Shown here: piece by piece, positions 1 through 64,000 of the stretch | Layout: each line of letters begins with the position of its first letter | Numbering within the stretch: the first letter of the stretch is position 1 | Source of the DNA: Natrarchaeobaculum sulfurireducens | GTDB taxonomy: Archaea; Halobacteriota; Halobacteria; Halobacteriales; Natrialbaceae | NCBI RefSeq assembly: GCF_003430825.1 | Contig: NZ_CP024047.1 | Coordinates: 1,798,001-1,862,000 of the forward strand | Length of the DNA stretch: 64,000 nt | Reading direction: 5' to 3' | Position numbers and translations under genes: made by a program | The notes under the pieces: generated by a model | The model's database searches: none | Told to the model about the DNA's origin: nothing | The model's input: only the letters and a program-made list of their open reading frames with translations

Positions 1-358
1 CATCGCAGACGACGACTCGACACTTGCGACCCACGACGTCAGCCACGGCGGCCTCGCCGTTTCGCTCGCCGAGATGGTCACGGCCGAGGCGGGCCTCGAG
101 GTCTCGATTCCCGTTCCCGAGTCGGCCGACGCCGGCCCTGCAGGCGTGCTCTTTCACGAACAGCCCGGCCGCGTCCTGATCCAGACGACCGACGCCGACG
201 CCGTTCGCGAGACCTTCGACGGTGTCGCCCCCGTCGTCTCGCTCGGGACGCCGACGACCGACGGCAAAATAACGATCGAAGCCGGTACCGAGACGATCAC
301 CGACGACGCAGAAACCATCCGCGAGCGTCGATCGGTCATCGAAGCCGAACTCGCGTAG
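1..358 (+). CDS. purL: Phosphoribosylformylglycinamidine synthase II, C-terminal end (partial)
   Basis: The 5' part lies outside the window; reading from base 2 gives an open frame to TAG at 356-358. It contains the PurL-type motif ATHDVSHGGLAVSLAEM, a glycine-rich phosphate-binding loop typical of the second AIR-synthase-like half of the enzyme, followed by the usual short C-terminal alpha/beta region. PurL uses ATP and glutamine-derived ammonia to convert FGAR to FGAM in purine synthesis. The next enzyme of the pathway, PurM, is encoded about 28 kb away at 28301 and not in an operon with it. Only about 118 residues are visible, but the motif is distinctive. Confidence 0.9.
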   Translation, partial: IADDDSTLATHDVSHGGLAVSLAEMVTAEAGLEVSIPVPESADAGPAGVLFHEQPGRVLIQTTDADAVRETFDGVAPVVSLGTPTTDGKITIEAGTETITDDAETIRERRSVIEAELA

Positions 359-462
359 TCGGACTGTTCGCTTCTCACGGACTCGTTTTTCCAGGTCTGC
401 TGATCGACGCCAGTCGGGTGTAACAACGCTTTATCCGTGATCGCTTAGAGACGGCGATCATC

Positions 463-549
463 GTGTCGAATCGTAACAGACCGTCTGAGAGCGCTCGACG
501 TGTGTCCCTCGTTTTGATCGCTGTCATCACGGTCTGCGTCGAGTTGTGA
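463..549 (+). CDS. Possible 28-residue membrane peptide
   Basis: A GTG-started frame encodes 28 residues: a basic N-terminal half (MSNRNRPSESARRVS) and a hydrophobic tail (LVLIAVITVCVEL) that could be a single membrane segment. A TATA-like CTTTATCC lies at about 429-436, roughly 30 bases upstream of the GTG, which is the spacing expected of a leaderless haloarchaeal transcript. There is no family evidence and a chance frame of this size is quite possible. The rest of 359-631 holds only the A+T-rich promoter region of the gene at 632. Confidence 0.22.
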   Translation: MSNRNRPSESARRVSLVLIAVITVCVEL

Positions 550-566
550 AAATCAACCAAACTTGT

Positions 567-600
567 ACTAGGACAAAATTAATTGAAAATATTTATCTCT
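567..600 (+). promoter_or_regulatory. A+T-rich promoter region with motif shared by the histidine-rich lipoprotein genes
   Basis: ACTAGGACAAAATTAATTG at 567-585 resembles ACTAGGCAAAAACTATTG at 35071-35088, upstream of the two-domain lipoprotein. ATTAATTGA at 578-586 recurs exactly at 36297-36305, upstream of the metal-binding protein gene. A TATA-like TATTTATC follows at about 590-597, some 35 bases before the ATG at 632. The three genes share the same unusual protein domain, so a common regulator is plausible; this is inference from visual comparison of short, A+T-rich strings. Confidence 0.4.
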
Positions 601-631
601 AACTGGTCTGAAGTGAATAGTAGGGTATTCA

Positions 632-1072
632 ATGAAACGATTACAGTTCACGCGGCGGAAACTGAGTATGAGTGTTGCAAGTGGAGTAGCGATGGTCACT
701 GCCGGATGTCTCGGTAGCAACGGCGACAGCGAGTACGAAGTCGACGTTATCGACCGAAGCTCCGACGATGCGGTCGCAGATTACCACGGACACTGGCACG
801 GCGAACTCCCATCGATTTCTCTCGAGGACAACGTCTCACTCGGTGCCGTCTTCGAGGACGAAGATGGCGAAGCGGTCGACCTCGGTGGTGAGTATAGCCT
901 CGACGTGGAACCGACGGACGAGGCCATCGTGAGCGCGGAGTCACACGGCGATCACGTCCACCTCTACGGCGAATCGGCAGGTGAAACAACGGTCACGTTC
1001 CAGTTATTCCACGACGACCACGTCGAGTGGGAAACCTCGGAAGCGATCGACGTCGAGGTTCTCGAGGAGTAG
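632..1072 (+). CDS. Lipoprotein with one histidine-rich HWH/GDHVH domain
   Basis: The 146-residue product starts with a Tat-like signal (TRRKL at residues 7-11, then a hydrophobic stretch) ending in a lipobox with Cys26, so it is probably lipid-anchored outside the membrane. The mature part is one compact domain of about 105 residues with eight histidines in three clusters: HGHWH (52-56), HGDHVH (105-110) and HDDH (127-130). The same order of clusters occurs twice in the protein at 35154 and once inside the metal-binding protein at 36354. The spacing suggests a beta-sandwich with the histidines brought together, probably to bind zinc or a similar ion. I do not recognise a named family. Function in metal capture is inference from the histidines and from the ABC-transporter context of its relatives; this copy stands alone. 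Confidence 0.85.
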   Translation: MKRLQFTRRKLSMSVASGVAMVTAGCLGSNGDSEYEVDVIDRSSDDAVADYHGHWHGELPSISLEDNVSLGAVFEDEDGEAVDLGGEYSLDVEPTDEAIVSAESHGDHVHLYGESAGETTVTFQLFHDDHVEWETSEAIDVEVLEE

Positions 1073-1120
1073 GTCCGTACACCGGACGGAGGCGACGAAC
1101 GCTCGCACTGTCCGGCAGTA

Positions 1121-2998
1121 TTAGACGTTTTCTACGGGCTCGAGCGTCGTCACGTCGCGGATCTCGATTCGGGTGCCGACGCCGTCGTCGTCGACGATCA
1201 CGAACGACCAGTCGTGGGCTTCGGCGATTGCGCGGACAAGCGTGAGCCCGAGGCCGCTGATCGCACCTTCGTCGTCGGTCGTCGGATCGATCGGTCGACT
1301 GTGGGGATCGGCCGGTGGCTCGGCCGCATCGTCCCACAGGAGAAAGCCCCGGGGCCGGTCGTCGTCGACGCCGATCAGCTCGACACAGACGGTGACGTCG
1401 TCACCCGCCCGCGCAGCGATGTCATCGAAAGCGGTCTCGAGAAGGTTGATGAATCGCTCGGAGTCGGCTCGGAGTGTCGCAGCCCGGTCGACGGTGACGG
1501 CCTCGTCAGCGAGTCGAGAGGTCCCAACGGCCTCCTCGATCGCCTCCTCGAGGTGGACGCGGCTTCGCGTTCGGACCGACGTGGCGTTGCGAGCGAACTC
1601 CTGAACGTCGTCGACGAGGCCCTCAGCCCGCTCGAGGGTCGTCTCGACGGACTGCTCGGCGAGAGGGAACTCCCAGCCAGCGTCGCCATCGTCACCACCG
1701 CTCTCGCTGACTGCAGCGGCGACGTCCTCGAGTTGGCGCTGGAGGTCGTTCGAGAGCACGCTCGCGATTCCCTCGAGTCGCTCGGTCTGACGCTCGAGTT
1801 CGGCGGTCCGGTTCCGGAGGACGCGCTCTCGGTTCGCCCGATCGAGTGCGGCACGGGTGTTCTCGACCAGTGTCGAGACGAGTTCGACGTCGGTCTCGTC
1901 GAACCGGTGGGGGTCGAGCGAGCCGGTCATGAGCACGCCGTGGGTGCCGATCGGCGCGATAACCTCAGATCGAATCGGCGTATCTGGGTTGTAGAGGCCA
2001 TCGACTTCCTCGAGATCGTCGTATCGCTTGACGTCGCCAGCCTCGAACGCCTCCCAGACGAGCCCATCACCCGTGTGTATTCGTGGGAGACCACCGAACT
2101 CCTCGTAGGCTCCGGCAGTGCCCGCGACGGGATCCAGGTAGCCGTACTCGGTATCGAGCAACCAGATGCCACTGATGGTGAGTCCGAGGAGGTCACTGCC
2201 CGCGTGGACAGCGATCGCACAGATCTCCTCGGGATCGTCGGACTCGAGCAGCCACCGCGTGACCTCGTGAAGCGAGGCGGCGACGCGTTCGTACTCGTGG
2301 CGATCGGTGACGTCGCGGACGACGACGGCGACCGTCGCCGTATGGTCTTCGATGGGGACGACGCGGAACTCGCCCATGCGGTCGACCCCGTCGGCGTCGG
2401 TAAACGGAATCTCGAGGGTCCGGTTGTCGGCGGTGCCGATGTCGACATCGGTGATGGCTCGACCGAGGTCGACGGCGTCGCCATCGTCAATCGCGGCCCG
2501 CTGGGTGACGATCTCGACGTGTTCGCCGACGAGGTCGTCCTGGTCGACGCCGAGGTAGGCCGCGAGCGCGTCGTTGACGGTGACGATGCTCCGATTGCGA
2601 TCGAGCGTGAAGATGCCGTCGTAGATCGCCTCGACGACCGCGGCGTGTTGGGCCAGCGACGTCTCCTGGCGCTTTCGATCCGTAATGTCACGCATGAACA
2701 CCGAGAGCCCGGATTCGGAGGGATACGCCCGGGTCTCGAACCAGGTCTCGAGCGGCGTGTGGTAGATCTCGAACGAGACGGGCACCTGTTCGTCCATCGC
2801 CCGATAAAAGCCGTCCGGAAACTGTGTCTCGACCGTCTGGGGGAACTCGTCCCACATGACTCGGCCGATCAATCGGCCACGGGAGCGCTCGAGTAAGTCC
2901 TCGGCACGGTCGTTGAGGTACGTAAAGCGAAAGTCCGTATCGAGGGCGAAAAAGGCGTCCGTAACCCGGTCGACGACGGGAACAGCGTCCAGCGTCAC
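1121..2998 (-). CDS. PAS-PAS-GAF histidine-kinase-like sensor, apparently degenerate
   Basis: The 625-residue soluble protein reads PAS (about 5-110), PAS (about 120-240, ending in the usual RDVTDR), GAF (about 240-395), a coiled segment, a HisKA-like helical pair and a HATPase domain. No membrane segment is visible, so it should sense a cytoplasmic signal. Two key features look lost: the HisKA motif reads SNDLQRQLEDV where haloarchaeal kinases have SHDLRNPL, so the phosphoacceptor histidine is Asn, and the HATPase N-box lacks its asparagine (ETAFDDIAARA). The G2 box GLGLTLVRAIAEAHDW is intact. It may therefore be a pseudokinase or a scaffold. No response regulator gene is adjacent. Confidence 0.85.
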   Translation of the reverse strand: MTLDAVPVVDRVTDAFFALDTDFRFTYLNDRAEDLLERSRGRLIGRVMWDEFPQTVETQFPDGFYRAMDEQVPVSFEIYHTPLETWFETRAYPSESGLSVFMRDITDRKRQETSLAQHAAVVEAIYDGIFTLDRNRSIVTVNDALAAYLGVDQDDLVGEHVEIVTQRAAIDDGDAVDLGRAITDVDIGTADNRTLEIPFTDADGVDRMGEFRVVPIEDHTATVAVVVRDVTDRHEYERVAASLHEVTRWLLESDDPEEICAIAVHAGSDLLGLTISGIWLLDTEYGYLDPVAGTAGAYEEFGGLPRIHTGDGLVWEAFEAGDVKRYDDLEEVDGLYNPDTPIRSEVIAPIGTHGVLMTGSLDPHRFDETDVELVSTLVENTRAALDRANRERVLRNRTAELERQTERLEGIASVLSNDLQRQLEDVAAAVSESGGDDGDAGWEFPLAEQSVETTLERAEGLVDDVQEFARNATSVRTRSRVHLEEAIEEAVGTSRLADEAVTVDRAATLRADSERFINLLETAFDDIAARAGDDVTVCVELIGVDDDRPRGFLLWDDAAEPPADPHSRPIDPTTDDEGAISGLGLTLVRAIAEAHDWSFVIVDDDGVGTRIEIRDVTTLEPVENV

Positions 2999-3230
2999 GA
3001 CTCACCACCCGTGTCTGCCACTGGGTCGCGAATCGTTTGCCATGGGAAGTGCACATTCAGAGGGCCCATCGGCTAGCTATATCTCGTTGTTTCGGCAGGA
3101 GGCTATTTGAGTGTCGTGGCTGATGACAGTCCGTCAGACGTGAACGGGCGATACTAACGAGGTCGGGGCGGGTCACTCACCGTTCGTGTCAGTCCACGAG
3201 TTTATCGTCCTGGGTCAGAATGCGTGTCTT

Positions 3231-4676
3231 ATGGTGTCTGTTACCACGCTGTCGGCTCGAGAGCTGGCGGCAGCGATTCGTTCGGGCGAGACGTCTGCTG
3301 TGACCGTCGTCGACGCGATCCTCGAGCGAATCGAGAGTGCCGACGATCTGAACGCCTTCATTACGGTTACCGACGAGTCGGCCCGGGAGGCTGCTCGCGA
3401 GGCTGACCGCGCGGCGGCTGGTGGCGAGACCCTCGGGCCGCTTCACGGCGTCCCGGTCGCGATCAAGGACCTCCGGGACCGAAAGTCCGGCGTCCGAAAC
3501 ACCCTCGGGCTCGCAGCGCTCTCCGACAACGTCGCCGAGACGGACTCGGTCGTCGTCGAACGGCTCGAGGCGGCTGGTGCAGTGATCGTCGGCACGACCA
3601 ACACGCCAGCGCTCGGCCACACGATCAAGACCGACAACAGACTCGTCGGAGCGACGGCAACGCCGTTCGATCTCGAGCGGTCCGCTGGTGGTTCGTCCGG
3701 CGGTTCGGCGGCTGCGGTCGCCGCTGGCCTGGCGTCCCTCGCAACCGGCTCCGACATTGGCGGCTCGCTTCGCGTGCCAGCGTCGTGTTGTAACGTCGTC
3801 GGCCTGAAACCGACGCTCGGCCGCGTGCCATCGAACTCCCGACTCGACGCGTTCGACACCCATACGCCGTTTATGGTCGGCGGCCCAATCGCGCGCACTG
3901 CCGACGACATCGCGCTGACACTCGAGGTGTTGGCTGGCGTCGACCACCGCGATCCGTACAGCGTTCCGACCGGTGACGAGGACTTCCTCGTGGCACTCGA
4001 TCGTCCCACCGATCAGCTCTCGATTGCGTACAGCCCTGACCTCGATCTCCTGCCGGTCGACCCAGCCGTCCGAGACACCGTCGCGGACGCCGTCGACGAT
4101 CTCGAGGCTGCTGGTGCGACGGTTCGCGACGTCGACGTGGCGCTACCCGACTCCGACGAACTCCGGGAGGCGTACTATGCTCAGGTCGGGAGCTACTTTG
4201 CGGCGGTCGCTGCCCGAGTCGAATCTCACTACGGAGTCGACCTCGAGACGGCTGACGTCGAGCCGACCGTCACCTCCACGGTCGCGCTTGCCCAGGGGTT
4301 CGACGGGCTCGAGGAACGACTGGCTAACGGGCCGCGAACCGACGCGTACGACGCCATCGAGGCCGCGATCGGCGACGCGGACGTGCTCGTGACGCCGACG
4401 CTGACCGTCCCGCCGTACGGCAAACACCTCCGGGACCGCTATCCGACCGAGATCGACGGCGAGTCGGTCGACGGCCTCCCCACCGACGCCATGCTCACGT
4501 GGGTGTTCAACTTGACCGGCCATCCCGCCGCGTCGGTCCCTGCCGGGGTCACCGACGACGGCCTTCCCGTTGGTCTCCAGGTCGTCGGTCGCCGGTACGC
4601 CGAGGCCGATGTACTGGCGACCACGGCGGCACTCGAGCGGGTGCGTCCCTGGGCGCACCGATATCCCGATTGTTGA
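3231..4676 (+). CDS. Amidase signature family hydrolase
   Basis: The 481-residue product has the Ser-cisSer-Lys catalytic layout of the amidase signature family: Lys in PVAIKDL, the glycine/serine loop AGGSSGGSAAAVA and GSDIGGSLRVPA carrying the nucleophile. The family hydrolyses C-N bonds of amides, or transfers glutamine ammonia as in GatA. The absence of an adjacent gatB/gatC and the overall divergence favour a stand-alone amidase; the substrate cannot be told. The frame is open from a GTG at 3186, but the ATG at 3231 matches the usual family N terminus and is preferred. It is followed by a convergent gene. Confidence 0.88.
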   Translation: MVSVTTLSARELAAAIRSGETSAVTVVDAILERIESADDLNAFITVTDESAREAAREADRAAAGGETLGPLHGVPVAIKDLRDRKSGVRNTLGLAALSDNVAETDSVVVERLEAAGAVIVGTTNTPALGHTIKTDNRLVGATATPFDLERSAGGSSGGSAAAVAAGLASLATGSDIGGSLRVPASCCNVVGLKPTLGRVPSNSRLDAFDTHTPFMVGGPIARTADDIALTLEVLAGVDHRDPYSVPTGDEDFLVALDRPTDQLSIAYSPDLDLLPVDPAVRDTVADAVDDLEAAGATVRDVDVALPDSDELREAYYAQVGSYFAAVAARVESHYGVDLETADVEPTVTSTVALAQGFDGLEERLANGPRTDAYDAIEAAIGDADVLVTPTLTVPPYGKHLRDRYPTEIDGESVDGLPTDAMLTWVFNLTGHPAASVPAGVTDDGLPVGLQVVGRRYAEADVLATTAALERVRPWAHRYPDC

Positions 4677-4692
4677 CGCCTCGAGTCGGAAC

Positions 4693-5922
4693 TCAGAAGT
4701 GCTCGCCGAGGTAGACGTCGGTCTCGGGGAACAGTCCTTCGAGCGTCTCGAGCGTGCAATCATCGGCGACCGCCAGATCGTCCGTTCGCTCGAGATCGCG
4801 TGCAGATCGATAGCCGACGATCAGTTGCGAGAGCGAGCCGACTTCGAGTGTCACGTCCGCGTCGGTTTCGTCCCCGAGTCGTTCACAGGTTCCGATCCCA
4901 TCGTCGACCGTCAGCTCGAAGCTCCCCTGATTCCAGGCGGCAAGGGGGTCGTCGACGGCAATCGTGATCGACCCGTCGACGTTTGGGTACGACAGCGCCG
5001 ACAGTGTCTCGACGACGTCGACCACGCGGACCATCGCCCCGATCTCGATGCTCGTCTCGACCCGATCGGGTGCCGGGACGGTCTCGAGCAGCGGGAACGC
5101 GTCCGGTACCTCCAGGTGGACGCGTTCGGCCTGTGACTCGTGGTCGGCGACGAACGATAACAACGCGAGCGACGCCTCGCGGTCGGCGTAGGCCAGTTCG
5201 GAGACGGTCATCGTTCGCCCGCGTCTCGTTTCGTCGTCCGTCTCGTCGTCGAAGCTGTAGACGAGATATCCCTGTACCTCGTCGTCGCGCTCGTAGGCGT
5301 AGACGAACGGATCGACGTCGTGGCCCCCGAAGACGCGTCGTCGCCACCACCGTTCGTCGCGCCGGAACGCCATCGCGTACCGATCACGGTGGCGTTCGTA
5401 GACCTCCTCGAGTTCGGTGTGTTCGTCGGCTGCGAGTCGGCGAAACTGACTTGCATCGTGATCGACGTGTTCACGGGCGAACGCGAAGACCTCGGGCGCA
5501 CACTCGTAGCTCGCGAGGCGATTCGCCGTCTTCCAGCCGAACTGCCGGTAGAAGGCGTAGTTGAACGGCCAGAGGACGGCAAACCGAACGCCGCGCTCGC
5601 GATACTCCGCGAGTGACCCCTCGAGGAGCCGACCGACGTGACCCTGGCGACGGTACTCCGGCGGGGTCGCGACTGACGCCATGCCACCGGTCGGGTGGTC
5701 CTCCCCGCGAACCCGAGCCTCGAGCCAGTAGTGTCGACAGACACACCGCGGACGGTCGTTGGCATCGTCGGTGAAGATGCCGCGTCGAGCGCCGAGGAGC
5801 GCTCGCGGCGTGTCGTGTTCGTCGGGATCGTACGCCTGGGGCCCCTCTTCCGGCCTGAACGCGTAACTGCGATACTCGTGAAACACCTCGCGATCGTCCT
5901 GGATCGGGCGGTACTCGACCAT
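4693..5922 (-). CDS. GNAT N-acetyltransferase of the Eis type
   Basis: The 409-residue protein begins with a GNAT domain; GGMASVATPPEYRRQGHVGRLL is split across the acetyl-CoA-binding motif A, with the R-x-x-G-x-x pyrophosphate loop RRQGHV visible. A second GNAT-like half and a C-terminal SCP2-like region (from about residue 300) give the three-part architecture of Eis-like acetyltransferases. Members acetylate amines of antibiotics or proteins; the physiological substrate here is unknown. It is transcribed away from the aminotransferase at 6068 and converges on the amidase. A dispersed 80-bp repeat lies just upstream at 5977-6055. Confidence 0.85.
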   Translation of the reverse strand: MVEYRPIQDDREVFHEYRSYAFRPEEGPQAYDPDEHDTPRALLGARRGIFTDDANDRPRCVCRHYWLEARVRGEDHPTGGMASVATPPEYRRQGHVGRLLEGSLAEYRERGVRFAVLWPFNYAFYRQFGWKTANRLASYECAPEVFAFAREHVDHDASQFRRLAADEHTELEEVYERHRDRYAMAFRRDERWWRRRVFGGHDVDPFVYAYERDDEVQGYLVYSFDDETDDETRRGRTMTVSELAYADREASLALLSFVADHESQAERVHLEVPDAFPLLETVPAPDRVETSIEIGAMVRVVDVVETLSALSYPNVDGSITIAVDDPLAAWNQGSFELTVDDGIGTCERLGDETDADVTLEVGSLSQLIVGYRSARDLERTDDLAVADDCTLETLEGLFPETDVYLGEHF

Positions 5923-5976
5923 ACTGACGGAACCGAGGGCGAGCGAAAAAGCGTTGCTCTCTCTGTGACTCTATAC

Positions 5977-6055
5977 TAACAACCGCAACGAGTTGCACAC
6001 TGATCGTCGATCCGTCTGGCGAGCAGGTGCGCACTGACGTGTAGGGCTGCTATAG
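5977..6055 (-). repeat. Dispersed ~80-bp repeat, copy 1
   Basis: Read on the minus strand, from CTATAGCAGCC to GGTTGTTA, this stretch aligns end to end with 33699-33778 at about 80 per cent identity with one single-base gap. The longest identical block is CACGTCAGTGCGCACC. It sits in the gap between the acetyltransferase start and the aminotransferase stop. It does not look like a terminator, and I do not recognise it as a known insertion-sequence end. Confidence 0.75.
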
Positions 6056-6067
6056 TTGATGGCTGGA

Positions 6068-7231
6068 TCAGGCGTGTTCGTCGACGAACGCCTCGATCCG
6101 GTTCATCGCTTCGCGCAGTTCGGGCAGGCCCGTCGCGTACGACACCCGGAGGTGTCCGTCGCCGCCCGCACCGAAAACGTCGCCGGGAACGACAGCGACG
6201 CCCTGTTCGCGCAACACGTCTTCGGCGAACTCCTCAGCAGTGAACCCTTCGGGCACCTCCGGGAAGCAGTAGAACGCACCTTTGGCCTCGAAGACGTTCA
6301 TGCCGATCTCGCGAAAGCGCGAGAGAACGAACCGCCGACGGCGATCGTACTGGTCGATCATCTCCCGAACCTCGTCGTCACAGGAGTCGAGCGCCTCGAG
6401 GGCGGCGTACTGTGCCGTCGTCGGCGCTGAGAGCATGGTATACTGGTGGATCTTGTTCATCGCCCCGATGGCGTCGGCCGGCCCGAGTGCGTACCCGAGT
6501 CGGAGTCCAGTCATTGCGTGGGCTTTCGAGAAGCCGTTGAAGACGATCGTGCGCTCGCGCATTCCCGGCAGCGTCGCGATCGAGGTGTGCTCGCCCTCGT
6601 AGGTGAGTTCGGCGTAGATCTCATCCGAGAGGACGATCAGGTCGTGTTCACGGGCGAACTCGGCGATCGGTTCTAAGTCTTCTTCCCGCATGATCGCGCC
6701 CGTCGGGTTGTTCGGGTAACAGAGTACGAGCATCTCGGCGTCGGCCGCGCCCGCGGTCTCGAGTGCGTCGACGGTGAGTCGGAACTCGTCTTCCTCTCGC
6801 GTCGGGACCGCGAGCGGTTCGCCGCCGGCGAAGATGACCCCCGGCTCGTAGGAGATGTACGACGGCTGGGCAATCGCGACCGTATCGCCGGGATCGACGA
6901 ACGCCCGGAACGCGAGGTCGACGGCCTCGCTCGCGCCAGCGGTGACGATGATCTCCTCGGCGGGGCCGTAGCCCAGCGCGAACCGGTCGGCGGCGTAGTC
7001 GGCGATCGCCTCTCGGAGTTCGCGTTTTCCTCGATTGGCCGTATAGGAGGTCTTTCCCTGCTCGAGCGAGGCGATGGCAGCGTCGCGGGCCGTCCAGGGC
7101 GTCGAGAAGTCGGGTTCGCCGACGCCCAGCGAGATGACGTCGTCGCGTTCTTCGGCGATCTCGAAAAACCGCCGGATGCCCGACGGCGGAACCGTTTGGA
7201 CTCTCTCTGCGAGTTCGAACGTCATGGTCAC
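6068..7231 (-). CDS. PLP-dependent class I/II aminotransferase
   Basis: Up to 387 residues, fold type I. Visible landmarks are the N-terminal GVGEPDFSTP, YTANRGKRELREAI, the substrate-site CYPNNPTGA, the Asp/Tyr pair in SDEIYAEL, and the PLP lysine in FNGFSKAHAMTGLRLGY. It is closest in style to archaeal aspartate/aromatic aminotransferases, transferring an amino group to 2-oxoglutarate; exact substrate unknown. The GTG at 7231 gives a 4-base overlap with the stop of the upstream Lrp-family gene and ATG at 7225 gives a 2-base gap, so the two are translationally coupled, suggesting the regulator responds to an amino acid handled by this enzyme. Confidence 0.9.
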   Translation of the reverse strand: MTMTFELAERVQTVPPSGIRRFFEIAEERDDVISLGVGEPDFSTPWTARDAAIASLEQGKTSYTANRGKRELREAIADYAADRFALGYGPAEEIIVTAGASEAVDLAFRAFVDPGDTVAIAQPSYISYEPGVIFAGGEPLAVPTREEDEFRLTVDALETAGAADAEMLVLCYPNNPTGAIMREEDLEPIAEFAREHDLIVLSDEIYAELTYEGEHTSIATLPGMRERTIVFNGFSKAHAMTGLRLGYALGPADAIGAMNKIHQYTMLSAPTTAQYAALEALDSCDDEVREMIDQYDRRRRFVLSRFREIGMNVFEAKGAFYCFPEVPEGFTAEEFAEDVLREQGVAVVPGDVFGAGGDGHLRVSYATGLPELREAMNRIEAFVDEHA

Positions 7232-7713
7232 GGCGAGAACGAGAGGCGGTCGTCCTCGTCGCCGTCGCCGAGTTCGATCCCCTGTTCTTTGTACGAGGTC
7301 ATCACGTAGTGGGTGACCGTCTGGGTGATCTCGGGAACGGGTGCGACCTTTTCGCTGACGAACATCGACACCTCACGGATCGAGTCGCCCTCGACCTCCA
7401 TGTCAAAATCGTAGTCGCCACTGACGAGCCGCAGGGCTTTGACCTGCGGGAATCGTGCGAGGCGCTCTGCGATGTCGCCATAGCCCGTCTCGCGATCGAG
7501 TTCGACGTTCAACTCGACTTCAGCGCGGACCGTCTCGTCCTCGAGTTTGTCCCAGTCGACGACCGCCTTGTAGCCGCGGACGACGCCTGCGCTCTCGAGT
7601 TCCTCGATCACCGCCTCGACTTCGGTCTCCTCGAGATCGGTCATTCGCGCGATGTCGGCCGTGGAGTAGCGCGCGTTCTCCCGGAGTAACTCGAGCACCT
7701 CGCGTTCACTCAT
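7228..7713 (-). CDS. Lrp/AsnC-family transcription regulator
   Basis: 161 residues: an N-terminal winged helix-turn-helix (about 1-60, RYSTADIARMTDLEETEVEAV) and a C-terminal RAM/ligand-binding domain (about 70-145). Start chosen at ATG 7713 because a good Shine-Dalgarno CCGGAGGT directly precedes it; the frame is open further upstream but the added residues have no homologous look. Lrp-type proteins form octamers that bind amino acids and control amino-acid metabolism. It is the first gene of a two-gene operon with the aminotransferase. Confidence 0.9.
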   Translation of the reverse strand: MSEREVLELLRENARYSTADIARMTDLEETEVEAVIEELESAGVVRGYKAVVDWDKLEDETVRAEVELNVELDRETGYGDIAERLARFPQVKALRLVSGDYDFDMEVEGDSIREVSMFVSEKVAPVPEITQTVTHYVMTSYKEQGIELGDGDEDDRLSFSP

Positions 7714-7832
7714 ACCTCCGGAAAGCGCGAGCGCGAGTAAAAACGTTGTTCTTCCGTCTCGTTTCGCGCGAATCGGGCGTTCGTGACACGGCCGTTGGGG
7801 ATGGTCGAACTCGAGTGGGTCGGCTGTCGAAA

Positions 7833-8429
7833 TCAGCGGTAGTTTTTGAACAGTAACGCCCTGACGTCGTCTTTCGTCTGGACGTCCTCGGTCGAGCCGT
7901 CGGGGAGGGTAACCGTGTAGCGATAGTCTGCCGAAGAGGATTCTTCCCACTTGTCGTCGTGTGTCTCGAGCAGGCTCATCATCTCGTCGAGCATGTCGTC
8001 GTCGTCCGCGGCACCGCTGGTGCTCCCAATCGAGTCGTCGTCATCATCCTGTGTCTCCCCTTCGTCTTCGACCTCTTCGACGTTCTCGGCGTCCGAAGTC
8101 TCATTTTCCGACGGCCCCGCCGATTCCGAATCCGTCGTCGAATCAGTTCCAGCCCCCGCTGCTGTACGCTCGTCGTACGACACCGTCTCGAGTTCGTGTG
8201 GGTCGTCCTCGCCTTCGATCGCGGCGTCGACGGAGGCGGCGACGTCGTCGGTGGCCGAGAAATCGACCTCGTCGTCGATGTCGACGTCTTCGGACAGGTT
8301 GTCGATCAGAAACTGCACCGCGTCGCGCTCTCGAACGAAGCCGTACTTGCCGACGACGTCGGTCGAAATCTCTTCCCGGAGCCGCTGGATGAACGCGTAC
8401 TGTTCGTCCGTGACCTCGAGGGTGTTCAT
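7833..8429 (-). CDS. Acidic haloarchaeal protein with ribbon-helix-helix-like N terminus
   Basis: 198 residues. The first 50 (LEVTDEQYAFIQRLREEIS and VRERDAVQFLIDNL) look like a strand plus two helices, as in small RHH DNA-binding or tetramerising domains. The middle (about 55-155) is a low-complexity Asp/Glu/Ser linker including a run of five Asp. The C terminus (about 155-198) forms a conserved-looking beta segment YRYTVTLPDGSTEDVQTKDDVRALLFKNYR. A TATA-like TATTTATATT on the minus strand at about 8446-8456 gives an almost leaderless start. No precise function can be assigned. Confidence 0.75.
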   Translation of the reverse strand: MNTLEVTDEQYAFIQRLREEISTDVVGKYGFVRERDAVQFLIDNLSEDVDIDDEVDFSATDDVAASVDAAIEGEDDPHELETVSYDERTAAGAGTDSTTDSESAGPSENETSDAENVEEVEDEGETQDDDDDSIGSTSGAADDDDMLDEMMSLLETHDDKWEESSSADYRYTVTLPDGSTEDVQTKDDVRALLFKNYR

Positions 8430-8552
8430 ACCTCATGCTCTCGTGGGGAATATAAATAGGTGGGCCACCCGCTGACCACGACCTCGAGTGGGACGTACCG
8501 GCTATCTATGCCCCCAAATCCACTCTCCGGGTATCCGAACCCCGCCCAACAC

Positions 8553-8567
8553 GACGCTTTAAGCGTC
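8553..8567 (+). promoter_or_regulatory. Palindrome overlapping the TATA box of the thioredoxin-fold gene
   Basis: GACGCTTTAAGCGTC has perfect 7-base arms around one central T. Its centre CTTTAAG is also the best TATA box for the gene at 8588, 28 bases before the ATG, which implies a leaderless transcript. A protein bound here would block TBP, so this is a good repressor-operator candidate. Confidence 0.5.
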
Positions 8568-8587
8568 TCACCCTGGAATCATCGACT

Positions 8588-9151
8588 ATGGTAGCCAAAG
8601 CATCCGATACCGACCTCGAGGCGGGCGACCCCGCCCCCGAATTCGAACTCGAGGGCACCGACGGCGAGACGTACACACTCGAGTCGTTCGCCGACTTCGA
8701 GGCCCTGTTGGTGGTCTTTACGTGCAATCACTGTCCGTACGCGAAGGCGAAGTTCGACCTGTTGAACGCCCTCGCCGCGGAGTACGATGACGTCGCCGTC
8801 GTCGGGATCAACCCAAACGACGCCACCGAGTATCCCGATGACTCGTTCGAGGCGATGTGTGACTCCGTCGACGACGGGACGATCCAGTACGACGCCTATC
8901 TTCGGGACGACACCCAGGACGTCGCGCGCAACTACGGAGCGGTCTGTACACCCGACCCGTTCCTCTTCGCGAACGAGGACGGGACGTTCCGGCTGCGGTA
9001 TCAGGGCCGGCTTGACGACGCGCTGAACCCGGACGACGAGCGGACGCGCGTTCACGTTCGTGAGGCCATCGACGCCCTCCTCGGTGGCGACCCCGTCGAC
9101 CTCGAGTGGCAGCCCTCTCGAGGCTGTTCGATCAAGTGGCGCACCGACTGA
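8588..9151 (+). CDS. Thioredoxin-fold (AhpC/TSA-like) redox protein
   Basis: 187 residues. The start LEAGDPAPEFELEGTDGETYTLESF is typical of peroxiredoxin/TlpA-type folds, followed by strand VVFTCNHCPYAK with a CxxC pair, and the cis-Pro region GAVCTPDPFLF near residue 120. Such single-domain proteins act as thiol-disulfide oxidoreductases or peroxidases; haloarchaeal members are usually annotated only as thioredoxin family. Cytoplasmic, as no signal peptide is visible. The gene has a palindromic promoter element and ends in a strong hairpin before the convergent neighbour. Confidence 0.85.
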   Translation: MVAKASDTDLEAGDPAPEFELEGTDGETYTLESFADFEALLVVFTCNHCPYAKAKFDLLNALAAEYDDVAVVGINPNDATEYPDDSFEAMCDSVDDGTIQYDAYLRDDTQDVARNYGAVCTPDPFLFANEDGTFRLRYQGRLDDALNPDDERTRVHVREAIDALLGGDPVDLEWQPSRGCSIKWRTD

Positions 9152-9172
9152 GACGGCCGATAAGCGTTCGGA

Positions 9173-9194
9173 CTCGCCACCTGCGGGTGGCGAG
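9173..9194. terminator. Hairpin between convergent genes
   Basis: CTCGCCACC-TGCG-GGTGGCGAG is a perfect 9-base-pair stem with a 4-base loop, located between the stops of two converging genes. Two weaker stem-loops follow within 80 bases. It has no clear T-run on either side, so termination is likely but not proved by sequence. Confidence 0.45.
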
Positions 9195-9287
9195 TTCGGT
9201 TCGATGCCTGCCGTCTGGCAGTCCGAAGAAGTGACGGCACCGATACGCTGTCGGCAGAACGGGCGGACGTAGCGCTGAGGCGCTTCG

Positions 9288-10376
9288 CTAGCGAACGCCC
9301 CGACGGTACTGAATAGGCCATCGTGTGGATGGCTCTTCCTCGAGACGTCCGGCCGCGTGGAGCCCGAAGTACGGGTCGCGAAGGAACTCCCGGCCGACAA
9401 GTACGAGGTCGGCACGCCCGTTGTGGACCAGCGCGTCGGCCTGTTCCGGTTCGGTGATGCCGCCGACGGCACCGACGGCGACGTCCGCGCCGTCGCGGAC
9501 CGCTTCCGCCAGCGGGACCTGGAAGTTCGGTCCAGCGGGTATGTCCTGGTCGGGATGTATCCCACCGGAACTCACGTCGATCAGGTCGACACCCAGAGCT
9601 GCCAGCTCCGCTGCAAGCCGTACCGACTGCTCGATGTCCCACGACTCCTGCTCGGGGAGCCAGTCCGTCCCGGAGATGCGAACGAACACCGGCTTGTCCT
9701 CCGGCCAGACGTCGCGAACGGCGTCGGTCACCTCTCGAATGAGTCGGGTTCGGTTCTCGAAACTCCCGCCGTAGGCGTCCTCGCGGCGGTTCGTTACCGG
9801 AGAGAGGAACTCGTGGAGCAAGTAGCCGTGTGCTGCGTGGACCTCTGCGATCTCGAATCCGGCCTCGAGCGAACGCTCGGCGGCGGTTCGGTAGGCCTCG
9901 ATCACGCCGTCGATGTCCGCTGTCGTCGCTTTCTCGATTGCAGGTCGATCGCCGCCGAACGGTGGGTACGCCTCCGGCGACGGCGAAAGCACTTCCCAGC
10001 CGCCGTCTTCGGGCGACAGCGGTACGTTCCCATCCCACGGCCGGGTCTTGCTCGCTTTGTGTCCTGCATGGGCGAGCTGGATGCCGGGTACCGAACCCTG
10101 TTGACGAATGAACTCGGTGATCGGCTCGAGTGCGGCCGCGTGGTCATCGCTCCAGATGCCGAGATCGTGCGGCGTGATTCGCCCGCGGGGCTCGACGGCT
10201 GTCGCTTCGGTCATGACGATTCCTGCGCCACCGACGGCTCTGCTACCCAGGTGGACTCGGTGCCACTCCGTCGGCAGCCCGTCGGGCTCACAGGAGTACT
10301 GACACATCGGCGAGACGGCGATTCGGTTCGGAAGTTCGAGCTCGCGCAGTGAGAGAGGCGAAAACAGAGCTGTCAT
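9288..10376 (-). CDS. NADH:flavin oxidoreductase, old yellow enzyme family (YqjM-like)
   Basis: 362 residues from ATG 10376 (MTALFSPLSLRELELPNRIAV), a standard OYE start; an 11-residue longer reading from a non-ATG start is unlikely. FMN-binding TIM barrel landmarks: SPMCQYS with the redox-tuning Cys, GSRAVGGAGIVMTEATAV, IQLAHAGHKAS (His pair for carbonyl binding), AEVHAAHGYLLHEFLSPVTNRR and the C-terminal phosphate loop around VGAVGG and LVLVGREFL. The YqjM subfamily reduces activated C=C bonds with NAD(P)H. No pathway context beside it. Confidence 0.92.
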   Translation of the reverse strand: MTALFSPLSLRELELPNRIAVSPMCQYSCEPDGLPTEWHRVHLGSRAVGGAGIVMTEATAVEPRGRITPHDLGIWSDDHAAALEPITEFIRQQGSVPGIQLAHAGHKASKTRPWDGNVPLSPEDGGWEVLSPSPEAYPPFGGDRPAIEKATTADIDGVIEAYRTAAERSLEAGFEIAEVHAAHGYLLHEFLSPVTNRREDAYGGSFENRTRLIREVTDAVRDVWPEDKPVFVRISGTDWLPEQESWDIEQSVRLAAELAALGVDLIDVSSGGIHPDQDIPAGPNFQVPLAEAVRDGADVAVGAVGGITEPEQADALVHNGRADLVLVGREFLRDPYFGLHAAGRLEEEPSTRWPIQYRRGVR

Positions 10377-10494
10377 GAAAACCCCTTGTGGGAGGACTGG
10401 CAAAATCATCGCGGACGAGGAGGCGTTTGCCGACTCATCGACGAGGGCGTCCGAGGGGCCTTGAAGTTATATTCCTCGCCTCGACACGGTCTGT

Positions 10495-11337
10495 ATGACC
10501 ACAAGCGGCGAGATCGACCCCCTCGAACGGCTTGGCACGGATCGTGCGGTGATCGGCATGGTCCACCTCCCTGCATTACCCGGCTCACCTTCCTCGGACG
10601 GGAACCGTGACGCGATCCGCCGACGGGCCCTCGCGGACGCTCACGCCCTCGAGAGCGGCGGCGTCGACGCCATTCTCGTCGAGAACTTCGGCGACGCGCC
10701 GTTTTACCCCGACGAGGTCCCGACACACGTCGTCGCCGAAATGACGGCTCTCGCCGGTTCCGTCTCCGAGGCCGTCGACGTCCCGATCGGGATCAACGTC
10801 CTCAGAAACGATGCGCACGCGGCGCTCTCGGTTGCGGCCGCCGTCGACGCGGCGTTCGTTCGGGTCAACGTTCACGTCGGGACCGCCGCAACCGACCAGG
10901 GGCTCCTCGAGGGTCGGGCCCACGAGACGCTCCGGCTGCGCGACCGCATCGACGCGAACGTGGCGATTCTCGCCGACGTCCACGTCAAACACGCGACGCC
11001 GATCGGCGACACCGGCCTCGAACGGGCCGCCCTCGAGACGGTCGAGCGCGGAAAAGCGGACGGCGTGATCGTCTCCGGGCCCGGAACCGGAGCCAAAACG
11101 CCGCCCGAGGACGTCACACTGGTTACGAACGCCCTCTCTGAACACGATTGCGAGGTGCCGGTGATCGTCGGCAGCGGTGTCACGCCTGAGGCGGTCAGCG
11201 ACTGTTTCGACGCTGGTGCGGACGGTGTAATCGTCGGGACTGCAGTAAAGTGCGGTGGCGAGACGACGAATCCGGTTTCCGAAACACGCGTCCGGACGGT
11301 CGTCAGCGCCGCCATGCGGACCGACACTGATCCCTGA
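10495..11337 (+). CDS. BtpA/SgcQ family protein
   Basis: 280 residues in a predicted TIM barrel. The conserved beginning VIGMVHLPALPGSP, VDAILVENFGDAPFY and the C-terminal GSGVTPEAVSDCFDAGADGVIVGTAVK match the BtpA family. The cyanobacterial member is needed for photosystem I stability, others sit with sugar metabolism genes; the archaeal role is unknown. A short TATA-like GTTATATTCC at about 10465-10474 lies 25-30 bases before the ATG. Confidence 0.85.
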   Translation: MTTSGEIDPLERLGTDRAVIGMVHLPALPGSPSSDGNRDAIRRRALADAHALESGGVDAILVENFGDAPFYPDEVPTHVVAEMTALAGSVSEAVDVPIGINVLRNDAHAALSVAAAVDAAFVRVNVHVGTAATDQGLLEGRAHETLRLRDRIDANVAILADVHVKHATPIGDTGLERAALETVERGKADGVIVSGPGTGAKTPPEDVTLVTNALSEHDCEVPVIVGSGVTPEAVSDCFDAGADGVIVGTAVKCGGETTNPVSETRVRTVVSAAMRTDTDP

Positions 11338-11357
11338 GGCTGTGCGTCGAGGGTCGA

Positions 11358-12599
11358 TCAAAGCCCAAGCATCAGCGGCCCAATCAACACTCCCATTAGA
11401 TGAACCCGACGGGCACGTAGCCGGACCGGAACCATCCCGACGGCGGTCGCCGCCACGAAAACGACGATGCCGAGTGGGCCAGTAAAGAGATACGAGAGAA
11501 CCAACAGGAGCCCGAGCACGACGGTCGAAATCTTCCAGTATGAGAGCTGACCGACCAGTTCGAGATAGGCGTCACCGACGAGAATCACGAGCACGAAGCC
11601 GATCGAACCCGCAACGAGGACGCCGCCGATCAGTATCGGCAACTCGAGGGGGACCCCAGCTTCGTCGAACGCCACCATCACGCCGGTTCGAGGGTGGCCG
11701 ATGGCGACGAGTGCGAACAGTGCGAATATCGTGTTGGCAGTGTCGACACCGCTCGTCGCGACGATGTAGCCTCGATCACCCGAGCCACCTGGTACCAACA
11801 CGAGGACGGCGACCGCCGCGATCGCGGCCGAGATTCCGGGAATGTACCCGACGACCGCGCCTGCGAGTGCACCAGCGATCGCCGTCCCTGCGAGCAGCGG
11901 CCGGGAGAGCCGAATCTCCTCACCCCGCTGTGGTGGGATCCCACACCCGAACATCGCGTCGATCAATACCGGCGCACCGAAGAGGCCAGCGAACAGCGGG
12001 GCGAGCATCCCACCCGCCTCGAGCGGTGCCTCCGGCGAACTGTCGAGCGTGAGGGCACCGAGGATGGTCGCCAGGCCGAACGACAGTGCGCCACCGAGAC
12101 GAGCGCGCCAGTTAAACTCCGAGGCCAGCAGCGCAACCACCACCACCGCCAGGATCAACGAAAGGTTTGCCCGGACTGTCGGGTACACTGCCGTTACCGC
12201 CCACGTGATGGGGACTGCAAAGGGAACGGCTGCGAGGACGGCGAGCAGGCTGCCGACTGCCGACAACCGGATCGCTTCGTATCCCCGCCCGTCGAGTACC
12301 ATTCGGTGGCCGGGAAGCGCCGTTACGGCCATCTCCGCGTCGGGAACACCGAGTGCCATCGCCGGCACGGCGTTGAGAAACGTATGGACCACTCCCGCAG
12401 CGAGCATCGCACAGCCGACGAACAGCGGTGGGCCCGGGATCGACCCGGCGATACCGGCTAGCAAGAGCGCGAAGTTGTTGGCGTGCAGTCCTGGCACGAG
12501 ACCGCTGCAACTCCCGAGCAGCGAACCGGCGAGCACCCACGCCAGCAACTGCCCGGTGAAGCCGGGATCGGCGACAAACTCGAGCGCGAGGACGACCAT
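11358..12599 (-). CDS. TctA-like tripartite tricarboxylate transporter permease (DUF112-type)
   Basis: 413 residues, almost entirely hydrophobic with about ten to twelve membrane segments. The opening GSLLGSCSGLVPGLHANNFALLL and the mid-protein repeat AGAVVGYIPGISAAIAA show the PG(L/I) repeat of the TctA/DUF112 permeases. In bacteria TctA works with the small subunit TctB and a periplasmic TctC; none of these is present here, as is common for haloarchaeal stand-alone members. Substrate unknown. Confidence 0.85.
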   Translation of the reverse strand: MVVLALEFVADPGFTGQLLAWVLAGSLLGSCSGLVPGLHANNFALLLAGIAGSIPGPPLFVGCAMLAAGVVHTFLNAVPAMALGVPDAEMAVTALPGHRMVLDGRGYEAIRLSAVGSLLAVLAAVPFAVPITWAVTAVYPTVRANLSLILAVVVVALLASEFNWRARLGGALSFGLATILGALTLDSSPEAPLEAGGMLAPLFAGLFGAPVLIDAMFGCGIPPQRGEEIRLSRPLLAGTAIAGALAGAVVGYIPGISAAIAAVAVLVLVPGGSGDRGYIVATSGVDTANTIFALFALVAIGHPRTGVMVAFDEAGVPLELPILIGGVLVAGSIGFVLVILVGDAYLELVGQLSYWKISTVVLGLLLVLSYLFTGPLGIVVFVAATAVGMVPVRLRARRVHLMGVLIGPLMLGL

Positions 12600-12760
12600 T
12601 CGGTTGCTCTGGTCCCGTGTTCGTACTTAAACCCGCGTCAGTCACCCAGGCTCGTACTGCAACCGCTGTCGACGGCTGCTCTCAAGGCCGGTCGGCCGTC
12701 GTTGTCACTCGCCGGATGGCGTCGAAAAAACTCGGGGTTGCGAAGTCGTCGCGTCTCGAC

Positions 12761-13093
12761 TTAGCCGAAGAGGTTGCCGAGGCCCTCGCCACCGGCGTCG
12801 TCGTCTTCGTCCTCGTCGTCGTCTTCGTCCTCGTCCGTGGTGTCCGGAACGTCGGACTCCTCTTCAGCCTCGTCGGCGGCGGCCGCACCGCCAGCAGCGC
12901 CAGCTGCAGCGGGGACGGCGGCGGCTTCCTCGACGGCCTCGTCGATGTCGACGTCCTCGAGCGCGGCGACGAGCGCCTTGACTCGGGACTCTTCGACGTC
13001 GACGCCAGCGGCGTCGAGCACGTCCGTGAGGTTGTCTTCGTTGATCTCTTCGTCCGTTTCGTTCAGGATGAGTGCAGCGTATACGTATTCCAT
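12761..13093 (-). CDS. rpl12: Large-subunit ribosomal protein P1 (L12)
   Basis: 110 residues. N-terminal helical dimerisation domain [22 protein letters not shown], an Ala-rich hinge ([13 protein letters not shown]) and a very acidic tail ending in GLGNLFG, the archaeal/eukaryal P-protein terminus that recruits translation GTPases. Last gene of the L1-L10-L12 operon, 18 bases after L10. Confidence 0.97.
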
Positions 13094-13111
13094 TGGTGTA
13101 TCCTCCGTTAG

Positions 13112-14149
13112 TTAGCCGAACATTGCGCCGAGTCCGTCCGCGCCGTCGCCGTCGTCATCATCATCGTCGTCGTCGGCAGCGTCTGCCTCGGCGTCGTCTT
13201 GGTCGTCAGCCGATTCGTCCTCGCTCTCGTCGGCGGCGGCCGCCGCAGGGGTGGGCGCCTCGACGCCCTGCAGTTCCTCCGGCAGGGCCTCCTCGTCGTC
13301 GATCTGGGCCGCGAGCGCACGGAGTTGTGCGTCGGCCTTGCTGACGAGGTCGGGCATGAGCGCTTCGTCCTCGATCGCAGCGTGTAGGCCGAGACTCTTG
13401 GCCTCGCCCGTCGCCTTGGCGATGAGCGTCGACGCCGTCGTCTCGGTCGGGAACACCGCGTTGACCGAGAGGTTGTGGGCGTACGCGGCGGCGGTCTGGA
13501 CGTCGCTCTCGTAGGCGTCGACGTCGATGTCGAGGTCCTCGGGACTGAACAGCACGCCGTCTGCAACGACAGCACGAAGGTCGAGACCGACCTCCTTGGG
13601 TTCGATCCCGAGCTCGTTGAGGACGTTCGCCAGGTCCGCAGAGACTTCCTCGCCGGCCTCCAAGACCGTCGAGTCCTCCATGACCTGAATCGAACCGTCC
13701 TCGATGCGCGCGTTTGCACCGATGCTCTGGAGCTCACCGACGAATGGCCCCGGATCGACGCCCGTGTCCCCTTCCGGGATCACGATGTCGTTCGGGGCGA
13801 CTTCGCCTTCGTTGATCGGCGCGGGCGTCTTCGACGCCTCGAGCTCTTTGTACAGGGAGAACGGGTTCTCGTTCGTCCCGATGATGCCGACCTGCCCGTC
13901 GACGTGCTCGACGAGGTCGTCGAGGTCGACGTCATCGAGGGCCCGAACCTGCAGCGTGTTCCGACTTACGCGGAGCTGGGCCGTGCCGTACAGTTCGCGA
14001 CGCATGTCCTGGAGCTGTTTGCTCGGAATGCCCGCGATACCGACGATGCCGACGCTCTCGTAGTCGTCGATAAGCGCTGCGAGCTCGTCGACTTCCTCTT
14101 TCTTCCACTGTGGAAGGTTCTCGGTTTTGCGTTCAGCTTCTGCGCTCAC
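13112..14149 (-). CDS. rpl10: Large-subunit ribosomal protein L10 (P0)
   Basis: 345 residues, the long archaeal form. N-terminal rRNA-binding domain ([33 protein letters not shown] is split here only in part), central insertion, spine helix that binds P1 dimers, then an acidic Asp-rich tail with GLGAMFG, matching the P1 tail. One base separates it from L1, so the two are co-transcribed and probably coupled. Confidence 0.97.
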
Positions 14150-14150
14150 G

Positions 14151-14783
14151 TTAGACCACCTCTACGGACGGGCCCATGGTCGTCTTCACGTAGACGCCGT
14201 CGATGTTCTGGGGCCCCTTCTCGAGGTCGGCGTGCAGGCGACGCAGGATGACGTCGATGTTGTCGGCAATGTGCTCGGCGTCCATGTCTTCAGCGCCAAC
14301 GCGCGTATGGAACGTGCGTCGGTCGCCGGAGCGAAGCTGCACGGTGTTTTTGAGCCGGTTGACGGTCTCGACGACGTCCTGGTCGGGAGAGAGCGGGTCT
14401 GGCATCTTCCCTCGAGGACCGAGGATAGTACCCAGATAGCGGGCGATGTCTTGCATCATCGCCTCTTCAGCGATAAAGAAGTCCGTCTCGTCGGCCAGAT
14501 CTTTGGCGTCGTCGTCTTCGAGATCTGCGATGTCGTCTTCCGAGAAGACTTCGTCCGCGACCTCTTCGGCGCGGACGGCGGTCTCTCCTTCGGCTATGAC
14601 GACGATCTTCGTCTCCTGTCCGGTTCCGGACGGGAGGACGACGGACTCGTCAACACGGTTCGACGGTTCGTTCAGGTCAAGGTCGCGCAAGTTAATCGCG
14701 AGGTCCACCGTCTCGGTAAAGTTCCGATCCGGTGACTCCTCGAGTGCGCGAGCCACTGCGGTTTCAATATCCGAATCTGCCAT
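14151..14783 (-). CDS. rpl1: Large-subunit ribosomal protein L1
   Basis: 210 residues, with the two-domain L1 layout: [17 protein letters not shown] at the start, the hinge region around [16 protein letters not shown] and the C-terminal [15 protein letters not shown]1 binds 23S rRNA at the exit stalk and in archaea represses its own operon by binding mRNA. First gene of L1-L10-L12. A structured leader upstream fits autogenous control. Confidence 0.97.
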
Positions 14784-14878
14784 CGTTCACCTCCGTAGTA
14801 CGCAGGAGTGCTCCTACGGGTCAGTGAAACAGGCTACGCCTGTCTCTGTTGAAGCAAGTGTCATGGGAAACTTAAACC
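14784..14878 (-). promoter_or_regulatory. L1 operon promoter and structured leader
   Basis: On the minus strand a TATA-like GGTTTAAG lies at 14871-14878. Transcription from it should start near 14848, giving a leader of about 65 bases. That leader contains ACAGGC-GTA-GCCTGT (14829-14843), a perfect 6-bp stem, and a second stem-loop with an AGGAG/CTCCT core (14801-14818), then a Shine-Dalgarno GGAGG just before the ATG. Archaeal L1 proteins are known to repress translation through a leader that imitates their 23S rRNA site; I infer that this is that site. Confidence 0.55.
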
Positions 14879-15033
14879 CGTCGAACTGGACTCCGACACT
14901 CCACCTCGAAACGGCGTCAGCTACTCATGTCGGGACTACCTGTCCCTCGAGCGGACCAGTAGCCGCTGGCGTCGGTCCCGAACCGATCGTTCGATCAAAA
15001 CTACTATGTCGAGTGATAGTGTAGCTATCTTAT

Positions 15034-15639
15034 ATGTGGCCGTTAAATTTATACACATCCGCCGAACGTAGCTTCCGCGAGGGAGGTGTCGCCCTCGCTC
15101 ACAGTGGATGGATCGACACGTATCAGGCGCTTGCGCCGGCTGAACGTGCGATCGGGCAGTTTGTCGTCACGCTGCTCTTCGCCACCATCGTGATCGGGAT
15201 GATCCAGGGGTACGGGACGAGCGCAGTCACCAAGTCCCGTCGGAGCCCGATCATCTCGATCTGTATCGGTCTCCCGAGTGTTTTCATCGTCGGTGCACTC
15301 GCGGGGACTGGATATCTCATTCTCGGTACGAGTCTCGGCACCTTCTTCGGGCTGTTGTTTCTCGTCCTCGGTTTGACCACATTGCCCGCCGGGACCGTCG
15401 TCGGCGCCGTCGCAATCGGCCAATCGATCGCGACACGACTCGGGAGACCGGAACTGTGGGCTGGCGTACTGACAGGAAGTCTCGCCGTCGGCCTCGCCGG
15501 GTACTCGATCCCGATGACGGTCGCACTCGTCGGTTTCGCAGCAACGCTTGGCACGGGCGCTCTCATCCGGGTCCTGTTCGGGTTCGGTGGCATCTCCAGT
15601 CCAGACGAACGGACGGTTCCACCTGCGAACAAGGTCTGA
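15034..15639 (+). CDS. Membrane protein of unknown function
   Basis: 201 residues with four or five membrane segments (about 40-60, 72-95, 98-125, 140-165, 165-185), rich in Gly/Ala/Leu. It resembles the multi-helix membrane domain found in haloarchaeal bactofilin-type proteins, but no bactofilin domain is present. The start is uncertain: the ATG at 15034 is the only one before the first membrane segment, yet a TATA-like TTAAATTTATAC lies inside the first codons (15045-15056). It is divergent from the ribosomal operon. Confidence 0.65.
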   Translation: MWPLNLYTSAERSFREGGVALAHSGWIDTYQALAPAERAIGQFVVTLLFATIVIGMIQGYGTSAVTKSRRSPIISICIGLPSVFIVGALAGTGYLILGTSLGTFFGLLFLVLGLTTLPAGTVVGAVAIGQSIATRLGRPELWAGVLTGSLAVGLAGYSIPMTVALVGFAATLGTGALIRVLFGFGGISSPDERTVPPANKV

Positions 15640-16161
15640 ACCTGAAACCGCCACGGGACGGCCACTCCGCAGACACACGCCTTTCGACCGTCGTTGGCGG
15701 GTCTCTATGGTCGGCGTCGGTCGTCACGGACTCGAGATACTAACGCCCCCACACTGGCTCGCGACCGTCACTGCCAGTGTCCATCTGGCACTCGAATCGA
15801 GTTTTCATGCTGTCGGACAGAACTAGCGTGAGAACTTGCCGCGCCCGTTCGGCGAACGAATTCAGATGCCTATTCGACCCCTCTCTTCTTGCTCTCCTAA
15901 CCAATATCCGCCAATTCAACCGTTCGGACACGGGCTTACACGAGTGTATCCAGCAGTTTACACACGCGAGGGGGGTGACCGTCGCACACGTGGACGTTCA
16001 GTAAAAACTTCCCCTCAAAACACCGACGCAACGGCAAGAAATTCGCCGAAGGGAGAACGTTTACGGGACCCATTCCCGAACTCGAGGCTATGGGTCAGCG
16101 AACACCCCACGGACTCGAGTCGTTGAACAGCCTCGACACCTATCGCGACGCCGACTGAGCT
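15640..16161. other. 520-bp gap, lower G+C, with one tiny frame
   Basis: No convincing gene. The stretch 15860-16020 is less GC-rich and pyrimidine-tracted compared with its surroundings. Just before the glycosyltransferase, an ATG at 16090 opens a 22-residue frame (MGQRTPHGLESLNSLDTYRD and AD) that stops at 16158, three bases before the next ATG. GTTTACGG at about 16059 could be its TATA element. It could be a leader peptide or a chance frame. Confidence 0.4.
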
Positions 16162-17223
16162 ATGGATATTGGATTCGTCGTGGCCGGCTCGATCGAGCAA
16201 ACATCGGGTGGCTACCGATACGACCGCAAACTCGTCTCTCACCTCGAGCGTCGTGGCGACGACGTGACGGTGATTTCGGTCCCTCGAGAGCCGCAGGTGG
16301 GTGCTGAACCGATGGCGATCCGCGAACGCCTCGATCGGCCGTTCGACGTCCTCGTTCAGGACGAACTCTGTTATCCGACGCTGGTCGAACACAACCCCCA
16401 CCTCGATGCTCCCCAGGAACTCGTCGCGCTCGTCCATCTACTCGAGTCAGGTCGACCGGACCGAGTCGCCGCCTCAGACGGAGCCCGGTCTCGAGAGCAA
16501 GAGCGGCGCTACCTCGAGACCGTCGACGCGGCGATTGCGACGAGCGAGTACACGGCGAGTCGAACGACGGACCTGACTGCGCTTCCGACCATCGTCGCCC
16601 CACCTGCTGGTCGGCGCGAGGAGGCCGCAGTGTCGCCGACGGCCGTCGACCAGCGAGCCAGCGCGATCCCGCTTCGGCTCGCGTTCGTGGGGAACGTCGT
16701 CGAGCGAAAGAATCTCCCGGCGCTCTTGGAGGCAGTTGCTCGCTTCGACCGAGACTGCGTGTGCGAGTGGGAACTGATCGTCGTCGGAAACACCGACGCG
16801 GATCCAGCCGCCGCTCGCATCGCGCGCGCTCGCGTGAGCGAATACGACCTGGACGACCGGGTCTCGTTTGTCGGGACAGTCGACGACGACACACTCGAGT
16901 CGATCCTCGAGCGGACGCACGTGCTCGCCGTCCCGTCCACGTACGAGGGGTTCGGCATGGTCTACCTCGAGGCGATGGAGTACGGCGTCGTTCCGATCGC
17001 GAGCGCCGTCGGCGGGGCATCCGAGTTCGTCGACGACGGACACAACGGATACGTGGTCGACCCCGACGATGTAGATCGGATCGCGCTCGCGCTCGAAACC
17101 CTCGTGACGGATCGTGACCGCCTCGCGTCGCTCGCTCGCCGCGCACTCGAGACGGCCGACGCGCATCCGACGTGGGCCGAGACGACGGAAACCGTTCGCG
17201 CGTTCCTCGAGACGGATCGGTAG
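16162..17223 (+). CDS. GT-B glycosyltransferase, family 4 type
   Basis: 353 residues in two Rossmann-like halves. N-terminal GFVVAGSIEQTSGGYRYDRKL contains the acceptor-side glycine loop; the C-terminal half has LAFVGNVVERKN, the donor-binding SYVSEYDLDDRVSF-like region and the E-x7-E signature PSTYEGFGMVYLEAM near residue 255-270. Such enzymes add sugars from nucleotide donors to lipids or proteins. No signal peptide; probably membrane-associated cytoplasmic. Its position between the L1 operon and L11 has no functional logic that I can see. Confidence 0.88.
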   Translation: MDIGFVVAGSIEQTSGGYRYDRKLVSHLERRGDDVTVISVPREPQVGAEPMAIRERLDRPFDVLVQDELCYPTLVEHNPHLDAPQELVALVHLLESGRPDRVAASDGARSREQERRYLETVDAAIATSEYTASRTTDLTALPTIVAPPAGRREEAAVSPTAVDQRASAIPLRLAFVGNVVERKNLPALLEAVARFDRDCVCEWELIVVGNTDADPAAARIARARVSEYDLDDRVSFVGTVDDDTLESILERTHVLAVPSTYEGFGMVYLEAMEYGVVPIASAVGGASEFVDDGHNGYVVDPDDVDRIALALETLVTDRDRLASLARRALETADAHPTWAETTETVRAFLETDR

Positions 17224-17353
17224 CCGTCACGACTGTACGCTCTCGTTTTCCGTGCCGGACCCAAGAGAAAGAAAACCGTTACCGATGTCTCTCCTCGCCA
17301 TCGGTCTGTCCGCCGAAAACCCGCTGCGGTCGGGATTCGAGTTGTGACGTCGA

Positions 17354-17830
17354 TTACTCGAGCAGCACGTCGTCGTAGTCGCCGGCGTCGACCTTCTCTT
17401 TGAACTCGCGTGCGTCGTCGCCTTCGATGGTCACGCCCATCGAGGCACAGGTGCCGACGACTTCTTTCGCGGCGTTTATGGTGTCGTACGCGAGCAGGTC
17501 GGGGTGTTTCTGCTCGGCGATGGTCTTGACTTGCTCGATCGAAAGGTCGGCGACGAAGTCCTTCTGGGGTTCGCCACTGCCGGTTTCGAACCCGGCCTCG
17601 TCTTTGACCAGTGCGGCCGTCGGTGGGACACCGACGTCGATATCGAACGAGCCGTCGTCGTCGTACTCGACGGTTACGGGGACTTCCGTACCGTCGAACG
17701 CTGCCGTCTGATCGTTGATCTCTTGGACGACCGCCTGTACGTCGACGGGCGTCGGTCCGAGCTCGGGACCGAGCGGTGGGCCAGGGTTGGCCTGGCCACC
17801 CGGAACGAGCACTTCGATGGTTCCAGCCAT
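17354..17830 (-). CDS. rpl11: Large-subunit ribosomal protein L11
   Basis: 158 residues from ATG 17830 (MAGTIEVLVPGGQANPGPPL), the canonical archaeal L11 start with the proline-rich loop PGPPLGPELGPTPVDVQ that thiostrepton contacts in bacteria. The C-terminal rRNA-binding domain contains VVGTCASMGVTIEG. L11 is part of the GTPase-associated centre. It is transcribed in the same direction as L1-L10-L12 but separated from them by two genes on the opposite strand, so it has its own promoter; a TTTAAG TATA-like element on the minus strand lies about 25 bases upstream. Confidence 0.96.
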   Translation of the reverse strand: MAGTIEVLVPGGQANPGPPLGPELGPTPVDVQAVVQEINDQTAAFDGTEVPVTVEYDDDGSFDIDVGVPPTAALVKDEAGFETGSGEPQKDFVADLSIEQVKTIAEQKHPDLLAYDTINAAKEVVGTCASMGVTIEGDDAREFKEKVDAGDYDDVLLE

Positions 17831-17957
17831 ATCCGTCAAAACCCGTGCGCGAGTTTTAAGGGTTGCTTTTTCGGGCAGTCTCACCCTGTGAGGAGCTAGC
17901 GCAGGTCGAGACCGACCATCGGGGGCGTAAAGCCCCTGTTCGAGTGGTGCTACAGTG

Positions 17958-17999
17958 ATTCGAGGAGAAAGCCCACGACTTTACGGGCGGAGAAGTCAC
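17958..17999 (+). mobile_element. Possible right-end scar of an IS200/IS605-type element
   Basis: GAGGAGAAAGCCCACGACTT and TTACGGGCGGAGAAGTCAC resemble the right end of haloarchaeal IS200/IS605 (IS1341-type) elements, where a C-rich/G-rich stem is followed by GGAGAAGTCAC. No transposase coding sequence is present between here and L11, so at most this is a decayed end. It lies at the stop codon of cutA. Confidence 0.3.
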
Positions 18000-18298
18000 T
18001 CGATACTCTCGGCACGCCACTCGGCGAACGACTCGAGGACGTGACTCTCGTCGAACCGTTCGATACACGGCACCTCGTGAGGGTGAAGCTCGAGCACTCG
18101 TTCCTCGAGTGCTTCGTACGCCCCGTCGGTCGTTTTCGCGAGTAACACGACCTCGTCGTCGTGGTGAACCTCGCCGTCCCACCGGTAGGTGGAGTTCGTC
18201 GCCACTCGATTGACGCAGGCCGCGAGACGTTCTTCGACGAGCGTTTCGGCGATTTCGTCGGCATGTTCCGGAGGCACCGTCACGTAAGTCGTCGGCAT
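17996..18298 (-). CDS. cutA: CutA divalent-cation tolerance protein
   Basis: 100 residues from ATG 18298 (MPTTYVTVPPEHADEIAETL). Landmarks of the trimeric CutA1 family: EERLAACVNR, YRWDGEVHHDDEVVLLAKT and the C-terminal ELHPHEVPCIERF. CutA has been linked to copper tolerance and signal-protein-like folds; the archaeal role is unsettled. Upstream in-frame extension to 18325 has no support. Confidence 0.93.
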   Translation of the reverse strand: MPTTYVTVPPEHADEIAETLVEERLAACVNRVATNSTYRWDGEVHHDDEVVLLAKTTDGAYEALEERVLELHPHEVPCIERFDESHVLESFAEWRAESIE

Positions 18299-18409
18299 CG
18301 GCTTCTGATACGCCCGGCGGATCAAAAAGGGTTCGCAGGGGGCGATGGCTGTGGCTGCATTGGAGCGTGGCGTACCATCTCTCGAGTGCGGTGTCGACGG
18401 CCGGCTCGC

Positions 18410-18592
18410 TTACTCGACGACGGGGTTGAACGTGCCGTTGATATCCCACTCGTGGAGACAGTGCGGACTTCCGACCCGTCTTTCGCCGTCTTTGCGGGTG
18501 ATCTGCCATGCATCGAGTTCCTCGTCCCAGTATTCAGCTCGCCCACAGCGCTCGCAGATGCGAGCGGTCGGTGCACGTACGTGTGCGCTCAT
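18410..18592 (-). CDS. Small zinc-ribbon HEWD-type protein
   Basis: 60 residues from ATG 18592. A CxxC pair (ICERCGRAEYWD) and a single later Cys/His near GSPHCLHEWDING suggest one zinc site; the LHEWD motif is characteristic of a small haloarchaeal family. Function unknown. It precedes cutA on the same strand with about 110 bases between them. The longer reading from 18703 lacks any support. Confidence 0.75.
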   Translation of the reverse strand: MSAHVRAPTARICERCGRAEYWDEELDAWQITRKDGERRVGSPHCLHEWDINGTFNPVVE

Positions 18593-18766
18593 TACCGGCT
18601 GTGAGAACCGGACGCATATAACAGTATTCTTGTTCGGCAGCCACCGCTCGTGACGATCGACCAGAAAGTCCGTCCCGTCGACGACTTTTGTATCAGATCC
18701 CACCGCTCGAGTTAGCCGCTTCTGGTCGACGAGATGTCACGAAAACGCAGGTGCCGGTGGAGCCGA

Positions 18767-18987
18767 TCAGCCCGATACCAGCGATACGACGGGGTCGTCT
18801 GCCTCGTCCTCGAGGTCGTCGTCATCGTCGATGGTCCGTCATCGATCGGCTCCTCCTCGGCTGGTTCCTCCACCGGTTCTTCCGTAGGCACGTCGGCGTC
18901 GTGGACCACGTAGATGGTTGCCTGTTCGATTGTCACGGTGAGTGACTCGCCGTCGGCGAGCCCGTCGAACGTGCCGACAATCGATCG
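18767..18987 (-). pseudogene. Remnant of an acidic protein, frameshifted
   Basis: After an in-frame stop, the minus strand reads RSIVGTFDGLADGESLTV then TIEQATIYVVHDADVP and a Glu/Pro-rich segment with EEPVEEPAEEEPIDDG. At about 18832 the acidic coding character jumps to another frame (TIDDDDDLEDEADDPVVSLV and SG, stop at 18767). This looks like the tail of a once longer secreted or surface protein that lost its 5' part and took a one-base frameshift. The remainder of 18593-19022 shows nothing else. Confidence 0.4.
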
Positions 18988-19022
18988 TCACCGACCGCGT
19001 TCAGGGCTGGAAAACGGCCTGG

Positions 19023-20534
19023 TCAGTAGACGGCGTCTTTGATCTCCTCGAGCAGGTCGTCAAACTGTTCGAGGTACTCACGTCGCTCCGCTCGAAGGGC
19101 CGCGACGGCCTCCTCGTAGTCGTCGACGTGGTCCGGGACGTAGAACTCCTCGATCTCGAGTTCGGGGATGGACTCGGGGATCGTGAGCCCCGTCTGTTCG
19201 TCGTCGGTCCACTCGATCGTGCCGCGGGCGGTTTCGGTCAGGATGGTCACCGACTCCGTAACGCCGATGTCGACGGATTCCTCGCCGAGATAGCCCGTGT
19301 TGAGCACGTAACAGTCGACGTCGAGCTCGCCGACGAGGTCGTAAAAGAGGTTGCCCTCTTGGCCCTCCGAGCCGATGATGAAGGGATTGGTTCCCACGAC
19401 GCGGATGGACTCGCCGGCACGCGACGGGTCGCCCGCGCTGGTCTCGATCGACTCGCCGAGCATGAACGCGACGGCAGCCTGTTCATCGGTGAGCTTCGAG
19501 ACCGGCGGCATCAGGGGATTGCGCGTGATAAAGAAGACCTGATCGACCTGCTCGAGGTCGATCTCTTCGTCCGCACTCTCGAGTTCCGACCGCTGGACGA
19601 TCGCCCGGGAGTTCGAGGTGTACCGATCTTCGTCGAAGTCGACCGATCCGTCGTCGTCGACGGCGACGTTCTCGAGGATCGCCGACTCGTCGGTCGCCGC
19701 ACGATACAGCGCCGGCTGTTCGTCTTCGTCGAGGCCGATCGTCTTGATGAACAGCCCCTTCCCTTCGCTGCCGGGGACCGAGCCGTCGGGAAGCACGGCA
19801 CAGACGTCGTCCTGGAGCATCGTCGCGTCTTCGGCCCCTTCGAGCCAGCAGCCGTGGGAGGTGAGCGTGGACTTGCCGGTCGCCGACAGTCCCATGAACA
19901 CCTGGCCGACGGTCTGGAGGTCGCCGTCGTCGTCTCGGACACGGACGCGTTTGCTACCGGCGTGCAGCCCGAGCCCGCCGCGTTCTTTGAGGCGATACAT
20001 AAACAGCCGAAGGAACGATTTCTTCGCTTCACCGAGGTAATCGCTGCCGAGGACGGCGGTGACGCCCTCGTCGGGGAGGACACGGATCGCCGTTTCGTCG
20101 TAGTCGGGGAGCTGGACGGTGTACAGATCCGGCTCGCGGCCGTCCGTCGGTTCGAAGAGGTTCGCCCACGCGAGCGCGATTCGGGCGTGCTCGGTCGGGA
20201 CGAACAGGCGACAGCAGAACGTCGCCTCCTCGTGTCGCCCCATCAGGCGGTCGACACAGAGCATCTCGCCATCGCCGGCGAGTTCGATCGCTTCGTCGAC
20301 GAGATCGTAATCCTCGTCTGAAAAGTCGTGGTCGACGGTGTTTTTCGTTCGGTCCGAGCTTCGCGAACGGAACTCGCTGACGTACGACGGCGACCCGAAC
20401 TCGGTCGTCGTCTCCTCGTGAGCGGCGAGTTCTCGAAGTTCCTCGAGCGACGGGTTGTACCGGACGTTCGACGCTGTCGACGGATCGGGAAGCTGCTCGG
20501 CCAGCGGACGGGCCTTCGTCCCGGTTTCGGACAT
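19023..20534 (-). CDS. pckA: Phosphoenolpyruvate carboxykinase (ATP)
   Basis: 503 residues, typical of the ATP-dependent enzyme. The P-loop reads VFMGLSATGKSTLTSHG (about residues 214-230), followed by the metal-binding MLQDDVCAVLPDG and the substrate region TRNPLMPPVSKLT. It converts oxaloacetate plus ATP to PEP, CO2 and ADP, the entry step of gluconeogenesis. A TATA-like TTTATACATC on the minus strand at about 20553-20562 places the transcript start very close to the ATG. Confidence 0.95.
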   Translation of the reverse strand: MSETGTKARPLAEQLPDPSTASNVRYNPSLEELRELAAHEETTTEFGSPSYVSEFRSRSSDRTKNTVDHDFSDEDYDLVDEAIELAGDGEMLCVDRLMGRHEEATFCCRLFVPTEHARIALAWANLFEPTDGREPDLYTVQLPDYDETAIRVLPDEGVTAVLGSDYLGEAKKSFLRLFMYRLKERGGLGLHAGSKRVRVRDDDGDLQTVGQVFMGLSATGKSTLTSHGCWLEGAEDATMLQDDVCAVLPDGSVPGSEGKGLFIKTIGLDEDEQPALYRAATDESAILENVAVDDDGSVDFDEDRYTSNSRAIVQRSELESADEEIDLEQVDQVFFITRNPLMPPVSKLTDEQAAVAFMLGESIETSAGDPSRAGESIRVVGTNPFIIGSEGQEGNLFYDLVGELDVDCYVLNTGYLGEESVDIGVTESVTILTETARGTIEWTDDEQTGLTIPESIPELEIEEFYVPDHVDDYEEAVAALRAERREYLEQFDDLLEEIKDAVY

Positions 20535-20739
20535 ATACGTAATCGCTCATCGCGACGATGTATAAACGTGGAGGATTTTGAACGCCGTGTGTCAGGACCT
20601 ACCCCGTGACGATCTATCGTATGGCAGCACGTACCGGCTAACGCCCGTGAAAACCCATCTGCTAGCTATTCTTTAATAGTCCTTTTAGTGATAGTTCTCG
20701 AGAGATACTCGGGTCAGAAAAAATATTGATCTGGTTGCA

Positions 20740-20990
20740 AAACCGACTCATTATCGGTACCGTAGCCACCGAGTGACAGTCGGTTTCGGTCGGTCTCTGA
20801 TACGGAAGGCGATGGCTATTTACCGGTGAGCACACATCCTGTTGCGTGCGCTCACCGGAACGAACTCATTGGAATCCGTATGAGGCAACAAGGCTCGAGG
20901 TGGGTCTCGTACGGGCCACTGAGGGTCAGTTTCGGCCCGGCTGCGAGCCGTCCTGTGACCGGCCGGTAAGCCGGTACAGGAGACTGGGTC
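20740..20990 (+). ncRNA. Candidate structured RNA gene
   Basis: A 250-base gap region holds three strong stem-loops in a row. AAACCGACT (20740-20748) pairs perfectly with AGTCGGTTT (20778-20786). CCGGTGAGC (20823-20831) pairs with GCTCACCGG (20850-20858), extended by three more pairs. TCCTGT and ACCGGC (20951-20963, one bulged G) pair with GCCGGT and ACAGGA (20970-20981), and AATTTTC follows like a terminator. An A+T-rich stretch AAAAAATATTGATC at 20718-20731 could be the promoter. No convincing frame spans it. I could not match it to RNase P RNA or SRP RNA. Confidence 0.4.
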
Positions 20991-21101
20991 AATTTTCGAC
21001 GCCCGCGTCATCGCCGACACTCGGCGCTCTTCGACGGCTGGTGGGTACACGTTCGACCGTGGCGATCCCAGCCGACACGTGCGTCGGGCTGGCGGCCACG
21101 G

Positions 21102-21233
21102 TTAGGAACGAATTAGTTCGACGTTGCGCATCTCGTTTCCGCAGCGCTGGCAGGTGCCAACCAGGGCGTCTTCGGCCACCTCCTGGTAGCCACACCGAAC
21201 GCACTCGTATTCGACGGTGTCGGCGAGAGACAT
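21102..21233 (-). CDS. 43-residue rubrerythrin-like zinc-ribbon protein
   Basis: A short frame from ATG 21233 to TAA encodes MSLADTVEYECVRCGYQEVA, then EDALVGTCQRCGNEMRNVEL and IRS. Cys11/Cys14 and Cys28/Cys31 form a rubredoxin-like knuckle pair that would bind zinc or iron. Such miniature rubrerythrin-like proteins are widespread in haloarchaea, often as stand-alone genes; function unknown. An A+T-rich stretch with GTTAACACGACAC precedes the start. Confidence 0.82.
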   Translation of the reverse strand: MSLADTVEYECVRCGYQEVAEDALVGTCQRCGNEMRNVELIRS

Positions 21234-21372
21234 ACGCGACTGTTAACACTGTGTCGTGTTAACTCTTTCCACGCCGGTGTGCAGTTGTCTGTGGAGCAAT
21301 CGAGTACACCAGCGTGGAACCGAGGCCGAGAATCAGATCGTCTCCCATACTGGCAACGTGGTAGCAACCCCA

Positions 21373-22596
21373 TTACTCCGTGAGCAAGAGGACGACGGCG
21401 AGTACGGTTGCGCCACTGATCGACGCAGCGAGGAGCCCGAACGCTGGCCGGAACCCTACCGTGTCCGAAAGCACACCAACGATGGCGGGAGCAATGGCGC
21501 CGGCCCCCATCAACAGCGTCCGCACTACCCCCAGGCCGCCGCCAGCCACGTCTTTCGGGATTGCCGACATCAGGTAGGCCCCGCGGACGGGACGAAAGCC
21601 GTGGGAACCAACCCCGACTGCGACGAGCGCAGCACCCAGAACGGTCGGCCCTGTAGACTCGGTCAGGAAAACGAACGCAATGAGGGCGATTGACGCGAGT
21701 GCCAGTGTTCCAACGATGATCGGCAACCGGCCGACGCGGTCGCTGAGGTCGCCAGTCACCACCTGGACGAGACTCGCCAGGAAGAGCGCGCTGTAAATGA
21801 CTCCGGCAGCCGCCTCCGTCAGCCCGGCCGCGTCGGTCAGGTACAGCGGCGCGAACGCGACCAGCCCGTTGTACGTAAACGAAAAGAGGATCGTCAACAG
21901 CGCAAACACCGTGAATCGCCAGTCACGAAACAGCGACGCGTACCGGCCGAGTCCGTCAGTGCGGATTCGGGTCGTCGACACGGCTCCCGTCGACGTTTCG
22001 CTGGGGACGCGTTTCGGCACCCGGTACCAGAACGCCACGGCTAACGCGATCCCGAGAACGCCAGCCGCGAGGAAGATCGCTCGCCACTCCGCCCCGAGGA
22101 CGAACGAGACGCTGGCAACCGCAACGACGGCCGCCGGGGCGACAACTCCGCCAAACGTTCCAACCGTATCGAGGATTCCGAGTGCACGACCGGTTCGCGA
22201 CGGATACGCTCGAGAGAGCAACTGGATCGCGACGGTTTTGTGTGCGCCCGTTCCCGCCCCCATCACGAGCATCGCGATGACCAGGACGACAAACGGCGAC
22301 TCGACGATCAACGCGAGCGCAGCGATGGCGGAGACGAGCGCACCCGCCGTGATGACGGTCACTGAGCCGAGACGGTCGGCGAGCGCCCCGGACGGAAACT
22401 GCATAACCGCATAGACAAGCATGAACCCGGAGAACGCCGTTCCGAGGACGACATTCGAGACGCCGTAGCTCTCCTGAAACGAGCCGAACAGCGGCGGGAA
22501 CGCGTATCTGAGGAATTTCGCGAGAAACCAGATCGCCGCAGTCAAGACGAGGACGTCGTACCCGGAAAGACGTCGCACGGCGTTCGGAATCGACAT
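21373..22596 (-). CDS. Major facilitator superfamily transporter
   Basis: 407 residues with about twelve membrane segments split into two six-helix halves by a hydrophilic loop near residues 195-215. The loop 2-3 signature is GALADRLGSVTVI and its second-half counterpart is GDLSDRVGRLPII, both MFS hallmarks. The substrate is not evident; there is no neighbouring metabolic operon. Confidence 0.88.
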   Translation of the reverse strand: MSIPNAVRRLSGYDVLVLTAAIWFLAKFLRYAFPPLFGSFQESYGVSNVVLGTAFSGFMLVYAVMQFPSGALADRLGSVTVITAGALVSAIAALALIVESPFVVLVIAMLVMGAGTGAHKTVAIQLLSRAYPSRTGRALGILDTVGTFGGVVAPAAVVAVASVSFVLGAEWRAIFLAAGVLGIALAVAFWYRVPKRVPSETSTGAVSTTRIRTDGLGRYASLFRDWRFTVFALLTILFSFTYNGLVAFAPLYLTDAAGLTEAAAGVIYSALFLASLVQVVTGDLSDRVGRLPIIVGTLALASIALIAFVFLTESTGPTVLGAALVAVGVGSHGFRPVRGAYLMSAIPKDVAGGGLGVVRTLLMGAGAIAPAIVGVLSDTVGFRPAFGLLAASISGATVLAVVLLLTE

Positions 22597-22811
22597 GTCG
22601 GCTTTCGTCTCCTTGTAGTCGGGGCAGCCGACGAGAATGCTCCGATCGACGCGTGCAGTCGGTGATGGGGTGCGTTGCCCGCTGGCTTCGATCGACTTTA
22701 GACGCTGGTGATCACTGCGGAGTAAATATAAGGGAACTTAGACCACATAGTATTGTATTACATATATGTCGAGAGTCTTTATACAGTTGGTTCTGGAAGC
22801 CGAGTGTACAC

Positions 22812-22988
22812 ATGGCAGTCAACACTACCTGGGAGGATTCGGCCACCTGCCCCTTTTGTGGGGACCAACTGACATCACCAGGCGTGGGCTTCGTCGACCA
22901 CCTGAGCGAAAACGACGACTGCGAAACCGAACATGACCAGTGGCGAGAAAACCTTGCAGGCGACCTCGCCGGCGAATGGGCCGGATGA
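22812..22988 (+). CDS. Small zinc-finger-like haloarchaeal protein
   Basis: 58 residues from ATG 22812. ATCPFCGDQL, FVDHLSEN and DDCETEHDQWRENL give two Cys then His and Cys, a plausible C2HC zinc site, with a conserved-looking C-terminal DLAGEW. The TATA-like CTTTATAC at about 22777-22784 lies some 30 bases upstream, so the transcript is nearly leaderless. The longer reading starting at 22653 is not supported. Function unknown. Confidence 0.72.
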   Translation: MAVNTTWEDSATCPFCGDQLTSPGVGFVDHLSENDDCETEHDQWRENLAGDLAGEWAG

Positions 22989-23085
22989 ACGCCTCGAGTC
23001 TACCCGTTGACCTCGAGTAACACAACCTCGCAGTCGACACCGCGATACTCGAGCGGTCACTGCCTCGCGAGTCCGACCGAAGCAG

Positions 23086-23556
23086 TCAGTCGAAGTCGGG
23101 GAGGTCTTCTGGCGGCTCGTACTGCGCTTCCCAGTCGATGTACTCTTCTTTCAGGAGGACGCAGACGAGCTGGCCGAACTCGGTTAGTTCCGCGTTGATC
23201 GCCGAGACGGTTCCCCAGGTGTCGAGATCAGGATGGTACGAACGTTCTTGCCAGTCCTCGGGGATGCCCGGCGCGTGATACCCGACGCGGTCGGCAAAGT
23301 CGTCCCAGAAGAAGTCGAAGTCGCCGAACAACTCGAGATCGCGGGCGATCTCGAATTCGCGTTCCTCCAGGTCGGTGTCGTCGATCCAGTCGGTGAACGC
23401 TTCTTCCCAGGCCCCTTCTTCGAGGAACGCCTGGAGCTCTTCGCGCCGGTAGTCGACATCGGTGCCGTCGTCGACGGCGATCGTCGCGTCTTCGTACTCG
23501 TTCGGATCGACGAACTCCAACTCCGGCGGCTCGGGTGGTTCGACCTTGAGTCCCAT
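23086..23556 (-). CDS. Acidic conserved hypothetical protein
   Basis: 156 residues from ATG 23556 (MGLKVEPPEPPELEFVDPNE). Very acidic and rich in aromatic residues (FGDFDFFWDDFADRVGYHAPG), predicted soluble alpha/beta, no motif I recognise. It is divergent from the SHOCT-type gene at 23639, with 82 bases shared between them. Confidence 0.7.
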   Translation of the reverse strand: MGLKVEPPEPPELEFVDPNEYEDATIAVDDGTDVDYRREELQAFLEEGAWEEAFTDWIDDTDLEEREFEIARDLELFGDFDFFWDDFADRVGYHAPGIPEDWQERSYHPDLDTWGTVSAINAELTEFGQLVCVLLKEEYIDWEAQYEPPEDLPDFD

Positions 23557-23638
23557 GTCTGGGGCTTGGTCGGTGACGGCAAAAGCGTTCCTTCGCGATG
23601 CCCGCACAGTTAACCACCGCCCGGCCGTACAGCGGGGT

Positions 23639-24004
23639 ATGGGAAGCGACGGTGGCCGCACGTACAGCTTTACGGAGGTCTTCGCGATCAAGTTCGTCCT
23701 CGCAGACGTTATCATCATCGCAGCCCTGGTGCTCGCGCCGCCGATGTACGCCGTTATGATTACCGCGCTGTTCGTCCTGACGACGATTATCCTCTGGTTT
23801 CTGATGCGTGAAGATCGTTCCGCAGAATCCGACGACGTCGACCAGCGGGTCGACCCCGTGACGAAACTGCAAGAGCGGTATGCCGCCGGTGATCTCTCCG
23901 AGGACGCGTTCGAGCGACGCCTCGAGAAACTGATCGACTCGAACGAACGCGCCGAGGCGGCCGGCGTCGAGACGGCAGACCTCGAACTCGAGCGATCGCG
24001 CTGA
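23639..24004 (+). CDS. Two-helix membrane protein with SHOCT-like tail
   Basis: 121 residues from ATG 23639. Two membrane helices (about 15-35 and 38-57) are followed by a charged linker and a short C-terminal domain VTKLQERYAAGDLSEDAFERRLEKL, which fits the SHOCT pattern (a short helix-turn-helix often at protein ends, with a G-x-(I/L)-x-x-x-x-(F/Y) core). Role unknown; SHOCT is thought to mediate oligomerisation. Confidence 0.72.
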   Translation: MGSDGGRTYSFTEVFAIKFVLADVIIIAALVLAPPMYAVMITALFVLTTIILWFLMREDRSAESDDVDQRVDPVTKLQERYAAGDLSEDAFERRLEKLIDSNERAEAAGVETADLELERSR

Positions 24005-24082
24005 GGCTCCCGCGGGTGCGGATCTGGATCCGACACACCGCGAACCAAACACTCAATCGGGGTGCGACCGTACGAACCGGGT

Positions 24083-24862
24083 ATGACTGACTACGAGGCG
24101 GCGATCCTCGACGTCGACGGGACCATCGTCCGCGGTGAGGAGTTACTCGCCGGCGTGCCAGTTGGGATCGATGCCCTCGAGCAGGCTGGCTGTGATCGAT
24201 TGCTCTTCTCGAACAATCCGACGCGAAACGGCGACTACTATCGCGAGAAACTCGCGCCTTACGGCGTCGACGTCGATCCCAACGCAGTCCTGACGTCTGC
24301 CTCTGTCTCAGCAGCCTATCTTCGGACGACCCACCCCGACGAGCAGGTCTACCTCGTCGGCGGCGAGCGACTCGAGGGGATCCTCGAGGCCGCGGACGTC
24401 GCTGTTACCGACGAGCCTGAGGCGGCCGACGTCGTCCTCGGCTCTTTTACGACGGAGTTCTCTTACGGCACGCTCTGGGAGTCACTCGAGGCACTCGAGG
24501 ACGGTGTCCCGTTCTACGGAACCGATCCCGATACGACGATCCCGGTCGACGACGGACTCATGCCCGGTTCGGGAGCGATCCTCGCGGCGATGGAGGCCGT
24601 CGCCGGCCGGGAGCCGGACGCGATTCTGGGCAAACCGTCGACGATCGCGGCCGACGCGGCGATCGAGCGGCTCGCGACCGACCCTGCTCGCACGCTCGTC
24701 GTCGGCGATCGGCTCAACACCGACATCGCACTCGGCAATCGCGCTGGAATGGAGACGGCACTCGTCCTCACCGGCGTGACCGATCGTGAGACGCTCGCGA
24801 CGTCGCCGATCGAGCCGGACCACGTCCTCGAGTCGCTGGCCGAGATCGACCAGTTGCTGTGA
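24083..24862 (+). CDS. HAD-superfamily IIA phosphatase (NagD-like)
   Basis: 259 residues from ATG 24083. HAD motif I is AILDVDGTIVRG, motif II LLFSNNPTRNG, the Lys-containing motif III region LGKPST and motif IV VGDRLNTDIALGNRAGM. The cap between motifs II and III is the C2 type of class IIA phosphatases (4-nitrophenyl phosphatase, NagD, phosphoglycolate phosphatase). Physiological substrate uncertain. Confidence 0.9.
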   Translation: MTDYEAAILDVDGTIVRGEELLAGVPVGIDALEQAGCDRLLFSNNPTRNGDYYREKLAPYGVDVDPNAVLTSASVSAAYLRTTHPDEQVYLVGGERLEGILEAADVAVTDEPEAADVVLGSFTTEFSYGTLWESLEALEDGVPFYGTDPDTTIPVDDGLMPGSGAILAAMEAVAGREPDAILGKPSTIAADAAIERLATDPARTLVVGDRLNTDIALGNRAGMETALVLTGVTDRETLATSPIEPDHVLESLAEIDQLL

Positions 24863-24943
24863 CTGCACCGGTGTCTCTGTCGGCCTCGGGCCACACCTGA
24901 CGCGAGGCGTATCTTTATCCGCAGTTGTCACGAAGTACGACTC

Positions 24944-25186
24944 ATGCCAGAGACGCTCACGACGGACGAGATTCAGCGAACGCGAGATCGCCTCACGAAG
25001 GTCCTGCGACGGGCACGATACGCCGCGATGGGTGCCGCGGTCGGCGCCGCAATCGGCGGGCTGTTCAGCCGCAACGCAGCCAGTACTGGCGGGGCTATCG
25101 GCGGGCTGGTCGGTGCCATCGTCGCGGAAACGACGTGGACGGCCAGTTCGGCTCTCAAGCGCGTCAGAGACCGCAACGACAAGTAA
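24944..25186 (+). CDS. Small glycine-zipper membrane protein
   Basis: 80 residues: a charged N-terminal helix, then a small-residue stretch AAMGAAVGAAIGGLF and GGAIGGLVGAIVAETT with GxxxG spacing, typical of glycine-zipper segments that pack in membranes. Conserved in style with other haloarchaeal small membrane proteins, function unknown. TATA-like TCTTTATCC lies about 30 bases before the ATG. Confidence 0.65.
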   Translation: MPETLTTDEIQRTRDRLTKVLRRARYAAMGAAVGAAIGGLFSRNAASTGGAIGGLVGAIVAETTWTASSALKRVRDRNDK

Positions 25187-25227
25187 CTCGAGCGTTCGCA
25201 CCGACCAGTAACGGCGATCGAAGTCGG

Positions 25228-25674
25228 TTATCTTCCGTCGGCTTCTCGCTCGAGGGCTTCCGTTCGCAGCCGTTCACCTTCCTCGGTACTGACGGTCAAC
25301 TTCGGCACCGTCGTTGGAGCCCCGTCGTCGTCGATCGCCACGTAGACGAAAAACGACTCAGTGGTTTTCTCGCGCTCTCGTGTCCGCAGATCCTCGCGTT
25401 CGGTGATGATCCGGACCCGAACGCTCGAGGTGCCAGCGTCGTAGACGTAGGCGGTGATGTAGGCCGTGTCGCCGACCGAGATCGGCCGCTCGAAGTTCAT
25501 CCGGTCGACGCGGGCGGTGATGCACGTCTCGCCTGAAAATCGCATGGCGGACATCGCACCGACCTCGTCCATCCACTTCATTACGTTGCCGCCGTGGGCG
25601 GTATCGAGCATGTTCGCGTGGTTCGGCTGGACCATCTCACGATTCTCGACGAGCGTCTCTATGAGATCCGTCAT
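25228..25674 (-). CDS. Hotdog-fold acyl-CoA thioesterase
   Basis: 148 residues. Opening VQPNHANMLDTAHGGNVMKWMDEVGAMSA is the hotdog helix of the YciA/cytosolic acyl-CoA hydrolase type with the catalytic Asp in MDEVGA; GDTAYITAYVYDAGTSSVRVRI forms the dimer strand. It probably hydrolyses acyl-CoA. It is divergent from the TraB-family gene, with about 160 bases between. Confidence 0.88.
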   Translation of the reverse strand: MTDLIETLVENREMVQPNHANMLDTAHGGNVMKWMDEVGAMSAMRFSGETCITARVDRMNFERPISVGDTAYITAYVYDAGTSSVRVRIITEREDLRTREREKTTESFFVYVAIDDDGAPTTVPKLTVSTEEGERLRTEALEREADGR

Positions 25675-25832
25675 CGGTCGTCGTTGTTCGAGAACCGGAA
25701 TGAGTGTTCCCGTCTCCTGCAGGACGGGTTGGCGGACGACCTCGATGCTCGAGCGAAACTCCGGCCGGCGTTCGTGAGAGAGTCACTCTCGAGTTCGATA
25801 CTGGTAAAAGTCGTGGCCGAGTTGAACCGCTA

Positions 25833-27605
25833 ATGAGCGATGCAGGCGACGCCGACGTGCCGGAACCTCCGAGCCCACCGACCGACGAGCGGGGCTCGGT
25901 ACAGGTCCTTGGGACGGCACACGTCTCGCAGGCCAGCGTCGACGAGGTACACGAGACCGTCGACCGTGAGCAGCCAGACGTCGTCGCGGTCGAACTCGAC
26001 GAGGGACGGTTCCGCCAGATGCAAGGTGGGACGCCCGACGACATCGAGGCGAAAGATCTCCTCTCCGGAAACACCGTCTTCCAGTTTCTCGCCTACTGGA
26101 TGCTCTCGTACGTCCAGTCGCGTCTGGGCGAGCGATTCGACATCGAACCCGGCGCGGACATGCGCGCTGCGATCGACGCCGCCGAACGAAATGGCAGCGG
26201 CGTCGCGTTAGTCGACCGCGACATTCAGGTCACGATCCAGCGATTCTGGCGGCGGTTATCGATCGTCGAGAAACTCAAGATGGTCGGTGGCCTCGCCCTC
26301 GGCGTCACCGATCCGCGGACGATCGGCCTCGGCGTCGGCGCGGCGCTTGGTATCTTCGTTGGACTTCTCTTTAGCGTGATTCTCTCCCCGCTGCTCGGGT
26401 TCGGCGAACTCACGGTCCTCGGCGTGAGCGACCCAGACACGTTCCAGCTCGTCGGTGCCGTCGGCCTCGGTGCGCTCGCCGGCGTCCTCGTTGGGGTCCT
26501 CTTTTTGCCATCCTTCGAGTCGGCCGAGCAGTACACTGGCGGGCTTGCGTCCGGGTTCTCCGTACGACTTCTCGCCGGTGCCGGAATCGGTATCGCCGCC
26601 TGTCTGGCTCTCGTGGCGACAGAGACGTTCGTCGGTCCGTTCTCCGCGGCCCGGTTCGAGAGCGCCGGCGTCTACTCCATCCGCGCCGGCGTCGGTGGCC
26701 TGGCCGGACTCGGCATCGGTGTCGTCCTCGGTGCCGCGCTTGGACTCGTCCTCGAGCAACTCGGCGGCGACGTCGAGGAGATCGACGAGATCGACATCGA
26801 GGAGATGACCGACGGCGACGTCGTCGCAGCCATGATGGAGGAGTTTCGCCAGTTCAGTCCCCGCGGGGCGAACGCGCTGATCGACGAACGCGACGCCTAC
26901 ATCGCACATAACCTCCACCAGCTTCGTCAGCAAGGCTACGACGTACTGGCCGTCGTCGGTGCGGGCCACAAAGCCGGTATCGAACGCTACCTCGAGGACC
27001 CTGCTTCCCTCCCCTCGATGGAGTCGATTTCGACGACGGCAACGAGTCGGCGGTTCTCGCCGCTGAAGCTCTTCGGGTATCTGGTCATGCTCGGCTTCTT
27101 CGGCTTTTTCTTCCTGTTGTTGATGGCGGGCGTCCAGAACACCTTCCTCCTGCAGCTGTTTCTGGCGTGGTTCCTGTTCAACGGGATCTTCGCGTTTACG
27201 CTCGCGAGACTGGCCGGGGCCCGCTGGACGAGCGCCGGTGTCGGCGGCCTCGTGGCGTGGCTCACGAGCATCAACCCGATGCTCGCGCCGGGCTGGTTTA
27301 CGGGCTACTTCGAACTTCGCCACCGGCCGGTCAACGTCGGCGACATCGGACGGCTCAACGACATCGTCGGCGACACCGAACGGCCGATCGACGAGGCGCT
27401 CGGCGAGATGTTCGACGTGCCGTTGTTCCGGCTCATCATGATCGTCGCGCTGACGAATATCGGCAGCCTAATCGCGACGGTGCTGTTTCCGCTCGTCGTT
27501 CTGCCGTGGCTCGCCCCCGAGATCGGCGGCGTCGACGCCCTCATGGGCGAACTCATCGCGGGCGCCGAAAACAGCCTCGAGCTCATTCGGGAGGTGTTGT
27601 CGTGA
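25833..27605 (+). CDS. TraB/PrgY-family protein with membrane domain
   Basis: 590 residues from ATG 25833. The N-terminal domain has the TraB/GumN motifs VQVLGTAHVSQASVDEV and DVVAVELDEGRFRQM and a second GxxH in AVVGAGHKAGIERYL (about 395). The two GxxH motifs are the proposed metal site of this protease-like fold. Membrane segments occur in two blocks, one inserted at about 155-310 and one C-terminal (about 420-590). It overlaps the next gene, an M50 protease homologue, by 4 bases (GTGA), so the two probably act together. Confidence 0.85.
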   Translation: MSDAGDADVPEPPSPPTDERGSVQVLGTAHVSQASVDEVHETVDREQPDVVAVELDEGRFRQMQGGTPDDIEAKDLLSGNTVFQFLAYWMLSYVQSRLGERFDIEPGADMRAAIDAAERNGSGVALVDRDIQVTIQRFWRRLSIVEKLKMVGGLALGVTDPRTIGLGVGAALGIFVGLLFSVILSPLLGFGELTVLGVSDPDTFQLVGAVGLGALAGVLVGVLFLPSFESAEQYTGGLASGFSVRLLAGAGIGIAACLALVATETFVGPFSAARFESAGVYSIRAGVGGLAGLGIGVVLGAALGLVLEQLGGDVEEIDEIDIEEMTDGDVVAAMMEEFRQFSPRGANALIDERDAYIAHNLHQLRQQGYDVLAVVGAGHKAGIERYLEDPASLPSMESISTTATSRRFSPLKLFGYLVMLGFFGFFFLLLMAGVQNTFLLQLFLAWFLFNGIFAFTLARLAGARWTSAGVGGLVAWLTSINPMLAPGWFTGYFELRHRPVNVGDIGRLNDIVGDTERPIDEALGEMFDVPLFRLIMIVALTNIGSLIATVLFPLVVLPWLAPEIGGVDALMGELIAGAENSLELIREVLS

Positions 27606-28231
27606 GCGTCCGAACCCGCCAATCCGATCCGGACCTCTCCTTTAGCGACAAGGAGCTGTTCGACCTCGCGGTCGCCTGGATCGTCCTGAGCGTCGCGTTC
27701 GCGCTGTTGCTCGCGCCGATCCACCGGGCCGACGTCGGCGTGGGCTGGTTCGTGACGATGATCGGGCTGAGTTTCGTCACCGTCGGCGTCGCCTTCCTCT
27801 TACACGAACTCGCCCACAAGGTCGTCGCGATCGAGTACGGCCAGCTCGCCGAGTTCCGCGCCGACTACCAGATGCTCTTTCTTGCCGTGATGAGCGCTCT
27901 CATCGGCTTTCTCTTCGCCGCGCCGGGAGCCGTCTACCACCGCGGCCGGATTACGGTTCGCCAGAACGGCCACATCGCCCTCGCGGGCCCGGTCACGAAC
28001 CTCCTCCTCGCGACACTGTTCTTTCCGCTGATGGTCTTTCCCGGCCTCCTCGGATTAATCGGGCACATGGGGGTCCTGATCAACCTCTTTCTCGCTGCGT
28101 TCAACATGATCCCCTTCGGGCCGCTCGACGGGAAGACGGTCCTCGAGTGGAGCAAACCCGCCTTCGTCGGCGTTTTCGGGCTGAGCATCGTCCTGCTGGT
28201 CGGCTTTTTCCTCCTCTTTGGTTTCTGGTAA
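27602..28231 (+). CDS. Site-2 protease-like M50 membrane metalloprotease
   Basis: 209 residues with about five membrane segments. Zinc-binding motif HELAHK (near residue 63) and the second motif NMIPFGPLDGKTVLEW (an NPxDG variant) are intact, so it should be active in intramembrane proteolysis. GTG at 27602 overlaps the stop of the TraB-family gene; no RseA-type substrate is adjacent. Haloarchaeal homologues are usually annotated as peptidase M50 or zinc metalloprotease. Confidence 0.88.
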   Translation: MSVRTRQSDPDLSFSDKELFDLAVAWIVLSVAFALLLAPIHRADVGVGWFVTMIGLSFVTVGVAFLLHELAHKVVAIEYGQLAEFRADYQMLFLAVMSALIGFLFAAPGAVYHRGRITVRQNGHIALAGPVTNLLLATLFFPLMVFPGLLGLIGHMGVLINLFLAAFNMIPFGPLDGKTVLEWSKPAFVGVFGLSIVLLVGFFLLFGFW

Positions 28232-28300
28232 CGCCCCAACCAGCAGGGCCCGTCGTTCGGGACCGGTGATCTTTTGCTCGCCCCACGCACTCTCTCGCAC

Positions 28301-29293
28301 ATGACCGACCACGCTGACGACGGGAACGACGACCGGCTCACCTACGCCGAGACGGGCGTCGACATCGAGGCCAGCGAGGACGCCACGGCGGCGTTGCTCG
28401 AGGCCTTCGGGAGCGACCTGACGACCGAGTACGCCGGCTTACTCGACATCGGCGACCGCTATCTCGCGCTGGCGACCGACGGCGTCGGCACGAAGCTGAT
28501 GGTCGCCGAAGCCATCTCGAACTTCTCGACGATCGGTATCGACTGCATCGCGATGAACGTCAACGACCTCGTCGCCGCGGGCGTCGAACCGGTCGCGTTC
28601 GTCGACTACCTCGCGATCGACGACCCCGACGAGCAACTCACCAACGAGATCGGCGAGGGTCTCGCCGTGGGACTCGAGGAATCCGGCATGACCCTGTTGG
28701 GCGGCGAGACGGCCGTCATGCCCGACGTGATCGACGGCTTCGACCTCGCGGGTACCTGTGCGGGCCTCGCCGCGAAAGACGAGATCCTCGAAGGCGAGGC
28801 CAAAGTCGGTGACGTCCTCGTCGGGTTTGCCTCGAACGGCATCCACTCGAACGGGCTCACGCTCGCCCGCGAGGCCGTCACCCGCGACCACGAGTACACC
28901 GACCCGTTCCCGGGCGACGAATCGCGGACGATCGGCGAGGAACTCCTGCGGCCGACGCGGATCTACACGGACCTGCTCGAGCCGATGCGCGAACACGGCG
29001 TCCGGGCGGCGGCCCACGTCACGGGTGGCGGCTGGACGAACCTCCTGCGGATGGGCGACCGCGAGTACGTGATCGACAACCCCCTGCCGGCCCAGCCGAT
29101 CTTCGAGTTCGTCCAGGAGGAGGGCAACGTAACCGACGAGGAGATGCACCGGACGTTCAACATGGGAACCGGCTTCGTCGTTGCGCTGCCCGAAGATCGC
29201 GCTGGCGACCTCGTCGACGCGACTGACGGACAGCTCATCGGGCGCGTCGAGGAGGGCGCGTCGGTCGAGATCCGCGGGCTCTCGCTGGCCTAG
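28301..29293 (+). CDS. purM: Phosphoribosylformylglycinamidine cyclo-ligase (AIR synthetase)
   Basis: 330 residues from ATG 28301. Typical signatures: LTYAETGVDIEASEDATA, LALATDGVGTKLMVAEA, GGETAVMPDVIDGFDLAGT and THVTGGGWTNLLRM near the C terminus. Converts FGAM to AIR with ATP. It is not linked to other pur genes here; purL ends at the left edge of the window. Confidence 0.96.
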   Translation: MTDHADDGNDDRLTYAETGVDIEASEDATAALLEAFGSDLTTEYAGLLDIGDRYLALATDGVGTKLMVAEAISNFSTIGIDCIAMNVNDLVAAGVEPVAFVDYLAIDDPDEQLTNEIGEGLAVGLEESGMTLLGGETAVMPDVIDGFDLAGTCAGLAAKDEILEGEAKVGDVLVGFASNGIHSNGLTLAREAVTRDHEYTDPFPGDESRTIGEELLRPTRIYTDLLEPMREHGVRAAAHVTGGGWTNLLRMGDREYVIDNPLPAQPIFEFVQEEGNVTDEEMHRTFNMGTGFVVALPEDRAGDLVDATDGQLIGRVEEGASVEIRGLSLA

Positions 29294-29421
29294 TGGATTG
29301 GAACGGACCGCCACACTCGGGGCTGTGGGGCTGTCACTCGAGGTCGGGTTGACGGGGTAGGGCCTCGAGCGAAAATCCTGGCCGTGGGACGTCGGTGACG
29401 CGAGCGACGTTGCAGGGACGG

Positions 29422-29961
29422 CTACTGGTCGGCCTCGTGTTCGTTCGTCTGCTCTGAGTCAGTCCCCCTGTCGGTCGCGGTGTGAATCGCACCGTACTCC
29501 TCGTCGCTGTAGGCGATGAGTCGGACGTCCTCGAGCGTCTCGGGCTCGTAGGACTCGATCACCTCGCCGATGATTGCGGCTCCCTCGTCCGTGTCGAAGC
29601 CGGCGACGCCACAGCCGAGTGCGGGAACGACGATCGACTCACAACCGAGTTCGTCGGCCGTCTCGAGGGTGTTTCGCGTTGCGTCGCGGATGCTCGATTC
29701 GGTCGCCTGGCCGTCGCCGTAGTGGGGCATCGCTGCGGCGTGGATGACGTACTCGGCATCGAGATCGTAGGCGTCGGTGACGGCCACGGCGCCGAGGTCG
29801 ATGGGGCCGGTCTCGACGGCGTCGTCGTTCAGCGCCTCGCCGCCACGGCGACGGAGCGCGCCCGCGACGCCGGACCCCATCTCGAGACTCGTTCCAGCAG
29901 CGTTGACGAGTGCATCGGCGGACTGGTCGGCGATGTCGCCCTGGATCACGTCGAACTGCAT
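29422..29961 (-). CDS. Macro-domain protein (ADP-ribose binding)
   Basis: 179 residues. FDVIQGDIADQSADALVNAAGTSLEMGSGVAGAL is the macro-domain nucleotide loop with the conserved Asn and GGV-like turn, followed by YVIHAAAMPHYGDG, IVVPALGCGVAGF and a strongly acidic tail. Such proteins hydrolyse or bind ADP-ribose derivatives (ADP-ribosyl-protein or O-acetyl-ADP-ribose). It is divergent from the 55-residue gene at 30101 and shares its intergenic region with the DtxR-like operators. Confidence 0.9.
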   Translation of the reverse strand: MQFDVIQGDIADQSADALVNAAGTSLEMGSGVAGALRRRGGEALNDDAVETGPIDLGAVAVTDAYDLDAEYVIHAAAMPHYGDGQATESSIRDATRNTLETADELGCESIVVPALGCGVAGFDTDEGAAIIGEVIESYEPETLEDVRLIAYSDEEYGAIHTATDRGTDSEQTNEHEADQ

Positions 29962-30051
29962 AGGCGGTGGTACGCGGTCGAGTCATTTCAACGTACAGCA
30001 CGGTCGTCCGGGCTCCGCTTCTGAGCGGTTGGGGCCCCCTCTTCCAGAAAG

Positions 30052-30091
30052 TTAGGTGGACCAAAAGCCTTTTAGATTTAGGCGCACCTAA
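30052..30091 (+). promoter_or_regulatory. Two DtxR-like operators flanking a TATA box
   Basis: TTAGGCGCACCTAA at 30078-30091 is an inverted repeat of TTAGG with a 4-base spacer, the pattern recognised by DtxR/IdeR/SirR-type iron or manganese regulators. A poorer copy TTAGGTGGACCAAA lies at 30052-30065, 28 bases away centre to centre. Between them CTTTTAGATTTA is the likely TATA box, so a bound dimer would block transcription of the gene at 30101. Confidence 0.55.
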
Positions 30092-30100
30092 CATCTGGCG

Positions 30101-30268
30101 ATGGACGTGCCCGCCCGACGGCAAGACGCTAGCGATCCCGAAGCCGTCGCTGAACCCACAGCGATCGTCACCAGCCACGAACCGCGACCCGGCAAAGTCG
30201 TCTTTACCGAACGAGACAATAACGACGGCTGGATCGCGACCGATCTGACCGTCGACCTCGAGCCCTAA
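30101..30268 (+). CDS. 55-residue conserved haloarchaeal protein
   Basis: ATG 30101 opens a 55-residue frame (MDVPARRQDASDPEAVAEPT, then the core SHEPRPGKVVFTERDN and NDGWIATDLTVDLEP). Small, acidic, with a Trp near the C terminus; no motif I can name. The TATA box about 25 bases upstream suggests a leaderless transcript, and the flanking DtxR-like repeats suggest control by iron or manganese. Nearby dpsA supports a metal/oxidative-stress setting. Confidence 0.68.
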   Translation: MDVPARRQDASDPEAVAEPTAIVTSHEPRPGKVVFTERDNNDGWIATDLTVDLEP

Positions 30269-30360
30269 TCTCACCGCAGCTCCCCGCTGACGCGTTCGGT
30301 CCCGATACTCGATGAGCCGATACCGACACGCTATTTTCCGGCTCGAGTGATTCGACGGCT

Positions 30361-30753
30361 ATGGATCGGTTTCGAGTCGCGCTGTTGTACGGGACGCTGG
30401 CCGCCGCCGGATTCGTCGTCGTCACCGGTGTCGTGACCGGCTTACTCCCGACGCCACTGTTCGAGCGGATGGTCCCGCGGACGGCACTCGACTACACGTT
30501 CTTCGCGGTTACGGCTGTTCTCGTGGGTGTGTACGTGACCCAGCGATCGATGCAGCCGGACTGCGACGGTGACGCGTGTGCCTACGGCGGTGCAGCAGGT
30601 GGCTTTCTCGCGGTCGCCTGTCCACACTGTAACGCCATTCTGGTTGCCCTGTTCAGTTCGTCCTGGCTGGCCACGTACGTCGACCCGGTTCGTCCGCTGG
30701 TCGGACTGCTCGCAGTCGGATTGCTCGCGGGCGTCATCTACCGGCGTCGATAG
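30361..30753 (+). CDS. Membrane protein with a CPHCN motif
   Basis: 130 residues with four membrane segments (about 5-28, 44-60, 80-97, 108-127). Two features stand out: a CDGDAC pair in the loop between helices 2 and 3, and GGFLAVACPHCNAILVAL at the third helix. Similar small membrane proteins with this CPHCN motif occur in archaea and bacteria, possibly handling a metal or disulfide; function is unproved. Confidence 0.72.
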   Translation: MDRFRVALLYGTLAAAGFVVVTGVVTGLLPTPLFERMVPRTALDYTFFAVTAVLVGVYVTQRSMQPDCDGDACAYGGAAGGFLAVACPHCNAILVALFSSSWLATYVDPVRPLVGLLAVGLLAGVIYRRR

Positions 30754-30838
30754 AATCGGTTTGGTCGCGGACGAACGCACCGCTCCCAGCTGCTGGTGAA
30801 CTGTCGGTGCGATAAAAACGGGCGACGTCGGTGAGCCG

Positions 30839-31384
30839 TTACTTCGTCGCTTCCTCGAGCACCAGCGTATCGTCCTCGAGGTAGTGTTCGAAGTGGTGGC
30901 CGTCTTCTTCGAGCTGGACGAGGATCTCACGGAGGATCTGAGACGTCGCGTGGTCGCCTAAGTTCTCGGCGAGTTCGATGCTGTCGCGCATCGACTCGAT
31001 GATGTCGCCGTACATCTCGAGATCGTTCTGGAACATCGTCCGAACGTCGTAGACGTCCTCACCTTCGAACTCGACGGTGGCACGCCGCTCTAAGCTCGCC
31101 GGGCCCGAGACGGGGACACCGCCGAGTGCCTGGGCACGCTCGGCGATGTGGTCGGCACCTTCCTCGACGTGTTCGTAGGCTTCCTCGAGGAACTCGTGCA
31201 GCGGGAGGAACTCAGCACCCTCGACGACCCAGTGGTGCTTTTTGAGCTGGTGATACAGCACGTATGCGTTTGCCAGCTCCGTGTTCAACGCGTCGACGAT
31301 CTGCTCGGCCTTTTCGCGCTCGAGCCGGAGTTCGTTCTCCTCGACGACGTCTGCGGACTGACGGACGGTCTTCTGGGTGCTCAT
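30839..31384 (-). CDS. dpsA: DNA-protecting ferritin DpsA
   Basis: 181 residues in a four-helix ferritin-like fold. ELANAYVLYHQLKKHHWVVEG carries the His of the ferroxidase site, and HEFLEEAYEHVEEGADHIAERAQALGG carries the Asp/Glu ligands; both match the intersubunit site of Dps. DpsA stores iron, detoxifies peroxide and shields DNA. A promoter with a TATA box GGTTTAAG at 31412-31419 and a palindrome just upstream fit stress or iron control. Confidence 0.94.
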   Translation of the reverse strand: MSTQKTVRQSADVVEENELRLEREKAEQIVDALNTELANAYVLYHQLKKHHWVVEGAEFLPLHEFLEEAYEHVEEGADHIAERAQALGGVPVSGPASLERRATVEFEGEDVYDVRTMFQNDLEMYGDIIESMRDSIELAENLGDHATSQILREILVQLEEDGHHFEHYLEDDTLVLEEATK

Positions 31385-31411
31385 CGTACGACGATGCTAC
31401 ACCCGCGAGAT

Positions 31412-31449
31412 GCTTAAACCCTTTCCATGAGGAAAAATCCTTTCATGGA
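31412..31449 (-). promoter_or_regulatory. dpsA promoter with upstream inverted repeat
   Basis: On the minus strand GGTTTAAG at 31412-31419 lies about 30 bases before the dpsA ATG. Immediately upstream, TCCATGA (31424-31430) and TCATGGA (31443-31449) form a perfect 7-base inverted repeat with a 12-base spacer that itself contains GGA-AAAA-TCC. Position suggests an activator or repressor site for a stress or iron regulator. Confidence 0.5.
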
Positions 31450-31579
31450 TTGAAAAATAATATTTGTTTTATCGGACTCTATCGACGCCTTGGACGCTTT
31501 GGGGTCAGCGAACCACTCCTAGATTCTATTTCTTCAGGTGTGAGTAAACATTTTCAGTATGGAGGTTCTACGGTTGCGT

Positions 31580-33049
31580 ATGGCAACGAGAGTCGCACAG
31601 CGGCGAGAGCGGATTTACGTCGGTGGAGAGTGGCGCGAGACCGGCGGAGTGATCGAGGTTTCGGACCTCGCAGACGGCGGGACCTTCGCCGGGGTCGCGG
31701 CCGCACGGCCAACCGACGCTCGAGAGGCACTGGACGCCGCCCATGCGGTCAAGCCTGCCCTTCGACAAACGACCGTCGTCGAACGTGCAGAGTGGTGTGA
31801 GTCGATCGCGTCGGGGCTGCGTGAGCGCGAGGAAGAACTCGCGGAAATCATCGTCCGCGAGGCGGGCAAACCGATTTCGTCGGCCCGTGGTGAAGTCGAC
31901 CAGGCGGCCGAACGGTTCGACCGCGCCGCCGAGGAGGCGCGCAACATCGTCAGCAAGGGCGAGTTCCGTGAGGGATCGACCGCGGGCCACGAGGGGTGGC
32001 AGGCGATCGTCAAACACGAGCCGATCGGCGCGGTGCTCTGTATCACGCCGTACAACTACCCGCTGGCGACGACGGCATTACAGGTCGCGCCTGCACTCGC
32101 CGCGGGCAACAGCGTCCTGTTAAAACCCGCGAGCAAGACGCCGCTCTCCGCCGCGATTCTCGCTGACGTGATCAGCGAGGTCGACGGCATCCCCGACGGC
32201 GGGTTCAACTTCGTCCCCGGAAACGCAAGCGAGATCGGTGACGTACTCGCGGGAGACGACCGCGTCAACGCCATCGCCATGACGGGATCGTCCGGGGCCG
32301 GTAACCACGTCGCTCGAGAGAGCGGCATGGTCAATCTCCACATGGAACTGGGCGGAAACGCACCGGCGATCGTCTTCGACGACGCCGATCTCACCGACGT
32401 TGCGGGCAACTGCGCCAAGGGCTCGTTCAAGTACGCCGGCCAGCGCTGCTCGGCGGTCTCCCGCGTGCTCGCCCACGAATCGGTCCACGACGACCTCGTC
32501 GGCCTGATCGAAGGGCAGATGGATGCCTGGCAGCCGGGTGACCTCTTCGACGAGGACACCACCGTCGGTCCGCTCATCAGCGAAGCCCAGGCCGACTGGG
32601 TCGAGACGCTGGTCGAAGACGCCATAGAGAAGGGAGCCGACCTCGTTCGCGGTGGCCAACGACGCGCACCCGACGGCGTCCCTGACGAACTGGGCGACCA
32701 GTTCTTCGAGCCGACACTGCTCGCGAACGTCCCCCACGATGCCCGCATCGTCGACGAAGAGCAGTTCGGTCCCATCGCCGCGATCACCACTTTCGAGGAC
32801 GAAGACGAGGCGATCGAGCTCGCAAACGGCTCCGATCTGGCGCTCGACGCTGCCGTCTTCACGAACGACTACAAGCGCGCGATGCGGGTCGCAGAACTCG
32901 TCGACGCCGGTGCCGTCCGAATCAATGGCGCGCCAAGCCACGGACTCGGGGACGTCCCCTTCGGCGGGAACAAGGATTCGGGAATCGGCCGGGAGGGCCT
33001 CGACGCCTCGATCCACGAGATGATGCGCAAAAAGAGCATCGTGCTCTGA
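31580..33049 (+). CDS. Aldehyde dehydrogenase, GapN-like
   Basis: 489 residues from ATG 31580, preceded by GGAGG; an earlier ATG at 31559 adds seven residues of no family resemblance. NAD(P)-binding and catalytic landmarks: PYNYPLATTALQVAPALAAGN, ITMTGSSGAG-type loop (AIAMTGSSGAGNHVA), ELGGNAPAIVFDDADL with the catalytic Glu, KYAGQRCSAVSRVL with the catalytic Cys, and EEQFGPIAAIT. The haloarchaeal relatives are often named non-phosphorylating glyceraldehyde-3-phosphate dehydrogenase; substrate not certain. Confidence 0.9.
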   Translation: MATRVAQRRERIYVGGEWRETGGVIEVSDLADGGTFAGVAAARPTDAREALDAAHAVKPALRQTTVVERAEWCESIASGLREREEELAEIIVREAGKPISSARGEVDQAAERFDRAAEEARNIVSKGEFREGSTAGHEGWQAIVKHEPIGAVLCITPYNYPLATTALQVAPALAAGNSVLLKPASKTPLSAAILADVISEVDGIPDGGFNFVPGNASEIGDVLAGDDRVNAIAMTGSSGAGNHVARESGMVNLHMELGGNAPAIVFDDADLTDVAGNCAKGSFKYAGQRCSAVSRVLAHESVHDDLVGLIEGQMDAWQPGDLFDEDTTVGPLISEAQADWVETLVEDAIEKGADLVRGGQRRAPDGVPDELGDQFFEPTLLANVPHDARIVDEEQFGPIAAITTFEDEDEAIELANGSDLALDAAVFTNDYKRAMRVAELVDAGAVRINGAPSHGLGDVPFGGNKDSGIGREGLDASIHEMMRKKSIVL

Positions 33050-33179
33050 TCACGGCGCGTCTCGACCCCTTCTCTCGTCTCTCTTCGACGACGATCTCTC
33101 GTCTCCCCGGCGGACGACGGCCTCACGTTCTCATCTTCTGATACCCGACCGAAAACACCGGCCCCATCGCGAGTCGATT

Positions 33180-33690
33180 ACAGGCGGAGCAGCGCAATGC
33201 CACGGCCTGAAGGCCGTGGATACGCGCGTAAGCTTGATTGGGCTGTATCCCGTAAACGGCAGTACCGGAGTTCCCACGTTGAGAAACGCCGTCTTCGACG
33301 GCACTACGGCTTCGCCGTGACTTCTCACGTGGTAACAAATCCGATCGAACCAGTCCACGACGTAACACTAAGCGGAACCCAGTTCCGCGAGGGCAGCGGA
33401 ATCTTCGATTCCGCCAGACTTCGGGTGACGCGAATCGTGGTACCGTGCGGGCTGAATATCCCGCCGTGGAGCGACGAGCGGTATTCGTCGCGTCGAAACG
33501 CCGACCGAGTCGGACGGAAGGCCCGTTTGGCCGGGCTATACGCGCTGTAACGCACGTCCTTGGTCACAACTGGACGGCGACCGTCGACGTGGGACGCGAA
33601 AGCGTACTTCGCCACCGAGGAAACGCGCAACCTTGAACTCCGCTTCGCGGATTCCCGCGTCTTCAGGCGCGGGAGGAGGTCAAGCTACAG
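33180..33690 (+). mobile_element. Transposase-less IS200/IS605-type element (PATE-like)
   Basis: The left hairpin CCACGGCC-TGAA-GGCCGTGG (33200-33219) and the right end CCCGCG-TCTTCAGG-CGCGGG followed by AGGAGGTCAA (33654-33683) are the subterminal hairpins of haloarchaeal IS200/IS605 elements. Internal hairpins near 33282-33330 are also present. The roughly 450 bases between carry no TnpA or TnpB motif in any frame, so this is a non-autonomous or decayed copy like the palindrome-associated elements known in haloarchaea. Region 33050-33180 shows nothing else. Confidence 0.6.
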
Positions 33691-33698
33691 CGCTACAC

Positions 33699-33778
33699 CT
33701 ATAGTAGCCACTGCACGTCAGTGCGCACCCGATCGCCAGCTGGATCCGCGATCAGTGTGGGACTCGTTGCAGTTGTTA
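33699..33778 (+). repeat. Dispersed ~80-bp repeat, copy 2
   Basis: CTATAGTAGCCACTG through AGTTGTTA, aligning with the minus strand of 5977-6055 (about 80 per cent, one gap). It begins 9-15 bases beyond the right end of the IS200/IS605-like element. CCTATAGTAGTCACTG at 50201-50216 matches only its first 16 bases, at the stop of the permease gene. Confidence 0.75.
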
Positions 33779-33779
33779 C

Positions 33780-34064
33780 ATACCTCGAGCGCGAGTGCGA
33801 CCTGTTGCGAAATGCCGTCCGAGCCCAGCGGCCTCGGCGTTACCGACTCGAGGATCGAGTCGACGACCTCGAGGCGACGACGCAGGACCTCGAAGCGGAG
33901 AACGAACGACTGCGCCGGGCGCTCGAGTCGAGACGGTCTTCGCGGTCGCCACGCCCCATCCGTCGTACGTACAGGTCGACCGGACTCGAATCGGTGTCTT
34001 CTCTTCCGTCGGGACTGACAGCTACAAAGAGCCGAGAACTTGTAGTAGGTCGCGCTCTCATTCT
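33780..34064 (+). pseudogene. Probable remnant of a coiled-coil protein
   Basis: A frame entering from the repeat encodes YLERECDLLRNAVRAQ, then LEDRVDDLEATTQDLEAENE and RLRRALES, a heptad coiled coil with high GC at third positions. Around 33925 the coding character moves to another frame that reads ETVFAVATPHPSYVQVDRTR and IGVFSSVGTDSYKEPR, and no start or good ribosome site is visible. A frameshift and lost 5' end are the simplest explanation. Confidence 0.33.
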
Positions 34065-34069
34065 CGCTC

Positions 34070-34492
34070 GTGTCGTATCCGATTCGAGACGTTCGTCGGC
34101 GAATTCACGACGAGTACGCCGACGTCGTCGCGGAGATCGATCGCTGTGCGGACGCGGTCGCTGACGCCCGAGCGTCGACCGAGCCGAACGATCGCGAGCC
34201 GCCGCGAGAGGGGTTGCAGGCGGCGCTCGAGGCGACCGGCGTTATCGAAACGCTCCCGGCAGTGCTGGCCGCGGCCGTCGACGCTGCCGGGTTCAAACTG
34301 CGCGCTCAGCCAGTTCCGGCGCCGCCGTACGTCGTCGTGACGAGCCGCGGACCGATGTTGCGGGCGACGATCGACCCCGGCCGACTCGTCGTCCGGTTCG
34401 ACGGCTTCGAGGTCGAGAGAGACGGCACATCCGGGAGCGGACCCACTTACCGTCGACTCGACGGTGTCCGGGTAACCATCTCGCTCGAGTGA
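34070..34492 (+). CDS. Conserved haloarchaeal protein of unknown function
   Basis: 140 residues from GTG 34070 (SYPIRDVRRRIHDEYADVVA and so on). The first 60 residues are helical, possibly coiled coil; the second half is strand-rich (PYVVVTSRGPMLRATIDPGRLVVRF is partly quoted as its landmark), ending in RRLDGVRVTISLE. No catalytic motif seen. No Shine-Dalgarno precedes the GTG, so start choice is moderate. It lies 34 bases before the ybaK-like gene on the same strand. Confidence 0.65.
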   Translation: MSYPIRDVRRRIHDEYADVVAEIDRCADAVADARASTEPNDREPPREGLQAALEATGVIETLPAVLAAAVDAAGFKLRAQPVPAPPYVVVTSRGPMLRATIDPGRLVVRFDGFEVERDGTSGSGPTYRRLDGVRVTISLE

Positions 34493-34526
34493 ACGTTTTT
34501 GCAACCACGTGCGAAATGAGAGAGCG

Positions 34527-35003
34527 ATGCATCCACGCGCTGAAACTTTCTCGGAGCGAGCACGCGACGTGTACGAGTTCGACCCACCGGTCGAGGAGTT
34601 CCCCAAAGGAACGAAAACCGCCGAGGACGCTGCGGCGGCGGTTGGCTGTGACGTTGCCCAGATCGCCAGTTCACTCGTCTTCGACCTCGAGGGCGCGCTG
34701 GTCGTCTCGGTGACGAGTGGGGCGAACCGCGTCGACGAGAGTGCACTCGCCGAGTCGTTCGACGCCGACCCCGACGACGTCACGATGGCGGACCCCGACC
34801 GGATCCGCGACGAACTGGGGTGGTCGATCGGCGGGGTCCCGCCGTTCTGTCACGACAAGCCGGTGCCGGTCGTCGTCGACGAGACACTCCTCGAGTTCGA
34901 GACCGTCTGGGCAGCAGCGGGGACGCCCACGGCGGTCTTCCCGATCGACCCGGATCGACTCCTCGAGTACGCGGACGCGACGGCGGCTTCGGTCGCGGAA
35001 TAG
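34527..35003 (+). CDS. YbaK/EbsC-type aminoacyl-tRNA deacylase
   Basis: 158 residues from ATG 34527 (MHPRAETFSERARDVY). Landmarks: AAAAVGCDVAQIASSLVF with the family lysine replaced by Ser/Ser context, VVSVTSGANRVDES, and IGGVPPFCHDKPVPVVVDE, matching the editing pocket GGxxP of YbaK. It should hydrolyse mischarged tRNA such as Cys-tRNA(Pro). The expected lysine in the first motif is not obvious, so activity is likely but not shown. Confidence 0.82.
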   Translation: MHPRAETFSERARDVYEFDPPVEEFPKGTKTAEDAAAAVGCDVAQIASSLVFDLEGALVVSVTSGANRVDESALAESFDADPDDVTMADPDRIRDELGWSIGGVPPFCHDKPVPVVVDETLLEFETVWAAAGTPTAVFPIDPDRLLEYADATAASVAE

Positions 35004-35070
35004 GTTCGTCGGGGATTACAACGAGTGTGGAGGATAGTAAGAGGCCAGTAACCGGTCGTAAAGAATGCTA

Positions 35071-35153
35071 ACTAGGCAAAAACTATTGCTTCCTGTTAAT
35101 AGAATCGTCAACTTCATTAGCAACTGGTTGGAAGGGTGTGATGGTGATTACAC
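35071..35153 (+). promoter_or_regulatory. Promoter region of the two-domain lipoprotein
   Basis: ACTAGGCAAAAACTATTG (35071-35088) resembles 567-585 upstream of the one-domain lipoprotein. Right before the GTG start, GTGTGAT-GGTG-ATTACAC (35136-35153) is a near-perfect inverted repeat with one mismatch. The latter could be an operator or block translation; no Shine-Dalgarno is visible. Confidence 0.4.
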
Positions 35154-36152
35154 GTGAGTGACGAACGCCGATACGCATCCCGACGGAAGCTGCTCGCTGC
35201 GACCGGTTCGCTGACCGCACTCGGACTCGCCGGCTGTCTCGGTGACGAAGAGGGCGACGAGCCAGAGCCTGCCGACGACGGCGATGATGACCACGACGAT
35301 GATGATCATGACCATGACGACGATCACGACCACGACGACGGGGTCGCCGACGAGTACTTCGACGAGCTTGGCGTTGCCGACGAAGGATTCGTGATCCTCG
35401 ACCGGGCCCACGATCCCCACGAAGAGGTCGCGTACGTCCACGGCGACCACTGGCACGGCGACCTGCCGTCGATTCCCGTCGACGACAACGTTTCGATCGG
35501 TGCCGAGATCGAACTCGAGGATGGCGACGAACTCGAACTCGGCGACGAGTACGAACTCCGCGTCGCCGTGGCCCCGGACGAACCCGAGGGTGTCGTCGGC
35601 ATCGACGAGGACGACTACCACGGCGACCACGTTCACATCCACGGCGAACAGGAGGGTGTGACCGAGGTCGTGTTCATGATCTGGCACGACGACCACGCTG
35701 ACTACCAGAGTCCGCCGATCACGGCACAGGTCGTCGAGGAAGACGACGATCACGACCACGACCACGACGACGAGTACGTCAGTGAGTTCCAGCTCTTAGA
35801 CCGGGCCCACGACCCACACGAGGAGATCTCCTACGTCCACGGCGATCACTGGCACGGCGAGGACGACTTCCCGACGATCCCCGTTGGCGATAACGTCTCG
35901 ATCGGAGCCGAACTCGAGGACGCAGATGGTGACGAGATCGTCCTCGGCCCCGAGTACGAACTCGGCGTCGAACTCGCGGACGGTGCCGAAGAAGGTGTCG
36001 TCGAGATCGACGAGGACGAAGACTACCACGGCGACCACGTTCACATCCACGGCGAGTCCGCCGGGGAGACCGAGGTCGTCTTCACGCTCATCCACGACGA
36101 CCACGTCGACTACGAGACGCCGGCGCTCACCGTCACCGTTGGCGACGACTGA
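35154..36152 (+). CDS. Lipoprotein with two HWH/GDHVH domains and His-Asp linker
   Basis: 332 residues from GTG 35154. Signal ASRRKLLAATGSL with twin Arg and lipobox Cys28 (LAGC). A linker of about residues 37-63 is almost only Asp, Glu and His (for example DDDHDDDDHDHDD), itself a likely low-affinity metal sponge. Then two domains of about 115 residues, about 60 per cent alike, each with HDPHEE-x-YVHGDHWHG, DYHGDHVHIHGE and HDDH. A second short His/Asp linker (DDDHDHDHDD) joins them. Lying 200 bases upstream of a Znu-type ABC transporter whose binding protein carries the same domain, it is probably an external metal chaperone. Metal and affinity are inference. Confidence 0.88.
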   Translation: MSDERRYASRRKLLAATGSLTALGLAGCLGDEEGDEPEPADDGDDDHDDDDHDHDDDHDHDDGVADEYFDELGVADEGFVILDRAHDPHEEVAYVHGDHWHGDLPSIPVDDNVSIGAEIELEDGDELELGDEYELRVAVAPDEPEGVVGIDEDDYHGDHVHIHGEQEGVTEVVFMIWHDDHADYQSPPITAQVVEEDDDHDHDHDDEYVSEFQLLDRAHDPHEEISYVHGDHWHGEDDFPTIPVGDNVSIGAELEDADGDEIVLGPEYELGVELADGAEEGVVEIDEDEDYHGDHVHIHGESAGETEVVFTLIHDDHVDYETPALTVTVGDD

Positions 36153-36353
36153 AACGCACGCCAGCGGTTACTTCCGGCGTGACCACACCGCCCGCCGCTC
36201 CGTCGCGACATAGCCCACACGGAGTGGGGTTGTGCACTCACTCGAGCCACCATACCGCTCGAGTTGCTAACGCCGTCGACGCATCCACTTCCTATTATTA
36301 ATTGAGTCAGCATAGATAATAACGCTTTTAGCCTCCCCGACGTATCCTTGTGT
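36153..36353 (+). promoter_or_regulatory. Promoter region of the metal transporter operon
   Basis: TATTATTAATTGAGTCAGCA and TAGATAATAA (36293-36323) contain the inverted repeat TTATTA/TAATAA and ATTAATTGA, shared with 578-586. The TATA-like CTTTTAGCC at 36327 lies about 25 bases before ATG 36354. Candidate operator for a metal regulator. Confidence 0.4.
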
Positions 36354-37739
36354 ATGAATCAGACACGCCGCTCCGTGCTGAAAGCCGGTGCCGGGGCTCT
36401 CGCGTTTGGGGGACTCGCCGGTTGTCTCAGCGAACCGGAGGGAGAAGCAGGCGACCGAACCGGTTATGCCGCTTTCTTCGCCCTCTGGGACTGGGCCGAA
36501 CACGTTGCCGGCGACGAGTTCTCCTTCGAGAACCCGGTGACGACCGGCGAGATGGGTCACGGTTGGGAACCCGACGGCGACCTCGCCGCGGATATCGCGA
36601 CGACGGACGCGTTCATCTATCTCGACACCCCGGAGTTCTCGTGGGCCCAGGATATCGCCGCCCAGCTCGAGACCGACTACGACGACGTCGCCGTGATCGA
36701 TGGGATGGACGGCCTCGGGAGCCACCTCCTGCCGATCGACCGCGAGGTCGCCGCCGAACCCGATTATGACTACGAGTTCGATCCGGACAGCCTGGAGATC
36801 GGTGAGTTCGACGTGCTCGATGGCCGGACGGGCGAGGTGACTGCCTACTGGCACGTCGATCACTGGCACGAGAGTATTCCCGACGTTCCAGTCGGCGAGT
36901 CGGTCCCCATCGAGGGGGTCTTCGCGGACCCCGAGGGTCGGGTCCTCCCGCTCGGCGATGACGAGCAGTTCCAGTTCGACGCCAGACTGGCCGAAGGCGC
37001 TCCGGAGGGCGTCGTCGAGATCGAGTCCCACGGCGACCACGTCGAACTGCACGGGCTCGAGGCGAACCGGACGCTGCTCGTCTTCGAACTCGTCCACGAC
37101 GGTGAGGTGGTCTGGGACACCGCCGACGAGGGGATGGCGACGGACGTGGTCGAAGAACTCGACGACGAGGAAGCAGACGAGTTCGTCGACCCCCACGTCT
37201 GGGTCGATCCCGTCCTCGCACAGCAGGTCGTCGATAACATCGCAACGGGGCTTGGCGAGGTCGATCCCGACAACGCCGAGCTGTACGAGGAAAACGCCGC
37301 GGCGTATACCGAGCGACTCGAGGCGGTCGACCGACAGTTCGAGGAACTGGTCGAGAACGCCTCGAGAGACGTCGCGATTTTCGCCGGTCACGACTCCTAT
37401 CAGTACGTCGAACAGCGCTATGGCTTCGAGTTGTACACGCCCGTCGGTATCTCACCCGACGCGGCCGAGTCGTTCGAGGACATCTCGGGGATGGTCGACC
37501 TCGTCGAGGAATACGACATCGACACGGTCCTGTACGATCCGTTCGAGTCTCCTGACCCGGACGAACAGCTGCCGAGTATGGTCGAACTCCTCATCGAAGA
37601 CAGCCAGGTGACAGACGCCGAGCCGCTCAGTCCCGCCGAGGGGACGACCCACGAGTGGGACGAACAGGACTGGGGCTGGGTCGAGCAGATGGAAGAAGTG
37701 AACCTTCGCTCGCTCAGGAAGGCACTCGATGTGTCGTAA
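36354..37739 (+). CDS. znuA: ZnuA-type metal-binding lipoprotein with inserted HWH domain
   Basis: 461 residues from ATG 36354; a TTG six bases earlier is not needed. Tat-like signal TRRSVLKAGAG and lipobox Cys24. The cluster 9 (ZnuA/PsaA) fold is visible: His69 in GEMGHGWEP, His281 in DPHVWVDP, His346 in AGHDSYQYV and the acidic ligand region YDPFESPD (Asp395). Usual family members carry a His-rich flexible loop between the first and second ligands; here that position (about 150-270) is filled by a complete HWH/GDHVH domain with HVDHWH (167-172), SHGDHVELHG and FELVHDGEV. The protein delivers zinc or manganese to ZnuB. Confidence 0.93.
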   Translation: MNQTRRSVLKAGAGALAFGGLAGCLSEPEGEAGDRTGYAAFFALWDWAEHVAGDEFSFENPVTTGEMGHGWEPDGDLAADIATTDAFIYLDTPEFSWAQDIAAQLETDYDDVAVIDGMDGLGSHLLPIDREVAAEPDYDYEFDPDSLEIGEFDVLDGRTGEVTAYWHVDHWHESIPDVPVGESVPIEGVFADPEGRVLPLGDDEQFQFDARLAEGAPEGVVEIESHGDHVELHGLEANRTLLVFELVHDGEVVWDTADEGMATDVVEELDDEEADEFVDPHVWVDPVLAQQVVDNIATGLGEVDPDNAELYEENAAAYTERLEAVDRQFEELVENASRDVAIFAGHDSYQYVEQRYGFELYTPVGISPDAAESFEDISGMVDLVEEYDIDTVLYDPFESPDPDEQLPSMVELLIEDSQVTDAEPLSPAEGTTHEWDEQDWGWVEQMEEVNLRSLRKALDVS

Positions 37740-37835
37740 CCGTGACTCGAGGTGCCGACGCATCCACCGTCCGTGGCCCTCGGCGCGAGATGGAAGAATT
37801 AAACCCCCTCGGAGTAGAGAACTGGTGAGAATACA

Positions 37836-38579
37836 GTGAGTTCGGTCGTCACCGTCGAAGACGTTTCGTTCGCCTACGGCGAGAAAGCCGCGATAGAAGA
37901 CATTTCGCTGTCGATCGACGCAGGTGACTTCGTCGGCCTGATCGGCCCGAACGGGTCGGGCAAGACGACGCTGCTTCATCTGATGCTCGGGCTCAAACGG
38001 CCCGACTCCGGCTCGATCACGTTGTTCGGCGAGCCGATCGACGAGTTCGACGACGGCGAACGGATCGGCTACGTCTCTCAGCACTCGACCGACCGGGGCA
38101 GTACGATGCCGGTTACCGTCCGCGAAGTCGTCACGATGGGCCGGTTCGCCCACGTCGGTCGCTCACCACTCGGCACCGACGACCACGAGATCGTCGACGA
38201 GGCGCTCGAAACAGTCGAAATCACTGATCTGGCGGACAGACGGGTCAACCAGCTCTCGGGCGGTCAGCGCCAGCGGACGTTCATCGCGCGGGCGCTCGCC
38301 TCCGAGGCCGACCTGCTGGCACTCGACGAGCCGACCGTCGGCGTCGACGCGGAGTCTCGAGAGCACTTCTACGGAATGCTCGACGACCTCAACCGACAGG
38401 GGATCACGATCATCCTCATCGAACACGACATCGACATCCTCACGAAACACGTCAACAAGGTCGCCTGTATCAACAGGGAACTGTACCACCACGGAGATAC
38501 CATCTCGTTCCTCGAGAGCGAGGCGCTGTCGAAGGCGTACGGGGCCGCCCACGGCGTCATCGAACACGATCACCCATGA
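37836..38579 (+). CDS. znuC: Metal ABC transporter ATP-binding protein
   Basis: 247 residues from GTG 37836. Complete ABC motifs: Walker A GPNGSGKTT, Q-loop in YVSQHST, signature LSGGQRQR, Walker B LLALDEPTVGVD and switch His in LIEHDID. The C-terminal His cluster GAAHGVIEHDHP fits ZnuC. 97 bases after the binding protein with its own possible TATA (AATTAAACC at about 37798). The stop overlaps the permease start (ATGA). Confidence 0.94.
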   Translation: MSSVVTVEDVSFAYGEKAAIEDISLSIDAGDFVGLIGPNGSGKTTLLHLMLGLKRPDSGSITLFGEPIDEFDDGERIGYVSQHSTDRGSTMPVTVREVVTMGRFAHVGRSPLGTDDHEIVDEALETVEITDLADRRVNQLSGGQRQRTFIARALASEADLLALDEPTVGVDAESREHFYGMLDDLNRQGITIILIEHDIDILTKHVNKVACINRELYHHGDTISFLESEALSKAYGAAHGVIEHDHP

Positions 38580-39688
38580 GTCTGGATACGAAGAACGTCG
38601 ACGGAGCCGGCGGGCCGGTGGCAAATCTCACGGCGTGGCTGGGATGGTTCAGGCCCCAGCACCGCCGGGAGTGGGTCGAACTCGGCGGGATCGTGCTGAC
38701 CGCCCTTCTCGGTGTCGCGATGATCGGCTACATCCTCCTCGACTGGCTGCGCTTTGCGCCCGAATGGGCCGTGATTGGCCCGTACGCCGATCTGTTGTTC
38801 AGTCAGTTCATCGTCGCGGGAATGTGGATGGATCACTACCTCGGGACGAACGTCTTCAGCCACCCGTTCATGTGGCGGGCGATCGCCACCGGCGTGTTGA
38901 TCGGGATCGTCGCGCCGCTGGTGGGAACCTACCTCGTCCATCGGCAGATGGCACTCATCGGAGAAACGCTTGCCCACACCGCCTTCGCAGGCGTCGCCGT
39001 CGGCCTCCTGTTCATCGCGTTGACCGGTTGGACTGGCTCGCTGTTGTTCGTCGCGTTGATCGTGAGCGCCCTCGGCGCGATCGGGCTCCAGTGGCTCACC
39101 GATCGAACCAACACGTACGGGGACGTTCCAATCGCGATCGTCTTGAGCGGGAGTTTCGCCGTTGGCACGTTGCTCATCAGCTGGGGCCGCGATTTCACCT
39201 CGCTCGCGATCGATATCGAGGGCTTTCTCTTCGGCAGTCTGGCCATCGTCACCGCCGAAGGGGCGCGACTGGTCGCTGCGCTCAGCGTCGTCGTCGTCAT
39301 TCTCGTGGCGCTCAATTACAAACAGCTCCTGTTTATCACGTTCGACGAGCAGGCCGCTCGCGTCGCCCGTCTCGACGTCGACCGGTACAACACCCTGTTG
39401 ATCGTCATGACCGCCGTCGTCGTCGTCGGTGCGATGCAGATCCTCGGCGTGATTCTCGTCGCGGCGATGCTCGTCGTCCCGGTCGCGACGGCGTCACAGG
39501 TCGCCGAAAGCTTTCGTGAAACGTTGTTTCTCTCGATTCTGTTCGGACAGCTGTCGGTCCTCGGTGGACTGGCGTTTGCGATCAGTGCAAGTCTTCCCCC
39601 TGGTGGCTCGATCGTGGTCGTTGCGATTAGTTTTTACTTGCTTTCGATCGTTGCATCCGGCCGATCGACAGCCATCTCGATGCACTGA
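38576..39688 (+). CDS. znuB: Metal ABC transporter permease
   Basis: 370 residues with about eight membrane segments, and an unusually long N-terminal region (about 65 residues before the first conserved helices). ABC-3 family motif GIVAPLVGTYLVHRQMALIGETLAHTAFAGVAVG and the EAA-like loop between the third and fourth helices are visible. Forms the channel for the zinc/manganese importer with ZnuA and ZnuC; translationally coupled to znuC. Confidence 0.93.
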   Translation: MSLDTKNVDGAGGPVANLTAWLGWFRPQHRREWVELGGIVLTALLGVAMIGYILLDWLRFAPEWAVIGPYADLLFSQFIVAGMWMDHYLGTNVFSHPFMWRAIATGVLIGIVAPLVGTYLVHRQMALIGETLAHTAFAGVAVGLLFIALTGWTGSLLFVALIVSALGAIGLQWLTDRTNTYGDVPIAIVLSGSFAVGTLLISWGRDFTSLAIDIEGFLFGSLAIVTAEGARLVAALSVVVVILVALNYKQLLFITFDEQAARVARLDVDRYNTLLIVMTAVVVVGAMQILGVILVAAMLVVPVATASQVAESFRETLFLSILFGQLSVLGGLAFAISASLPPGGSIVVVAISFYLLSIVASGRSTAISMH

Positions 39689-39757
39689 CCCCGGAGACCT
39701 CCACGGGTTTGGGAACGTGAGCGGGCTTTAACTCCTTCCGAAGTGAATCGCCATACG

Positions 39758-41854
39758 ATGGGACGGTTATCTGATCTCTTTGCCCCCGACACTGTCGCTG
39801 TAATCGGCGCGACCGACCGCGAAGGCGCGGTCGGCCGGGCAATCCTCGAGAATCTCCAGCTGGAGTTCGATGGGGAGGTCGTGCCGATCAATCCGAACCG
39901 CGACGAGATTCTGGGGCTCGAATGTTATCCCGCTGTCGAGTGCGCCCCGCCGGTCGACCTGGCGGTGGTCGTCGTACCGCCGCCGGTCGTCCTCGAGTCG
40001 ATCGAGGAGCTGGGCGAAGCAGGCACCGAAAACGTCGTCGTTATCACGGCTGGTTTCTCCGAGACCGGTAGTGAAGGTGCCGAACGCGAACAGCAGTTGC
40101 GCGAACTCGCCGAGGAGTACGACCTGAACGTCGTCGGTCCGAATAGCCTCGGAATCATGTCGACACCCGTCGGCATGAACGCGACGTTCGGTCCGGAGAG
40201 TGCCACTCCGGGGTCGATCTCCTTTATGAGTCAGTCCGGGGCGTTCATCACGGCCGTCCTGGACTGGGCGAACGAACAGGGAATCGGCTTCCGCGACGTC
40301 GTCTCACTCGGAAACAAAGCGGTTCTCGACGAGGGCGACTTCGTCAGACAGTGGGGCGAAGACCCCGAGACGGACGTCGTCATCGGCTACCTCGAGGGGA
40401 TCGACGACGGCGATGACTTCGTTCGAGCGGCCCGCGAGGTCACCGACGAGACGCCGATCGTCCTCGTCAAGTCCGGCCGGACGGACGCCGGCGCACAGGC
40501 TGCGTCCTCACATACGGGAGCGATCGCCGGTAGCGAGCGGGCCTACGAGGCCGGGCTCGAGCAGGCGGGCGTCCTCCGGGCGAGTTCAGTCCAGGAGCTG
40601 TTCGACTACGCCCGCGCGCTCTCCGGGCTCCCCGAACCGGAGTCCGACGGCGTTGCGGTCGTCACGAACGCGGGCGGTCCCGGCGTGTTGACGACCGACG
40701 CAATCGGTGACTCCACACTCGAGATGGCCGACTTCATTGACGAGACGATCGACCGACTGGGCGAGACGATGCCCGACGAGGCCAACGTCTACAACCCGAT
40801 CGACGCGATCGGCGACGCCGACGTCAGCCGGTTCGCCGACGCACTCGAAATCGCCCTCGATGATCCGAACGTCGGCGCCGCGGTCGTGGTCAGCGCGCCG
40901 ACGGCGGTGCTCCAGTACGACAAGCTCGCGGAGGTTATCATCGAGAATCGCGAGGCCTACGACAAACCTGTCGTTGCCTGTCTGATGGGTGGCGAACGAG
41001 CCCGCGCCGCGGAGGAAGTCCTTCGAGAGTTCGGCATTCCGAACTACTTCGACCCCTCGCGTGCAATCGCGGGCCTCGACGCGCTCGCGCGGTACCGAGA
41101 CGTTCGGGAGCGAACGTTCGAGGACCCACCCGCCTTCGACGTCGACCGCGAACGCGCACGGGAGATCCTCGCGCGCGCCGAGGGTCGCGACGACAACCGC
41201 CTCGGCGTCGAGTCGATGGACCTCCTCGAGGCCTACGGCATCCCGACGCCCGACGGCGAGATCGTCGACGATCCAGAACGCGCCCGCGAAGTGGCCGAGT
41301 CGATCGAGGGCGACGTCGTCATGAAGATCGTCAGCCCAGACATCTCACACAAATCGGACATCGGCGGCGTCAAAGTCGGCGTTCCAACCGACGAGGTGTA
41401 CGACGCCTACGAAGACGTCGTTTCTCGCGCTCGCAACTACCAGCCCGATGCGACCATCTTCGGCGTGCAAGTCCAGGAGATGGTCGACCTCGAGGGAACG
41501 ACCGAGACGATCGTCGGCATGAACCGCGATCCACAGTTCGGGCCGCTCCTCCTGTTCGGCCTGGGCGGTATTTTCGTCGAGATCCTCGAAGATACGTCGG
41601 TCCGCGTGGCACCGATCGACGAGAACGAGGCTGCCGAGATGGTCGAGGAGATCCAGGCCGCGCCGCTGTTACGTGGCGCACGCGGGAGAGATCCCGCCGA
41701 CGTGGATGCCGTCGTGGAGACGATTCTCCGGCTCTCCCAGCTGGTGACCGACTTCCCGGCGATCCTCGAACTCGACGTGAACCCGCTCGTGGCAGGCCCC
41801 GATGGCGTACAGGCGATCGACCTCAGACTCACCGTGGACACGGCAAACCTATGA
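39758..41854 (+). CDS. acd: Acetyl/acyl-CoA synthetase (ADP-forming), fused alpha and beta parts
   Basis: 698 residues from ATG 39758. CoA-binding domain FAPDTVAVIGATDREGAVGRA, succinyl-CoA-ligase-like flavodoxin domains with VVGPNSLGIM, the catalytic phosphohistidine His252 in SSHTGAIAGSERAY, and a C-terminal ATP-grasp domain with KIVSPDISHKSDIGGVKVG and GLGGIFVEILEDTSVR. Converts acyl-CoA, ADP and phosphate to acid, CoA and ATP. Overlaps the downstream gene by 4 bases. Confidence 0.94.
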   Translation: MGRLSDLFAPDTVAVIGATDREGAVGRAILENLQLEFDGEVVPINPNRDEILGLECYPAVECAPPVDLAVVVVPPPVVLESIEELGEAGTENVVVITAGFSETGSEGAEREQQLRELAEEYDLNVVGPNSLGIMSTPVGMNATFGPESATPGSISFMSQSGAFITAVLDWANEQGIGFRDVVSLGNKAVLDEGDFVRQWGEDPETDVVIGYLEGIDDGDDFVRAAREVTDETPIVLVKSGRTDAGAQAASSHTGAIAGSERAYEAGLEQAGVLRASSVQELFDYARALSGLPEPESDGVAVVTNAGGPGVLTTDAIGDSTLEMADFIDETIDRLGETMPDEANVYNPIDAIGDADVSRFADALEIALDDPNVGAAVVVSAPTAVLQYDKLAEVIIENREAYDKPVVACLMGGERARAAEEVLREFGIPNYFDPSRAIAGLDALARYRDVRERTFEDPPAFDVDRERAREILARAEGRDDNRLGVESMDLLEAYGIPTPDGEIVDDPERAREVAESIEGDVVMKIVSPDISHKSDIGGVKVGVPTDEVYDAYEDVVSRARNYQPDATIFGVQVQEMVDLEGTTETIVGMNRDPQFGPLLLFGLGGIFVEILEDTSVRVAPIDENEAAEMVEEIQAAPLLRGARGRDPADVDAVVETILRLSQLVTDFPAILELDVNPLVAGPDGVQAIDLRLTVDTANL

Positions 41855-42990
41855 CCGACACCGACACCGATACCGACACGACCACCGACGAACAGCCGGC
41901 CGATACGACCACCGACGACGAGCGCACGGACAGCCCACTGCTCGTCGCTTCGCTCGCAGAGAGTACGGGCAAGACGGCAATCACGCTCGCGTTGGCCCAA
42001 CTCGTCCGCGAAGACGGCGACAGTGCAGGCTACATGAAACCCAAGGGAACTCGCCTCCAGAGCACCGTCGGGAAGACCCTCGACGAAGATCCGATGCTCG
42101 CCCGCGAGCTGCTCGAGCTCGACGCCGAGATGCACGACCTAGAGCCCGTGGTCTACTCGCCGACGTTCATCGAACAGGTGATGCGCGGACGTGAAGATCC
42201 GGAAGAGCTGCGCGAACGCGTGAGTGAGGCCTACGAGACGCTGGCGGCGGACCACGACCGGATGTTCCTCGAGGGCGGCGGCCAGTACGAGATTGGCGGT
42301 ATCGTCGACCTCACCGATGCCGACCTCGCTGCGGCCCTCGACGCACAGGTCCTCCTCGTCGCCCCATACGAGGTTCCGGGGGACATCGACGACGTGATGG
42401 CGGCGGCACGGTCCTTCGGCGACCGACTGGCCGGCGTCGTCTTCAACGACGTGGCCGACGCCGCCTACGACCAGCTCGAGACCGACGTCGTACCGTTTCT
42501 CGAGGGTCGTGGAATCACGGTCTACGGCGTCCTTCCGAGCGAACGCGACCTTTCGGGCGTGACGGTGGCCGACCTCGCCGACGAACTCGGGGCGTCGATG
42601 CTCGTCGACGAGGAGACCGACGCCTACGTCGAGCGCTTCGCCGTCGGTGCAATGGGCAGCGACAGCGCGCTTCGACACTTCCGACGGACCAAAGACGCCG
42701 CGGTCATCACCGGTGGCGACCGAGCCGACATCCATACGGCTGCGCTCGAGGCACCCGGTGTCCGGTGTCTCATCTTGACTGGCGGCCACCGGCCGTCCGG
42801 GGCCATCCTCGGCCAGGCCGCGGAGAAAGGCCTGCCCATCCTCTCGGTCCGGACGGACACGCTGACGACCGTCGAGCGAGCCGAAGACGTCGTCAGAAGC
42901 GGTCGCACGCGCGACGCCGAAACCGTCGACCGCATGCAGACGCTCTTGACGGAACACGCCGCCGTCGACGAAATTCTCGGCGTCGAGTGA
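41851..42990 (+). CDS. Phosphotransacetylase-family P-loop/DRTGG protein
   Basis: 379 residues. After a Thr/Asp-rich leader (about 1-30) comes a BioD-like P-loop LLVASLAESTGKTAITLALA, a middle region, then a DRTGG domain (about 235-340, with AVITGGDRADIHTAALE and ILTGGHRPS). The pairing with acd is recurrent in haloarchaea and suggests a regulatory or substrate-linked role in acyl-CoA/acyl-phosphate metabolism; the transferase domain of bacterial Pta itself is absent. Confidence 0.85.
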   Translation: MTDTDTDTDTTTDEQPADTTTDDERTDSPLLVASLAESTGKTAITLALAQLVREDGDSAGYMKPKGTRLQSTVGKTLDEDPMLARELLELDAEMHDLEPVVYSPTFIEQVMRGREDPEELRERVSEAYETLAADHDRMFLEGGGQYEIGGIVDLTDADLAAALDAQVLLVAPYEVPGDIDDVMAAARSFGDRLAGVVFNDVADAAYDQLETDVVPFLEGRGITVYGVLPSERDLSGVTVADLADELGASMLVDEETDAYVERFAVGAMGSDSALRHFRRTKDAAVITGGDRADIHTAALEAPGVRCLILTGGHRPSGAILGQAAEKGLPILSVRTDTLTTVERAEDVVRSGRTRDAETVDRMQTLLTEHAAVDEILGVE

Positions 42991-43085
42991 CCGCTCGAAG
43001 AGGCTGAGAGTCGGCCGGTACCCGTCGGCTACGAGTCGGGTCCGACGACTGTCACGTCTGACCAAGAATTAAGAGCCAGCCACGC

Positions 43086-43391
43086 ATGGAGTCGGATATG
43101 GACGACACTCCGCAGGAGATCACGAGCCTCGTGGGACGCGAGGTGTACTCGAACAGCGGCGTCTTCGTCGGCGACGTCGAAGATATCCAGTTGAACCTAA
43201 ACGGCGAGGCCGTCACGGGACTCGCACTCGGCAATCTCAACGGTGAACTGTTCCGAGAGGAGGCCCGTGCCGACCAGGGCGTCATCGTGCCCTACCGGTG
43301 GGTTCGGGCGGTCGGTGACGTCGTGCTCGTCAATGACGTGGTCGAGCGCGTCCGCGAGCCCGACGAAGAACAGGACGAACTGGTCGCCTAG
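43086..43391 (+). CDS. PRC-barrel domain protein
   Basis: 101 residues from ATG 43086 or 97 from ATG 43098. EITSLVGREVYSNSGVFVGDVEDIQLNLNGEAV is the PRC-barrel strand pattern; the tail is acidic. In archaea such single-domain proteins are linked to CdpB-type division/envelope roles and RNA metabolism; which applies here is not known. The gene converges on the TrkA-N/DHH gene, sharing four bases at the stops. Confidence 0.85.
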   Translation: MESDMDDTPQEITSLVGREVYSNSGVFVGDVEDIQLNLNGEAVTGLALGNLNGELFREEARADQGVIVPYRWVRAVGDVVLVNDVVERVREPDEEQDELVA

Positions 43392-44836
43392 GAGCCGTTC
43401 GATCCTTCCGCGCCGTCGACACCCATCGCGTCGAACAGCGTCCGCTTGACCGCTTCTTCCGTCAACTCGAGCAGCGTGTCTCTCGTGTCCTCGGAGATTT
43501 CGATACCCGTGAAGATGCCGAGTGGGATCTCTGCGCTGGCCTGCGTCGAGTGACCCGCCGTCTCACCCATCTCGCCGTAGGCGTCGGCGAGCACTTTCCC
43601 GATGTTGATGCGGATGTCCTTCGAGCGGCCGGCGAGGAAGATCGTCTCGTCGGCGATCCCGAAGACGGCAGTCGTGGTCACGCCCTCGAGGTTCAGGAGG
43701 TGACTTGCCGCTTGGGTCAGCGCCTCGCGGTCGCGGACGAGGCCTGCGTTCGAGACGAGATGGCTCCCCTGGACGTCGCGGTTGGCGATCGCTTCCGCGA
43801 GGACATCGAGCGTCTCGGGAGACATCGACGGCGACTCGACTTGCTCTAAGGTGTCGTGGTTCGCGAACGGATAGAGGTAGGCGGCGGCGGTGAGGTCGGC
43901 GGGCGTCGTGTCACGTTTGAAATCCAGGGTTTCAGCGCGGATGCCGTACAGAAGCGCGGTGGCAACCTCCTCTGAAACGTTCATGTCGAACTCCTGGATG
44001 TACTTCGTCACGATCGTCGACGTCGAGGACATGTTCGGTCGGATGTCGACGAACCCCGGTTCGATGTCGGTGTCCGGTTCGTGATGGTCGATCAGCAGGT
44101 CGACCTCGAGGTCGATCTCGCTCGAGGTCGCGTGGTCGACTAATGCGACGGTGTCGTACACGGACTGGTCTTCGATCTCGTTCCACTGGACGAGATCGAT
44201 CCCCAGCAGGTTGACGAACGCACGATTTTCCTGGTGGCCCACGTCGCCGAGGTAGACGATATCAGACTCGACGCCGAGGTGGTCGGCGATCGCCTGCATC
44301 GCGGCCGCACTCGCGATCGAGTCCGGATCGGGACTATCCTGCGTGACGATCGCCAGTCGCGAACCGGTCCGCTCGATCAACGTGGCGAGTTGCCCCGCGT
44401 TGTACTCGAGTTCGCCGGACTCGAGGGCGCGCAGTGCCGAGTCGGCGATCACCGACGAAGGATTGATCACGATGTCTGCACCCAGTTCACCGAGTTCGTC
44501 TCCGGAGACGGGATCGCTCGCGCGCGCAACCACGAACTGCTCGTCGTTGTTCTCGCGGATGTGCTCGAGCGCCCGTTTGTTCGACTCGACGTCCGAGGCG
44601 AGAATGAGGACGACGTTCCGGTCGGCGACGAGGTTGGCGATCTCGGACTCACGAATGTCGGCCGCACGCGCGTCGAGGTCCTGGTCGCGAAGCGATTCGA
44701 CGCGGCTCTCGTCGCGGTCGACGATGAGGACGTCTTTTCCTTGTTCGACGAGTTCTTCAGCGACGGCGTAGCCGACGCTCCCACAGCCCAAGATAGCGTA
44801 GTCAGAAATCGACGAGATCGTAACCCCCGTGCTCAT
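43388..44836 (-). CDS. TrkA-N domain plus DHH/DHHA1 phosphoesterase
   Basis: 482 residues. N-terminal Rossmann domain with YAILGCGSVGYAVAEELVEQG (TrkA-N, NAD binding, about 10-135), then DHH phosphoesterase (TQDSPDPDSIASAAAM, VALVDHATSSE, LIDHHEPDTD) and C-terminal DHHA1 (GRSKDIRINIGKVLADAYG). This fusion is common in euryarchaea; it probably degrades a cyclic dinucleotide or nanoRNA, or senses NAD. Soluble. Confidence 0.9.
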   Translation of the reverse strand: MSTGVTISSISDYAILGCGSVGYAVAEELVEQGKDVLIVDRDESRVESLRDQDLDARAADIRESEIANLVADRNVVLILASDVESNKRALEHIRENNDEQFVVARASDPVSGDELGELGADIVINPSSVIADSALRALESGELEYNAGQLATLIERTGSRLAIVTQDSPDPDSIASAAAMQAIADHLGVESDIVYLGDVGHQENRAFVNLLGIDLVQWNEIEDQSVYDTVALVDHATSSEIDLEVDLLIDHHEPDTDIEPGFVDIRPNMSSTSTIVTKYIQEFDMNVSEEVATALLYGIRAETLDFKRDTTPADLTAAAYLYPFANHDTLEQVESPSMSPETLDVLAEAIANRDVQGSHLVSNAGLVRDREALTQAASHLLNLEGVTTTAVFGIADETIFLAGRSKDIRINIGKVLADAYGEMGETAGHSTQASAEIPLGIFTGIEISEDTRDTLLELTEEAVKRTLFDAMGVDGAEGSNGS

Positions 44837-44965
44837 GGACTGTGTGCTCGAACCGACAGCACTTAACGCTCCCGAAGACTTTCACGCCGACCTGTTCCGG
44901 ATGTCGTCGTCAGATCGGCCGCAAGCATGGTCGTGGCCTGCCCTGACACGGCGGAACCCAAGGGA

Positions 44966-44980
44966 AACGTATTTTACTGC
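44966..44980 (+). promoter_or_regulatory. TATA region of tRNA-Lys
   Basis: AAACGTATTTTACTGCCC spans 44965-44982; TATTTTACT is the archaeal box A about 30 bases before the tRNA 5' end. Confidence 0.5.
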
Positions 44981-45002
44981 CCGTCCAAAAGTCGGAGGTA
45001 CA

Positions 45003-45076
45003 GGGCCGGTAGCTCAGTTAGGCAGAGCGTCTGACTCTTAATCAGACGGTCGCGTGTTCAAATCGCGCCCGGCCCG
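45003..45076 (+). tRNA. tRNA-Lys (anticodon CUU)
   Basis: 74 bases fold into a complete cloverleaf: acceptor stem GGGCCGG/CCGGCCC with discriminator G, D arm with AGCTCAGTTAGGCAGAGC, anticodon stem TCTGA/TCAGA with loop CTCTTAA (anticodon CTT), variable loop, and T arm with GTTCAAATC. No intron. The last 23 bases occur again downstream. Confidence 0.95.
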
Positions 45077-45220
45077 TATTCTCGCCGCGAGCAAGTCCGC
45101 GAGCGGCGAGTCTCGGAACCGGCGGGGTTTGAACGCAGGGAGGGTGCGCGCAGCGAGAGCGCGGTCGCTCTGCGAACGCGATTGCGAACGGCGACGCCGT
45201 GAGCGAGCACATCCGACCGT

Positions 45221-45243
45221 GTGTTCAAATCGCGCCCGGCCCG
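45221..45243 (+). repeat. Duplicated tRNA-Lys 3' end (att-site scar)
   Basis: GTGTTCAAATCGCGCCCGGC followed by CCG is identical to 45054-45076, the T-loop and acceptor 3' half of the tRNA gene, 167 bases downstream. Tyrosine integrases that target tRNA genes leave exactly this direct repeat. No integrase is present between or near the copies, so the element has been lost or trimmed. The remaining gap 45244-45571 shows no gene. Confidence 0.65.
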
Positions 45244-45571
45244 CTTTCGACACGAACAACTTCGTGGGTGGCAAAACGGTCTCGCGTTGTAGTAGACGAG
45301 TCGCAGTCCGCACAGCCGAGCGAGGCGAGCAGGTACGTCTCGGCGCAGTTCACAGTCGCACCTAGCCCGCTTCACGACCTCCTCGGCCGAGCTATGTGGT
45401 CGGACGGTTCGTCCGATATGGAACTAATGGAGACCACACAGTTCCTTGCGGTGTCGACCGACAGTACGCGGTGTCCGAACTGACCCACACAGATGAGGCG
45501 CTCAGACTGCCATCTACAGCACCCACAGTAGCGACCACCGTTCGGGGCGAACGGACTGAAAGACTGGTGTT

Positions 45572-45820
45572 CTATTCGGTTCGGATAGAGACCTCGAGGC
45601 CGTCGCGAACGACGACGGTCATGCCGTGGTAGGAGAATTCGACGCGGAGCGTCTCGGACGATCGCTGTTCGAACGACTCGAACAGGCTGTCGAGCGCCTC
45701 GGGATCGACGGCATCGTAGAGGGGTGGCAGTTCTGTCGGTCTGGTTCCTGTAACGGCGGCAACGGTGTCGATGATGGCCGCCGTTGCAGTCTTGTTCTCG
45801 CTAAACTCGTATTCGATCAT
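45572..45820 (-). CDS. HalOD1 output-domain protein
   Basis: 82 residues from ATG 45820 (MIEYEFSENKTATAAIIDTV). The HalOD1 pattern is clear: AAVTGTRPTELPPLYDAVDPEALDSLF followed by EFSYHGMTVVVRDGLEVSI. HalOD1 is a small haloarchaeal domain thought to act as signalling output, often stand-alone. Longer reading up to 46123 unsupported. Confidence 0.82.
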   Translation of the reverse strand: MIEYEFSENKTATAAIIDTVAAVTGTRPTELPPLYDAVDPEALDSLFESFEQRSSETLRVEFSYHGMTVVVRDGLEVSIRTE

Positions 45821-46064
45821 GAGTGACGACGGATGTACCATAGCGTGAGACAGCCGACAAAGTCGGCCCGGATGACTGTATGGCGGAAGGCCATTCACTC
45901 GTATAAAAATCCACTTATCTCTGTCTGAATCCCTGATGGATGATCGTCCGCTATTGGCGGCTATACGTGATCGCTCGGGCGACCTGGAGTGGACGCTCGA
46001 GGACTGACTGTGGCCGACCGTTCCGACACGATGCTTATCAGAGCAGCGCTCCTCACCACGGTCG

Positions 46065-46799
46065 ATGGACGTCGCACTCCTCACCATCGGTGACGAAGTC
46101 CTCGCGGGGGATACCGCGAACACGAACGCGACGTGGCTCGCGAGTCAAATCTCCGACCGTGGCTCGTCCGTCGTCCGGATTTTGACCCTTCCGGACGACC
46201 AGCGGCTGATCGCCGAGACGGTTCGCGAGTGGTCCGGGGTCTTCGACGCCATCGTCGTTACTGGCGGACTCGGTGGGACCCACGACGACGTCACCGCAGC
46301 CGCAATTGCGGCGGCATTCGACCGGCCGCTTACCGTCGATGACGCCGTGCGTGAGGACGTCGTCGCCACCGTTGCAGCGTACCGCGGGCTCGAGCCGGAC
46401 GCTGTCACCGCCGACGACCTCGAGTTAGACGTCGACGCCTGGGCCGCGCTTCCGGCAGGCTGTCGGCCGCTCGTGAATCCTGCGGGCCTGTGTCCGGGGT
46501 GCGTCCTCGGGAACGTCTATGCGTTCCCCGGGGTTCCCTCGGAGATGAAGGCACTGTTCGAGTCCGTAGCTATTGAGTTCGAGGGAAACGGCGTCTCTCG
46601 GACGATCTATACGTCACAGCCCGAGGCGTCGATGATAGGGGCGATCGCGGGCGTTCGTGAACGGTTCGACGTGACCGTGGGAAGCTATCCTGGAACGGAG
46701 GCGAACAACCGCCTGAAAGTGACGGGAACTGATCGGGCAGTCGTCGACGCCGCCGTACGGTGGCTGGGCGACCGAATCGACGTCGTTGCCGACGAGTGA
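46065..46799 (+). CDS. CinA/MoaB-like molybdopterin-binding protein
   Basis: 244 residues. LLTIGDEVLAGDTANTNATWLA, IVVTGGLGGTHDDVTAAAIA and VYAFPGVPSEMKALFE are the MoCF/CinA motifs. Archaeal CinA-N proteins are linked to nicotinamide/ADP-ribose pyrophosphatase activity or molybdopterin binding; the C-terminal amidase of bacterial CinA is absent. Its position 1.6 kb from mobB may be meaningful. Confidence 0.9.
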   Translation: MDVALLTIGDEVLAGDTANTNATWLASQISDRGSSVVRILTLPDDQRLIAETVREWSGVFDAIVVTGGLGGTHDDVTAAAIAAAFDRPLTVDDAVREDVVATVAAYRGLEPDAVTADDLELDVDAWAALPAGCRPLVNPAGLCPGCVLGNVYAFPGVPSEMKALFESVAIEFEGNGVSRTIYTSQPEASMIGAIAGVRERFDVTVGSYPGTEANNRLKVTGTDRAVVDAAVRWLGDRIDVVADE

Positions 46800-46851
46800 C
46801 GCTGGCAGATGGGGGAGTTACAAGTTCGTCGCTCGCGTACCCCGAAGTACC

Positions 46852-47514
46852 ATGATAGTCGAGTACGGCGATCTCACGTTCGAGCGCCTCGGGCACGCGA
46901 GCATTCGCATCGAAACCGAGGACGGTACCGTGATCTACGTCGATCCGTGGAGTGACGTACTCGAGGACGAATCGAGTGATGGCAACGTCGTTTTCGTGAC
47001 TCACGACGACTTCGACCATTACGATCCAGCGGCCATCGAGGCAGTCGCAGGCGACGATGCCACCGTCGCCGTCTACGAGGCGGTCGACACGAGCGACCTG
47101 CCGTTCGACGTCGAGGACCTCCCCCACGAGGGAGAGACGACCGTGGCCGGAATCGAGGTCGAGTCGGTGCCCGCGTACAACGATCCCGAGGGCGAGCACG
47201 TCGACGACGGCCAGCCGTTCCACGCCGAGGGTGAAGTGATCGGACTGGTGCTCGAGATCGGCGACACGAGCGTTTTCGTCCCGTCCGATACGGACTTCCT
47301 CGACCATCACGAGTCGATCACGGCGGACGTATTCGTCCCACCGATCGGCGGCCACTTCACGATGGACCGCCACGAGGCCGCCGACTTCTCCCGGAGCGTC
47401 GACCCCGAACTGGTACTGCCAGAACACTACGATACGTTCGAGCCGATCGAAACCGACGCGGAGGCGTTTGCCGAAGAACTCGAGCGCGACGGGATCCGGG
47501 TCGAACTGTTCTGA
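46852..47514 (+). CDS. Metallo-beta-lactamase-fold hydrolase
   Basis: 220 residues from ATG 46852. FERLGHASIRIET, YVDPWS and THDDFDHYDP are strand-loop elements of the UlaG/UPF0173-type MBL fold; the metal motif THDDFDHYD deviates from the classic HxHxDH by lacking the first paired His (T-H-x-x-x-D-H). VFVPSDTDFLDHHESI and VPPIGGHFTMDRHEA supply further ligands. Substrate unknown. Confidence 0.85.
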   Translation: MIVEYGDLTFERLGHASIRIETEDGTVIYVDPWSDVLEDESSDGNVVFVTHDDFDHYDPAAIEAVAGDDATVAVYEAVDTSDLPFDVEDLPHEGETTVAGIEVESVPAYNDPEGEHVDDGQPFHAEGEVIGLVLEIGDTSVFVPSDTDFLDHHESITADVFVPPIGGHFTMDRHEAADFSRSVDPELVLPEHYDTFEPIETDAEAFAEELERDGIRVELF

Positions 47515-47628
47515 GCGTTCGACACCCAAGGGCTATCGTTCGGTGCTGTGTATCTCCGCTGTGGCCATCACAGCCGACTCACGATCGAGAGTGCTCGAAG
47601 AACGCCCGTCGGTGGGGGCCGTTCGCCG

Positions 47629-48222
47629 ATGAGGGTCGTCTGTCTCGCCGGTCCGAGCGACTCGGGTAAGACGACGCTCGTCGAAGAACTCGTCCCACGA
47701 CTCACCGACCGTGACGTACGCGTGGCGACGATAAAGTCGATTCACCACGACGTCGAGATCGACACGCCGGGCGCTGACACGCACCGCCACCGGACCGCGG
47801 GCGCGGAGACGGTGATCGGGATCACTCCCGAACTCACCTTCGACATCAGCACGCGGGCGAAGCGAACCCCACCGCCGTTGCCAGACGGCGCGACCGACGG
47901 TGGGCTTCTCGCGGCAGATCCAGACGATCCCGAACTCGAGGCACTGGTATCGACACTGGCCCGGCTCGAGCGTCGGGGATACGACACGGTACTCGTCGAG
48001 GGATTTACCGCTGCGCCCGTCCCGACGGTTCTGGTGGGCGACGGTGACCCCGAAAACGTAGGCGGCGAGGTGATCGGGCGCGGAAGCGACGCCCTCGAGG
48101 CGCTCGTGGCGAAGATTTGTGACCTCGAGGAACTGTCCTTTTCCGAAACCGGCGACGCCACTGGATCTCCCGAGGACTCGTCTGATTCGACAACGCGACC
48201 GGCGTCGAACGCCGACGAGTGA
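47629..48222 (+). CDS. mobB: Molybdopterin-guanine dinucleotide biosynthesis protein B
   Basis: 197 residues from ATG 47629. P-loop VVCLAGPSDSGKTTLVEELV, TIKSIHHDVEIDTPGADTHRHR and VLVEGF are MobB hallmarks. MobB binds GTP and assists MobA in attaching GMP to molybdopterin. It is next to a molybdate/tungstate-type uptake pair. The tail (about 165-197) is acidic and Ser-rich. Confidence 0.92.
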   Translation: MRVVCLAGPSDSGKTTLVEELVPRLTDRDVRVATIKSIHHDVEIDTPGADTHRHRTAGAETVIGITPELTFDISTRAKRTPPPLPDGATDGGLLAADPDDPELEALVSTLARLERRGYDTVLVEGFTAAPVPTVLVGDGDPENVGGEVIGRGSDALEALVAKICDLEELSFSETGDATGSPEDSSDSTTRPASNADE

Positions 48223-48451
48223 GCTTCGGTCGGATCGGCGGTCGGTTGCTACCGCCGATGTGTGGGGTTCGGCGGCCGGACTGTCACTCGCGTCGTGATC
48301 CACTGCCGAACTGTACCCGTCCTCGAGGCCCGGCCGTTCACAGCGACTCACGCCGTCGACCACGCTGGAGTTCGAAACCGCTTCCAATCACGTTCCAGCT
48401 CTCTGGGAACCTTGGGCAGTTATATCGCTACTGAGGATCGAATCATCGTAC

Positions 48452-49399
48452 ATGGGGACGCGTGGCGACGAGGCTCGAGCGACCCACAGCCGACGGTCGG
48501 TCCTCGCCGCGGCGGCGGGCGTCGTCGGGCTCGCGGGGTCGGCCAGCCTGCTTGCTGGACGCGATCGGATCCGTGTACTCGCCGCGGGGAGCCTCGCGGC
48601 CGCCCTCGAGGACCGGATCGGGCCCGCGTTCGAAGCGGCGACGGACGTCCGCGTCGACGGCGAGTACCTCGGGACGAACGCGATCTTGCGACTGATCGAA
48701 CGCGGCGACACGCTGCCGGACGTCGTGATCGGGGCCGACGTCTCGCTGGTTCGGGACCGACTCGTCCCCGAGCACGCTCGCTTCGACCTCGAGTTCGCGA
48801 CGAACGAGGTCGGGATTGCGTACGATCCGGAGACGGACGTCGGAAGTCGACTCGCGGCCGACGAGCCGTGGCACGAGGTGCTGGCAGCCGCCGACGCGGG
48901 GGCGATCGGAATCAGCGATCCCGACCAGAACCCGCTGGGCTACCGCGCGGTCCACCTGTTCGAGCTGGCCGAACGCGAACACGACCGCTCCGGTTTCCGG
49001 GATGTGATGCTGGAGCGGTCGTCAGTCGACGGACAGGAGGGACAGCTTCTCGGTGGCCTCGAGGCCGGTAACCGTGCGTGTGCTATCAGCTACCGGAACA
49101 TGGCCGCCGACCGTGATCTCCCGTTTTATGCGTTACCGACAACCTACAACTTCGCCGATCCAGCTTTCGAGGACGTCTACGCGACTGCCAGCTACACGAC
49201 AGCCGACGGTCAGACAGTCACTGGTTCGCTGGTCAGCTATACCGCGACTGTTCTCGACCGTGCGACCGAACCGGAAAACGGCCAGCGTTTCGTGGCGTTT
49301 CTCGGTGAGCGACCCTCGTTGCTCGAGGGGGCCGGACTGGAAGTCCCCGAATCCCTGCCCCGGCCGTCGGGGGACTTCCCGGAGGCGATCCAGCCGTGA
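48452..49399 (+). CDS. Molybdate/tungstate-type ABC substrate-binding protein
   Basis: 315 residues. Tat signal HSRRSVLAAAAGVVGLAG, no lipobox Cys. IRVLAAGSLAAALEDRIGPAFE, DVVIGADVSLVRDRL and IGISDPDQNPLGYRA are the ligand-binding segments of the archaeal WtpA/ModA class. It is followed, with a 4-base GTGA overlap, by the permease. The adjacent mobB gene supports molybdate or tungstate as cargo. Confidence 0.88.
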   Translation: MGTRGDEARATHSRRSVLAAAAGVVGLAGSASLLAGRDRIRVLAAGSLAAALEDRIGPAFEAATDVRVDGEYLGTNAILRLIERGDTLPDVVIGADVSLVRDRLVPEHARFDLEFATNEVGIAYDPETDVGSRLAADEPWHEVLAAADAGAIGISDPDQNPLGYRAVHLFELAEREHDRSGFRDVMLERSSVDGQEGQLLGGLEAGNRACAISYRNMAADRDLPFYALPTTYNFADPAFEDVYATASYTTADGQTVTGSLVSYTATVLDRATEPENGQRFVAFLGERPSLLEGAGLEVPESLPRPSGDFPEAIQP

Positions 49400-50217
49400 G
49401 CAGCGGAGTTGGATCGTTCGGTGCGGGGCTAAAGCGGACGACACCGTCTCACCCGCTCGCGATCTCGGTTGTCCTCGGCGGGCTGTTGCTCGCGTACTTC
49501 GTCGTGCCGTTGGTTGCGTTCCTCGCTCGAGCGGGCGCAGTCGACGTCGCCGGCGAGCTTACCGATCCCGTCGTGCTCGAGGCGATCGGAACGTCGCTCG
49601 TGACTGCACCGATTTCGACGGCGATTGCGACGGTCTTCGGTGTTCCGCTGGCGTACGCCCTCTCGCGAGGAAATTTTCGTGGGAAGCGACTGGTGGAGGT
49701 GCTCGTCTTGCTCCCGCTGGTGGTCCCGCCGGTCGTCGGCGGTGCGATGTTGCTCACGGTCGTCGGTCGGTTCACGCCGATCGGCGCCGCGGCGGCGAGT
49801 CTCGGCGTCCCGCTGACTGACAGCCACCTCGGCGTGATCCTCGCACAGACGTTCGTCGCCGCGCCGTTTCTGGTCGTCACTGCACGGGCGGGCTTCGACG
49901 AAGTCGACGAACGACTCGAGGAGGCCGCCCGGACGATGGGCTATAGCCCGCTCGAGACCGTCCGACTGGTCACGCTGCCGCTTTCGAGAACCGCCATCGC
50001 TGCGGGCATCGTCCTCACGTTCGTTCGAGCGATCGGCGAGTTTGGCGCGACGATGATGGTGGCGTACAACCCGCGGACGATGCCGACGCGGATCTGGGTC
50101 TCGTTCGTCTCGTACGGACTGGACGCTGTCGTTCCCATCGCGCTCGCGTTGCTCGCGATTACGCTTGTCGTCGTCCTCGCCGTGCAGGTGCTCATCGGAA
50201 CCTATAGTAGTCACTGA
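49396..50217 (+). CDS. Molybdate/tungstate-type ABC permease
   Basis: 273 residues from GTG 49396, six membrane segments (starting near 28, 65, 100, 145, 200 and 240). EAA loop RLEEAARTMGYSPLETVRLVTLPLSRTAI and GEFGATMMVAYNPRTMPTRIW are the ModB/CysU-type signatures. No ATPase gene follows; the next gene is a regulator. The stop overlaps CCTATAGTAGTCACTG, a partial match to the dispersed repeat. Confidence 0.9.
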   Translation: MSSGVGSFGAGLKRTTPSHPLAISVVLGGLLLAYFVVPLVAFLARAGAVDVAGELTDPVVLEAIGTSLVTAPISTAIATVFGVPLAYALSRGNFRGKRLVEVLVLLPLVVPPVVGGAMLLTVVGRFTPIGAAAASLGVPLTDSHLGVILAQTFVAAPFLVVTARAGFDEVDERLEEAARTMGYSPLETVRLVTLPLSRTAIAAGIVLTFVRAIGEFGATMMVAYNPRTMPTRIWVSFVSYGLDAVVPIALALLAITLVVVLAVQVLIGTYSSH

Positions 50218-50326
50218 AACACATGCGGAAAGAAATGTGTAACGGGAGCGAAAGTCGATTTTGTCGGCGCTAATCTTGTTGGAAGTGGGGTTAATGCGAT
50301 CGTCGTGATACCCGTATACGAGATTC

Positions 50327-50995
50327 ATGACTTCAATCGCAGACATCGAGATTCCGGCCGACGGAACCGGGTTGGGCGAGCTCTTCGAGACGGTACCATC
50401 ACTGAACTGTGAGATGGAGCGCGTCATCGCCTCGAGCGGCCACGGCCTGTGGCTTTCGGGGGCTCCACAGGACGACGTCGAGGACGCGCTGGACGAAGCC
50501 TCGGCGATCGGTCGGTACTCGCTGATCAGCAGCGACGACGACCGCTGGCTGTACGACCTCGAGTTCGACCCCGACACGGTCGACGTTTTCGAAGTCGTCC
50601 TCGAAGAGGGCGGAACCGTCCTATCGGCGTCGGCATCGAACGGCAACTGGCTAATCAGCATTCGCGTCGTCGACCGCGAGAGCGTCAGTTCGCTCTACGA
50701 CCGACTCGTCGCCGACGACGTCTCGCCGACGATCGTCCGACTGTACGACGTAGCCGAGGAGAGCCACTCCCAGTGTGGACTCACCCCGCGCCAGTACGAG
50801 ACGCTGGTGGCGGCGATCGACCACGGCTACTTCGAGATTCCTCGAGAGGTCTCGATGCAGGAACTCTCGGAGGAACTCGATATCTCCCATCAGGCGCTGT
50901 CCGAGCGGCTTCGTCGTGCGTACCGCGCGCTGGTGACTTCGGAACTCAACGTCGCCGAAGAGGAGACCACCGCCCCGCCGATCCCGTCGAACTGA
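50327..50995 (+). CDS. HTH-10 (bacterio-opsin activator type) regulator
   Basis: 222 residues. The N-terminal two-thirds is a sensory alpha/beta region, the C terminus is the HTH-10 domain GLTPRQYETLVAAIDHGYFEIPREVSMQEL followed by ISHQALSERLRRAYRAL, typical of the Bat-family DNA-binding domain. Signal unknown. A GTATACG TATA-like element lies about 20 bases before the ATG. It follows the transport pair and could regulate it. Confidence 0.9.
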   Translation: MTSIADIEIPADGTGLGELFETVPSLNCEMERVIASSGHGLWLSGAPQDDVEDALDEASAIGRYSLISSDDDRWLYDLEFDPDTVDVFEVVLEEGGTVLSASASNGNWLISIRVVDRESVSSLYDRLVADDVSPTIVRLYDVAEESHSQCGLTPRQYETLVAAIDHGYFEIPREVSMQELSEELDISHQALSERLRRAYRALVTSELNVAEEETTAPPIPSN

Positions 50996-51253
50996 CCACG
51001 AACAGCCCGTCCGAACGCCCGCCTGAACCGAATCGGTCGATCAGCACGACGCCGTTTTCAGTTTTCGACGCCCCAACGCCGTCCGAGAGCCGTGGGTCCA
51101 CCTCAGTGTTGTGAGGCCATTGTAGTGCCACGGGGGCGTCTCAGAGCCGTGCGTCCCCTCTCAGTGGCTCGAGGCGTATCGAGTGGCCGTCCACCGACGT
51201 GTCATTGACGGAACCGGTACAACCAGTACCCGGGGGCCCTAGCCTCGAGTCGT

Positions 51254-52021
51254 ATGCACGTCGAACACGACGACGGCGTCCTGCGCCTCACGTTCGATCG
51301 CCCGAACGTCCTGAACGCACTGACCCGCGAGGTCGTCACCGAGATGGCCGACGAAATCGAAGCCGCAACGCCCGACGACTACCACGCGATCGTCATCACC
51401 GGCGAAGGCGACGCCTTTAGCGCCGGCGGCGACCTCGAGATGCTGTCGGAAGAACCCGCCTCGCCACAGGCGGCCTACACCGAAGTGACTGCCACGTTCG
51501 GCCGACTGGTCGAGGCCATGTTCGAGTGTCCCGTCCCCATCGTCGCGAAGGTCAACGGCGACGCCGTGGGTGCCGGGCTCGCACTCGTCGCGCTGTCGGA
51601 CATCGCCTACGCCGAGGAGGACGCGACGTTTTCCTGTGCGTTCGTCCGCGTCGGACTGATTCCCGACACCGGTGGGACGTTCATGCTGCCGCACATCGTC
51701 GGTCTGCGGGCTGCGAAGAAGCTCGCGTTCACCGGCGAGTTCTTCGACGCCGAGCGGGCGGCCGATCTCGAGTTAGTCAACGAAACCGTCTCCGCCGACG
51801 AGCTCGACGAGCGAGTGGCCGAGACCGTCGACAGGTTGAGCCGACGCCCGACCGACGTCATCGGGATGATGAAACAGGCGATGCACGAGAACATGGCCCG
51901 CCACTGGGCAGAAGCACTCGACTACGAGAACACACTCCAGGTCCAGGCCCGAGCCTCCGATGCTCACGAGGAAGGCGTCGCCGCTTTCCTCGAGGGACGC
52001 GAGCCGGAGTTCAACGAGTAG
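51254..52021 (+). CDS. Enoyl-CoA hydratase/isomerase family protein
   Basis: 255 residues. Crotonase-fold landmarks: LRLTFDRPNVLNALTREVV, ITGEGDAFSAGGDLEML (oxyanion hole), VAKVNGDAVGAGLALVALSD and FVRVGLIPDTGGTFMLPHIV. It should hydrate or isomerise acyl-CoA thioesters; a Glu in the second catalytic position is replaced by Asp in IPDTGG, so the precise reaction is open. 50996-51253 upstream holds nothing. Confidence 0.9.
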   Translation: MHVEHDDGVLRLTFDRPNVLNALTREVVTEMADEIEAATPDDYHAIVITGEGDAFSAGGDLEMLSEEPASPQAAYTEVTATFGRLVEAMFECPVPIVAKVNGDAVGAGLALVALSDIAYAEEDATFSCAFVRVGLIPDTGGTFMLPHIVGLRAAKKLAFTGEFFDAERAADLELVNETVSADELDERVAETVDRLSRRPTDVIGMMKQAMHENMARHWAEALDYENTLQVQARASDAHEEGVAAFLEGREPEFNE

Positions 52022-52120
52022 TTCGACCCATCGGTCGGTGACGCTGTCTGGTTGTGTTTTCGTCCGCAAGCCACCGCAAGCAACACCGTTGTGATCCGCA
52101 TTGCCGTTCGTCGTAACGCA

Positions 52121-52804
52121 ATGACTCACGAGTTCACCAACGATGACATCGGGAAGACAGTTATCAACGCAAACGACGAGGAGGTCGGCATCGTGGCGGA
52201 CGTCGAACACGGTACAGCTCACGTCGAACCCGATCCGGGAATCGCAGACACGATCAAGGCGAAACTCGGCTGGGGCGGAACGGACGAGAACGCCTATCCA
52301 CTCCAGGAGGGATCGGTGGCACAGGTTACCGACGACGCGGTCCACCTCCGGAGCGACCTGTCCGGAACCGGGACGGACGCCGGAACGACCGGCAGGACAA
52401 CCACGGATACGGATCCAACTGGCGGCCGGACCGACACCGACATCGATACCGACGAGACAACCGGCACCGACGTCGGCGCCGGGACGACCGGCAGTGCTGG
52501 AGCCGGGACGACGGATCACGGGACCGACATCGGCGACGACCTGATCGGTGACGACGATGAGGGGCTACTGGACGATGATGAGGGCCTGATGAACGACGAC
52601 GATGAGGGCCTGATGAACGACGATGATGAGGGCCTGATGAACGACGACGATGAGGGCCTGATGAACGACGATGATGAGGGCCTGATGGACGACGATGACG
52701 ACGACCTGATCGGTGATGACGACGAGGGTCTACTGGACGACGATGATGAGGGGCTAACCGACGACGATGACGACGATGACCTGATCGGCGACGAGGGATA
52801 CTGA
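52121..52804 (+). CDS. PRC-barrel-like protein with acidic 8-residue repeat array
   Basis: 227 residues from ATG 52121. The first 80 residues (FTNDDIGKTVINANDEEVGI, VADVEHGTAHVEPDPG) look like a PRC-barrel. The middle is Thr/Gly/Asp-rich, then a run of near-identical octapeptides DDDEGLMN (four in tandem) with GLLDDDDE and DLIGDDDE variants. Upstream readings add nothing. No signal peptide. Function unknown; the array may bind divalent cations. Confidence 0.78.
   Translation: MTHEFTNDDIGKTVINANDEEVGIVADVEHGTAHVEPDPGIADTIKAKLGWGGTDENAYPLQEGSVAQVTDDAVHLRSDLSGTGTDAGTTGRTTTDTDPTGGRTDTDIDTDETTGTDVGAGTTGSAGAGTTDHGTDIGDDLIGDDDEGLLDDDEGLMNDDDEGLMNDDDEGLMNDDDEGLMNDDDEGLMDDDDDDLIGDDDEGLLDDDDEGLTDDDDDDDLIGDEGY
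52535..52800 (+). repeat. 24-bp tandem repeat inside the acidic protein gene
   Basis: The unit GATGAGGGCCTGATGAACGA + CGAC (24 bases) recurs four times exactly or nearly from about 52577 to 52680, with diverged units on both sides. It keeps the reading frame, so copy-number change by slippage would lengthen or shorten the protein without frameshift. Confidence 0.8.
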
Positions 52805-52927
52805 TTCTTCGAGCGACCCTCGAGAATTCTTTACGCGACGAGCCGTCAGATTTCGCGTTTCGGTGACCCACCAATATTCAAGTAGTCTGGAACGTCTCGA
52901 GTGGCCCCGCTGTTCTTCGGTGGGTTC

Positions 52928-53929
52928 TTACTCCGATCCTGGGTCCTGCCCTTCGCGCTCGGCCTGGATTCGCTCGCCTGCTTGAGGCGACCGCTCCGGT
53001 CGGCTCCCCTGCCCCTGTGGTACCGGTCGGCGCTGGGCTTGCTGTTGGCCCCCGTGCTGTTGGCCCTGTTGTTCCCCGCGCTGTTGGTCCTCGCGTTGGC
53101 TGCCTCGTTGGTCCGGCGCGCCGTGTGTCGACTCCTGGCCGAATCGTTCCTGTCTGGCCGACCCCTCATATGCCCGCTGCTGGGTGACCCACTCGCCGGT
53201 CTGTGGATACGGTTGTTGCTGTTGCCCTCGCTGACGGTCCTGCTGTTGGTCCTGTCGGGATTGTACCTGGCCTTGCTGTGATTGTCTTTGCTGACGGTCC
53301 TGTTGTTGGCCCTGCTGTGGTTGTACCTGGCCCTGTTGCGATTGCCCGTGGCGCTGCTGTCCCTGCTGTTGGCTCTGTGGTTGCCAGTCCTGCTGTTGGC
53401 CCTGGTTCGACTGGGCCTGTGGGCGTTGCATCTGGCTCCCTCGCTGTTGTTGCTGGGTACGCTGCTGGCCACGGCCACCGAACTGCTGTGGCTGTTCGGT
53501 CTGCTGTCGGCCCTGACCACCCATCTGCTGGGCTCGCTCGCCACCCTGTTCGCTCATTTCCCGGGCCTGTTCGCCCATCTGTTGGGCCTGCTGGCCGAAC
53601 TGTTCGGTCATCTGCTGGCCCTGCTCACTGGCCGCCTGTACGCCCTTCTCGAGCGCCCGTTCCATCTCCGGCATGACTGCCTGCATCCCCTCGAGATAGC
53701 TCTCGAGCATCGTTTCCGTCATCTCCTGGGCCGGCCCGGCTCCCATCATCGACCTGGTTAGCTCCATTCCCTGTTGCTGGGCGGTCTGTTGCCACTTCAG
53801 CGCACTCAGTGTCATTTGTGCCATATTCTGCTGGAGGTCCAGCAGCTGCTCGATCGCCTGCTGGCCCTGGTTCATCGTCGTTTCGTGCATCTCGCTGGTC
53901 GGGTTCGTCTCTCCGTGTTCGTCTGTCAT
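52928..53929 (-). CDS. Glutamine-rich phasin-like protein
   Basis: 333 residues from ATG 53929. The first 120 residues are helical and phasin-like (QQAIEQLLDLQQNMAQMTLS, then SYLEGMQAVMPEMERALEKG), as in haloarchaeal polyhydroxyalkanoate granule proteins. From about 125 to 333 the sequence is nearly all Gln, with Gly, Arg, Ser and Glu, in loose repeats such as QQGQVQPQQGQQQ and QSQQGQVQ. Such a neutral, Gln-dominated tail is odd in a halophile, whose proteins are usually acidic. The tail could be disordered and self-associating. An unusual TATA/inverted-repeat element lies about 100 bases upstream. Confidence 0.75.
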   Translation of the reverse strand: MTDEHGETNPTSEMHETTMNQGQQAIEQLLDLQQNMAQMTLSALKWQQTAQQQGMELTRSMMGAGPAQEMTETMLESYLEGMQAVMPEMERALEKGVQAASEQGQQMTEQFGQQAQQMGEQAREMSEQGGERAQQMGGQGRQQTEQPQQFGGRGQQRTQQQQRGSQMQRPQAQSNQGQQQDWQPQSQQQGQQRHGQSQQGQVQPQQGQQQDRQQRQSQQGQVQSRQDQQQDRQRGQQQQPYPQTGEWVTQQRAYEGSARQERFGQESTHGAPDQRGSQREDQQRGEQQGQQHGGQQQAQRRPVPQGQGSRPERSPQAGERIQAEREGQDPGSE

Positions 53930-54022
53930 GGTTGGTACTCGAGGATCAGGATCGCCGATCGACAGGCACCGCTCCGATCCGTTGGTCGACGACGAACGGC
54001 CGATCCTCGTTAGTAACTGCCG

Positions 54023-54058
54023 GCAACCGAGAGCGGAATAAAAGTCCGCGTCGGTTGC
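54023..54058 (-). promoter_or_regulatory. TATA box inside an inverted repeat
   Basis: GCAACCGA (54023-54030) and TCGGTTGC (54051-54058) are perfect inverted repeats, with a second pair GCGG/CCGC just inside (54033-54036 and 54046-54049). On the minus strand the loop between them holds ACTTTTATT, the probable TATA box for the gene at 52928, leaving a leader of about 75 bases. The rest of 53930-54257 shows no gene. Confidence 0.45.
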
Positions 54059-54257
54059 ATCGAGAAGCACTCCCCCAACCGGCTGAAACGCTGGGTGCGA
54101 TTTGACTTTCGCTGACGTACTCCCTATAGGAGACTCAAGCCGGCGCACTCGAGGACAGCCTCGAGAGACGAAGTGCCCCCCTTCGGACCGAGTAACAGTC
54201 GCTAGTCGCAGCCGACACTCCCGTAATAAGGGGTTACTGTGGCGCTGGAGTCTCCGA

Positions 54258-55097
54258 TCAGGACTCAGAACTCGGTTCGCCGTGGGTGACGCCGTCTCGT
54301 GCGTCGGCTTGCATGCGGCGCAATGCGGCGCGTGCGTTGCCCGATTCGTAGCCGAAGAACACGTTCTCGCCGTACGCATCGGCGACCTCGGCGGCGTGAA
54401 TCAGGTTATCGAGGTCGACGTTTACGGCGTACAACTCGATATTAAACGGCGTCTCGAGCGCCGTCTGGAAGCCTTTGGCGATCGTCTCGAGCCAGTAGGT
54501 CGTCTCGTAGGCCGTATCGTACAGTGGGACAACGAACTCGTCGACGAAGGGTTCGACGGCCTCGAGGTCGATACCCGCGCGCTCATAGAGGTGGCCGGGG
54601 TAGGGATCGGGATAGAGTGTCATGTAGACGGTGCCGGGGATGCGACTGGCGGCTGCCTCGACGAACTCGGTGATGACGTTCGCGCGCCACTCGAAGCGGT
54701 CGTCGTACTCGCTTCCTTCGAACGCCTGTTCGCAGACGCCACACCGACAGTACTCCGCGCGCGGGAACCCGATGTCGTCGAGTCGGACGTCTTCGTTCGC
54801 GGCGACGCAGTCGTCGATGATCTCGAACAGGCCCTCACGATAGTCCGCTCGAGAGGGGCAGATGTACGCCCAGTCGAAGTACTTTCGGTCGCGCGTGGCT
54901 GGTCGGCCGAAGTCGTCGACGGGGACGAGCGATGGATCGGCATCGGCGGCCGCGTTGTCGCCGAAACACGAAACCATGTTCACGCCGTGGTCGATCGGAT
55001 CGGCGGACCGTCCGGTTACGTCTTTGACCTCGTAGAATCCGCGGTCGAACTCCGGCCACTCGATCTCTTCTGCGTTGCGCGTGACGACGCCGTACAT
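54258..55097 (-). CDS. Haloarchaeal TIM-barrel-like protein
   Basis: 279 residues, acidic. YICPSRADYREGLFEIIDDCV and LDDIGFPRAEYCRCGVCEQAFEG show a glycoside-hydrolase-like barrel with a CxCxxC cluster, a possible metal site. IPGTVYMTLYPDPYPG and VVPLYDTAYETTYW follow in the pattern of barrel strands. I do not recognise a precise family; glycosidase activity is only a guess. Confidence 0.7.
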   Translation of the reverse strand: MYGVVTRNAEEIEWPEFDRGFYEVKDVTGRSADPIDHGVNMVSCFGDNAAADADPSLVPVDDFGRPATRDRKYFDWAYICPSRADYREGLFEIIDDCVAANEDVRLDDIGFPRAEYCRCGVCEQAFEGSEYDDRFEWRANVITEFVEAAASRIPGTVYMTLYPDPYPGHLYERAGIDLEAVEPFVDEFVVPLYDTAYETTYWLETIAKGFQTALETPFNIELYAVNVDLDNLIHAAEVADAYGENVFFGYESGNARAALRRMQADARDGVTHGEPSSES

Positions 55098-55154
55098 ACC
55101 TCAAGGTACGGCGCCGTCCCACTAAGCCGTTCGGAACGGGGGCGTTCGGTGGTG

Positions 55155-55265
55155 CTATTCGATCGGATCGTAGTCGACTTCGACGTCAGAAGAACCGCTG
55201 GTAAGGACCTTCCAGAGGACGGCGACGACGATCAGGGCGATCAGAACTTTGACTGTCCGTGACAT
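55155..55265 (-). CDS. 36-residue single-pass membrane protein
   Basis: ATG 55265 gives MSRTVKVLIALIVVAVLWKV then LTSGSSDVEVDYDPIE: one membrane helix (about 7-19) with a short acidic tail. Coding is plausible because codon use is GC3-rich and the downstream region is genic, but size makes it uncertain. It precedes the barrel gene on the same strand with 57 bases between them. Confidence 0.55.
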   Translation of the reverse strand: MSRTVKVLIALIVVAVLWKVLTSGSSDVEVDYDPIE

Positions 55266-55360
55266 ATCCGAGTGGATATTGGATGGATGCCCACTTAGAT
55301 ATTCTGGATAGTATCCGCACACAGAGGGTCGTTCGCGATAGCTATCGGGGTCGGGGAGCC

Positions 55361-55831
55361 TCAGGTCTCGATCAGCGACGCGATCTCCTCGCGGACGATC
55401 GTCCCACAGTACGAACAGCGAACGCCGTCGCTGAGTACCTCGAAGCGCGAGTCGACGGGTTCGTCGCCGGTCGTGATACAACCAGGGTTTGGACACGAGA
55501 GTACACCTTCGACGACGTCAGGACGGTCGACGCGTGACTTCTCGACGACCTCGTACTCGCGGACGATGTTGATCGTCGCATCGGGTGCGATCAGCGAGAG
55601 AACGTCGACTTCGTCCTGGCTCAGCTCGCGACCCTCGACCTTGACGATGTCCTTGCGGGCGAGTCGGTCCGACGGGACGTTCATCCCGACCGAGACCTCT
55701 TCGCCCTCGCTGCCGTCGATGCCGAGGATCGCGAGAACGTTCAGCGCCTGGCCGCCGTGGACGTGATCGATGACGGTCCCGTTGTGGATCTTGCTGACGC
55801 GCAGCTTGTGATCGTCCGCACCGTTACTCAT
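55361..55831 (-). CDS. pyrI: Aspartate carbamoyltransferase regulatory subunit
   Basis: 156 residues from ATG 55831. N-terminal nucleotide-binding domain ([20 protein letters not shown]) and C-terminal zinc domain with CPNPGCI and CSYCG. Binds CTP/ATP allosterically and zinc, and couples to PyrB. Its start overlaps the pyrB stop by 8 bases. Confidence 0.95.
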
Positions 55832-56756
55832 CGTTCTCACCTCCGCTTTCGAGCAGCATATCGAGCAGGGCCATCCGAACCGGGACGCCGTTGTGTGCCT
55901 GCTCGAAGTAGGCGGCGTAGTCGGTGTCGTCGATCTCGGGGGCGATCTCGTCGACCCGTGGCAGCGGGTGCATCACTGTCAGGTCGTCGCTCGCGTCCTC
56001 GAGCGTCTTGGCGTCGATCTGGTACTCACCGGCGACCTGCTGGTACTCGTTTTCGTCGGGGAACCGCTCGCGCTGGATTCGGGTCACGTAGAGCACGTCG
56101 AGCGACGGGAGGACCTCTTCGATGGAGTCGTGTTCGCGGATCTGGGTGCCACCTTGTTGCTGGTGGAGATCGTAGACGACTTCGCGGGGTAACTGGAGGC
56201 TTTCGGGGCTGATAAAGTGCTGGCGGGCGTCGAAGTTCGACAGCGCGTACGCCAGCGAGTGGACCGTTCGTCCGTATTTCAGGTCGCCCATGATGCCGAT
56301 CGTCAGGTCCTCCAGGCCGGCGTTCTCCCGGATCGTATAGAGGTCGAGCATCGTCTGTGATGGGTGGTGTCCAGCGCCGTCGCCAGCGTTCACGAGGGGG
56401 ACGTCGACGTACTCGCTGGCCATCTTTGCGGCGCCCTGCTGAGGATGTCGCAAGACGAGCGCGTCGGCGTAGCCCTCGATGACCCGGACCGTGTCGGCGA
56501 GCGTCTCGCCTTTCTTGACGCTCGAGGACTCGATCGAGCCCATGTCCACGACGTCGCCGCCGAGTCGCTTCATGGCGGTCTCGAAGCTCATCTTCGTCCG
56601 CGTGCTCGGTTCGAAAAAGAGGAGTCCGAGCAGCCGCCCCGCGTGTCGGTCGGCGACGCGTTCAGGATCGGCGTCGATTTCGGCCGCCCGATCGAGAACC
56701 AGTTCGACGTCCTCGCGCGAGAGTTGTTTGCTCGTGATGAGGTGATCGTGACGCAT
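55824..56756 (-). CDS. pyrB: Aspartate carbamoyltransferase catalytic subunit
   Basis: 310 residues from ATG 56756 ([20 protein letters not shown]). [21 protein letters not shown] carries the carbamoyl-phosphate site STRTR-like loop, HPSQTMLDL and [14 protein letters not shown] the second half. Condenses carbamoyl phosphate with aspartate in pyrimidine synthesis. An upstream frame to 56849 is not supported. Forms an operon with pyrI. Confidence 0.96.
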
Positions 56757-56912
56757 TCGTCTGTGAACGTGCCTGCTATCGTCTTGAATCTCCCGCTCGA
56801 CGTCGAACGTCGGCCGGACCCCGATTCGTTCGGATCGTAGAACAGTCAAAAAAGACGAATATACATCGTTACCAAAGAGTTATGCGGGCAGTTCAGAAAC
56901 AGTTCGGTACTG

Positions 56913-57539
56913 ATGGACGGCCGGTTGGAAACGGGCATCGAGGTGTTGGACCGGAAGCTCGACGGCGGCCTGCCACCGGGCTACGTCGTCGCGTTTGTGG
57001 CGAGCCCGGCCAGCCAGTCCGAACTGCTCCTCTACGAACTCACGGCTGCTCGAGGGACGCTGTACATTACCACTGAACGCTCCGACGACGCCGTCCGGTA
57101 CGCGGTCGAACAGTCTCCGTCCGCCGTAGGTAATCCGACCGTCCGCCACGTTTCGAGTGATGATCCACTCGCCGAGACGCGACGGCTCATCGATGCGCTT
57201 CCGGATGGCGCGAACCTCATCGTCGACACGATGGATGTCTTAGAGCGCACTGACACAGACGACTACGTCGCGTTTCTCAACGATCTCAAAGTCCGAATGC
57301 TCGAAACGGGGAGTATCGCCGTCTTGCACTGTCTGAAAAGCGACGTCGAACCCGACAACCGGGCTCGAACCTACCACGCCGTAGACGCCGTCTTCGACCT
57401 CCGGACGGCCGTCGCCGGCACCGATCTCGAGAACGTGCTTGCGATCCCGAAGTATCGCCAGGGCGGCCAGCCGACCGAAACGATCAAACTCGAACTCACC
57501 GAAGAAGTGGCGATCGATACGAGCCGCGACATCGCCTGA
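56913..57539 (+). CDS. RAD55/KaiC-like protein without intact P-loop
   Basis: 208 residues from ATG 56913. TGIEVLDRKLDGGLPPGYVVAF is the RAD55/KaiC N-terminal motif, but the P-loop position reads VASPASQSELLLYEL with no GKT, so ATP binding is probably lost. LIVDTMDVLERTD retains the Walker B aspartate and the C-terminal strands follow. Haloarchaeal proteins of this type are often annotated as RecA-superfamily regulators. Confidence 0.82.
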   Translation: MDGRLETGIEVLDRKLDGGLPPGYVVAFVASPASQSELLLYELTAARGTLYITTERSDDAVRYAVEQSPSAVGNPTVRHVSSDDPLAETRRLIDALPDGANLIVDTMDVLERTDTDDYVAFLNDLKVRMLETGSIAVLHCLKSDVEPDNRARTYHAVDAVFDLRTAVAGTDLENVLAIPKYRQGGQPTETIKLELTEEVAIDTSRDIA

Positions 57540-57573
57540 GGGCTCGATTCCAGCCGGCTCCGTTTTTATTAGA

Positions 57574-59181
57574 TCAGTCGCGTCGGTTCGACGCAGCGTC
57601 AGTTTCGTCGTCGTCCCAGCGCTCCCAGAACGGCGTAAACTCGCCGTCGTCCTCTGCGATCCGGTTCCACTCGGCGAGGCCGCGTTCTGCTCGAGTCCCC
57701 GGAATCGTGTTGTCGAGGATGAGCGCGGCGAGGCCACCGACGGCCATCCCCGTCGAGCCGATGATGAAGACGGTGTCCACGACGGCGATCAGTGCGCCTT
57801 CGAGCCAGCCATGGATGGCGGTATCGGCGACGACACCGGCCTCGAGCAGGGGTGCGAGCGTCGCCTCGAGCGCGACGGCGTCGCGGAACTCGAGGGTGTT
57901 CTCGAAGTTGCCCATGTAGGCAGGAACCGCCAGCCCGATGAACAGAGCGAAGCCGACGACGAAGACGTTTCTCGAGGAGTCCAGGTCAACGTACCGGAGG
58001 TTCGCGACGCCGACGGCGACGATCTGGGCGAACATGGCGATAAACAGGCCGCCGACGATCGGGTCGGGGATGGTCGCGATGAGCTGGCCGAAGTAGCCGA
58101 CGAAGCCGAATACGAGCATGACGACGGCCCCGATCTGAACGACGTACCGGGAGGCGACTCCGGTCAGCCCGATCGCGCCGACGTTCTCGGAGTAGGAGGT
58201 CGAGCCGCTGGTTCCCATGATCCCCGAGAAGACGTTCATGAGTCCCTCCATGCCGATGCCGTGGTTGATCCGCCGTTCGCCGGGTGCCGCAGAGCCAGTC
58301 AGGTTGGCGACGGCGTAGTAGTCACCGATGCTCTCGACGATCGAGGCGAGGACGCCGGCGAACATCCCGATGACGAACGCCGTCGTCACCTCGGGCGCTC
58401 CCCACTGGAACGGATAGATGGGCATGAGCAGCGACGCCTCGGTGACCTCGCCGAGTGGGACGTGGCCGGGGTGGCCGTCACCGATAGTCCCCGTGGTGGA
58501 CAGGACAGCGGCGACGGCCCAGGCGATCCCGATCGCGAGGATCACGGGGTAGAGGCGGAACGCCTTGTGTTTGACGTCGAGGTACTGCGAAAACAGGAGG
58601 ATGAGCCCCAGGGTGAGCCCAAGGAGGAGCCAGCTCTGATCCGTCGTGGTGATCTGCGGGGCATCGAACAGCGCCAGCCCGATCAGGGCGATCGTGGGTG
58701 CGATGACGACCGGCGAGAGGAACCGCCGAAGCTTCCCGACGAGCCCGAAATACCCCATCGCGACCTGTACCGTCGCCGCAACGATGATCGCGCCCTGGAG
58801 TTGGACCAGCGCAGCTTGCCAGTCGCCGCCGGCGCCGACATCGCCAGCCGTGACGACGGCGACGATCGCCAGTGCGGGCGCGAGCATCGAGAACGGCGCG
58901 CCCTGCACGATCGGATACCGGTTCCCGAAGGTCGTCTGGGCGAGTGTCGCGATCCCAGAGACGACGAAGAACGTCCCGATAAACTGTGCAGTAATCTCGG
59001 GGTACTCCGTCATTCCCATCGCGTCTGCCAGAATCAGCGGCACCGCGATGTTCGCCCCGACCATCGTCAAGTAGTGCTGGATGCCAAGCACCGTCGATTC
59101 GCCAAGTGGCGGTCTGTCGTCGATCCCGTACTCGATGTCTTCTGCGGCCCCGTCAGTCGCCGCCGACTCCCCGTCTGTCAT
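57574..59181 (-). CDS. Uracil/xanthine permease (NCS2 family)
   Basis: 535 residues with about 12-14 membrane segments. YLTMVGANIAVPLILADAMG, a Gln/Glu-containing helix region GTSGSTSYSENVGAIGLTGV and VLASIVESIGDYYAVANLTG are NCS2 (UraA/UapA) signatures. Whether the cargo is uracil, xanthine or uric acid cannot be told. N- and C-terminal tails are acidic. pyrB/pyrI 1 kb away is suggestive. Confidence 0.93.
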   Translation of the reverse strand: MTDGESAATDGAAEDIEYGIDDRPPLGESTVLGIQHYLTMVGANIAVPLILADAMGMTEYPEITAQFIGTFFVVSGIATLAQTTFGNRYPIVQGAPFSMLAPALAIVAVVTAGDVGAGGDWQAALVQLQGAIIVAATVQVAMGYFGLVGKLRRFLSPVVIAPTIALIGLALFDAPQITTTDQSWLLLGLTLGLILLFSQYLDVKHKAFRLYPVILAIGIAWAVAAVLSTTGTIGDGHPGHVPLGEVTEASLLMPIYPFQWGAPEVTTAFVIGMFAGVLASIVESIGDYYAVANLTGSAAPGERRINHGIGMEGLMNVFSGIMGTSGSTSYSENVGAIGLTGVASRYVVQIGAVVMLVFGFVGYFGQLIATIPDPIVGGLFIAMFAQIVAVGVANLRYVDLDSSRNVFVVGFALFIGLAVPAYMGNFENTLEFRDAVALEATLAPLLEAGVVADTAIHGWLEGALIAVVDTVFIIGSTGMAVGGLAALILDNTIPGTRAERGLAEWNRIAEDDGEFTPFWERWDDDETDAASNRRD

Positions 59182-59275
59182 TTCTCGTCGGAAAGCGTTC
59201 GACGGGGGACAAAGAGGTATTGATCCGCATCGACCGGCTCGAGCGGACTGCTGTCAGTCGGTGGGCGGACTGGGA

Positions 59276-61456
59276 TCATTCACCCGTCGCTCGATCGGCC
59301 GCCGTCCGGACCCGCTCGGCCGACAGCGACGAGAGGTCGACCAGTTCGCCGCCGGTCTCGTCCGCGACGAGCGTCGAGAGACCGGCCCGCGAGTCGTCGC
59401 CAGCGTCTACGACCATGACGGTCGCGTCCATCGTGGCGAGGTCCCGTGCCGCCCGTCGAGTCGCTTCCGTGGGACTCCCGTCGGCGACGTTCGCCCGTCC
59501 GTCGGTGACGAGTACGACCACCGAGGCGTCGGTTTCGGCTCGCTCGAGCACCCGACCCGCGGTTTCGAGGCCGGCCGGGAGCGGCGTTCGATCGCCGGTG
59601 GGGAGTTCTTTGAGGTGGCGTGCAGCGAGCGAGACGCTGTCGGTCGGTGGGAGCAAGACGTTGGCGTCTTCCCCGGCGAAGGCGACGAACGCGACCCGAT
59701 CACGCCGTTCGTAACTATCACGCAACAGCTCGAGGACGACGCCTTTGGCGGTCTGCATCGCGGGACGCATCGAGGCGCTCGCGTCGACGGCGAAGACGAT
59801 CGTGACGGACGTCTCGCCGGCCCGGACCGACTGGCGGAGATCCGATCGCTCGACGCGGGTCGAGCCTCGAGCGGCGGCCGAACGAACCGATGCGGCCGCA
59901 TCAATCGGGCCACCGTCTGCGGGTTCGGTTCGGACTCGAGGCCCGCGGTTGTCGACGCTCGGCGCGGCACTCGCCCGTGAGCCGCTTCGAGCCGACCCGT
60001 CCGGTCGGTCGACGGACGACGGCTCGAGGTCGGGCGCACTCGCCTCGCCGACCTCGGCTACGTCGCCACGTCGGTGACCGGGGACGAGCGGCTGGGCCTC
60101 GTCTTCGTCGCCACTATCGTCGCTGTCTTCACCATCTGTCCCATCGGAGTCGTCGCCCGACCAATCGCTCGAGGCGTCGCTCTCGCCCGCGTCGTGATTC
60201 GCGGAAGTGGGCTGCCCGCCGGAGGTCTCGGCGGGGTCGTCGGGCCGATGGTCGGGCTCCGAGCCGGATTCGTCTGTACCGGACCCGCTGTCGCCCTCCT
60301 CGCTTCCGGCTGGATCGTCCCCGGCGTCCGGGTCGAGATCGTTCTCGTCCGTTCGTCCATCGCCGTCGTCGCCCGCCGTTTCCCCGCCCGCGTCGTCGGC
60401 ACCGTCGATTTCGTCCGACGACTCCGCATCGAATCGGTCCTCGAGGATCTCTTCGAGGTCGGGTTCGTCCTCGAACGGCTGGCTACGAAGCCGGTGTGGG
60501 AGGGCGTAGCTGGCTGCCTCGTGGACGTCCGGTTCGATCACCGTCGTCCGACCCTCGAGTGCCGCTATCGTCATCGCGGTGCGAGCGATCGCGACGTCCC
60601 CGCGGTGGCCGTCGACGCCGGCCGCCAGGCAGAGTTCGGCGATCTCCGCTTTGAACTCGTCAGGGAGGTCGACGCTCGAGAGGCGATCGCGGGCCTCGAG
60701 CAGCTCCGTTCGGAGTCCGTCGATTTCGTCGGCGTACTCGGCCCGCGGCGCACTGTCGTCGCTGCCGTCTGCGAGCGCGCGATCGATGATCTCGACGCGG
60801 TCGCCGACGTCGCGACAGCCTTCGACGGTGGCCTGCAGTGCGAACCGGTCGCGTAACTGGGGTCTGAGATCGCCTTCCTCGGGGTTCATCGTCCCGATCA
60901 GCGTGAACTCGGCGGGATGGGTGACGCTGATACCGTCACGCTCGACCGTGTTGACGCCGCTCGCAGCAGCGTCGAGGATCACGTCGACTAAGTGATCGTC
61001 CAGCAGGTTCACCTCGTCCACGTAGAGGATACCGCGATTTGCACGGGCGAGCAGGCCCGGATCGAAGTCGGCGTCGCCCGCGAGTGCGTCTTCGACCGAG
61101 AGCGTCCCGACGACGCGGTCTCGAGTCGCCCCTAGCGGGAGGGTGATCAGCGGCACTCGACGGGTCTCGATGGGTAATTCCTCGGGAGTTCGGTCGCGAC
61201 ACGACGTACATTGTGAGGCGGGATCGTCGGGTGCACAGCCGTAGGGGCAGTCAGCAACGACGCGCTGGGTCGGCAACAACTCGACCAGCCCCCGTACGGC
61301 GGTCGACTTTGCCGTCCCCTTCTCGCCAGTAACGAGTGCACCGTCTAACCCGTCGTTCACCGCGACGGCGAGCAGGACGCGCTTGAGTTCGTCCTGGCCG
61401 ACGACTGCCGGAAAGGGGAGTGACGACAGATTTTTGTCTCCACGCTCTGCAACCAT
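59276..61456 (-). CDS. chlID: Magnesium/cobalt-chelatase ATPase with VWA domain (ChlI-ChlD fusion)
   Basis: 726 residues from ATG 61456. AAA+ P-loop VTGEKGTAKSTAVRG (about 41-54), Walker B GILYVDEVNLLDD, Sensor FTLIGTMNPEEGDLRPQL; then a very acidic disordered linker (about 370-520) with Asp/Ser/Glu runs; then a VWA domain with MIDAS FAVDASASMRP and LVTDGRANVADG. Provides the ATPase and integrin-like subunits for insertion of cobalt by CobN. Shares a 35-base divergent promoter with cobN. Confidence 0.94.
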   Translation of the reverse strand: MVAERGDKNLSSLPFPAVVGQDELKRVLLAVAVNDGLDGALVTGEKGTAKSTAVRGLVELLPTQRVVADCPYGCAPDDPASQCTSCRDRTPEELPIETRRVPLITLPLGATRDRVVGTLSVEDALAGDADFDPGLLARANRGILYVDEVNLLDDHLVDVILDAAASGVNTVERDGISVTHPAEFTLIGTMNPEEGDLRPQLRDRFALQATVEGCRDVGDRVEIIDRALADGSDDSAPRAEYADEIDGLRTELLEARDRLSSVDLPDEFKAEIAELCLAAGVDGHRGDVAIARTAMTIAALEGRTTVIEPDVHEAASYALPHRLRSQPFEDEPDLEEILEDRFDAESSDEIDGADDAGGETAGDDGDGRTDENDLDPDAGDDPAGSEEGDSGSGTDESGSEPDHRPDDPAETSGGQPTSANHDAGESDASSDWSGDDSDGTDGEDSDDSGDEDEAQPLVPGHRRGDVAEVGEASAPDLEPSSVDRPDGSARSGSRASAAPSVDNRGPRVRTEPADGGPIDAAASVRSAAARGSTRVERSDLRQSVRAGETSVTIVFAVDASASMRPAMQTAKGVVLELLRDSYERRDRVAFVAFAGEDANVLLPPTDSVSLAARHLKELPTGDRTPLPAGLETAGRVLERAETDASVVVLVTDGRANVADGSPTEATRRAARDLATMDATVMVVDAGDDSRAGLSTLVADETGGELVDLSSLSAERVRTAADRATGE

Positions 61457-61491
61457 GCTTGAGCTAATACAAAGAGGGTTTAAAAAACGGA
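61457..61491. promoter_or_regulatory. Divergent 35-base promoter of chlID and cobN
   Basis: Only 35 bases separate the two ATGs. Minus-strand TTTTTTAAACCC at about 61477-61488 is a TATA for chlID, about 25 bases from its ATG, which forces a leaderless mRNA. For cobN, GCTAATAC at 61463-61470 lies about 25 bases before the ATG and is the best TATA candidate. The two must compete or be co-regulated. Confidence 0.6.
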
Positions 61492-64000
61492 ATGACACGG
61501 ATCGGCATCTACACGGCGACGGAGAACGAACTCGGCTCGATCGGCGAGGCGGCCGACCGCCTCCCCGAGGTCGACCTGGTCGTCCGGTCGGAGAGCGACC
61601 TGGACGACGACGCCGACATCGAGGCGTTCGTCGAGGAACTGCGCGACGCCACAGCCGCCCTCTTCTGGCTGCATGGCGCCGAAGACAGCATGCCGGGCTA
61701 CGAGTACGCGACCGGCGCACTCGAGGAGGCGAACGTCCCACTACTCGTTAAAGCGACCGGCGACGCGTTCGCGCTCGAGGATACGACGGTTAGCGACGCC
61801 CATCGCAACCGTGCCTACGAGTATTTAGAGCGGGGCGGGACGATCAATGTCGAGAACCTCTGTCGATTCCTCGCGAACGAGTACGGTGACCGGGCCCTCG
61901 AGTACGACGACCCAACCGAACTCCCCACGGAGGGCGTCTATCACCCTGACTATGCGGGAATCGGGTACGAGGAGTTGCTCGAGACTCACGACCCTGACAG
62001 GCCGACGGTCGCCGTCTGGTTCTACGAATCCCACTGGACCCACGAGAACACCCGCTACGTCGACGCGCAGGTTCGCGCGCTCGAGGGCCAGGGCGCGAAC
62101 GTCCTCCCGATCTTCTGTAATCCGGCGACGGATACCGAAGAACAGGAGGACGCGGAGTGGGTGACGGACAACTGGTTGATCGACGACGAGGGACAGCCGG
62201 TCGTCGACGCCGTCCTCTCTTCGTTCATGTTCTCGCTGTCGATGGACGAACGCGGCCGCAGCGCCAGCGACGAGGGCCAGTCGGCCGAGGACGTCTTCCT
62301 CGACCGACTCGGCGTCCCCGTCATCCAGACGATCACGACGATGCGCTCGCGCTCTCGGTACGAGTCGAGCGAGACGGGTGTGATGGGCTTCGAACTCGCC
62401 CTCTCGGTCGCGTTGCCGGAGTTCGACGGGAACGTCATCACCCACCCGATCTCGGGCAAAGAGCGAACCGACGACGATGCTGGGATCGGATCGACCCCCA
62501 AGCATCACTTCCCGATCGACGACCGGATCGACCACGCCACCCGGCTGGCGGTCAACTGGGCACGACTGCGTCACACCCCGAACGAAGAGAAGACCGTCGC
62601 CGTCGTCCTCCACAACTACCCACCGAGCGACGACGGAATCGGGACGGCGTTCGGCCTCGACTCGCCCGAGTCGACGGTCAACTTACTCTCCGAACTCGCG
62701 GCCCGGAACTACGATCTCGGCGACGGACTGCCCGAGGACGGCCAGACGCTCGTCGAAACACTGACCGCGCAACTGACGCTCGAGGACCGCTGGGTGGCTC
62801 CCGAAGACGTTCGTGACCTCTCGGTCGACGTCGTCTCGGCCGAGCAGTACGAGGCGTGGTTCGGCGACGCCGACGAGCGGTTCCAGGAGCACATCGTCGA
62901 AGAGTGGGGCACGATTCCGGATCGCCCGTTCGCGATTCCCGGTGTTGAGTTCGGCAACGTGCTCGTCACCGTCCAGCCCCCGCGCGGATTCGGGATGGAC
63001 CCCTCGAAGGTCTATCACGACTCCGATCTCCAGCCGCCACACGACTACTACGCCTTCTACGGCTGGCTGCGCAACGAGTTCGAGGCAGACGCCGTGGTCC
63101 ACCTCGGCACGCACGGCAGCCTCGAGTGGCTCCCCGGCAAGACCGTCGGCTTAAACGGCGAGAGCGCACCCGACCAGCTGATAGACGACCTGCCGAACGT
63201 CTACCCCTACATCGTCAACAACCCTGGCGAGGGGACCCAGGCCAAACGGCGCTCCTACGCGGCGATCGTCGATTACCTGACGCCCGTGATGAGAAATGCC
63301 GGGACGTACGACGAACTGTCGGAACTCGAGGAACTCGCCAACCAGTACCGCGAGGCCGGGATGGAAGACGCCCGCGCGGACGACGGCGAGCACCTCGAGA
63401 CCCTGATTCGAGAGACGGTCGAGGACCTCGATCTAGCGGTCGAGCTGGGAATCGCAGGAACCATCGACGAGAAAGCCGACGTTCGCGGACCTGACGAGGC
63501 CGGTTCTACGCTCGCAGAGGGCGAGGTCGACGGCGACGACCTCGAGATCGGCGAGCTGGTCGAGCGCATCCACGAGTATCTCACGGACGTCAAGACCACG
63601 CAGATCCGACTCGGGCTGCACACGATGTCCGAGCCGCCCGAAGGCGAGCGATTGGTCGAATACCTGGTCGCGCTGACCCGTCTCGAGAACCCCGGCGCGC
63701 CGAGCCTGCGCGAAAGCGTCGCGGGCGCGCTGGGCGTCGATTACGAGACGATGTTGAACGCGCCCGGCGAGTACGACGACGCCCTCGGAATGACCTATGC
63801 CGAGGCCGCAGACGTGGTCTACGAGACGAGCGTCGAGTTGATCGAGACGCTCGCAGCACACGGCTTCGACGTGCCCGTCTCCGAACTCGAGGGCGGTCCC
63901 GACGACGAGGTCAACATCAACCTCATGATCGTCGACCTCGAGACGATCGGCGACGCGCGTGCGAAACCGGGGGCTCACGACGACCTGCGGAAGGTCCTCG
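61492..64000 (+). CDS. cobN: Cobaltochelatase subunit CobN (5' part)
   Basis: 836 residues are visible from ATG 61492; the gene continues beyond the window. MTRIGIYTATENELGSIGEA begins a typical CobN; AVHLGTHGSLEWLPGKTVGL is the conserved chelatase signature, and EFGNVLVTVQPPRGFGMDPSK and NLMIVDLETIGDARAKPG follow. CobN inserts cobalt into hydrogenobyrinic acid diamide together with the ATPase subunits; the divergent chlID supplies those. No stop in frame to the end of the window. Confidence 0.95.
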   Translation, partial: MTRIGIYTATENELGSIGEAADRLPEVDLVVRSESDLDDDADIEAFVEELRDATAALFWLHGAEDSMPGYEYATGALEEANVPLLVKATGDAFALEDTTVSDAHRNRAYEYLERGGTINVENLCRFLANEYGDRALEYDDPTELPTEGVYHPDYAGIGYEELLETHDPDRPTVAVWFYESHWTHENTRYVDAQVRALEGQGANVLPIFCNPATDTEEQEDAEWVTDNWLIDDEGQPVVDAVLSSFMFSLSMDERGRSASDEGQSAEDVFLDRLGVPVIQTITTMRSRSRYESSETGVMGFELALSVALPEFDGNVITHPISGKERTDDDAGIGSTPKHHFPIDDRIDHATRLAVNWARLRHTPNEEKTVAVVLHNYPPSDDGIGTAFGLDSPESTVNLLSELAARNYDLGDGLPEDGQTLVETLTAQLTLEDRWVAPEDVRDLSVDVVSAEQYEAWFGDADERFQEHIVEEWGTIPDRPFAIPGVEFGNVLVTVQPPRGFGMDPSKVYHDSDLQPPHDYYAFYGWLRNEFEADAVVHLGTHGSLEWLPGKTVGLNGESAPDQLIDDLPNVYPYIVNNPGEGTQAKRRSYAAIVDYLTPVMRNAGTYDELSELEELANQYREAGMEDARADDGEHLETLIRETVEDLDLAVELGIAGTIDEKADVRGPDEAGSTLAEGEVDGDDLEIGELVERIHEYLTDVKTTQIRLGLHTMSEPPEGERLVEYLVALTRLENPGAPSLRESVAGALGVDYETMLNAPGEYDDALGMTYAEAADVVYETSVELIETLAAHGFDVPVSELEGGPDDEVNINLMIVDLETIGDARAKPGAHDDLRKVL

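Follow-up and report, generated by a model that had tools for sequence, protein, structure and literature searches.

The locus considered here raises the question of why one histidine-rich domain should occur both on lipoproteins and within the substrate-binding protein (SBP) of an ABC importer, and what it does there. It lies in a 64,000-nucleotide stretch of DNA (the window) from Natrarchaeobaculum sulfurireducens, whose strain AArc1, an alkaliphile of soda lakes, has a chromosome of 3.5 Mb together with plasmids of 101 and 166 kb (PMC6176080). A sequence-only reading of this DNA had proposed that the lipoproteins collect zinc or manganese outside the membrane and hand it to the importer. 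That overall interpretation is supported: with a probability of roughly 0.7, what is encoded here is a metal importer of cluster A-I that includes a folded module for metal capture, zinc being the most likely substrate of the importer. The evidence set out below shows the domain and its architectures, where the insert lies, the conserved ligands, the recurrent exchange of loop and domain, the gene neighbourhood and a promoter element in common; from it we infer metal binding, the identity of the metal as zinc, transfer between the proteins and induction on metal limitation.

The reading frames and coordinates given in the sequence-only reading stand, as does its claim that one domain is present in four copies, alone, in tandem and inserted in a binding protein. 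All features of the window described here are on the forward strand. A Tat-type lipoprotein (35154–36152) carries two domain copies (35376–35741 and 35775–36149), with an N-terminal linker that is His/Asp-rich in sequence (35274–35342). It is followed by a ZnuA/AztC-type substrate-binding lipoprotein (36354–37739; PF01297 E=8e-44) with a third copy at the His-rich loop place (36795–37157), an AztA-like ABC ATPase (37836–38579) and an AztB-like ABC-3 family permease (38576–39688; PF00950 E=6.5e-58). The remaining copy in the window (728–1069) is that of a single-domain Tat-type lipoprotein with lipobox TAGC (632–1072). A fifth copy is found elsewhere in the genome (C3:388433-388843). The single-domain lipoprotein genes (632 and C3:388433) lie apart from metal genes, none adjoining that at 632. 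Used as sole query, the 632 protein retrieves both copies of the 35154 lipoprotein (E=2e-21 and 3e-21), the SBP copy (E=4e-16) and the fifth copy (E=5e-38), so that, judged by sequence, the kinship of the copies is far above chance level.

The SBP scores 150.5 bits against PF01297 (cut-off 29), with an insertion in the match and with PF00950 and ABC_tran proteins adjoining, which assigns it by profile to cluster A-I (cluster 9). The best structural matches of its model are Lmb (Z 28.8), AztC (Z 28.7) and AdcA (Z 28.1). The three histidines and one acidic residue that had been claimed as ligands are present as H62, the histidine of DPHVW, H339 and D388 (codons at 36558, 37194, 37389 and 37536, respectively); H339 and D388 are invariant among 32 SBPs, and in a subgroup of domain-bearing SBPs lysine replaces the second core histidine. 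For all three transporter parts the closest NCBIfam relatives are AztA, AztB and AztC, of which they are not members, the scores being below the cut-offs in each case (AztA 187.6 bits against 220, E=1.7e-55; AztB 144.2 against 280, E=5.7e-42; AztC 79.9 against 350).

The ordered motifs DHWH, HGDHVH and HDDH ascribed to the domain need two corrections: the first motif of the 632 protein is HGHWH rather than DHWH, and the SBP copy has the first motif in full, but HGDHVE and HDGE in place of the second and third. Alignment of the four copies leaves three stretches invariant, namely the H.HWH core, HGDHV and, in the third motif, H-D; HxxHWH is a better reading of the first motif than DHWH. Over 78 aligned copies, histidine is found at H22, H25 and H27 in 91, 90 and 76%, at H85, H88 and H90 in 62, 63 and 37%, and at H107 and H110 in 45 and 29% (first codon bases in copy 2 of the 35154 lipoprotein: 35838, 35847 and 35853; 36027, 36036 and 36042; 36093 and 36102). 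The histidines are conserved, and they co-vary in two groups. Across the same 78 copies H22, H25 and H27 co-vary closely (r 0.55-0.93), H85, H88, H90, H107 and H110 show a mutual tendency (r 0.16-0.66), and correlation of the second group with the first is lower (r -0.16 to 0.35). Because of this grouping, the histidines are read as two putative sites, A (HxxHWH) and B (HGDHVH plus HDDH). Site A is kept in the SBP copies, where H160, H163 and W164 are invariant among 32 SBPs (codons for H160, H163 and H165 at 36852, 36861 and 36867), site B is mostly lost from them, and copies from methanogens retain HxDHWHG and HGDHVH.

An AlphaFold2 model of domain copy 2 of the 35154 lipoprotein, made with the 78 aligned copies as input, is all-beta (pLDDT 95.5, pTM 0.88), and the domain of about 115 residues likely has an Ig-like β-sandwich arrangement, possibly of the bacterial BIG2 type. 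In the model H25-W26-H27 form a short strand, H88-H92 (H92 codon at 36048) lie on one strand, and H107 and H110 flank a hairpin. The top structural matches are a NUP210-type nuclear pore domain (Z 9.2) and SbsC (Z 8.9), followed by LigA (Z 8.2) and Sap of Bacillus anthracis (Z 8.0). The likeness to the last three, which are bacterial Ig-like surface domains of structural or adhesive type, is one of fold, without His clusters and without a sequence match. The predicted scaffold is thus of a sort frequent in surface proteins, and the His clusters are its peculiarity. Pfam, NCBIfam and PHROGs yielded no family for the domain, and searching PDB sequences with a profile of the domain returned no significant match; weak matches to TagH (E=0.001), a holin, TOBE_2 and a fimbrial usher look like compositional noise. 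No known non-metal-binding sequence family was therefore matched, the Ig-like fold being a scaffold rather than a function.

The position of the domain in the SBP is informative. A profile alignment of the SBP with AdcA breaks exactly at the His-rich loop of AdcA, with the first ligand (HEYEP) on one side and the second (DPHVW) on the other, in agreement with the placement proposed from the sequence. Orthologues without the domain, e.g. in Natrinema, several Halorubrum, Halobellus, Halovivax, Saliphagus and Halobiforma haloterrestris, have at the same point a His/Asp-rich loop of 20-89 residues with 5-25 histidines, the sole short loop among those compared being that of Halovenus (11 residues). 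Domain-bearing orthologues mostly have few histidines outside the domain. The claim that the domain substitutes for the His-rich loop is thereby borne out, orthologues carrying one or the other; the accompanying phrase, in place of ZinT, can be kept only as a functional analogy. Natribaculum breve has no domain copy, its insert being a different domain with an HACxH motif and a His-rich stretch. In a phylogeny of the SBP core, parsimony requires at least 8 changes between loop and domain, at least 5 of which are forced by well-supported branches, and in one close pair Halobiforma nitratireducens has the domain and H. haloterrestris the loop. Since the swap recurs on the tree, loop and domain are exchangeable, and this exchangeability is the strongest argument for a shared function.

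Among loci with enough flank, a lipoprotein with 1-3 domain copies is encoded upstream of the SBP in 40 of 71 domain loci and in 0 of 22 domain-less ones (Fisher p=5e-7). A domain lipoprotein is near the SBP in 42 of the 71 domain-SBP loci, and when domain or HACxH lipoproteins on either side are counted together, 53/71 domain SBPs have one as against 0/21 His-loop SBPs. Some genomes also carry the domain on surface proteins of ~740-940 residues with HACxH repeats, one of which has a PGF-CTERM-like end. Two further contexts involve other transporters. In two genomes of the genus Methanocalculus a two-copy surface protein is encoded between a cobalamin-synthesis gene and cbiM, a cobalt transporter gene, which follows directly downstream; in two haloarchaea a divergent relative of the domain is encoded beside a DUF7405 gene and an Fe2+-transport-like gene, the product of which weakly matches the PF10634 domain. 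Co-occurrence with metal transporters is thus strong and repeated in three contexts and, given these three, a general metal-capture role of the domain is favoured over a zinc-only one.

Upstream regions of these genes have ATAATAACnCTTTTA in common about 40 nt before the start codon, a shared promoter element labelled ATAATAAC. In the window it is present as ATAATAACGCTTTTA at 36316–36330, in common with other metal-uptake genes, and this is the only match in the genome with 0 or 1 mismatch; the 632 gene matches only weakly (8.3 bits). In 1.53 Mb of loci 133 strong sites were found, counts that are not all independent as some loci represent the same genome twice; 117 of them precede SBP, domain or transporter genes (64 domain SBPs, 28 other domain genes, 21 domain-less SBPs and 4 ATPase genes), and of the 16 others about ten precede HACxH or poly-His/Asp lipoproteins. 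A scan for a strict palindromic operator gave weak dyads only, and a non-palindromic element is preferred. The start of the SBP is, by sequence, best placed at ATG 36354. A TATA-like CTTTTA, centred ~27 nt 5' of this ATG, is likely to be the TATA box of a leaderless transcript beginning there; in Haloferax volcanii, transcription of znuA1 similarly begins 4 nt ahead of the start codon (PMC8155600). The element joins domain, loop, lipoproteins and importer into one candidate regulon.

With the first profile the domain was found in 51 of 292 Halobacteria genomes, covering 22 of 77 genera, and all 51 carriers fall within the 241 genomes with a PF01297 protein. When 393 genomes sampled across the phylum were examined, clear carriers beyond these were limited to three genomes of one methanogen genus, Methanocalculus. 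One of these fits M. natronophilus Z-7105, which is of soda-lake origin (PMC11256814); in a genome of the genus fitting M. taiwanensis (PMC9584218) the domain was looked for and no copy found. None of the plasmid records searched has the domain. On raw counts, and with habitat labels taken in part from general knowledge, 44 of 47 classified domain rows are alkaliphiles, whereas among the loop rows the figure is 1 of 17 (Fisher 3e-11); the supported pairs that are phylogenetically independent number only 4, about 3 of which agree and none oppose, which is not significant by that test, so that the association of domain and alkaliphily is suggestive. Halorutilus, Natronococcus jeotgali and an Odiel soil MAG are carriers that we take to be non-alkaline. 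The lakes behind some of the MAGs have a pH of 9.9-10.2 (PMC4766312).

It may be envisaged that the surface-anchored lipoproteins bind scarce metal ions via sites A and B, and that the domain grafted into the SBP, with site A next to the core site, replaces the flexible His-rich loop, catching metal itself and/or receiving it from the lipoproteins. It would then pass the metal to the core 3His+Asp site, after which permease and ATPase would import it. Zinc is favoured over manganese for this importer, both because the Azt proteins, its nearest families, are zinc proteins and because His-rich loops mark zinc binders, such loops being a hallmark of zinc SBPs. Further, the only other cluster A-I system of the genome adjoins a DtxR/SirR-type regulator, and no such regulator was found beside the 35154–39688 operon. 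In Halobacterium the manganese genes are under SirR control in the same arrangement as that other system (PMC3600143), leaving the importer described here as the candidate for zinc.

The alternative that survives best, albeit as an unlikely one, concerns the metal: the importer may take manganese, iron or a mixture, the domain being a general catcher of divalent metals fitted to each importer. The 3His/1Asp pattern is found also in Mn/Fe binders and is typical of group III (PMC7731109), and the pattern of the genome's own DtxR-linked SBP is similar, such that ligand pattern alone was dropped as a criterion of zinc versus manganese. The adjacency of the domain to a cobalt transporter in Methanocalculus and to an iron-transport-like protein in other haloarchaea likewise suits a broader specificity. 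By contrast, the orthologues bear the His-rich loops of zinc SBPs, AztC as the nearest family is zinc-specific, and the operon, unlike the genome's other system, has no adjoining DtxR/SirR regulator.

Less probable still is a buffer or sink, in which metal bound by the surface domains stays outside the cell, for protection or storage, instead of being passed to the importer. Such a role has a precedent in Corynebacterium diphtheriae, where loss of the zinc-binding surface proteins ZnuF/ZnuG restores growth of a transporter mutant and zinc sequestration is possible (PMC12445094). However, the SBP itself contains the domain, at the position of the loop that mediates transfer from AztD to AztC, and the domain genes and the importer have the promoter element in common. 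That the domain is an Ig-like spacer or adhesion module of S-layer type, with histidines for pH response or folding, is very improbable in spite of its best fold matches being S-layer and adhesin domains (SbsC, LigA, Sap), as it is the His motifs, and not the scaffold, that rank with the best conserved positions, the domain swaps with His loops, and it occurs in three different metal-gene contexts.

The preferred reading, a probable zinc importer with a folded capture module, has parallels in several known systems. AztABCD of Paracoccus denitrificans includes the nearest relatives of the SBP, ATPase and permease, with a like 3His+Asp core, and its AztC has a His-rich D-loop acting with an accessory extracellular binder, the chaperone AztD. 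The AztC loop accepts zinc from AztD, and that of ZnuA works with ZinT (PMC7731109). Here, by contrast, a folded, probably Ig-like domain is found instead of the loop, all three parts fall under the curated cut-offs, and no AztD is seen, Ig-like lipoproteins being in its place; these lipoproteins have no Pfam or NCBIfam match to the ZinT or AztD families. In streptococci, surface proteins with repeated HxxHxH are encoded with a cluster A-I SBP, and PhtD hands zinc to AdcAII (PMC3842936). Both HGDHWH and HGDHVH, two such triads carried by each copy of the 35154 lipoprotein, conform to HxxHxH, a likeness of motif only: the streptococcal histidine triad profile PF04270 was touched by just 2 of 78 copies (best E=0.27), the Pht unit is three-stranded whereas the domain here is a predicted Ig-like sandwich, and PMC3842936 describes no Pht unit inside AdcAII, as compared with the domain within the SBP here. 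In C. diphtheriae an HxD/HxH motif domain occurs in one or more copies on the surface proteins ZnuE/F/G, with a related motif in ZnuA; the first two core ligands of that ZnuA are far apart (H63, H317; PMC12445094). There the motif differs and its spacing is ~150 residues. Anchored-repeat profiles (TIGR03769 and kin) matched neither the lipoproteins (E<=1) nor the large surface proteins (E<=0.5), and NCBIfam models of the actinobacterial anchored-repeat ABC system did not match the domain. After these profile tests the domain was no longer considered homologous to Pht, ZinT, AztD or anchored-repeat domains. By analogy, then, the system may work like PhtD-AdcAII, AztD-AztC and ZnuE-G of C. diphtheriae; its sequence places it in none of these groups. 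Among the papers of the library searched, none combined most of the terms for such a system.

When the loop of AztC or ZnuA is deleted, growth suffers little or not at all (PMC7731109), from which it follows that the module may be an aid rather than essential. More tentatively, and at somewhat less than even odds, the domain could be a plug-in capture module of alkaline-lake archaea: an Ig-like scaffold for His clusters, swapped with disordered His loops or an HACxH domain at one SBP site, spread over surface proteins, controlled by a metal-limitation promoter element of its own and working alongside unrelated importers (zinc-type ABC, cobalt ECF, iron-type), in answer to metal scarcity at pH 9-10.

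The working of the His-rich loop in zinc-binding proteins is unsettled, since removing it has little effect and crystals show it disordered. In the present system the loop is repeatedly replaced by a compact folded domain, open to purification, crystallisation and mutation, with natural pairs for comparison in Halobiforma nitratireducens and H. haloterrestris, and in Halorubrum vacuolatum and other Halorubrum. To our knowledge, no surface system for metal scavenging with a candidate regulon has yet been described from archaea, and this would be the first. In soda lakes free transition metals should be very scarce, and the locus presents a candidate scavenging system tied to life there.

The gene order flanking the importer (window positions 34070-35003 and 39743-41854) appears conserved across the related loci, with an unknown protein of about 140 residues and one of about 160 residues, of the tRNA-editing type in the window, encoded upstream, and an acyl-CoA synthetase-like protein of about 700 residues downstream.

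The domain-bearing substrate-binding proteins themselves vary. In one clade (loci L045, L061, L068, L075, L118, L120, L122 and L125-L129) the second core histidine is replaced by lysine, within DAKFFSDP or DVKFFSDP, while the remaining core ligands are kept; most members lack an adjoining ATPase of the importer's type. In soda-lake MAGs (L121, L123) two tandem domains are inserted at the loop position, these inserts containing 49 and 40 histidines, respectively. In Natribaculum breve the same position is occupied by a further, previously undescribed domain, having an HACxH motif and a cysteine farther along, for which a Pfam search gave no match. Its carriers (L038-L042, L046, L067, L069, L077, L089, L157) are lipoproteins and surface proteins of about 550-940 residues.

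Other copies of the His-rich domain occur in diverse surroundings. The fifth copy in the window's genome, a single-domain protein (C3:388433-388843), adjoins an arginyl-tRNA synthetase gene, with no metal context at the locus. In Methanocalculus-genus genomes, the gene for a two-copy surface protein (L160:6597-8344; L162:6856-8593) directly precedes cbiM within a cobalamin gene cluster, other copies being near FrhB/FdhB-type and molybdopterin oxidoreductase genes. A divergent relative with two HWH motifs (L047:3159-6156; L051:1079-3989) is adjoined by genes for a DUF7405 protein and a PF10634-like protein (Fe2+ transport protein).

The promoter element ATAATAACnCTTTTA, at 36316-36330 in the window, has 132 further sites in the related loci, is often common to HACxH-domain genes, and occurs in a related form, GTTAATAATATCGT, at the lipoprotein genes. 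ATAATAACnCTTTTA is a candidate for the operator of a regulon that serves metal uptake in haloarchaea.

Follow-up and report, generated by a model that had tools for sequence, protein, structure and literature searches.

The window, that is, the whole 64,000-nucleotide stretch of Natrarchaeobaculum sulfurireducens DNA analysed here, carries four genes on the plus strand between 35154 and 39688, in the order lipoprotein, solute-binding protein, ATPase and permease. A further lipoprotein of the same domain family is encoded near its start. Positions are counted from the first letter of the window.

632..1072, + strand: separate single-domain lipoprotein of 146 residues, from the domain family of the insert (tblastn and Smith-Waterman)
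35154..36152, + strand: upstream lipoprotein of 332 residues, with a Tat-like signal, a lipobox, a His/Asp-rich linker and two tandem domains (open reading frame and model)
35388..35741, + strand: lipoprotein domain A, with both HxxHxH triads (homology to the insert; triad scan)
35784..36149, + strand: lipoprotein domain B, with both HxxHxH triads (homology to the insert; triad scan)
36354..37739, + strand: znuA-type gene for a cluster A-I metal-binding protein of 461 residues (translation; PF01297; core structure match)
36558..36560, + strand: H69, predicted first ligand of the core site (invariant in 51 aligned proteins)
36804..37157, + strand: inserted domain, residues 151–268, predicted Ig-like β-sandwich (four homologous copies; eleven strands; full-length domain-model match)
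36852..36869, + strand: insert motif 1, HVDHWH, an HxxHxH triad, residues 167–172
37029..37055, + strand: insert motif 2, HGDHVELHG, residues 226–234, in which E231 breaks the triad
37089..37109, + strand: insert motif 3, LVHDGEV, residues 246–252, in which the second His is lost
37194..37196, + strand: H281, predicted second ligand (invariant in 51 aligned proteins)
37389..37391, + strand: H346, predicted third ligand (invariant in 51 aligned proteins)
37536..37538, + strand: D395, candidate fourth ligand by inferred role (Asp in 50 of 51 aligned proteins, X in the remaining row)
37836..38579, + strand: ABC transporter ATPase, ZnuC-like (Walker A and ABC signature read in the translation)
38576..39688, + strand: membrane permease, ZnuB-like (hydrophobic frame with a 4-base overlap with the ATPase gene)

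The ZnuA-type protein starts with a Tat-like signal and a lipobox (LAGC) and is matched by PF01297 (ZnuA) over residues 39–428 at 150.6 bits (E 7.8e-44; curated cut-off 29). Its predicted structure (m6531bc1443f9; 51 rows; mean pLDDT 84.1) adopts the two-lobe fold of this class, as testified by a match to 7jj8_A with a Foldseek E-value of 1.0e-16 and a TM score of 0.85 by target length; the core also matches AdcA, ZnuA and AztC structures. The three conserved histidine ligands of the ZnuA cleft are represented by H69, H281 and H346, and the protein is predicted to bind Zn2+.

The inserted domain is situated between the ligands H69 and H281. An earlier note on this DNA had placed it at 36840–37150, where a domain indeed lies, although its true extent is slightly longer, and had listed the three motifs in the order in which we find them. 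No Pfam or NCBIfam model matches residues 151–268, even at an E-value of 1, and the insert matches the domain model over its full length (1–116 of 116). In the model of the ZnuA-type protein the insert is made up of eleven strands with block-mean pLDDT values of 77–96, its placement relative to the core being uncertain (pTM 0.67). The same strand order appears twice in the model of the upstream lipoprotein (m88b098a4e49b; 23 rows; mean pLDDT 83.3), once for each of its domains, and the structural similarity on which the proposal of the earlier note depended is thus borne out by the predicted structures. The closest solved folds to the lipoprotein domains are Ig-like, with Z scores of 9.3 to 9hcj and 8.6 to SbsC. 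We searched for a more specific known fold and rejected the idea, the matches being spread over many unrelated Ig-like proteins with none better than 9hcj; the Ig-like arrangement is common and uninformative on the function of the domain.

Four other copies of the domain are present in this genome: two in the upstream lipoprotein, one at 632–1072 and a fifth overall at G000:C3:388433-388771, in a protein with no obvious lipobox. Compared with these four, the insert gives tblastn E-values of 2.0e-12 to 3.8e-19 and Smith-Waterman z scores of 18.9–28.4 (500 shuffles each), far beyond chance. Triad 1 is absent from the two secreted copies outside the operon, one of which has triad 2 and the other neither. 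The domain found no match on plasmids. A common regulatory word upstream of the lipoprotein, the znuA-type gene and the two other copies was considered and dropped, as only one chance-like 12-mer was shared. The only other ZnuA-family protein of the genome (a 348-residue frame; L179, G000:C3:2713042-2713995) has neither the insert nor a His-rich loop, and its gene adjoins an ATPase gene and a regulator-like frame, read as DtxR-type from its sequence.

Species genomes were scanned with 13 insert-bearing proteins, which yielded 61 loci: 42 with the insert, 16 without it and three unscorable fragments (L114, L116 and L117). Insertless loci are under-sampled in these counts, because the query consisted of insert bearers. 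The insert-bearing form of ZnuA is a widespread haloarchaeal subfamily, and the domain itself occurs in 50 of the 117 genomes of the family and in 19 of the 295 genomes of the phylum sample. In close insertless relatives, a disordered His/Asp-rich loop occupies the position of the insert, as had been proposed: a full domain stands where the flexible His loop is otherwise found, in the interval between the first and second ligands. The spacing of these two ligands is 209–221 residues in all 40 aligned insert bearers versus 73–151 in all 11 aligned insertless relatives. From the last strand of the first lobe to the second ligand, the latter have loops of 23–101 residues with 2–26 His, whereas the insert bearers retain 0–4 His outside the domain. 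Many free lipoproteins carry a His/Asp-rich stretch in their N-terminal linker instead. At one locus (L055, 5326-6810, minus strand), an insert-bearing ZnuA has kept a long His/Asp-rich loop immediately ahead of the insert; this protein, with both elements, is a possible intermediate.

The insert and the free domain proteins occur together at most of the insert loci. A domain protein is encoded in the fetched flank of 31 of the 42 insert loci and of none of the 16 scorable insertless ones, and in 31 of 31 cases it lies upstream on the same strand, with another downstream in L092. Among the 11 insert loci with no flanking copy, L058 and L099 have no upstream sequence, two have 2.5–3.1 kb and the other seven over 5.7 kb. 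Of the eight insert genomes with no adjacent lipoprotein, four have copies elsewhere and four (Natronorubrum sulfidifaciens, N. thiooxidans, N. bangense and J07HX64) have the insert alone, so that the partner is not obligatory. Whole-genome searches of the 16 insertless genomes found a domain copy in three and none in 13, and in L039 a domain lipoprotein lies upstream of an insertless ZnuA. The covariation of insert and lipoprotein that had been put forward as a check therefore holds as a marked co-occurrence, but the four insert-only genomes, the three insertless genomes with a copy and L039 refute it in its strict form.

The histidine motifs are unequally preserved in inserts and free domains. 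Residues were counted in 52 distinct inserts and 60 free lipoprotein domains, after dropping domains with incomplete model coverage. In motif 1, H167, H170 and W171 are invariant in the inserts (52/52) and H172 is present in 50/52, while the three His are found in 55, 55 and 35 of the 60 free domains. In motif 2, H226, H229 and H231 occur in 17, 26 and 4 of the 52 inserts versus 51, 52 and 36 of the 60 free domains. Thinning to 70% identity left 33 inserts and 40 free domains, among which H172 is found in 32/33 and 24/40 (p 1.7e-4) and H251 of motif 3 in 1/33 and 24/40 (p 1.8e-7); the shift at H231 gives p 4.1e-4, and all three p values ignore ancestry. The earlier remark that the last His pair is partly lost is correct as far as motif 3 goes, but motif 2 decays as well and motif 1 is kept. 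Taken by triads, the inserts have triad 1 intact in 50/52, triad 2 in 4/52 and triad 1 alone in 46/52. Both triads are intact in 29/60 lipoprotein domains, 4/13 domains of long proteins, 7/7 methanogen domains and 4/52 inserts, and neither is intact in 18/60 free lipoprotein domains. The HxxHxH pattern of the streptococcal Pht proteins is thus seen once in the insert (36852–36869) and twice in each domain of the upstream lipoprotein; since it also arises in 301 of 20,000 shuffled insert sequences, one such triad alone is weak evidence. At Natronococcus-type loci (L067, L071, L072, L073 and L090), an extra single-domain lipoprotein of 159–178 residues lies upstream; in the copies that we read, motif 1 is lost (DGDGW and similar), which suggests a non-metal paralogue.

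In a tree of the domains, a single clade (SH-aLRT 98) unites 36 of the 41 thinned inserts and contains no free domain. The insert accordingly represents a lineage that separated long ago, rather than a duplicate of the domain now beside it, and recent copying from the neighbouring lipoprotein is rejected. The gain of the domain from a lipoprotein ancestor, as once suggested, finds no support here, most inserts having their own clade and the tree giving no direction of transfer. Five divergent inserts (L025, L099, L164, L172 and L177) fall outside the main clade in this tree of few columns and may be older or represent separate events. On the tree of the ZnuA core, the presence of the insert requires four changes. 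Halobiforma nitratireducens, which has the insert, and H. haloterrestris, which does not, are sisters (98), so that a change, be it gain or loss, occurs within a genus.

The domain is also found in long proteins of 763–1049 residues, with one to three domains each, in Halorutilus salinus and some Natrialbaceae; two sets of these are near znuA (L092 and L170), and one long protein has a PGF-CTERM-like C-terminal signal (TIGR04126, E 0.0013, below the cut-off). In L036, L037, L038/L092, L170 and L175 the domain alternates with a further, unnamed repeat of the pattern NEHACLHG...WNVTY...FVFY, and a conserved protein of 565–638 residues follows the long surface proteins in L036, L037, L170 and L175. 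Genes for CobW-type GTPases (PF02492), a family often tied to zinc stress, adjoin domain proteins in L091 and L036. As a general operon neighbour this GTPase was discarded, the motif being found in only 2 of 42 insert loci. Outside the haloarchaea, three genomes of a single methanogen genus, in which mcrA was found, encode domain proteins whose C-terminal membrane segments were read from the sequence; in L160, L161 and L163 such proteins adjoin genes that read as formate dehydrogenase-like. L159 and L162 (methanogen genomes G156 and G096) encode secreted proteins that have two domains with the His motifs described above and a PGF-like C-terminal segment. Their genes lie between CbiM and genes read as those of cobalamin biosynthesis, and in L159 CbiQ is close by, a context that hints at a variant of the system for cobalt.

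Habitat could be assigned for 48 of 58 loci, and 31 of 35 insert loci versus 1 of 13 insertless ones were scored as alkaliphile or soda-lake. Strain names or papers provide 20 of the alkaline assignments, 19 with the insert and one without. The remaining alkaline assignments and every neutral one reflect what we take to be the habitat of the organism, and so do the four insert bearers scored neutral (L069, L090, L092 and L097), presumably counter-examples. Another counter-example is Natronoglomus mannanivorans, from a soda lake, which has one free copy and no insert. The association (Fisher p 3.0e-7) ignores ancestry and is confounded by kinship; on the tree there are about three independent habitat-insert pairs, which mostly agree and are too few for significance. 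Some of the strains and metagenome-assembled genomes (MAGs) are of soda-lake origin (PMC9726719, PMC4766312, PMC6146748), and the nearest named relative is, at 93%, a MAG from the Bitter-1 brine, of pH 10.2 (PMC4766312). The selective pressure is probably the low free zinc of alkaline carbonate brines, and the insert would be a candidate adaptation to soda-lake chemistry, in which little free zinc is expected.

Many haloarchaea, mostly from soda lakes, thus share one domain between their zinc solute-binding protein and the surface proteins of neighbouring genes, and this arrangement suggests that zinc passes from copy to copy. We consider such a hand-off, which would run from domains anchored at the surface through the insert to the ZnuA pocket, the best explanation, at slightly better than even confidence. 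Scarce Zn2+ would be captured outside the membrane by the anchored lipoproteins and, in some species, by the long surface proteins, whose one to three Ig-like domains would each offer one or two HxxHxH triads. The insert, standing in the solute-binding protein in place of the flexible His loop, would be the docking site and an acceptor with a single triad, from which zinc would move on to the adjacent pocket of three His (H69, H281, H346 and probably D395) and then through the ZnuCB permease. A folded one-triad domain that replaces the loop and is homologous to a two-triad neighbour would fit such a docking and hand-off role. The domain, its homology and position, the replacement of the loop, the unequal motifs and the co-occurrence are shown; metal binding, docking, transfer and the direction of transfer are inferred. 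The insert-only genomes, the free lipoprotein domains with neither triad, the two secreted copies that lack triad 1 and the mixed results on the C. diphtheriae motif described below count against this explanation. The loop and the insert share a position and are near-exclusive in His content, as would also be the case if the insert were an intramolecular zinc sponge that replaces the His loop one for one, the lipoproteins being separate stores with no transfer between them; the four genomes with an insert and no free copy agree with this, and a local site would be served by the conserved triad alone. However, a plain loop would suffice for a sponge, and the neighbour co-occurrence and the same domain family on both sides would become a coincidence or mere co-regulation; we regard this explanation as unlikely, if still to be reckoned with.

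The decay of motifs 2 and 3 in the inserts, and the frequency of Ig-like folds in surface layers and adhesins (SbsC, Sap), would suit a domain for docking, dimerisation or envelope positioning whose histidines are remnants. Yet motif 1 is better kept in the inserts than in free domains, at H172 above all, the opposite of what is expected of remnants, and we find this improbable. Slighter still are the chances that the system serves other or several transition metals (cobalt, nickel, manganese), with zinc not the chief one. The methanogen domain proteins beside cobalamin, CbiM/CbiQ cobalt transport and formate dehydrogenase-like genes point that way, and the sequence does not settle the specificity of the solute-binding protein; against it stand the three His of the core site and the His-rich loop of the insertless sisters, a feature held to indicate zinc specificity (PMC7463823). 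Beyond the zinc hand-off, which we prefer, we propose only tentatively, and with some doubt, that this is a modular archaeal metal-capture domain, absent from Pfam and NCBIfam, which would form a bucket brigade from giant proteins to lipoproteins to the solute-binding protein. It would be parallel to, and not recognisably homologous with, the actinobacterial system, selected in alkaline brines and, in the methanogen genus, placed beside cobalt import. Importer proteins that are near-sisters, one with a disordered His loop and the other with a folded domain at that position, make a natural pair for testing the role of the loop.

The insert and its domain are undescribed in the open-access literature searched on haloarchaeal ZnuA, ZnuA domain insertion, haloalkaliphilic zinc transport and zinc uptake lipoproteins, as far as the accessible portions of these sources go; the available text on the two znu operons of Haloferax volcanii mentions no insert (PMC8155600). 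The best-studied system of similar layout is the Znu transporter of Corynebacterium diphtheriae, ZnuAECB with ZnuF, ZnuG and CmrA (PMC12445094), in which, as here, neighbouring and surface proteins share a His motif in one to several copies; there the system is zinc-regulated. The ligands of its solute-binding protein, H63 and H317, are spaced by 254 residues versus 212 here, both with extra residues. Its motif, HxD/HxH, about 150 residues apart and reversed in ZnuA, differs from the haloarchaeal domain, and results on the role of the motif are mixed: His-to-Ala mutants retained the zinc response, and the surface proteins ZnuF and ZnuG held back growth in the absence of the transporter (PMC12445094). 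TIGR03772, the model of anchored-repeat solute-binding proteins, matches the ZnuA-type protein over residues 278–396 only, at 62.1 bits against a cut-off of 350.45. The repeat model TIGR03769, of only 41 positions, stays below its cut-off throughout the genome, its best match (E 0.609) lying elsewhere. By these family models the protein falls outside the actinobacterial anchored-repeat family, a distant kinship being still conceivable; among the 40 of 69 records listed by a search of plasmids, none was actinobacterial by name.

The streptococcal AdcA, the best structural match of the core (7jj8), combines, as here, a ZnuA core with a second zinc-binding domain. There the added domain resembles ZinT and stands at the C-terminus, and AdcA retains its His-rich loop (PMC3842936). 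A similar layout is seen in Streptococcus pneumoniae, where surface HxxHxH proteins give zinc to a cluster A-I solute-binding protein of the same operon, and where a single triad of PhtD (H83, H86 and H88, with E63) binds zinc and passes it to AdcAII (PMC3842936). The Pht repeats are short and three-stranded versus the Ig-like domain here, and AdcAII was modelled with no His-rich loop and, in the accessible part of that account, with no mention of a related insert (PMC3842936); no Pht model is among the Pfam and NCBIfam matches at E up to 1, libraries that may hold none. In Paracoccus denitrificans, AztD transfers zinc directly into AztC through a flexible loop that precedes the second ligand (residues 117–133), a transfer that requires this loop and its three His (PMC7463823). 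The donor AztD is a β-propeller, and zinc is received there by a short, disordered loop, unlike the folded insert here (PMC7463823), and NF040870 (AztC) scores 80 bits against the ZnuA-type protein, below its cut-off of 350. By analogy, the hand-off would operate like those of PhtD-AdcAII, AztD-AztC and the actinobacterial anchored-repeat transporters. Archaea, too, may have zinc relays of the Pht/AdcAII and AztD/AztC type, built from an undescribed domain.

What the first reader, a model, noticed from the sequence alone, without database searches (positions are those of the whole stretch)
45003..45243. tRNA-Lys 3' end duplicated 167 bases away: integration scar
23 bases of the tRNA gene (T-loop to discriminator) recur exactly at 45221-45243. 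This is the direct-repeat signature of tRNA-targeting integrases. Almost nothing is left between the copies, so the element excised imperfectly or was deleted.
Basis: partly seen in the sequence, partly recalled or inferred. Interest (0 to 1): 0.55.

Follow-up and report, generated by a model that had tools for sequence, protein, structure and literature searches.

The report
Haloarchaeal tRNA-tail hairpin cassettes
The repeated end of this lysine tRNA gene is not the scar of one lost element but one example of a recurring kind of short, strongly folded DNA unit that sits behind many tRNA genes in salt-loving archaea, each unit ending in a copy of its own tRNA's tail.

Summary
The interpretation, a one-off scar, is not supported. 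Copies of the tRNA-Lys 3' end lie about 100-235 nt behind both tRNA-Lys genes in many haloarchaeal genera, with no element between them. In the window's own genome 19 of 41 tRNA genes, of many isotypes, carry a copy of their OWN 3' end 87-180 nt downstream. Pooled: 121 of 234 tRNA loci, against 5 of 1170 with another isotype's end; non-halophilic archaea 0 of 33. The copied block runs from the T-loop to the discriminator. Between tRNA and copy lies a structured unit: hairpin A, an inverted arm complementary to the tRNA's T-arm, hairpin B with a recurrent AGTCGC..CGTCT core, then the copy. Units gain, lose and shift position as blocks bounded at the copy. Real integrase elements insert upstream of these units. 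The window holds one intact and one decayed unit. Best reading: a Halobacteriales family of gene-less tRNA-tail cassettes, probably spread by recombination at the T-loop att core. Mechanism and function are inferred. I found no description of it in the open papers I searched.

The parts
45003..45076 (+). tRNA-Lys (anticodon CTT), intact
   Evidence: ARAGORN; Rfam tRNA 67.9 bits
45054..45076 (+). D1: 3' tail of the tRNA (T-stem end, T-loop, T-stem 3' strand, acceptor 3' strand, discriminator), the repeated block
   Evidence: boundary profile
45077..45113 (+). Hairpin A of unit 1: 8-bp stem, tandem G.A mismatch, 2-bp stem, loop
   Evidence: class test
45119..45136 (+). Inverted arm I: imperfect reverse complement of the tRNA T-arm/acceptor (..CCGGCGGGGTTTGAACGC)
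   Evidence: class test
45137..45220 (+). Hairpin B of unit 1, an extended B1-type version closed by I pairing with D2
45221..45243 (+). D2: exact copy of the tRNA 3' tail, end of unit 1
45244..45279 (+). Hairpin A of decayed unit 2
   Evidence: read by eye (weakly folded there)
45299..45340 (+). B-core of decayed unit 2 (AGTCGCAG...ACGTCT)
   Evidence: pattern hit G000:C3:1843299-1843340
45348..45369 (+). D3: decayed copy of the tRNA 3' tail (GTTCACAGTCGCACCTAGCCCG)

Best explanation
The repeat is the boundary of a gene-less, strongly folded unit about 120 nt long (hairpin A, inverted T-arm, hairpin B, tRNA-tail copy). It belongs to a Halobacteriales family of such units that stand alone or in short tandem arrays directly behind many tRNA genes. 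Each unit ends in a copy of its own tRNA's tail from the T-loop to the discriminator. SHOWN: the recurrence, the isotype specificity, the sharp block boundary, the fold, the gain, loss and shift of units as blocks cut at the tail copy, and that integrase elements lie between the tRNA and the unit. INFERRED: units enter and leave by recombination at the T-loop core (a tRNA-targeting tyrosine recombinase acting in trans, and/or homologous recombination between tail copies), so the displaced original tail becomes the downstream copy, as in tRNA-targeted integration. The inverted arm is then kept complementary to the local tail by quasipalindrome correction or by selection on a single-strand fold.
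For: 19 of 41 tRNAs of the own genome carry a self-matching tail copy; none of the other 36 distinct tRNA tails matches as well there, and the remaining 22 tRNAs have at least 7 of 21 mismatches. Pooled 121 of 234 vs control 5 of 1170. Further samples: G195 10 of 27, G127 4 of 30, three non-halophilic archaea 0 of 33. Block boundary at the T-loop and discriminator: non-Lys identity 0.34 at -23, 0.93-1.00 from -21 to -2, 0.89 at -1, 0.61 just after. Inverted arm closer to its own tRNA than to others in 36 of 36 classes. Tandem-G.A hairpin A in 71 of 132 distinct segments vs shuffled mean 1.6, max 4, and 1 on the antisense strand. Non-Lys units mean RNA z -3.15. At the orthologous locus 25 of 68 have no copy, 31 one, 12 two; 41 of 48 shifted-position matches start within 3 nt of the tail copy and only 1 of 48 continues to its left. 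Elements sit between tRNA and unit in L093 and L206 and probably L265.
Against: No recombinase, circular form or mobility was observed. A search with the window unit found nothing in plasmids, the lysine tail and one B2 pattern found nothing in viral contigs, and the HF2 attP region shows no unit by eye. Recombination between 21-nt direct repeats could explain gain and loss without an integrase. B-core hairpins also occur away from tRNA genes (2 sites in G000; L271, L273, L275, L285), so the core is not strictly tRNA-bound. Only 21 of 44 non-Lys units show the tandem-G.A hairpin A by my strict rule. Presence differs strongly between genomes (4 of 30 in G127).
Confidence: 0.5

Rival explanations
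1. Functional RNA: tRNA plus unit are co-transcribed, and the folded tail (A, I-B-D) works in 3' processing, termination or regulation. I can pair either with the tRNA's own tail or with the copy, as in a 1-2-3 attenuator, so the copy protects tRNA folding.
For: Structure is on the sense strand (window z -4.2 vs -1.6; 98 of 134 units more stable on the sense strand). The tandem G.A is kept while stems change (24 distinct 4-bp stems). I tracks the own tRNA. In silico, removing D lowers native tRNA-tail pairing in 29 of 67 units and raises it in 10.
Against: I-D mismatches are not clearly biased to wobble pairs (114 G.U-type vs 90 A.C-type). Many tRNA genes and many species have no unit. In the fold test 28 of 67 are unchanged and native pairing is low even with D (mean 0.28 vs 0.17). 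No expression data were available.
Confidence: 0.25
2. Scar of one lost integrative element at this tRNA-Lys.
For: The block has the extent of an att core; an integrase element uses this core in G057.
Against: The same unit architecture recurs at many tRNA genes and species. The two integrase-type insertions read at tRNA-Lys have no A-I-B ends of their own and lie upstream of a unit. The spacer is a conserved fold, not debris.
Confidence: 0.04
3. Old neutral tandem duplication of tRNA tails, homogenised by gene conversion; the inverted arm arose by template-switch (quasipalindrome) mutation and nothing is selected.
For: Repeat-mediated deletion between short direct repeats is described in Haloquadratum (PMC3119063, passages seen). 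I-D symmetry does not favour RNA.
Against: Recurrent AGTCGC..CGTCT core at many different tRNA types; tandem G.A hairpin far above shuffles; units as conserved as a coding gene between genera in many pairs (pairs chosen for high unit identity).
Confidence: 0.15

Closest known systems
E. coli tyrT tandem repeats / RtT RNA (Rfam RF00391; the biology is recalled, not read)
   Same: Tandem units behind a tRNA gene, each carrying a piece of that tRNA's 3' end.
   Different: The RtT model finds nothing in this genome (its control rings only in E. coli). From memory, RtT concerns one tRNA gene; here many tRNA types are involved, each with its own tail and an inverted arm that tracks it.
tRNA-targeted att sites of archaeal tyrosine integrases (SNJ2, SSV families and others; review PMC8371274, passages seen)
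   Same: Direct repeat from the T-loop to the tRNA 3' end.
   Different: No gene inside, 73-235 nt long, a conserved folded spacer, tandem arrays, and genuine integrase elements lie upstream of the unit.
Partial tRNA remnants next to full tRNAs in Haloferax gibbonsii LR2-5 (PMC7921747, passages seen)
   Same: [quoted passage not shown] probably the same phenomenon.
   Different: The passages I saw describe no unit, fold, inverted arm or order-wide pattern; the paper's supplement was not read.
Integron cassette arrays (attI/attC; recalled)
   Same: Works like: tandem units bounded by a recombination site and ending in an imperfect ssDNA-type hairpin.
   Different: No gene in the cassette; no integron integrase was looked for or shown; each site matches its tRNA tail rather than a shared core.

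Membership tests
Scar of a tRNA-targeting integrative element | Direct repeat of the tRNA 3' part, T-loop to 3' end | tested here: met
Scar of a tRNA-targeting integrative element | Integrase gene or other element remains between or near the copies | tested here: not met
   167-nt spacing with no element gene; nearest PF00589 domain about 93 kb away
Scar of a tRNA-targeting integrative element | Locus- and strain-specific event rather than a recurrent unit | tested here: not met
RtT RNA (RF00391) | Match to the covariance model | tested here: not met
   0 matches; control rings only in E. coli
RtT RNA (RF00391) | Tandem units carrying the tRNA's own 3' end | tested here: met
Any RNA family of Rfam 15 | Match above the gathering score in the unit | tested here: not met
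   window: only the tRNA; 8 loci with B-core: none
Integron cassette array | Units cut precisely at the recombination site when gained or lost | tested here: met
   41 of 48 start within 3 nt, 1 of 48 extends left
Integron cassette array | Integron integrase acting on a folded single strand | not testable with these tools
   needs a biochemical assay

The most novel reading that the evidence does not exclude
Haloarchaea carry a new class of minimal, gene-less mobile unit: a folded single-strand cassette that integrates at the T-loop of tRNA genes, takes on the tail sequence of whichever tRNA it enters (including a matching inverted arm), and builds integron-like arrays behind many tRNA genes, possibly with a role in tRNA 3' processing or as a landing pad for viruses and plasmids.
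Probability: 0.3. Interest if true: 0.85.

Novelty: new variant of a known kind. Interest (0 to 1): 0.62.

Why it matters
If right, many of the 'partial tRNA / integration scar' annotations in haloarchaea are a recurrent folded unit, not debris. It would bear on an old question: why tRNA tails are duplicated and used as integration sites. It gives a testable system (Haloferax genetics) with natural variants: the same tRNA with none, one or two units in close species. It also warns against reading short tRNA-tail repeats as proof of a lost prophage.

Tried and rejected
Unit as attP/attL leftovers of integrase elements: rejected, because the two insertions read at tRNA-Lys lack A-I-B ends and lie upstream of a unit and the HF2 attP region shows none by eye. 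PBS-like reverse-transcription origin: not tested; considered unlikely because the copies end at the discriminator without CCA (seen). Kink-turn or attC identity of the hairpins: considered by eye only, not claimed. Wobble asymmetry of I-D mismatches: inconclusive. 1-2-3 switch test in silico: weak. Alignment A2 was spoiled by a whole 1.2-kb locus and was not used; no covariance model was built. Phage search with the whole tRNA plus spacer gave only bacterial-phage tRNA matches among the rows listed. Literature: searches found no description of the units; only open-licence papers are held, and supplements were not readable.

Full report
OBSERVATION. The tRNA-Lys(CTT) gene is at 45003-45076. 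Its last 23 bases recur exactly at 45221-45243. Only two other exact repeats of that length exist on the + strand of the window, both inside ORFs. A third, decayed copy is at 45348-45369.

NOT A SINGLE SCAR. A search of 61 genomes (own plus 60 relatives) matched the locus in all of them. Reading the loci showed copies of the tRNA-Lys tail about 100-235 nt behind both the CTT and TTT genes in many genera. The gene upstream of the window's tRNA-Lys was used to fetch 80 orthologous loci with names: 77 of 80 hold tRNA-Lys. Of the 68 with at least 600 nt downstream, 25 have no copy by my rule, 31 one and 12 two.

NOT ONLY LYSINE. In the window's own genome Infernal finds 45 tRNAs. I could read 41 of them with downstream sequence. 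19 of 41 carry a copy of their own 21-nt tail (at most 5 mismatches) 87-180 nt downstream; no other tRNA tail of the genome matches as well in those 19. The other 22 have 7 or more mismatches. Pooling all loci then held gives 121 of 234 (Lys 91 of 139, others 30 of 95) against 5 of 1170 with a tail of another isotype. That pool includes 30 loci fetched for the B-core motif, so it is not unbiased. The samples not chosen for units are G000 (19 of 41), G127 (4 of 30) and G195 (10 of 27). For the last two, the 30 best-scoring of 45 and of 43 tRNAs were fetched; one G127 case, Arg-CCT at +73, does not look like a unit. Three non-halophilic archaea of the same phylum gave 0 of 33 (controls 0 of 150, 0 of 135, 3 of 165).

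ANATOMY. Between tRNA and copy lies a unit of 73-235 nt, median 122, in 136 units. Its order is: hairpin A directly after the tRNA; an inverted arm complementary to the tRNA's T-arm and part of the acceptor; hairpin B, often with the core AGTCGC[A/G]...CGTCT; and the tail copy. The copied block has sharp edges: identity of copy and tRNA is background up to -23, 0.93-1.00 from the T-loop to -2 in non-Lys units, 0.89 at the discriminator, and drops to about 0.6 right after (130 ungapped units, 44 non-Lys; 28 of the 44 exact). The inverted arm fits its own tRNA better than other tails in 36 of 36 isotype/core classes, mean percentile 0.105. In the first, stricter ungapped test on G000 alone the mean percentile was 0.25. 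Hairpin A with a tandem G.A occurs in 71 of 132 distinct segments, against 1.6 in shuffles and 1 on the antisense strand, with 24 different stems; only 21 of 44 non-Lys segments pass the strict rule. The window's unit folds with z = -4.2 on the sense strand and -1.6 on the other.

DYNAMICS. Orthologous loci differ between close species. Natrinema thermotolerans and N. mahii share hairpin A but differ in B from the inverted arm on. Halobellus species carry none, one or two copies. When a unit stands at a different array position in two species, homology starts within 3 nt of the tail copy in 41 of 48 pairs and continues to the left of it in 1 of 48. These are blocks bounded by the tail copy. 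(The alignments could not start earlier than the copy; the left-side test is the informative one.) Units in different genera are often as similar as the neighbouring gene region (49 of 98 pairs; pairs were chosen for at least 80% unit identity).

INTEGRASE ELEMENTS ARE SEPARATE. In G057 a 3.7-kb insertion with a tyrosine integrase (Pfam PF02899, PF00589) lies between tRNA-Lys and its displaced tail, and an ordinary array follows the displaced tail. Haloterrigena H1 looks similar, with a far copy at +1319 and a decayed unit behind it. L265 shows a tRNA-Phe-like tail followed by a unit with no tRNA in the stretch read. So the units are not the ends of such elements. The window's genome has 12 Phage_integrase matches (10 above the cut-off), none in the window and none within about 93 kb of this tRNA.

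DISTRIBUTION. A strict B-core pattern hits 19 of 24 genomes of the order and 5 of 124 other genomes of the phylum; those five, and at least one of the 19 (G133), look like chance. Of 30 loci read, 14 have a tRNA 57-348 nt upstream on the same strand. B-cores also occur without a tRNA: two in G000 and several inside another, larger repeat. The core is thus not exclusive to tRNA genes, which I cannot explain.

MECHANISM. The block extent (T-loop to 3' end) is what tRNA-targeted integration produces, because the incoming unit restores the tRNA tail and displaces the old one (established for tyrosine integrases; PMC8371274, passages). I therefore favour recombination at that core as the way units arrive and leave. 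The recombinase is inferred, and homologous recombination between tails could do part of it. Two results are not settled between DNA and RNA: the sense-strand fold with conserved G.A pairs points to a single strand being recognised (RNA or folded ssDNA), while mismatches of the inverted arm are not clearly wobble-biased (114 vs 90). A simple folding test of a protective switch is weakly positive (29 better, 10 worse, 28 unchanged of 67).

KNOWN OR NEW. Rfam has no family for the units and RtT does not match. The only printed trace I found is a sentence on partial tRNAs next to full copies in Haloferax gibbonsii (PMC7921747, passages). I found no description of the unit in searches, which cover open-licence papers only.

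Noticed in passing
52571-52665: Exact tandem DNA repeat inside ORF 52052-52804, coding an acidic repeat (DDDEGLMND...).
   Followed up: no
35613-35647 and 36021-36055: Exact repeat inside ORF 35154-36152 (duplicated HDPHEE..YVHGDHWHG stretch), followed by an ORF that looks like a metal-binding lipoprotein and ABC transporter genes.
   Followed up: no
G000:C3:2866975-2867188 (L153): tRNA-Gly-CCC is followed by a second, weak full-length tRNA-like gene (41 bits) whose tail matches it: a whole-tRNA version of the tail copy.
   Followed up: no
L271, L273, L275: The same B-core hairpin sits inside a long GC-rich repeat away from tRNA genes in one haloarchaeal family.
   Followed up: partly
L093 6304-7362: Tyrosine integrase of a 3.7-kb element inserted at tRNA-Lys in G057, a candidate enzyme acting on this att core.
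   Followed up: partly
   Followed up: yes
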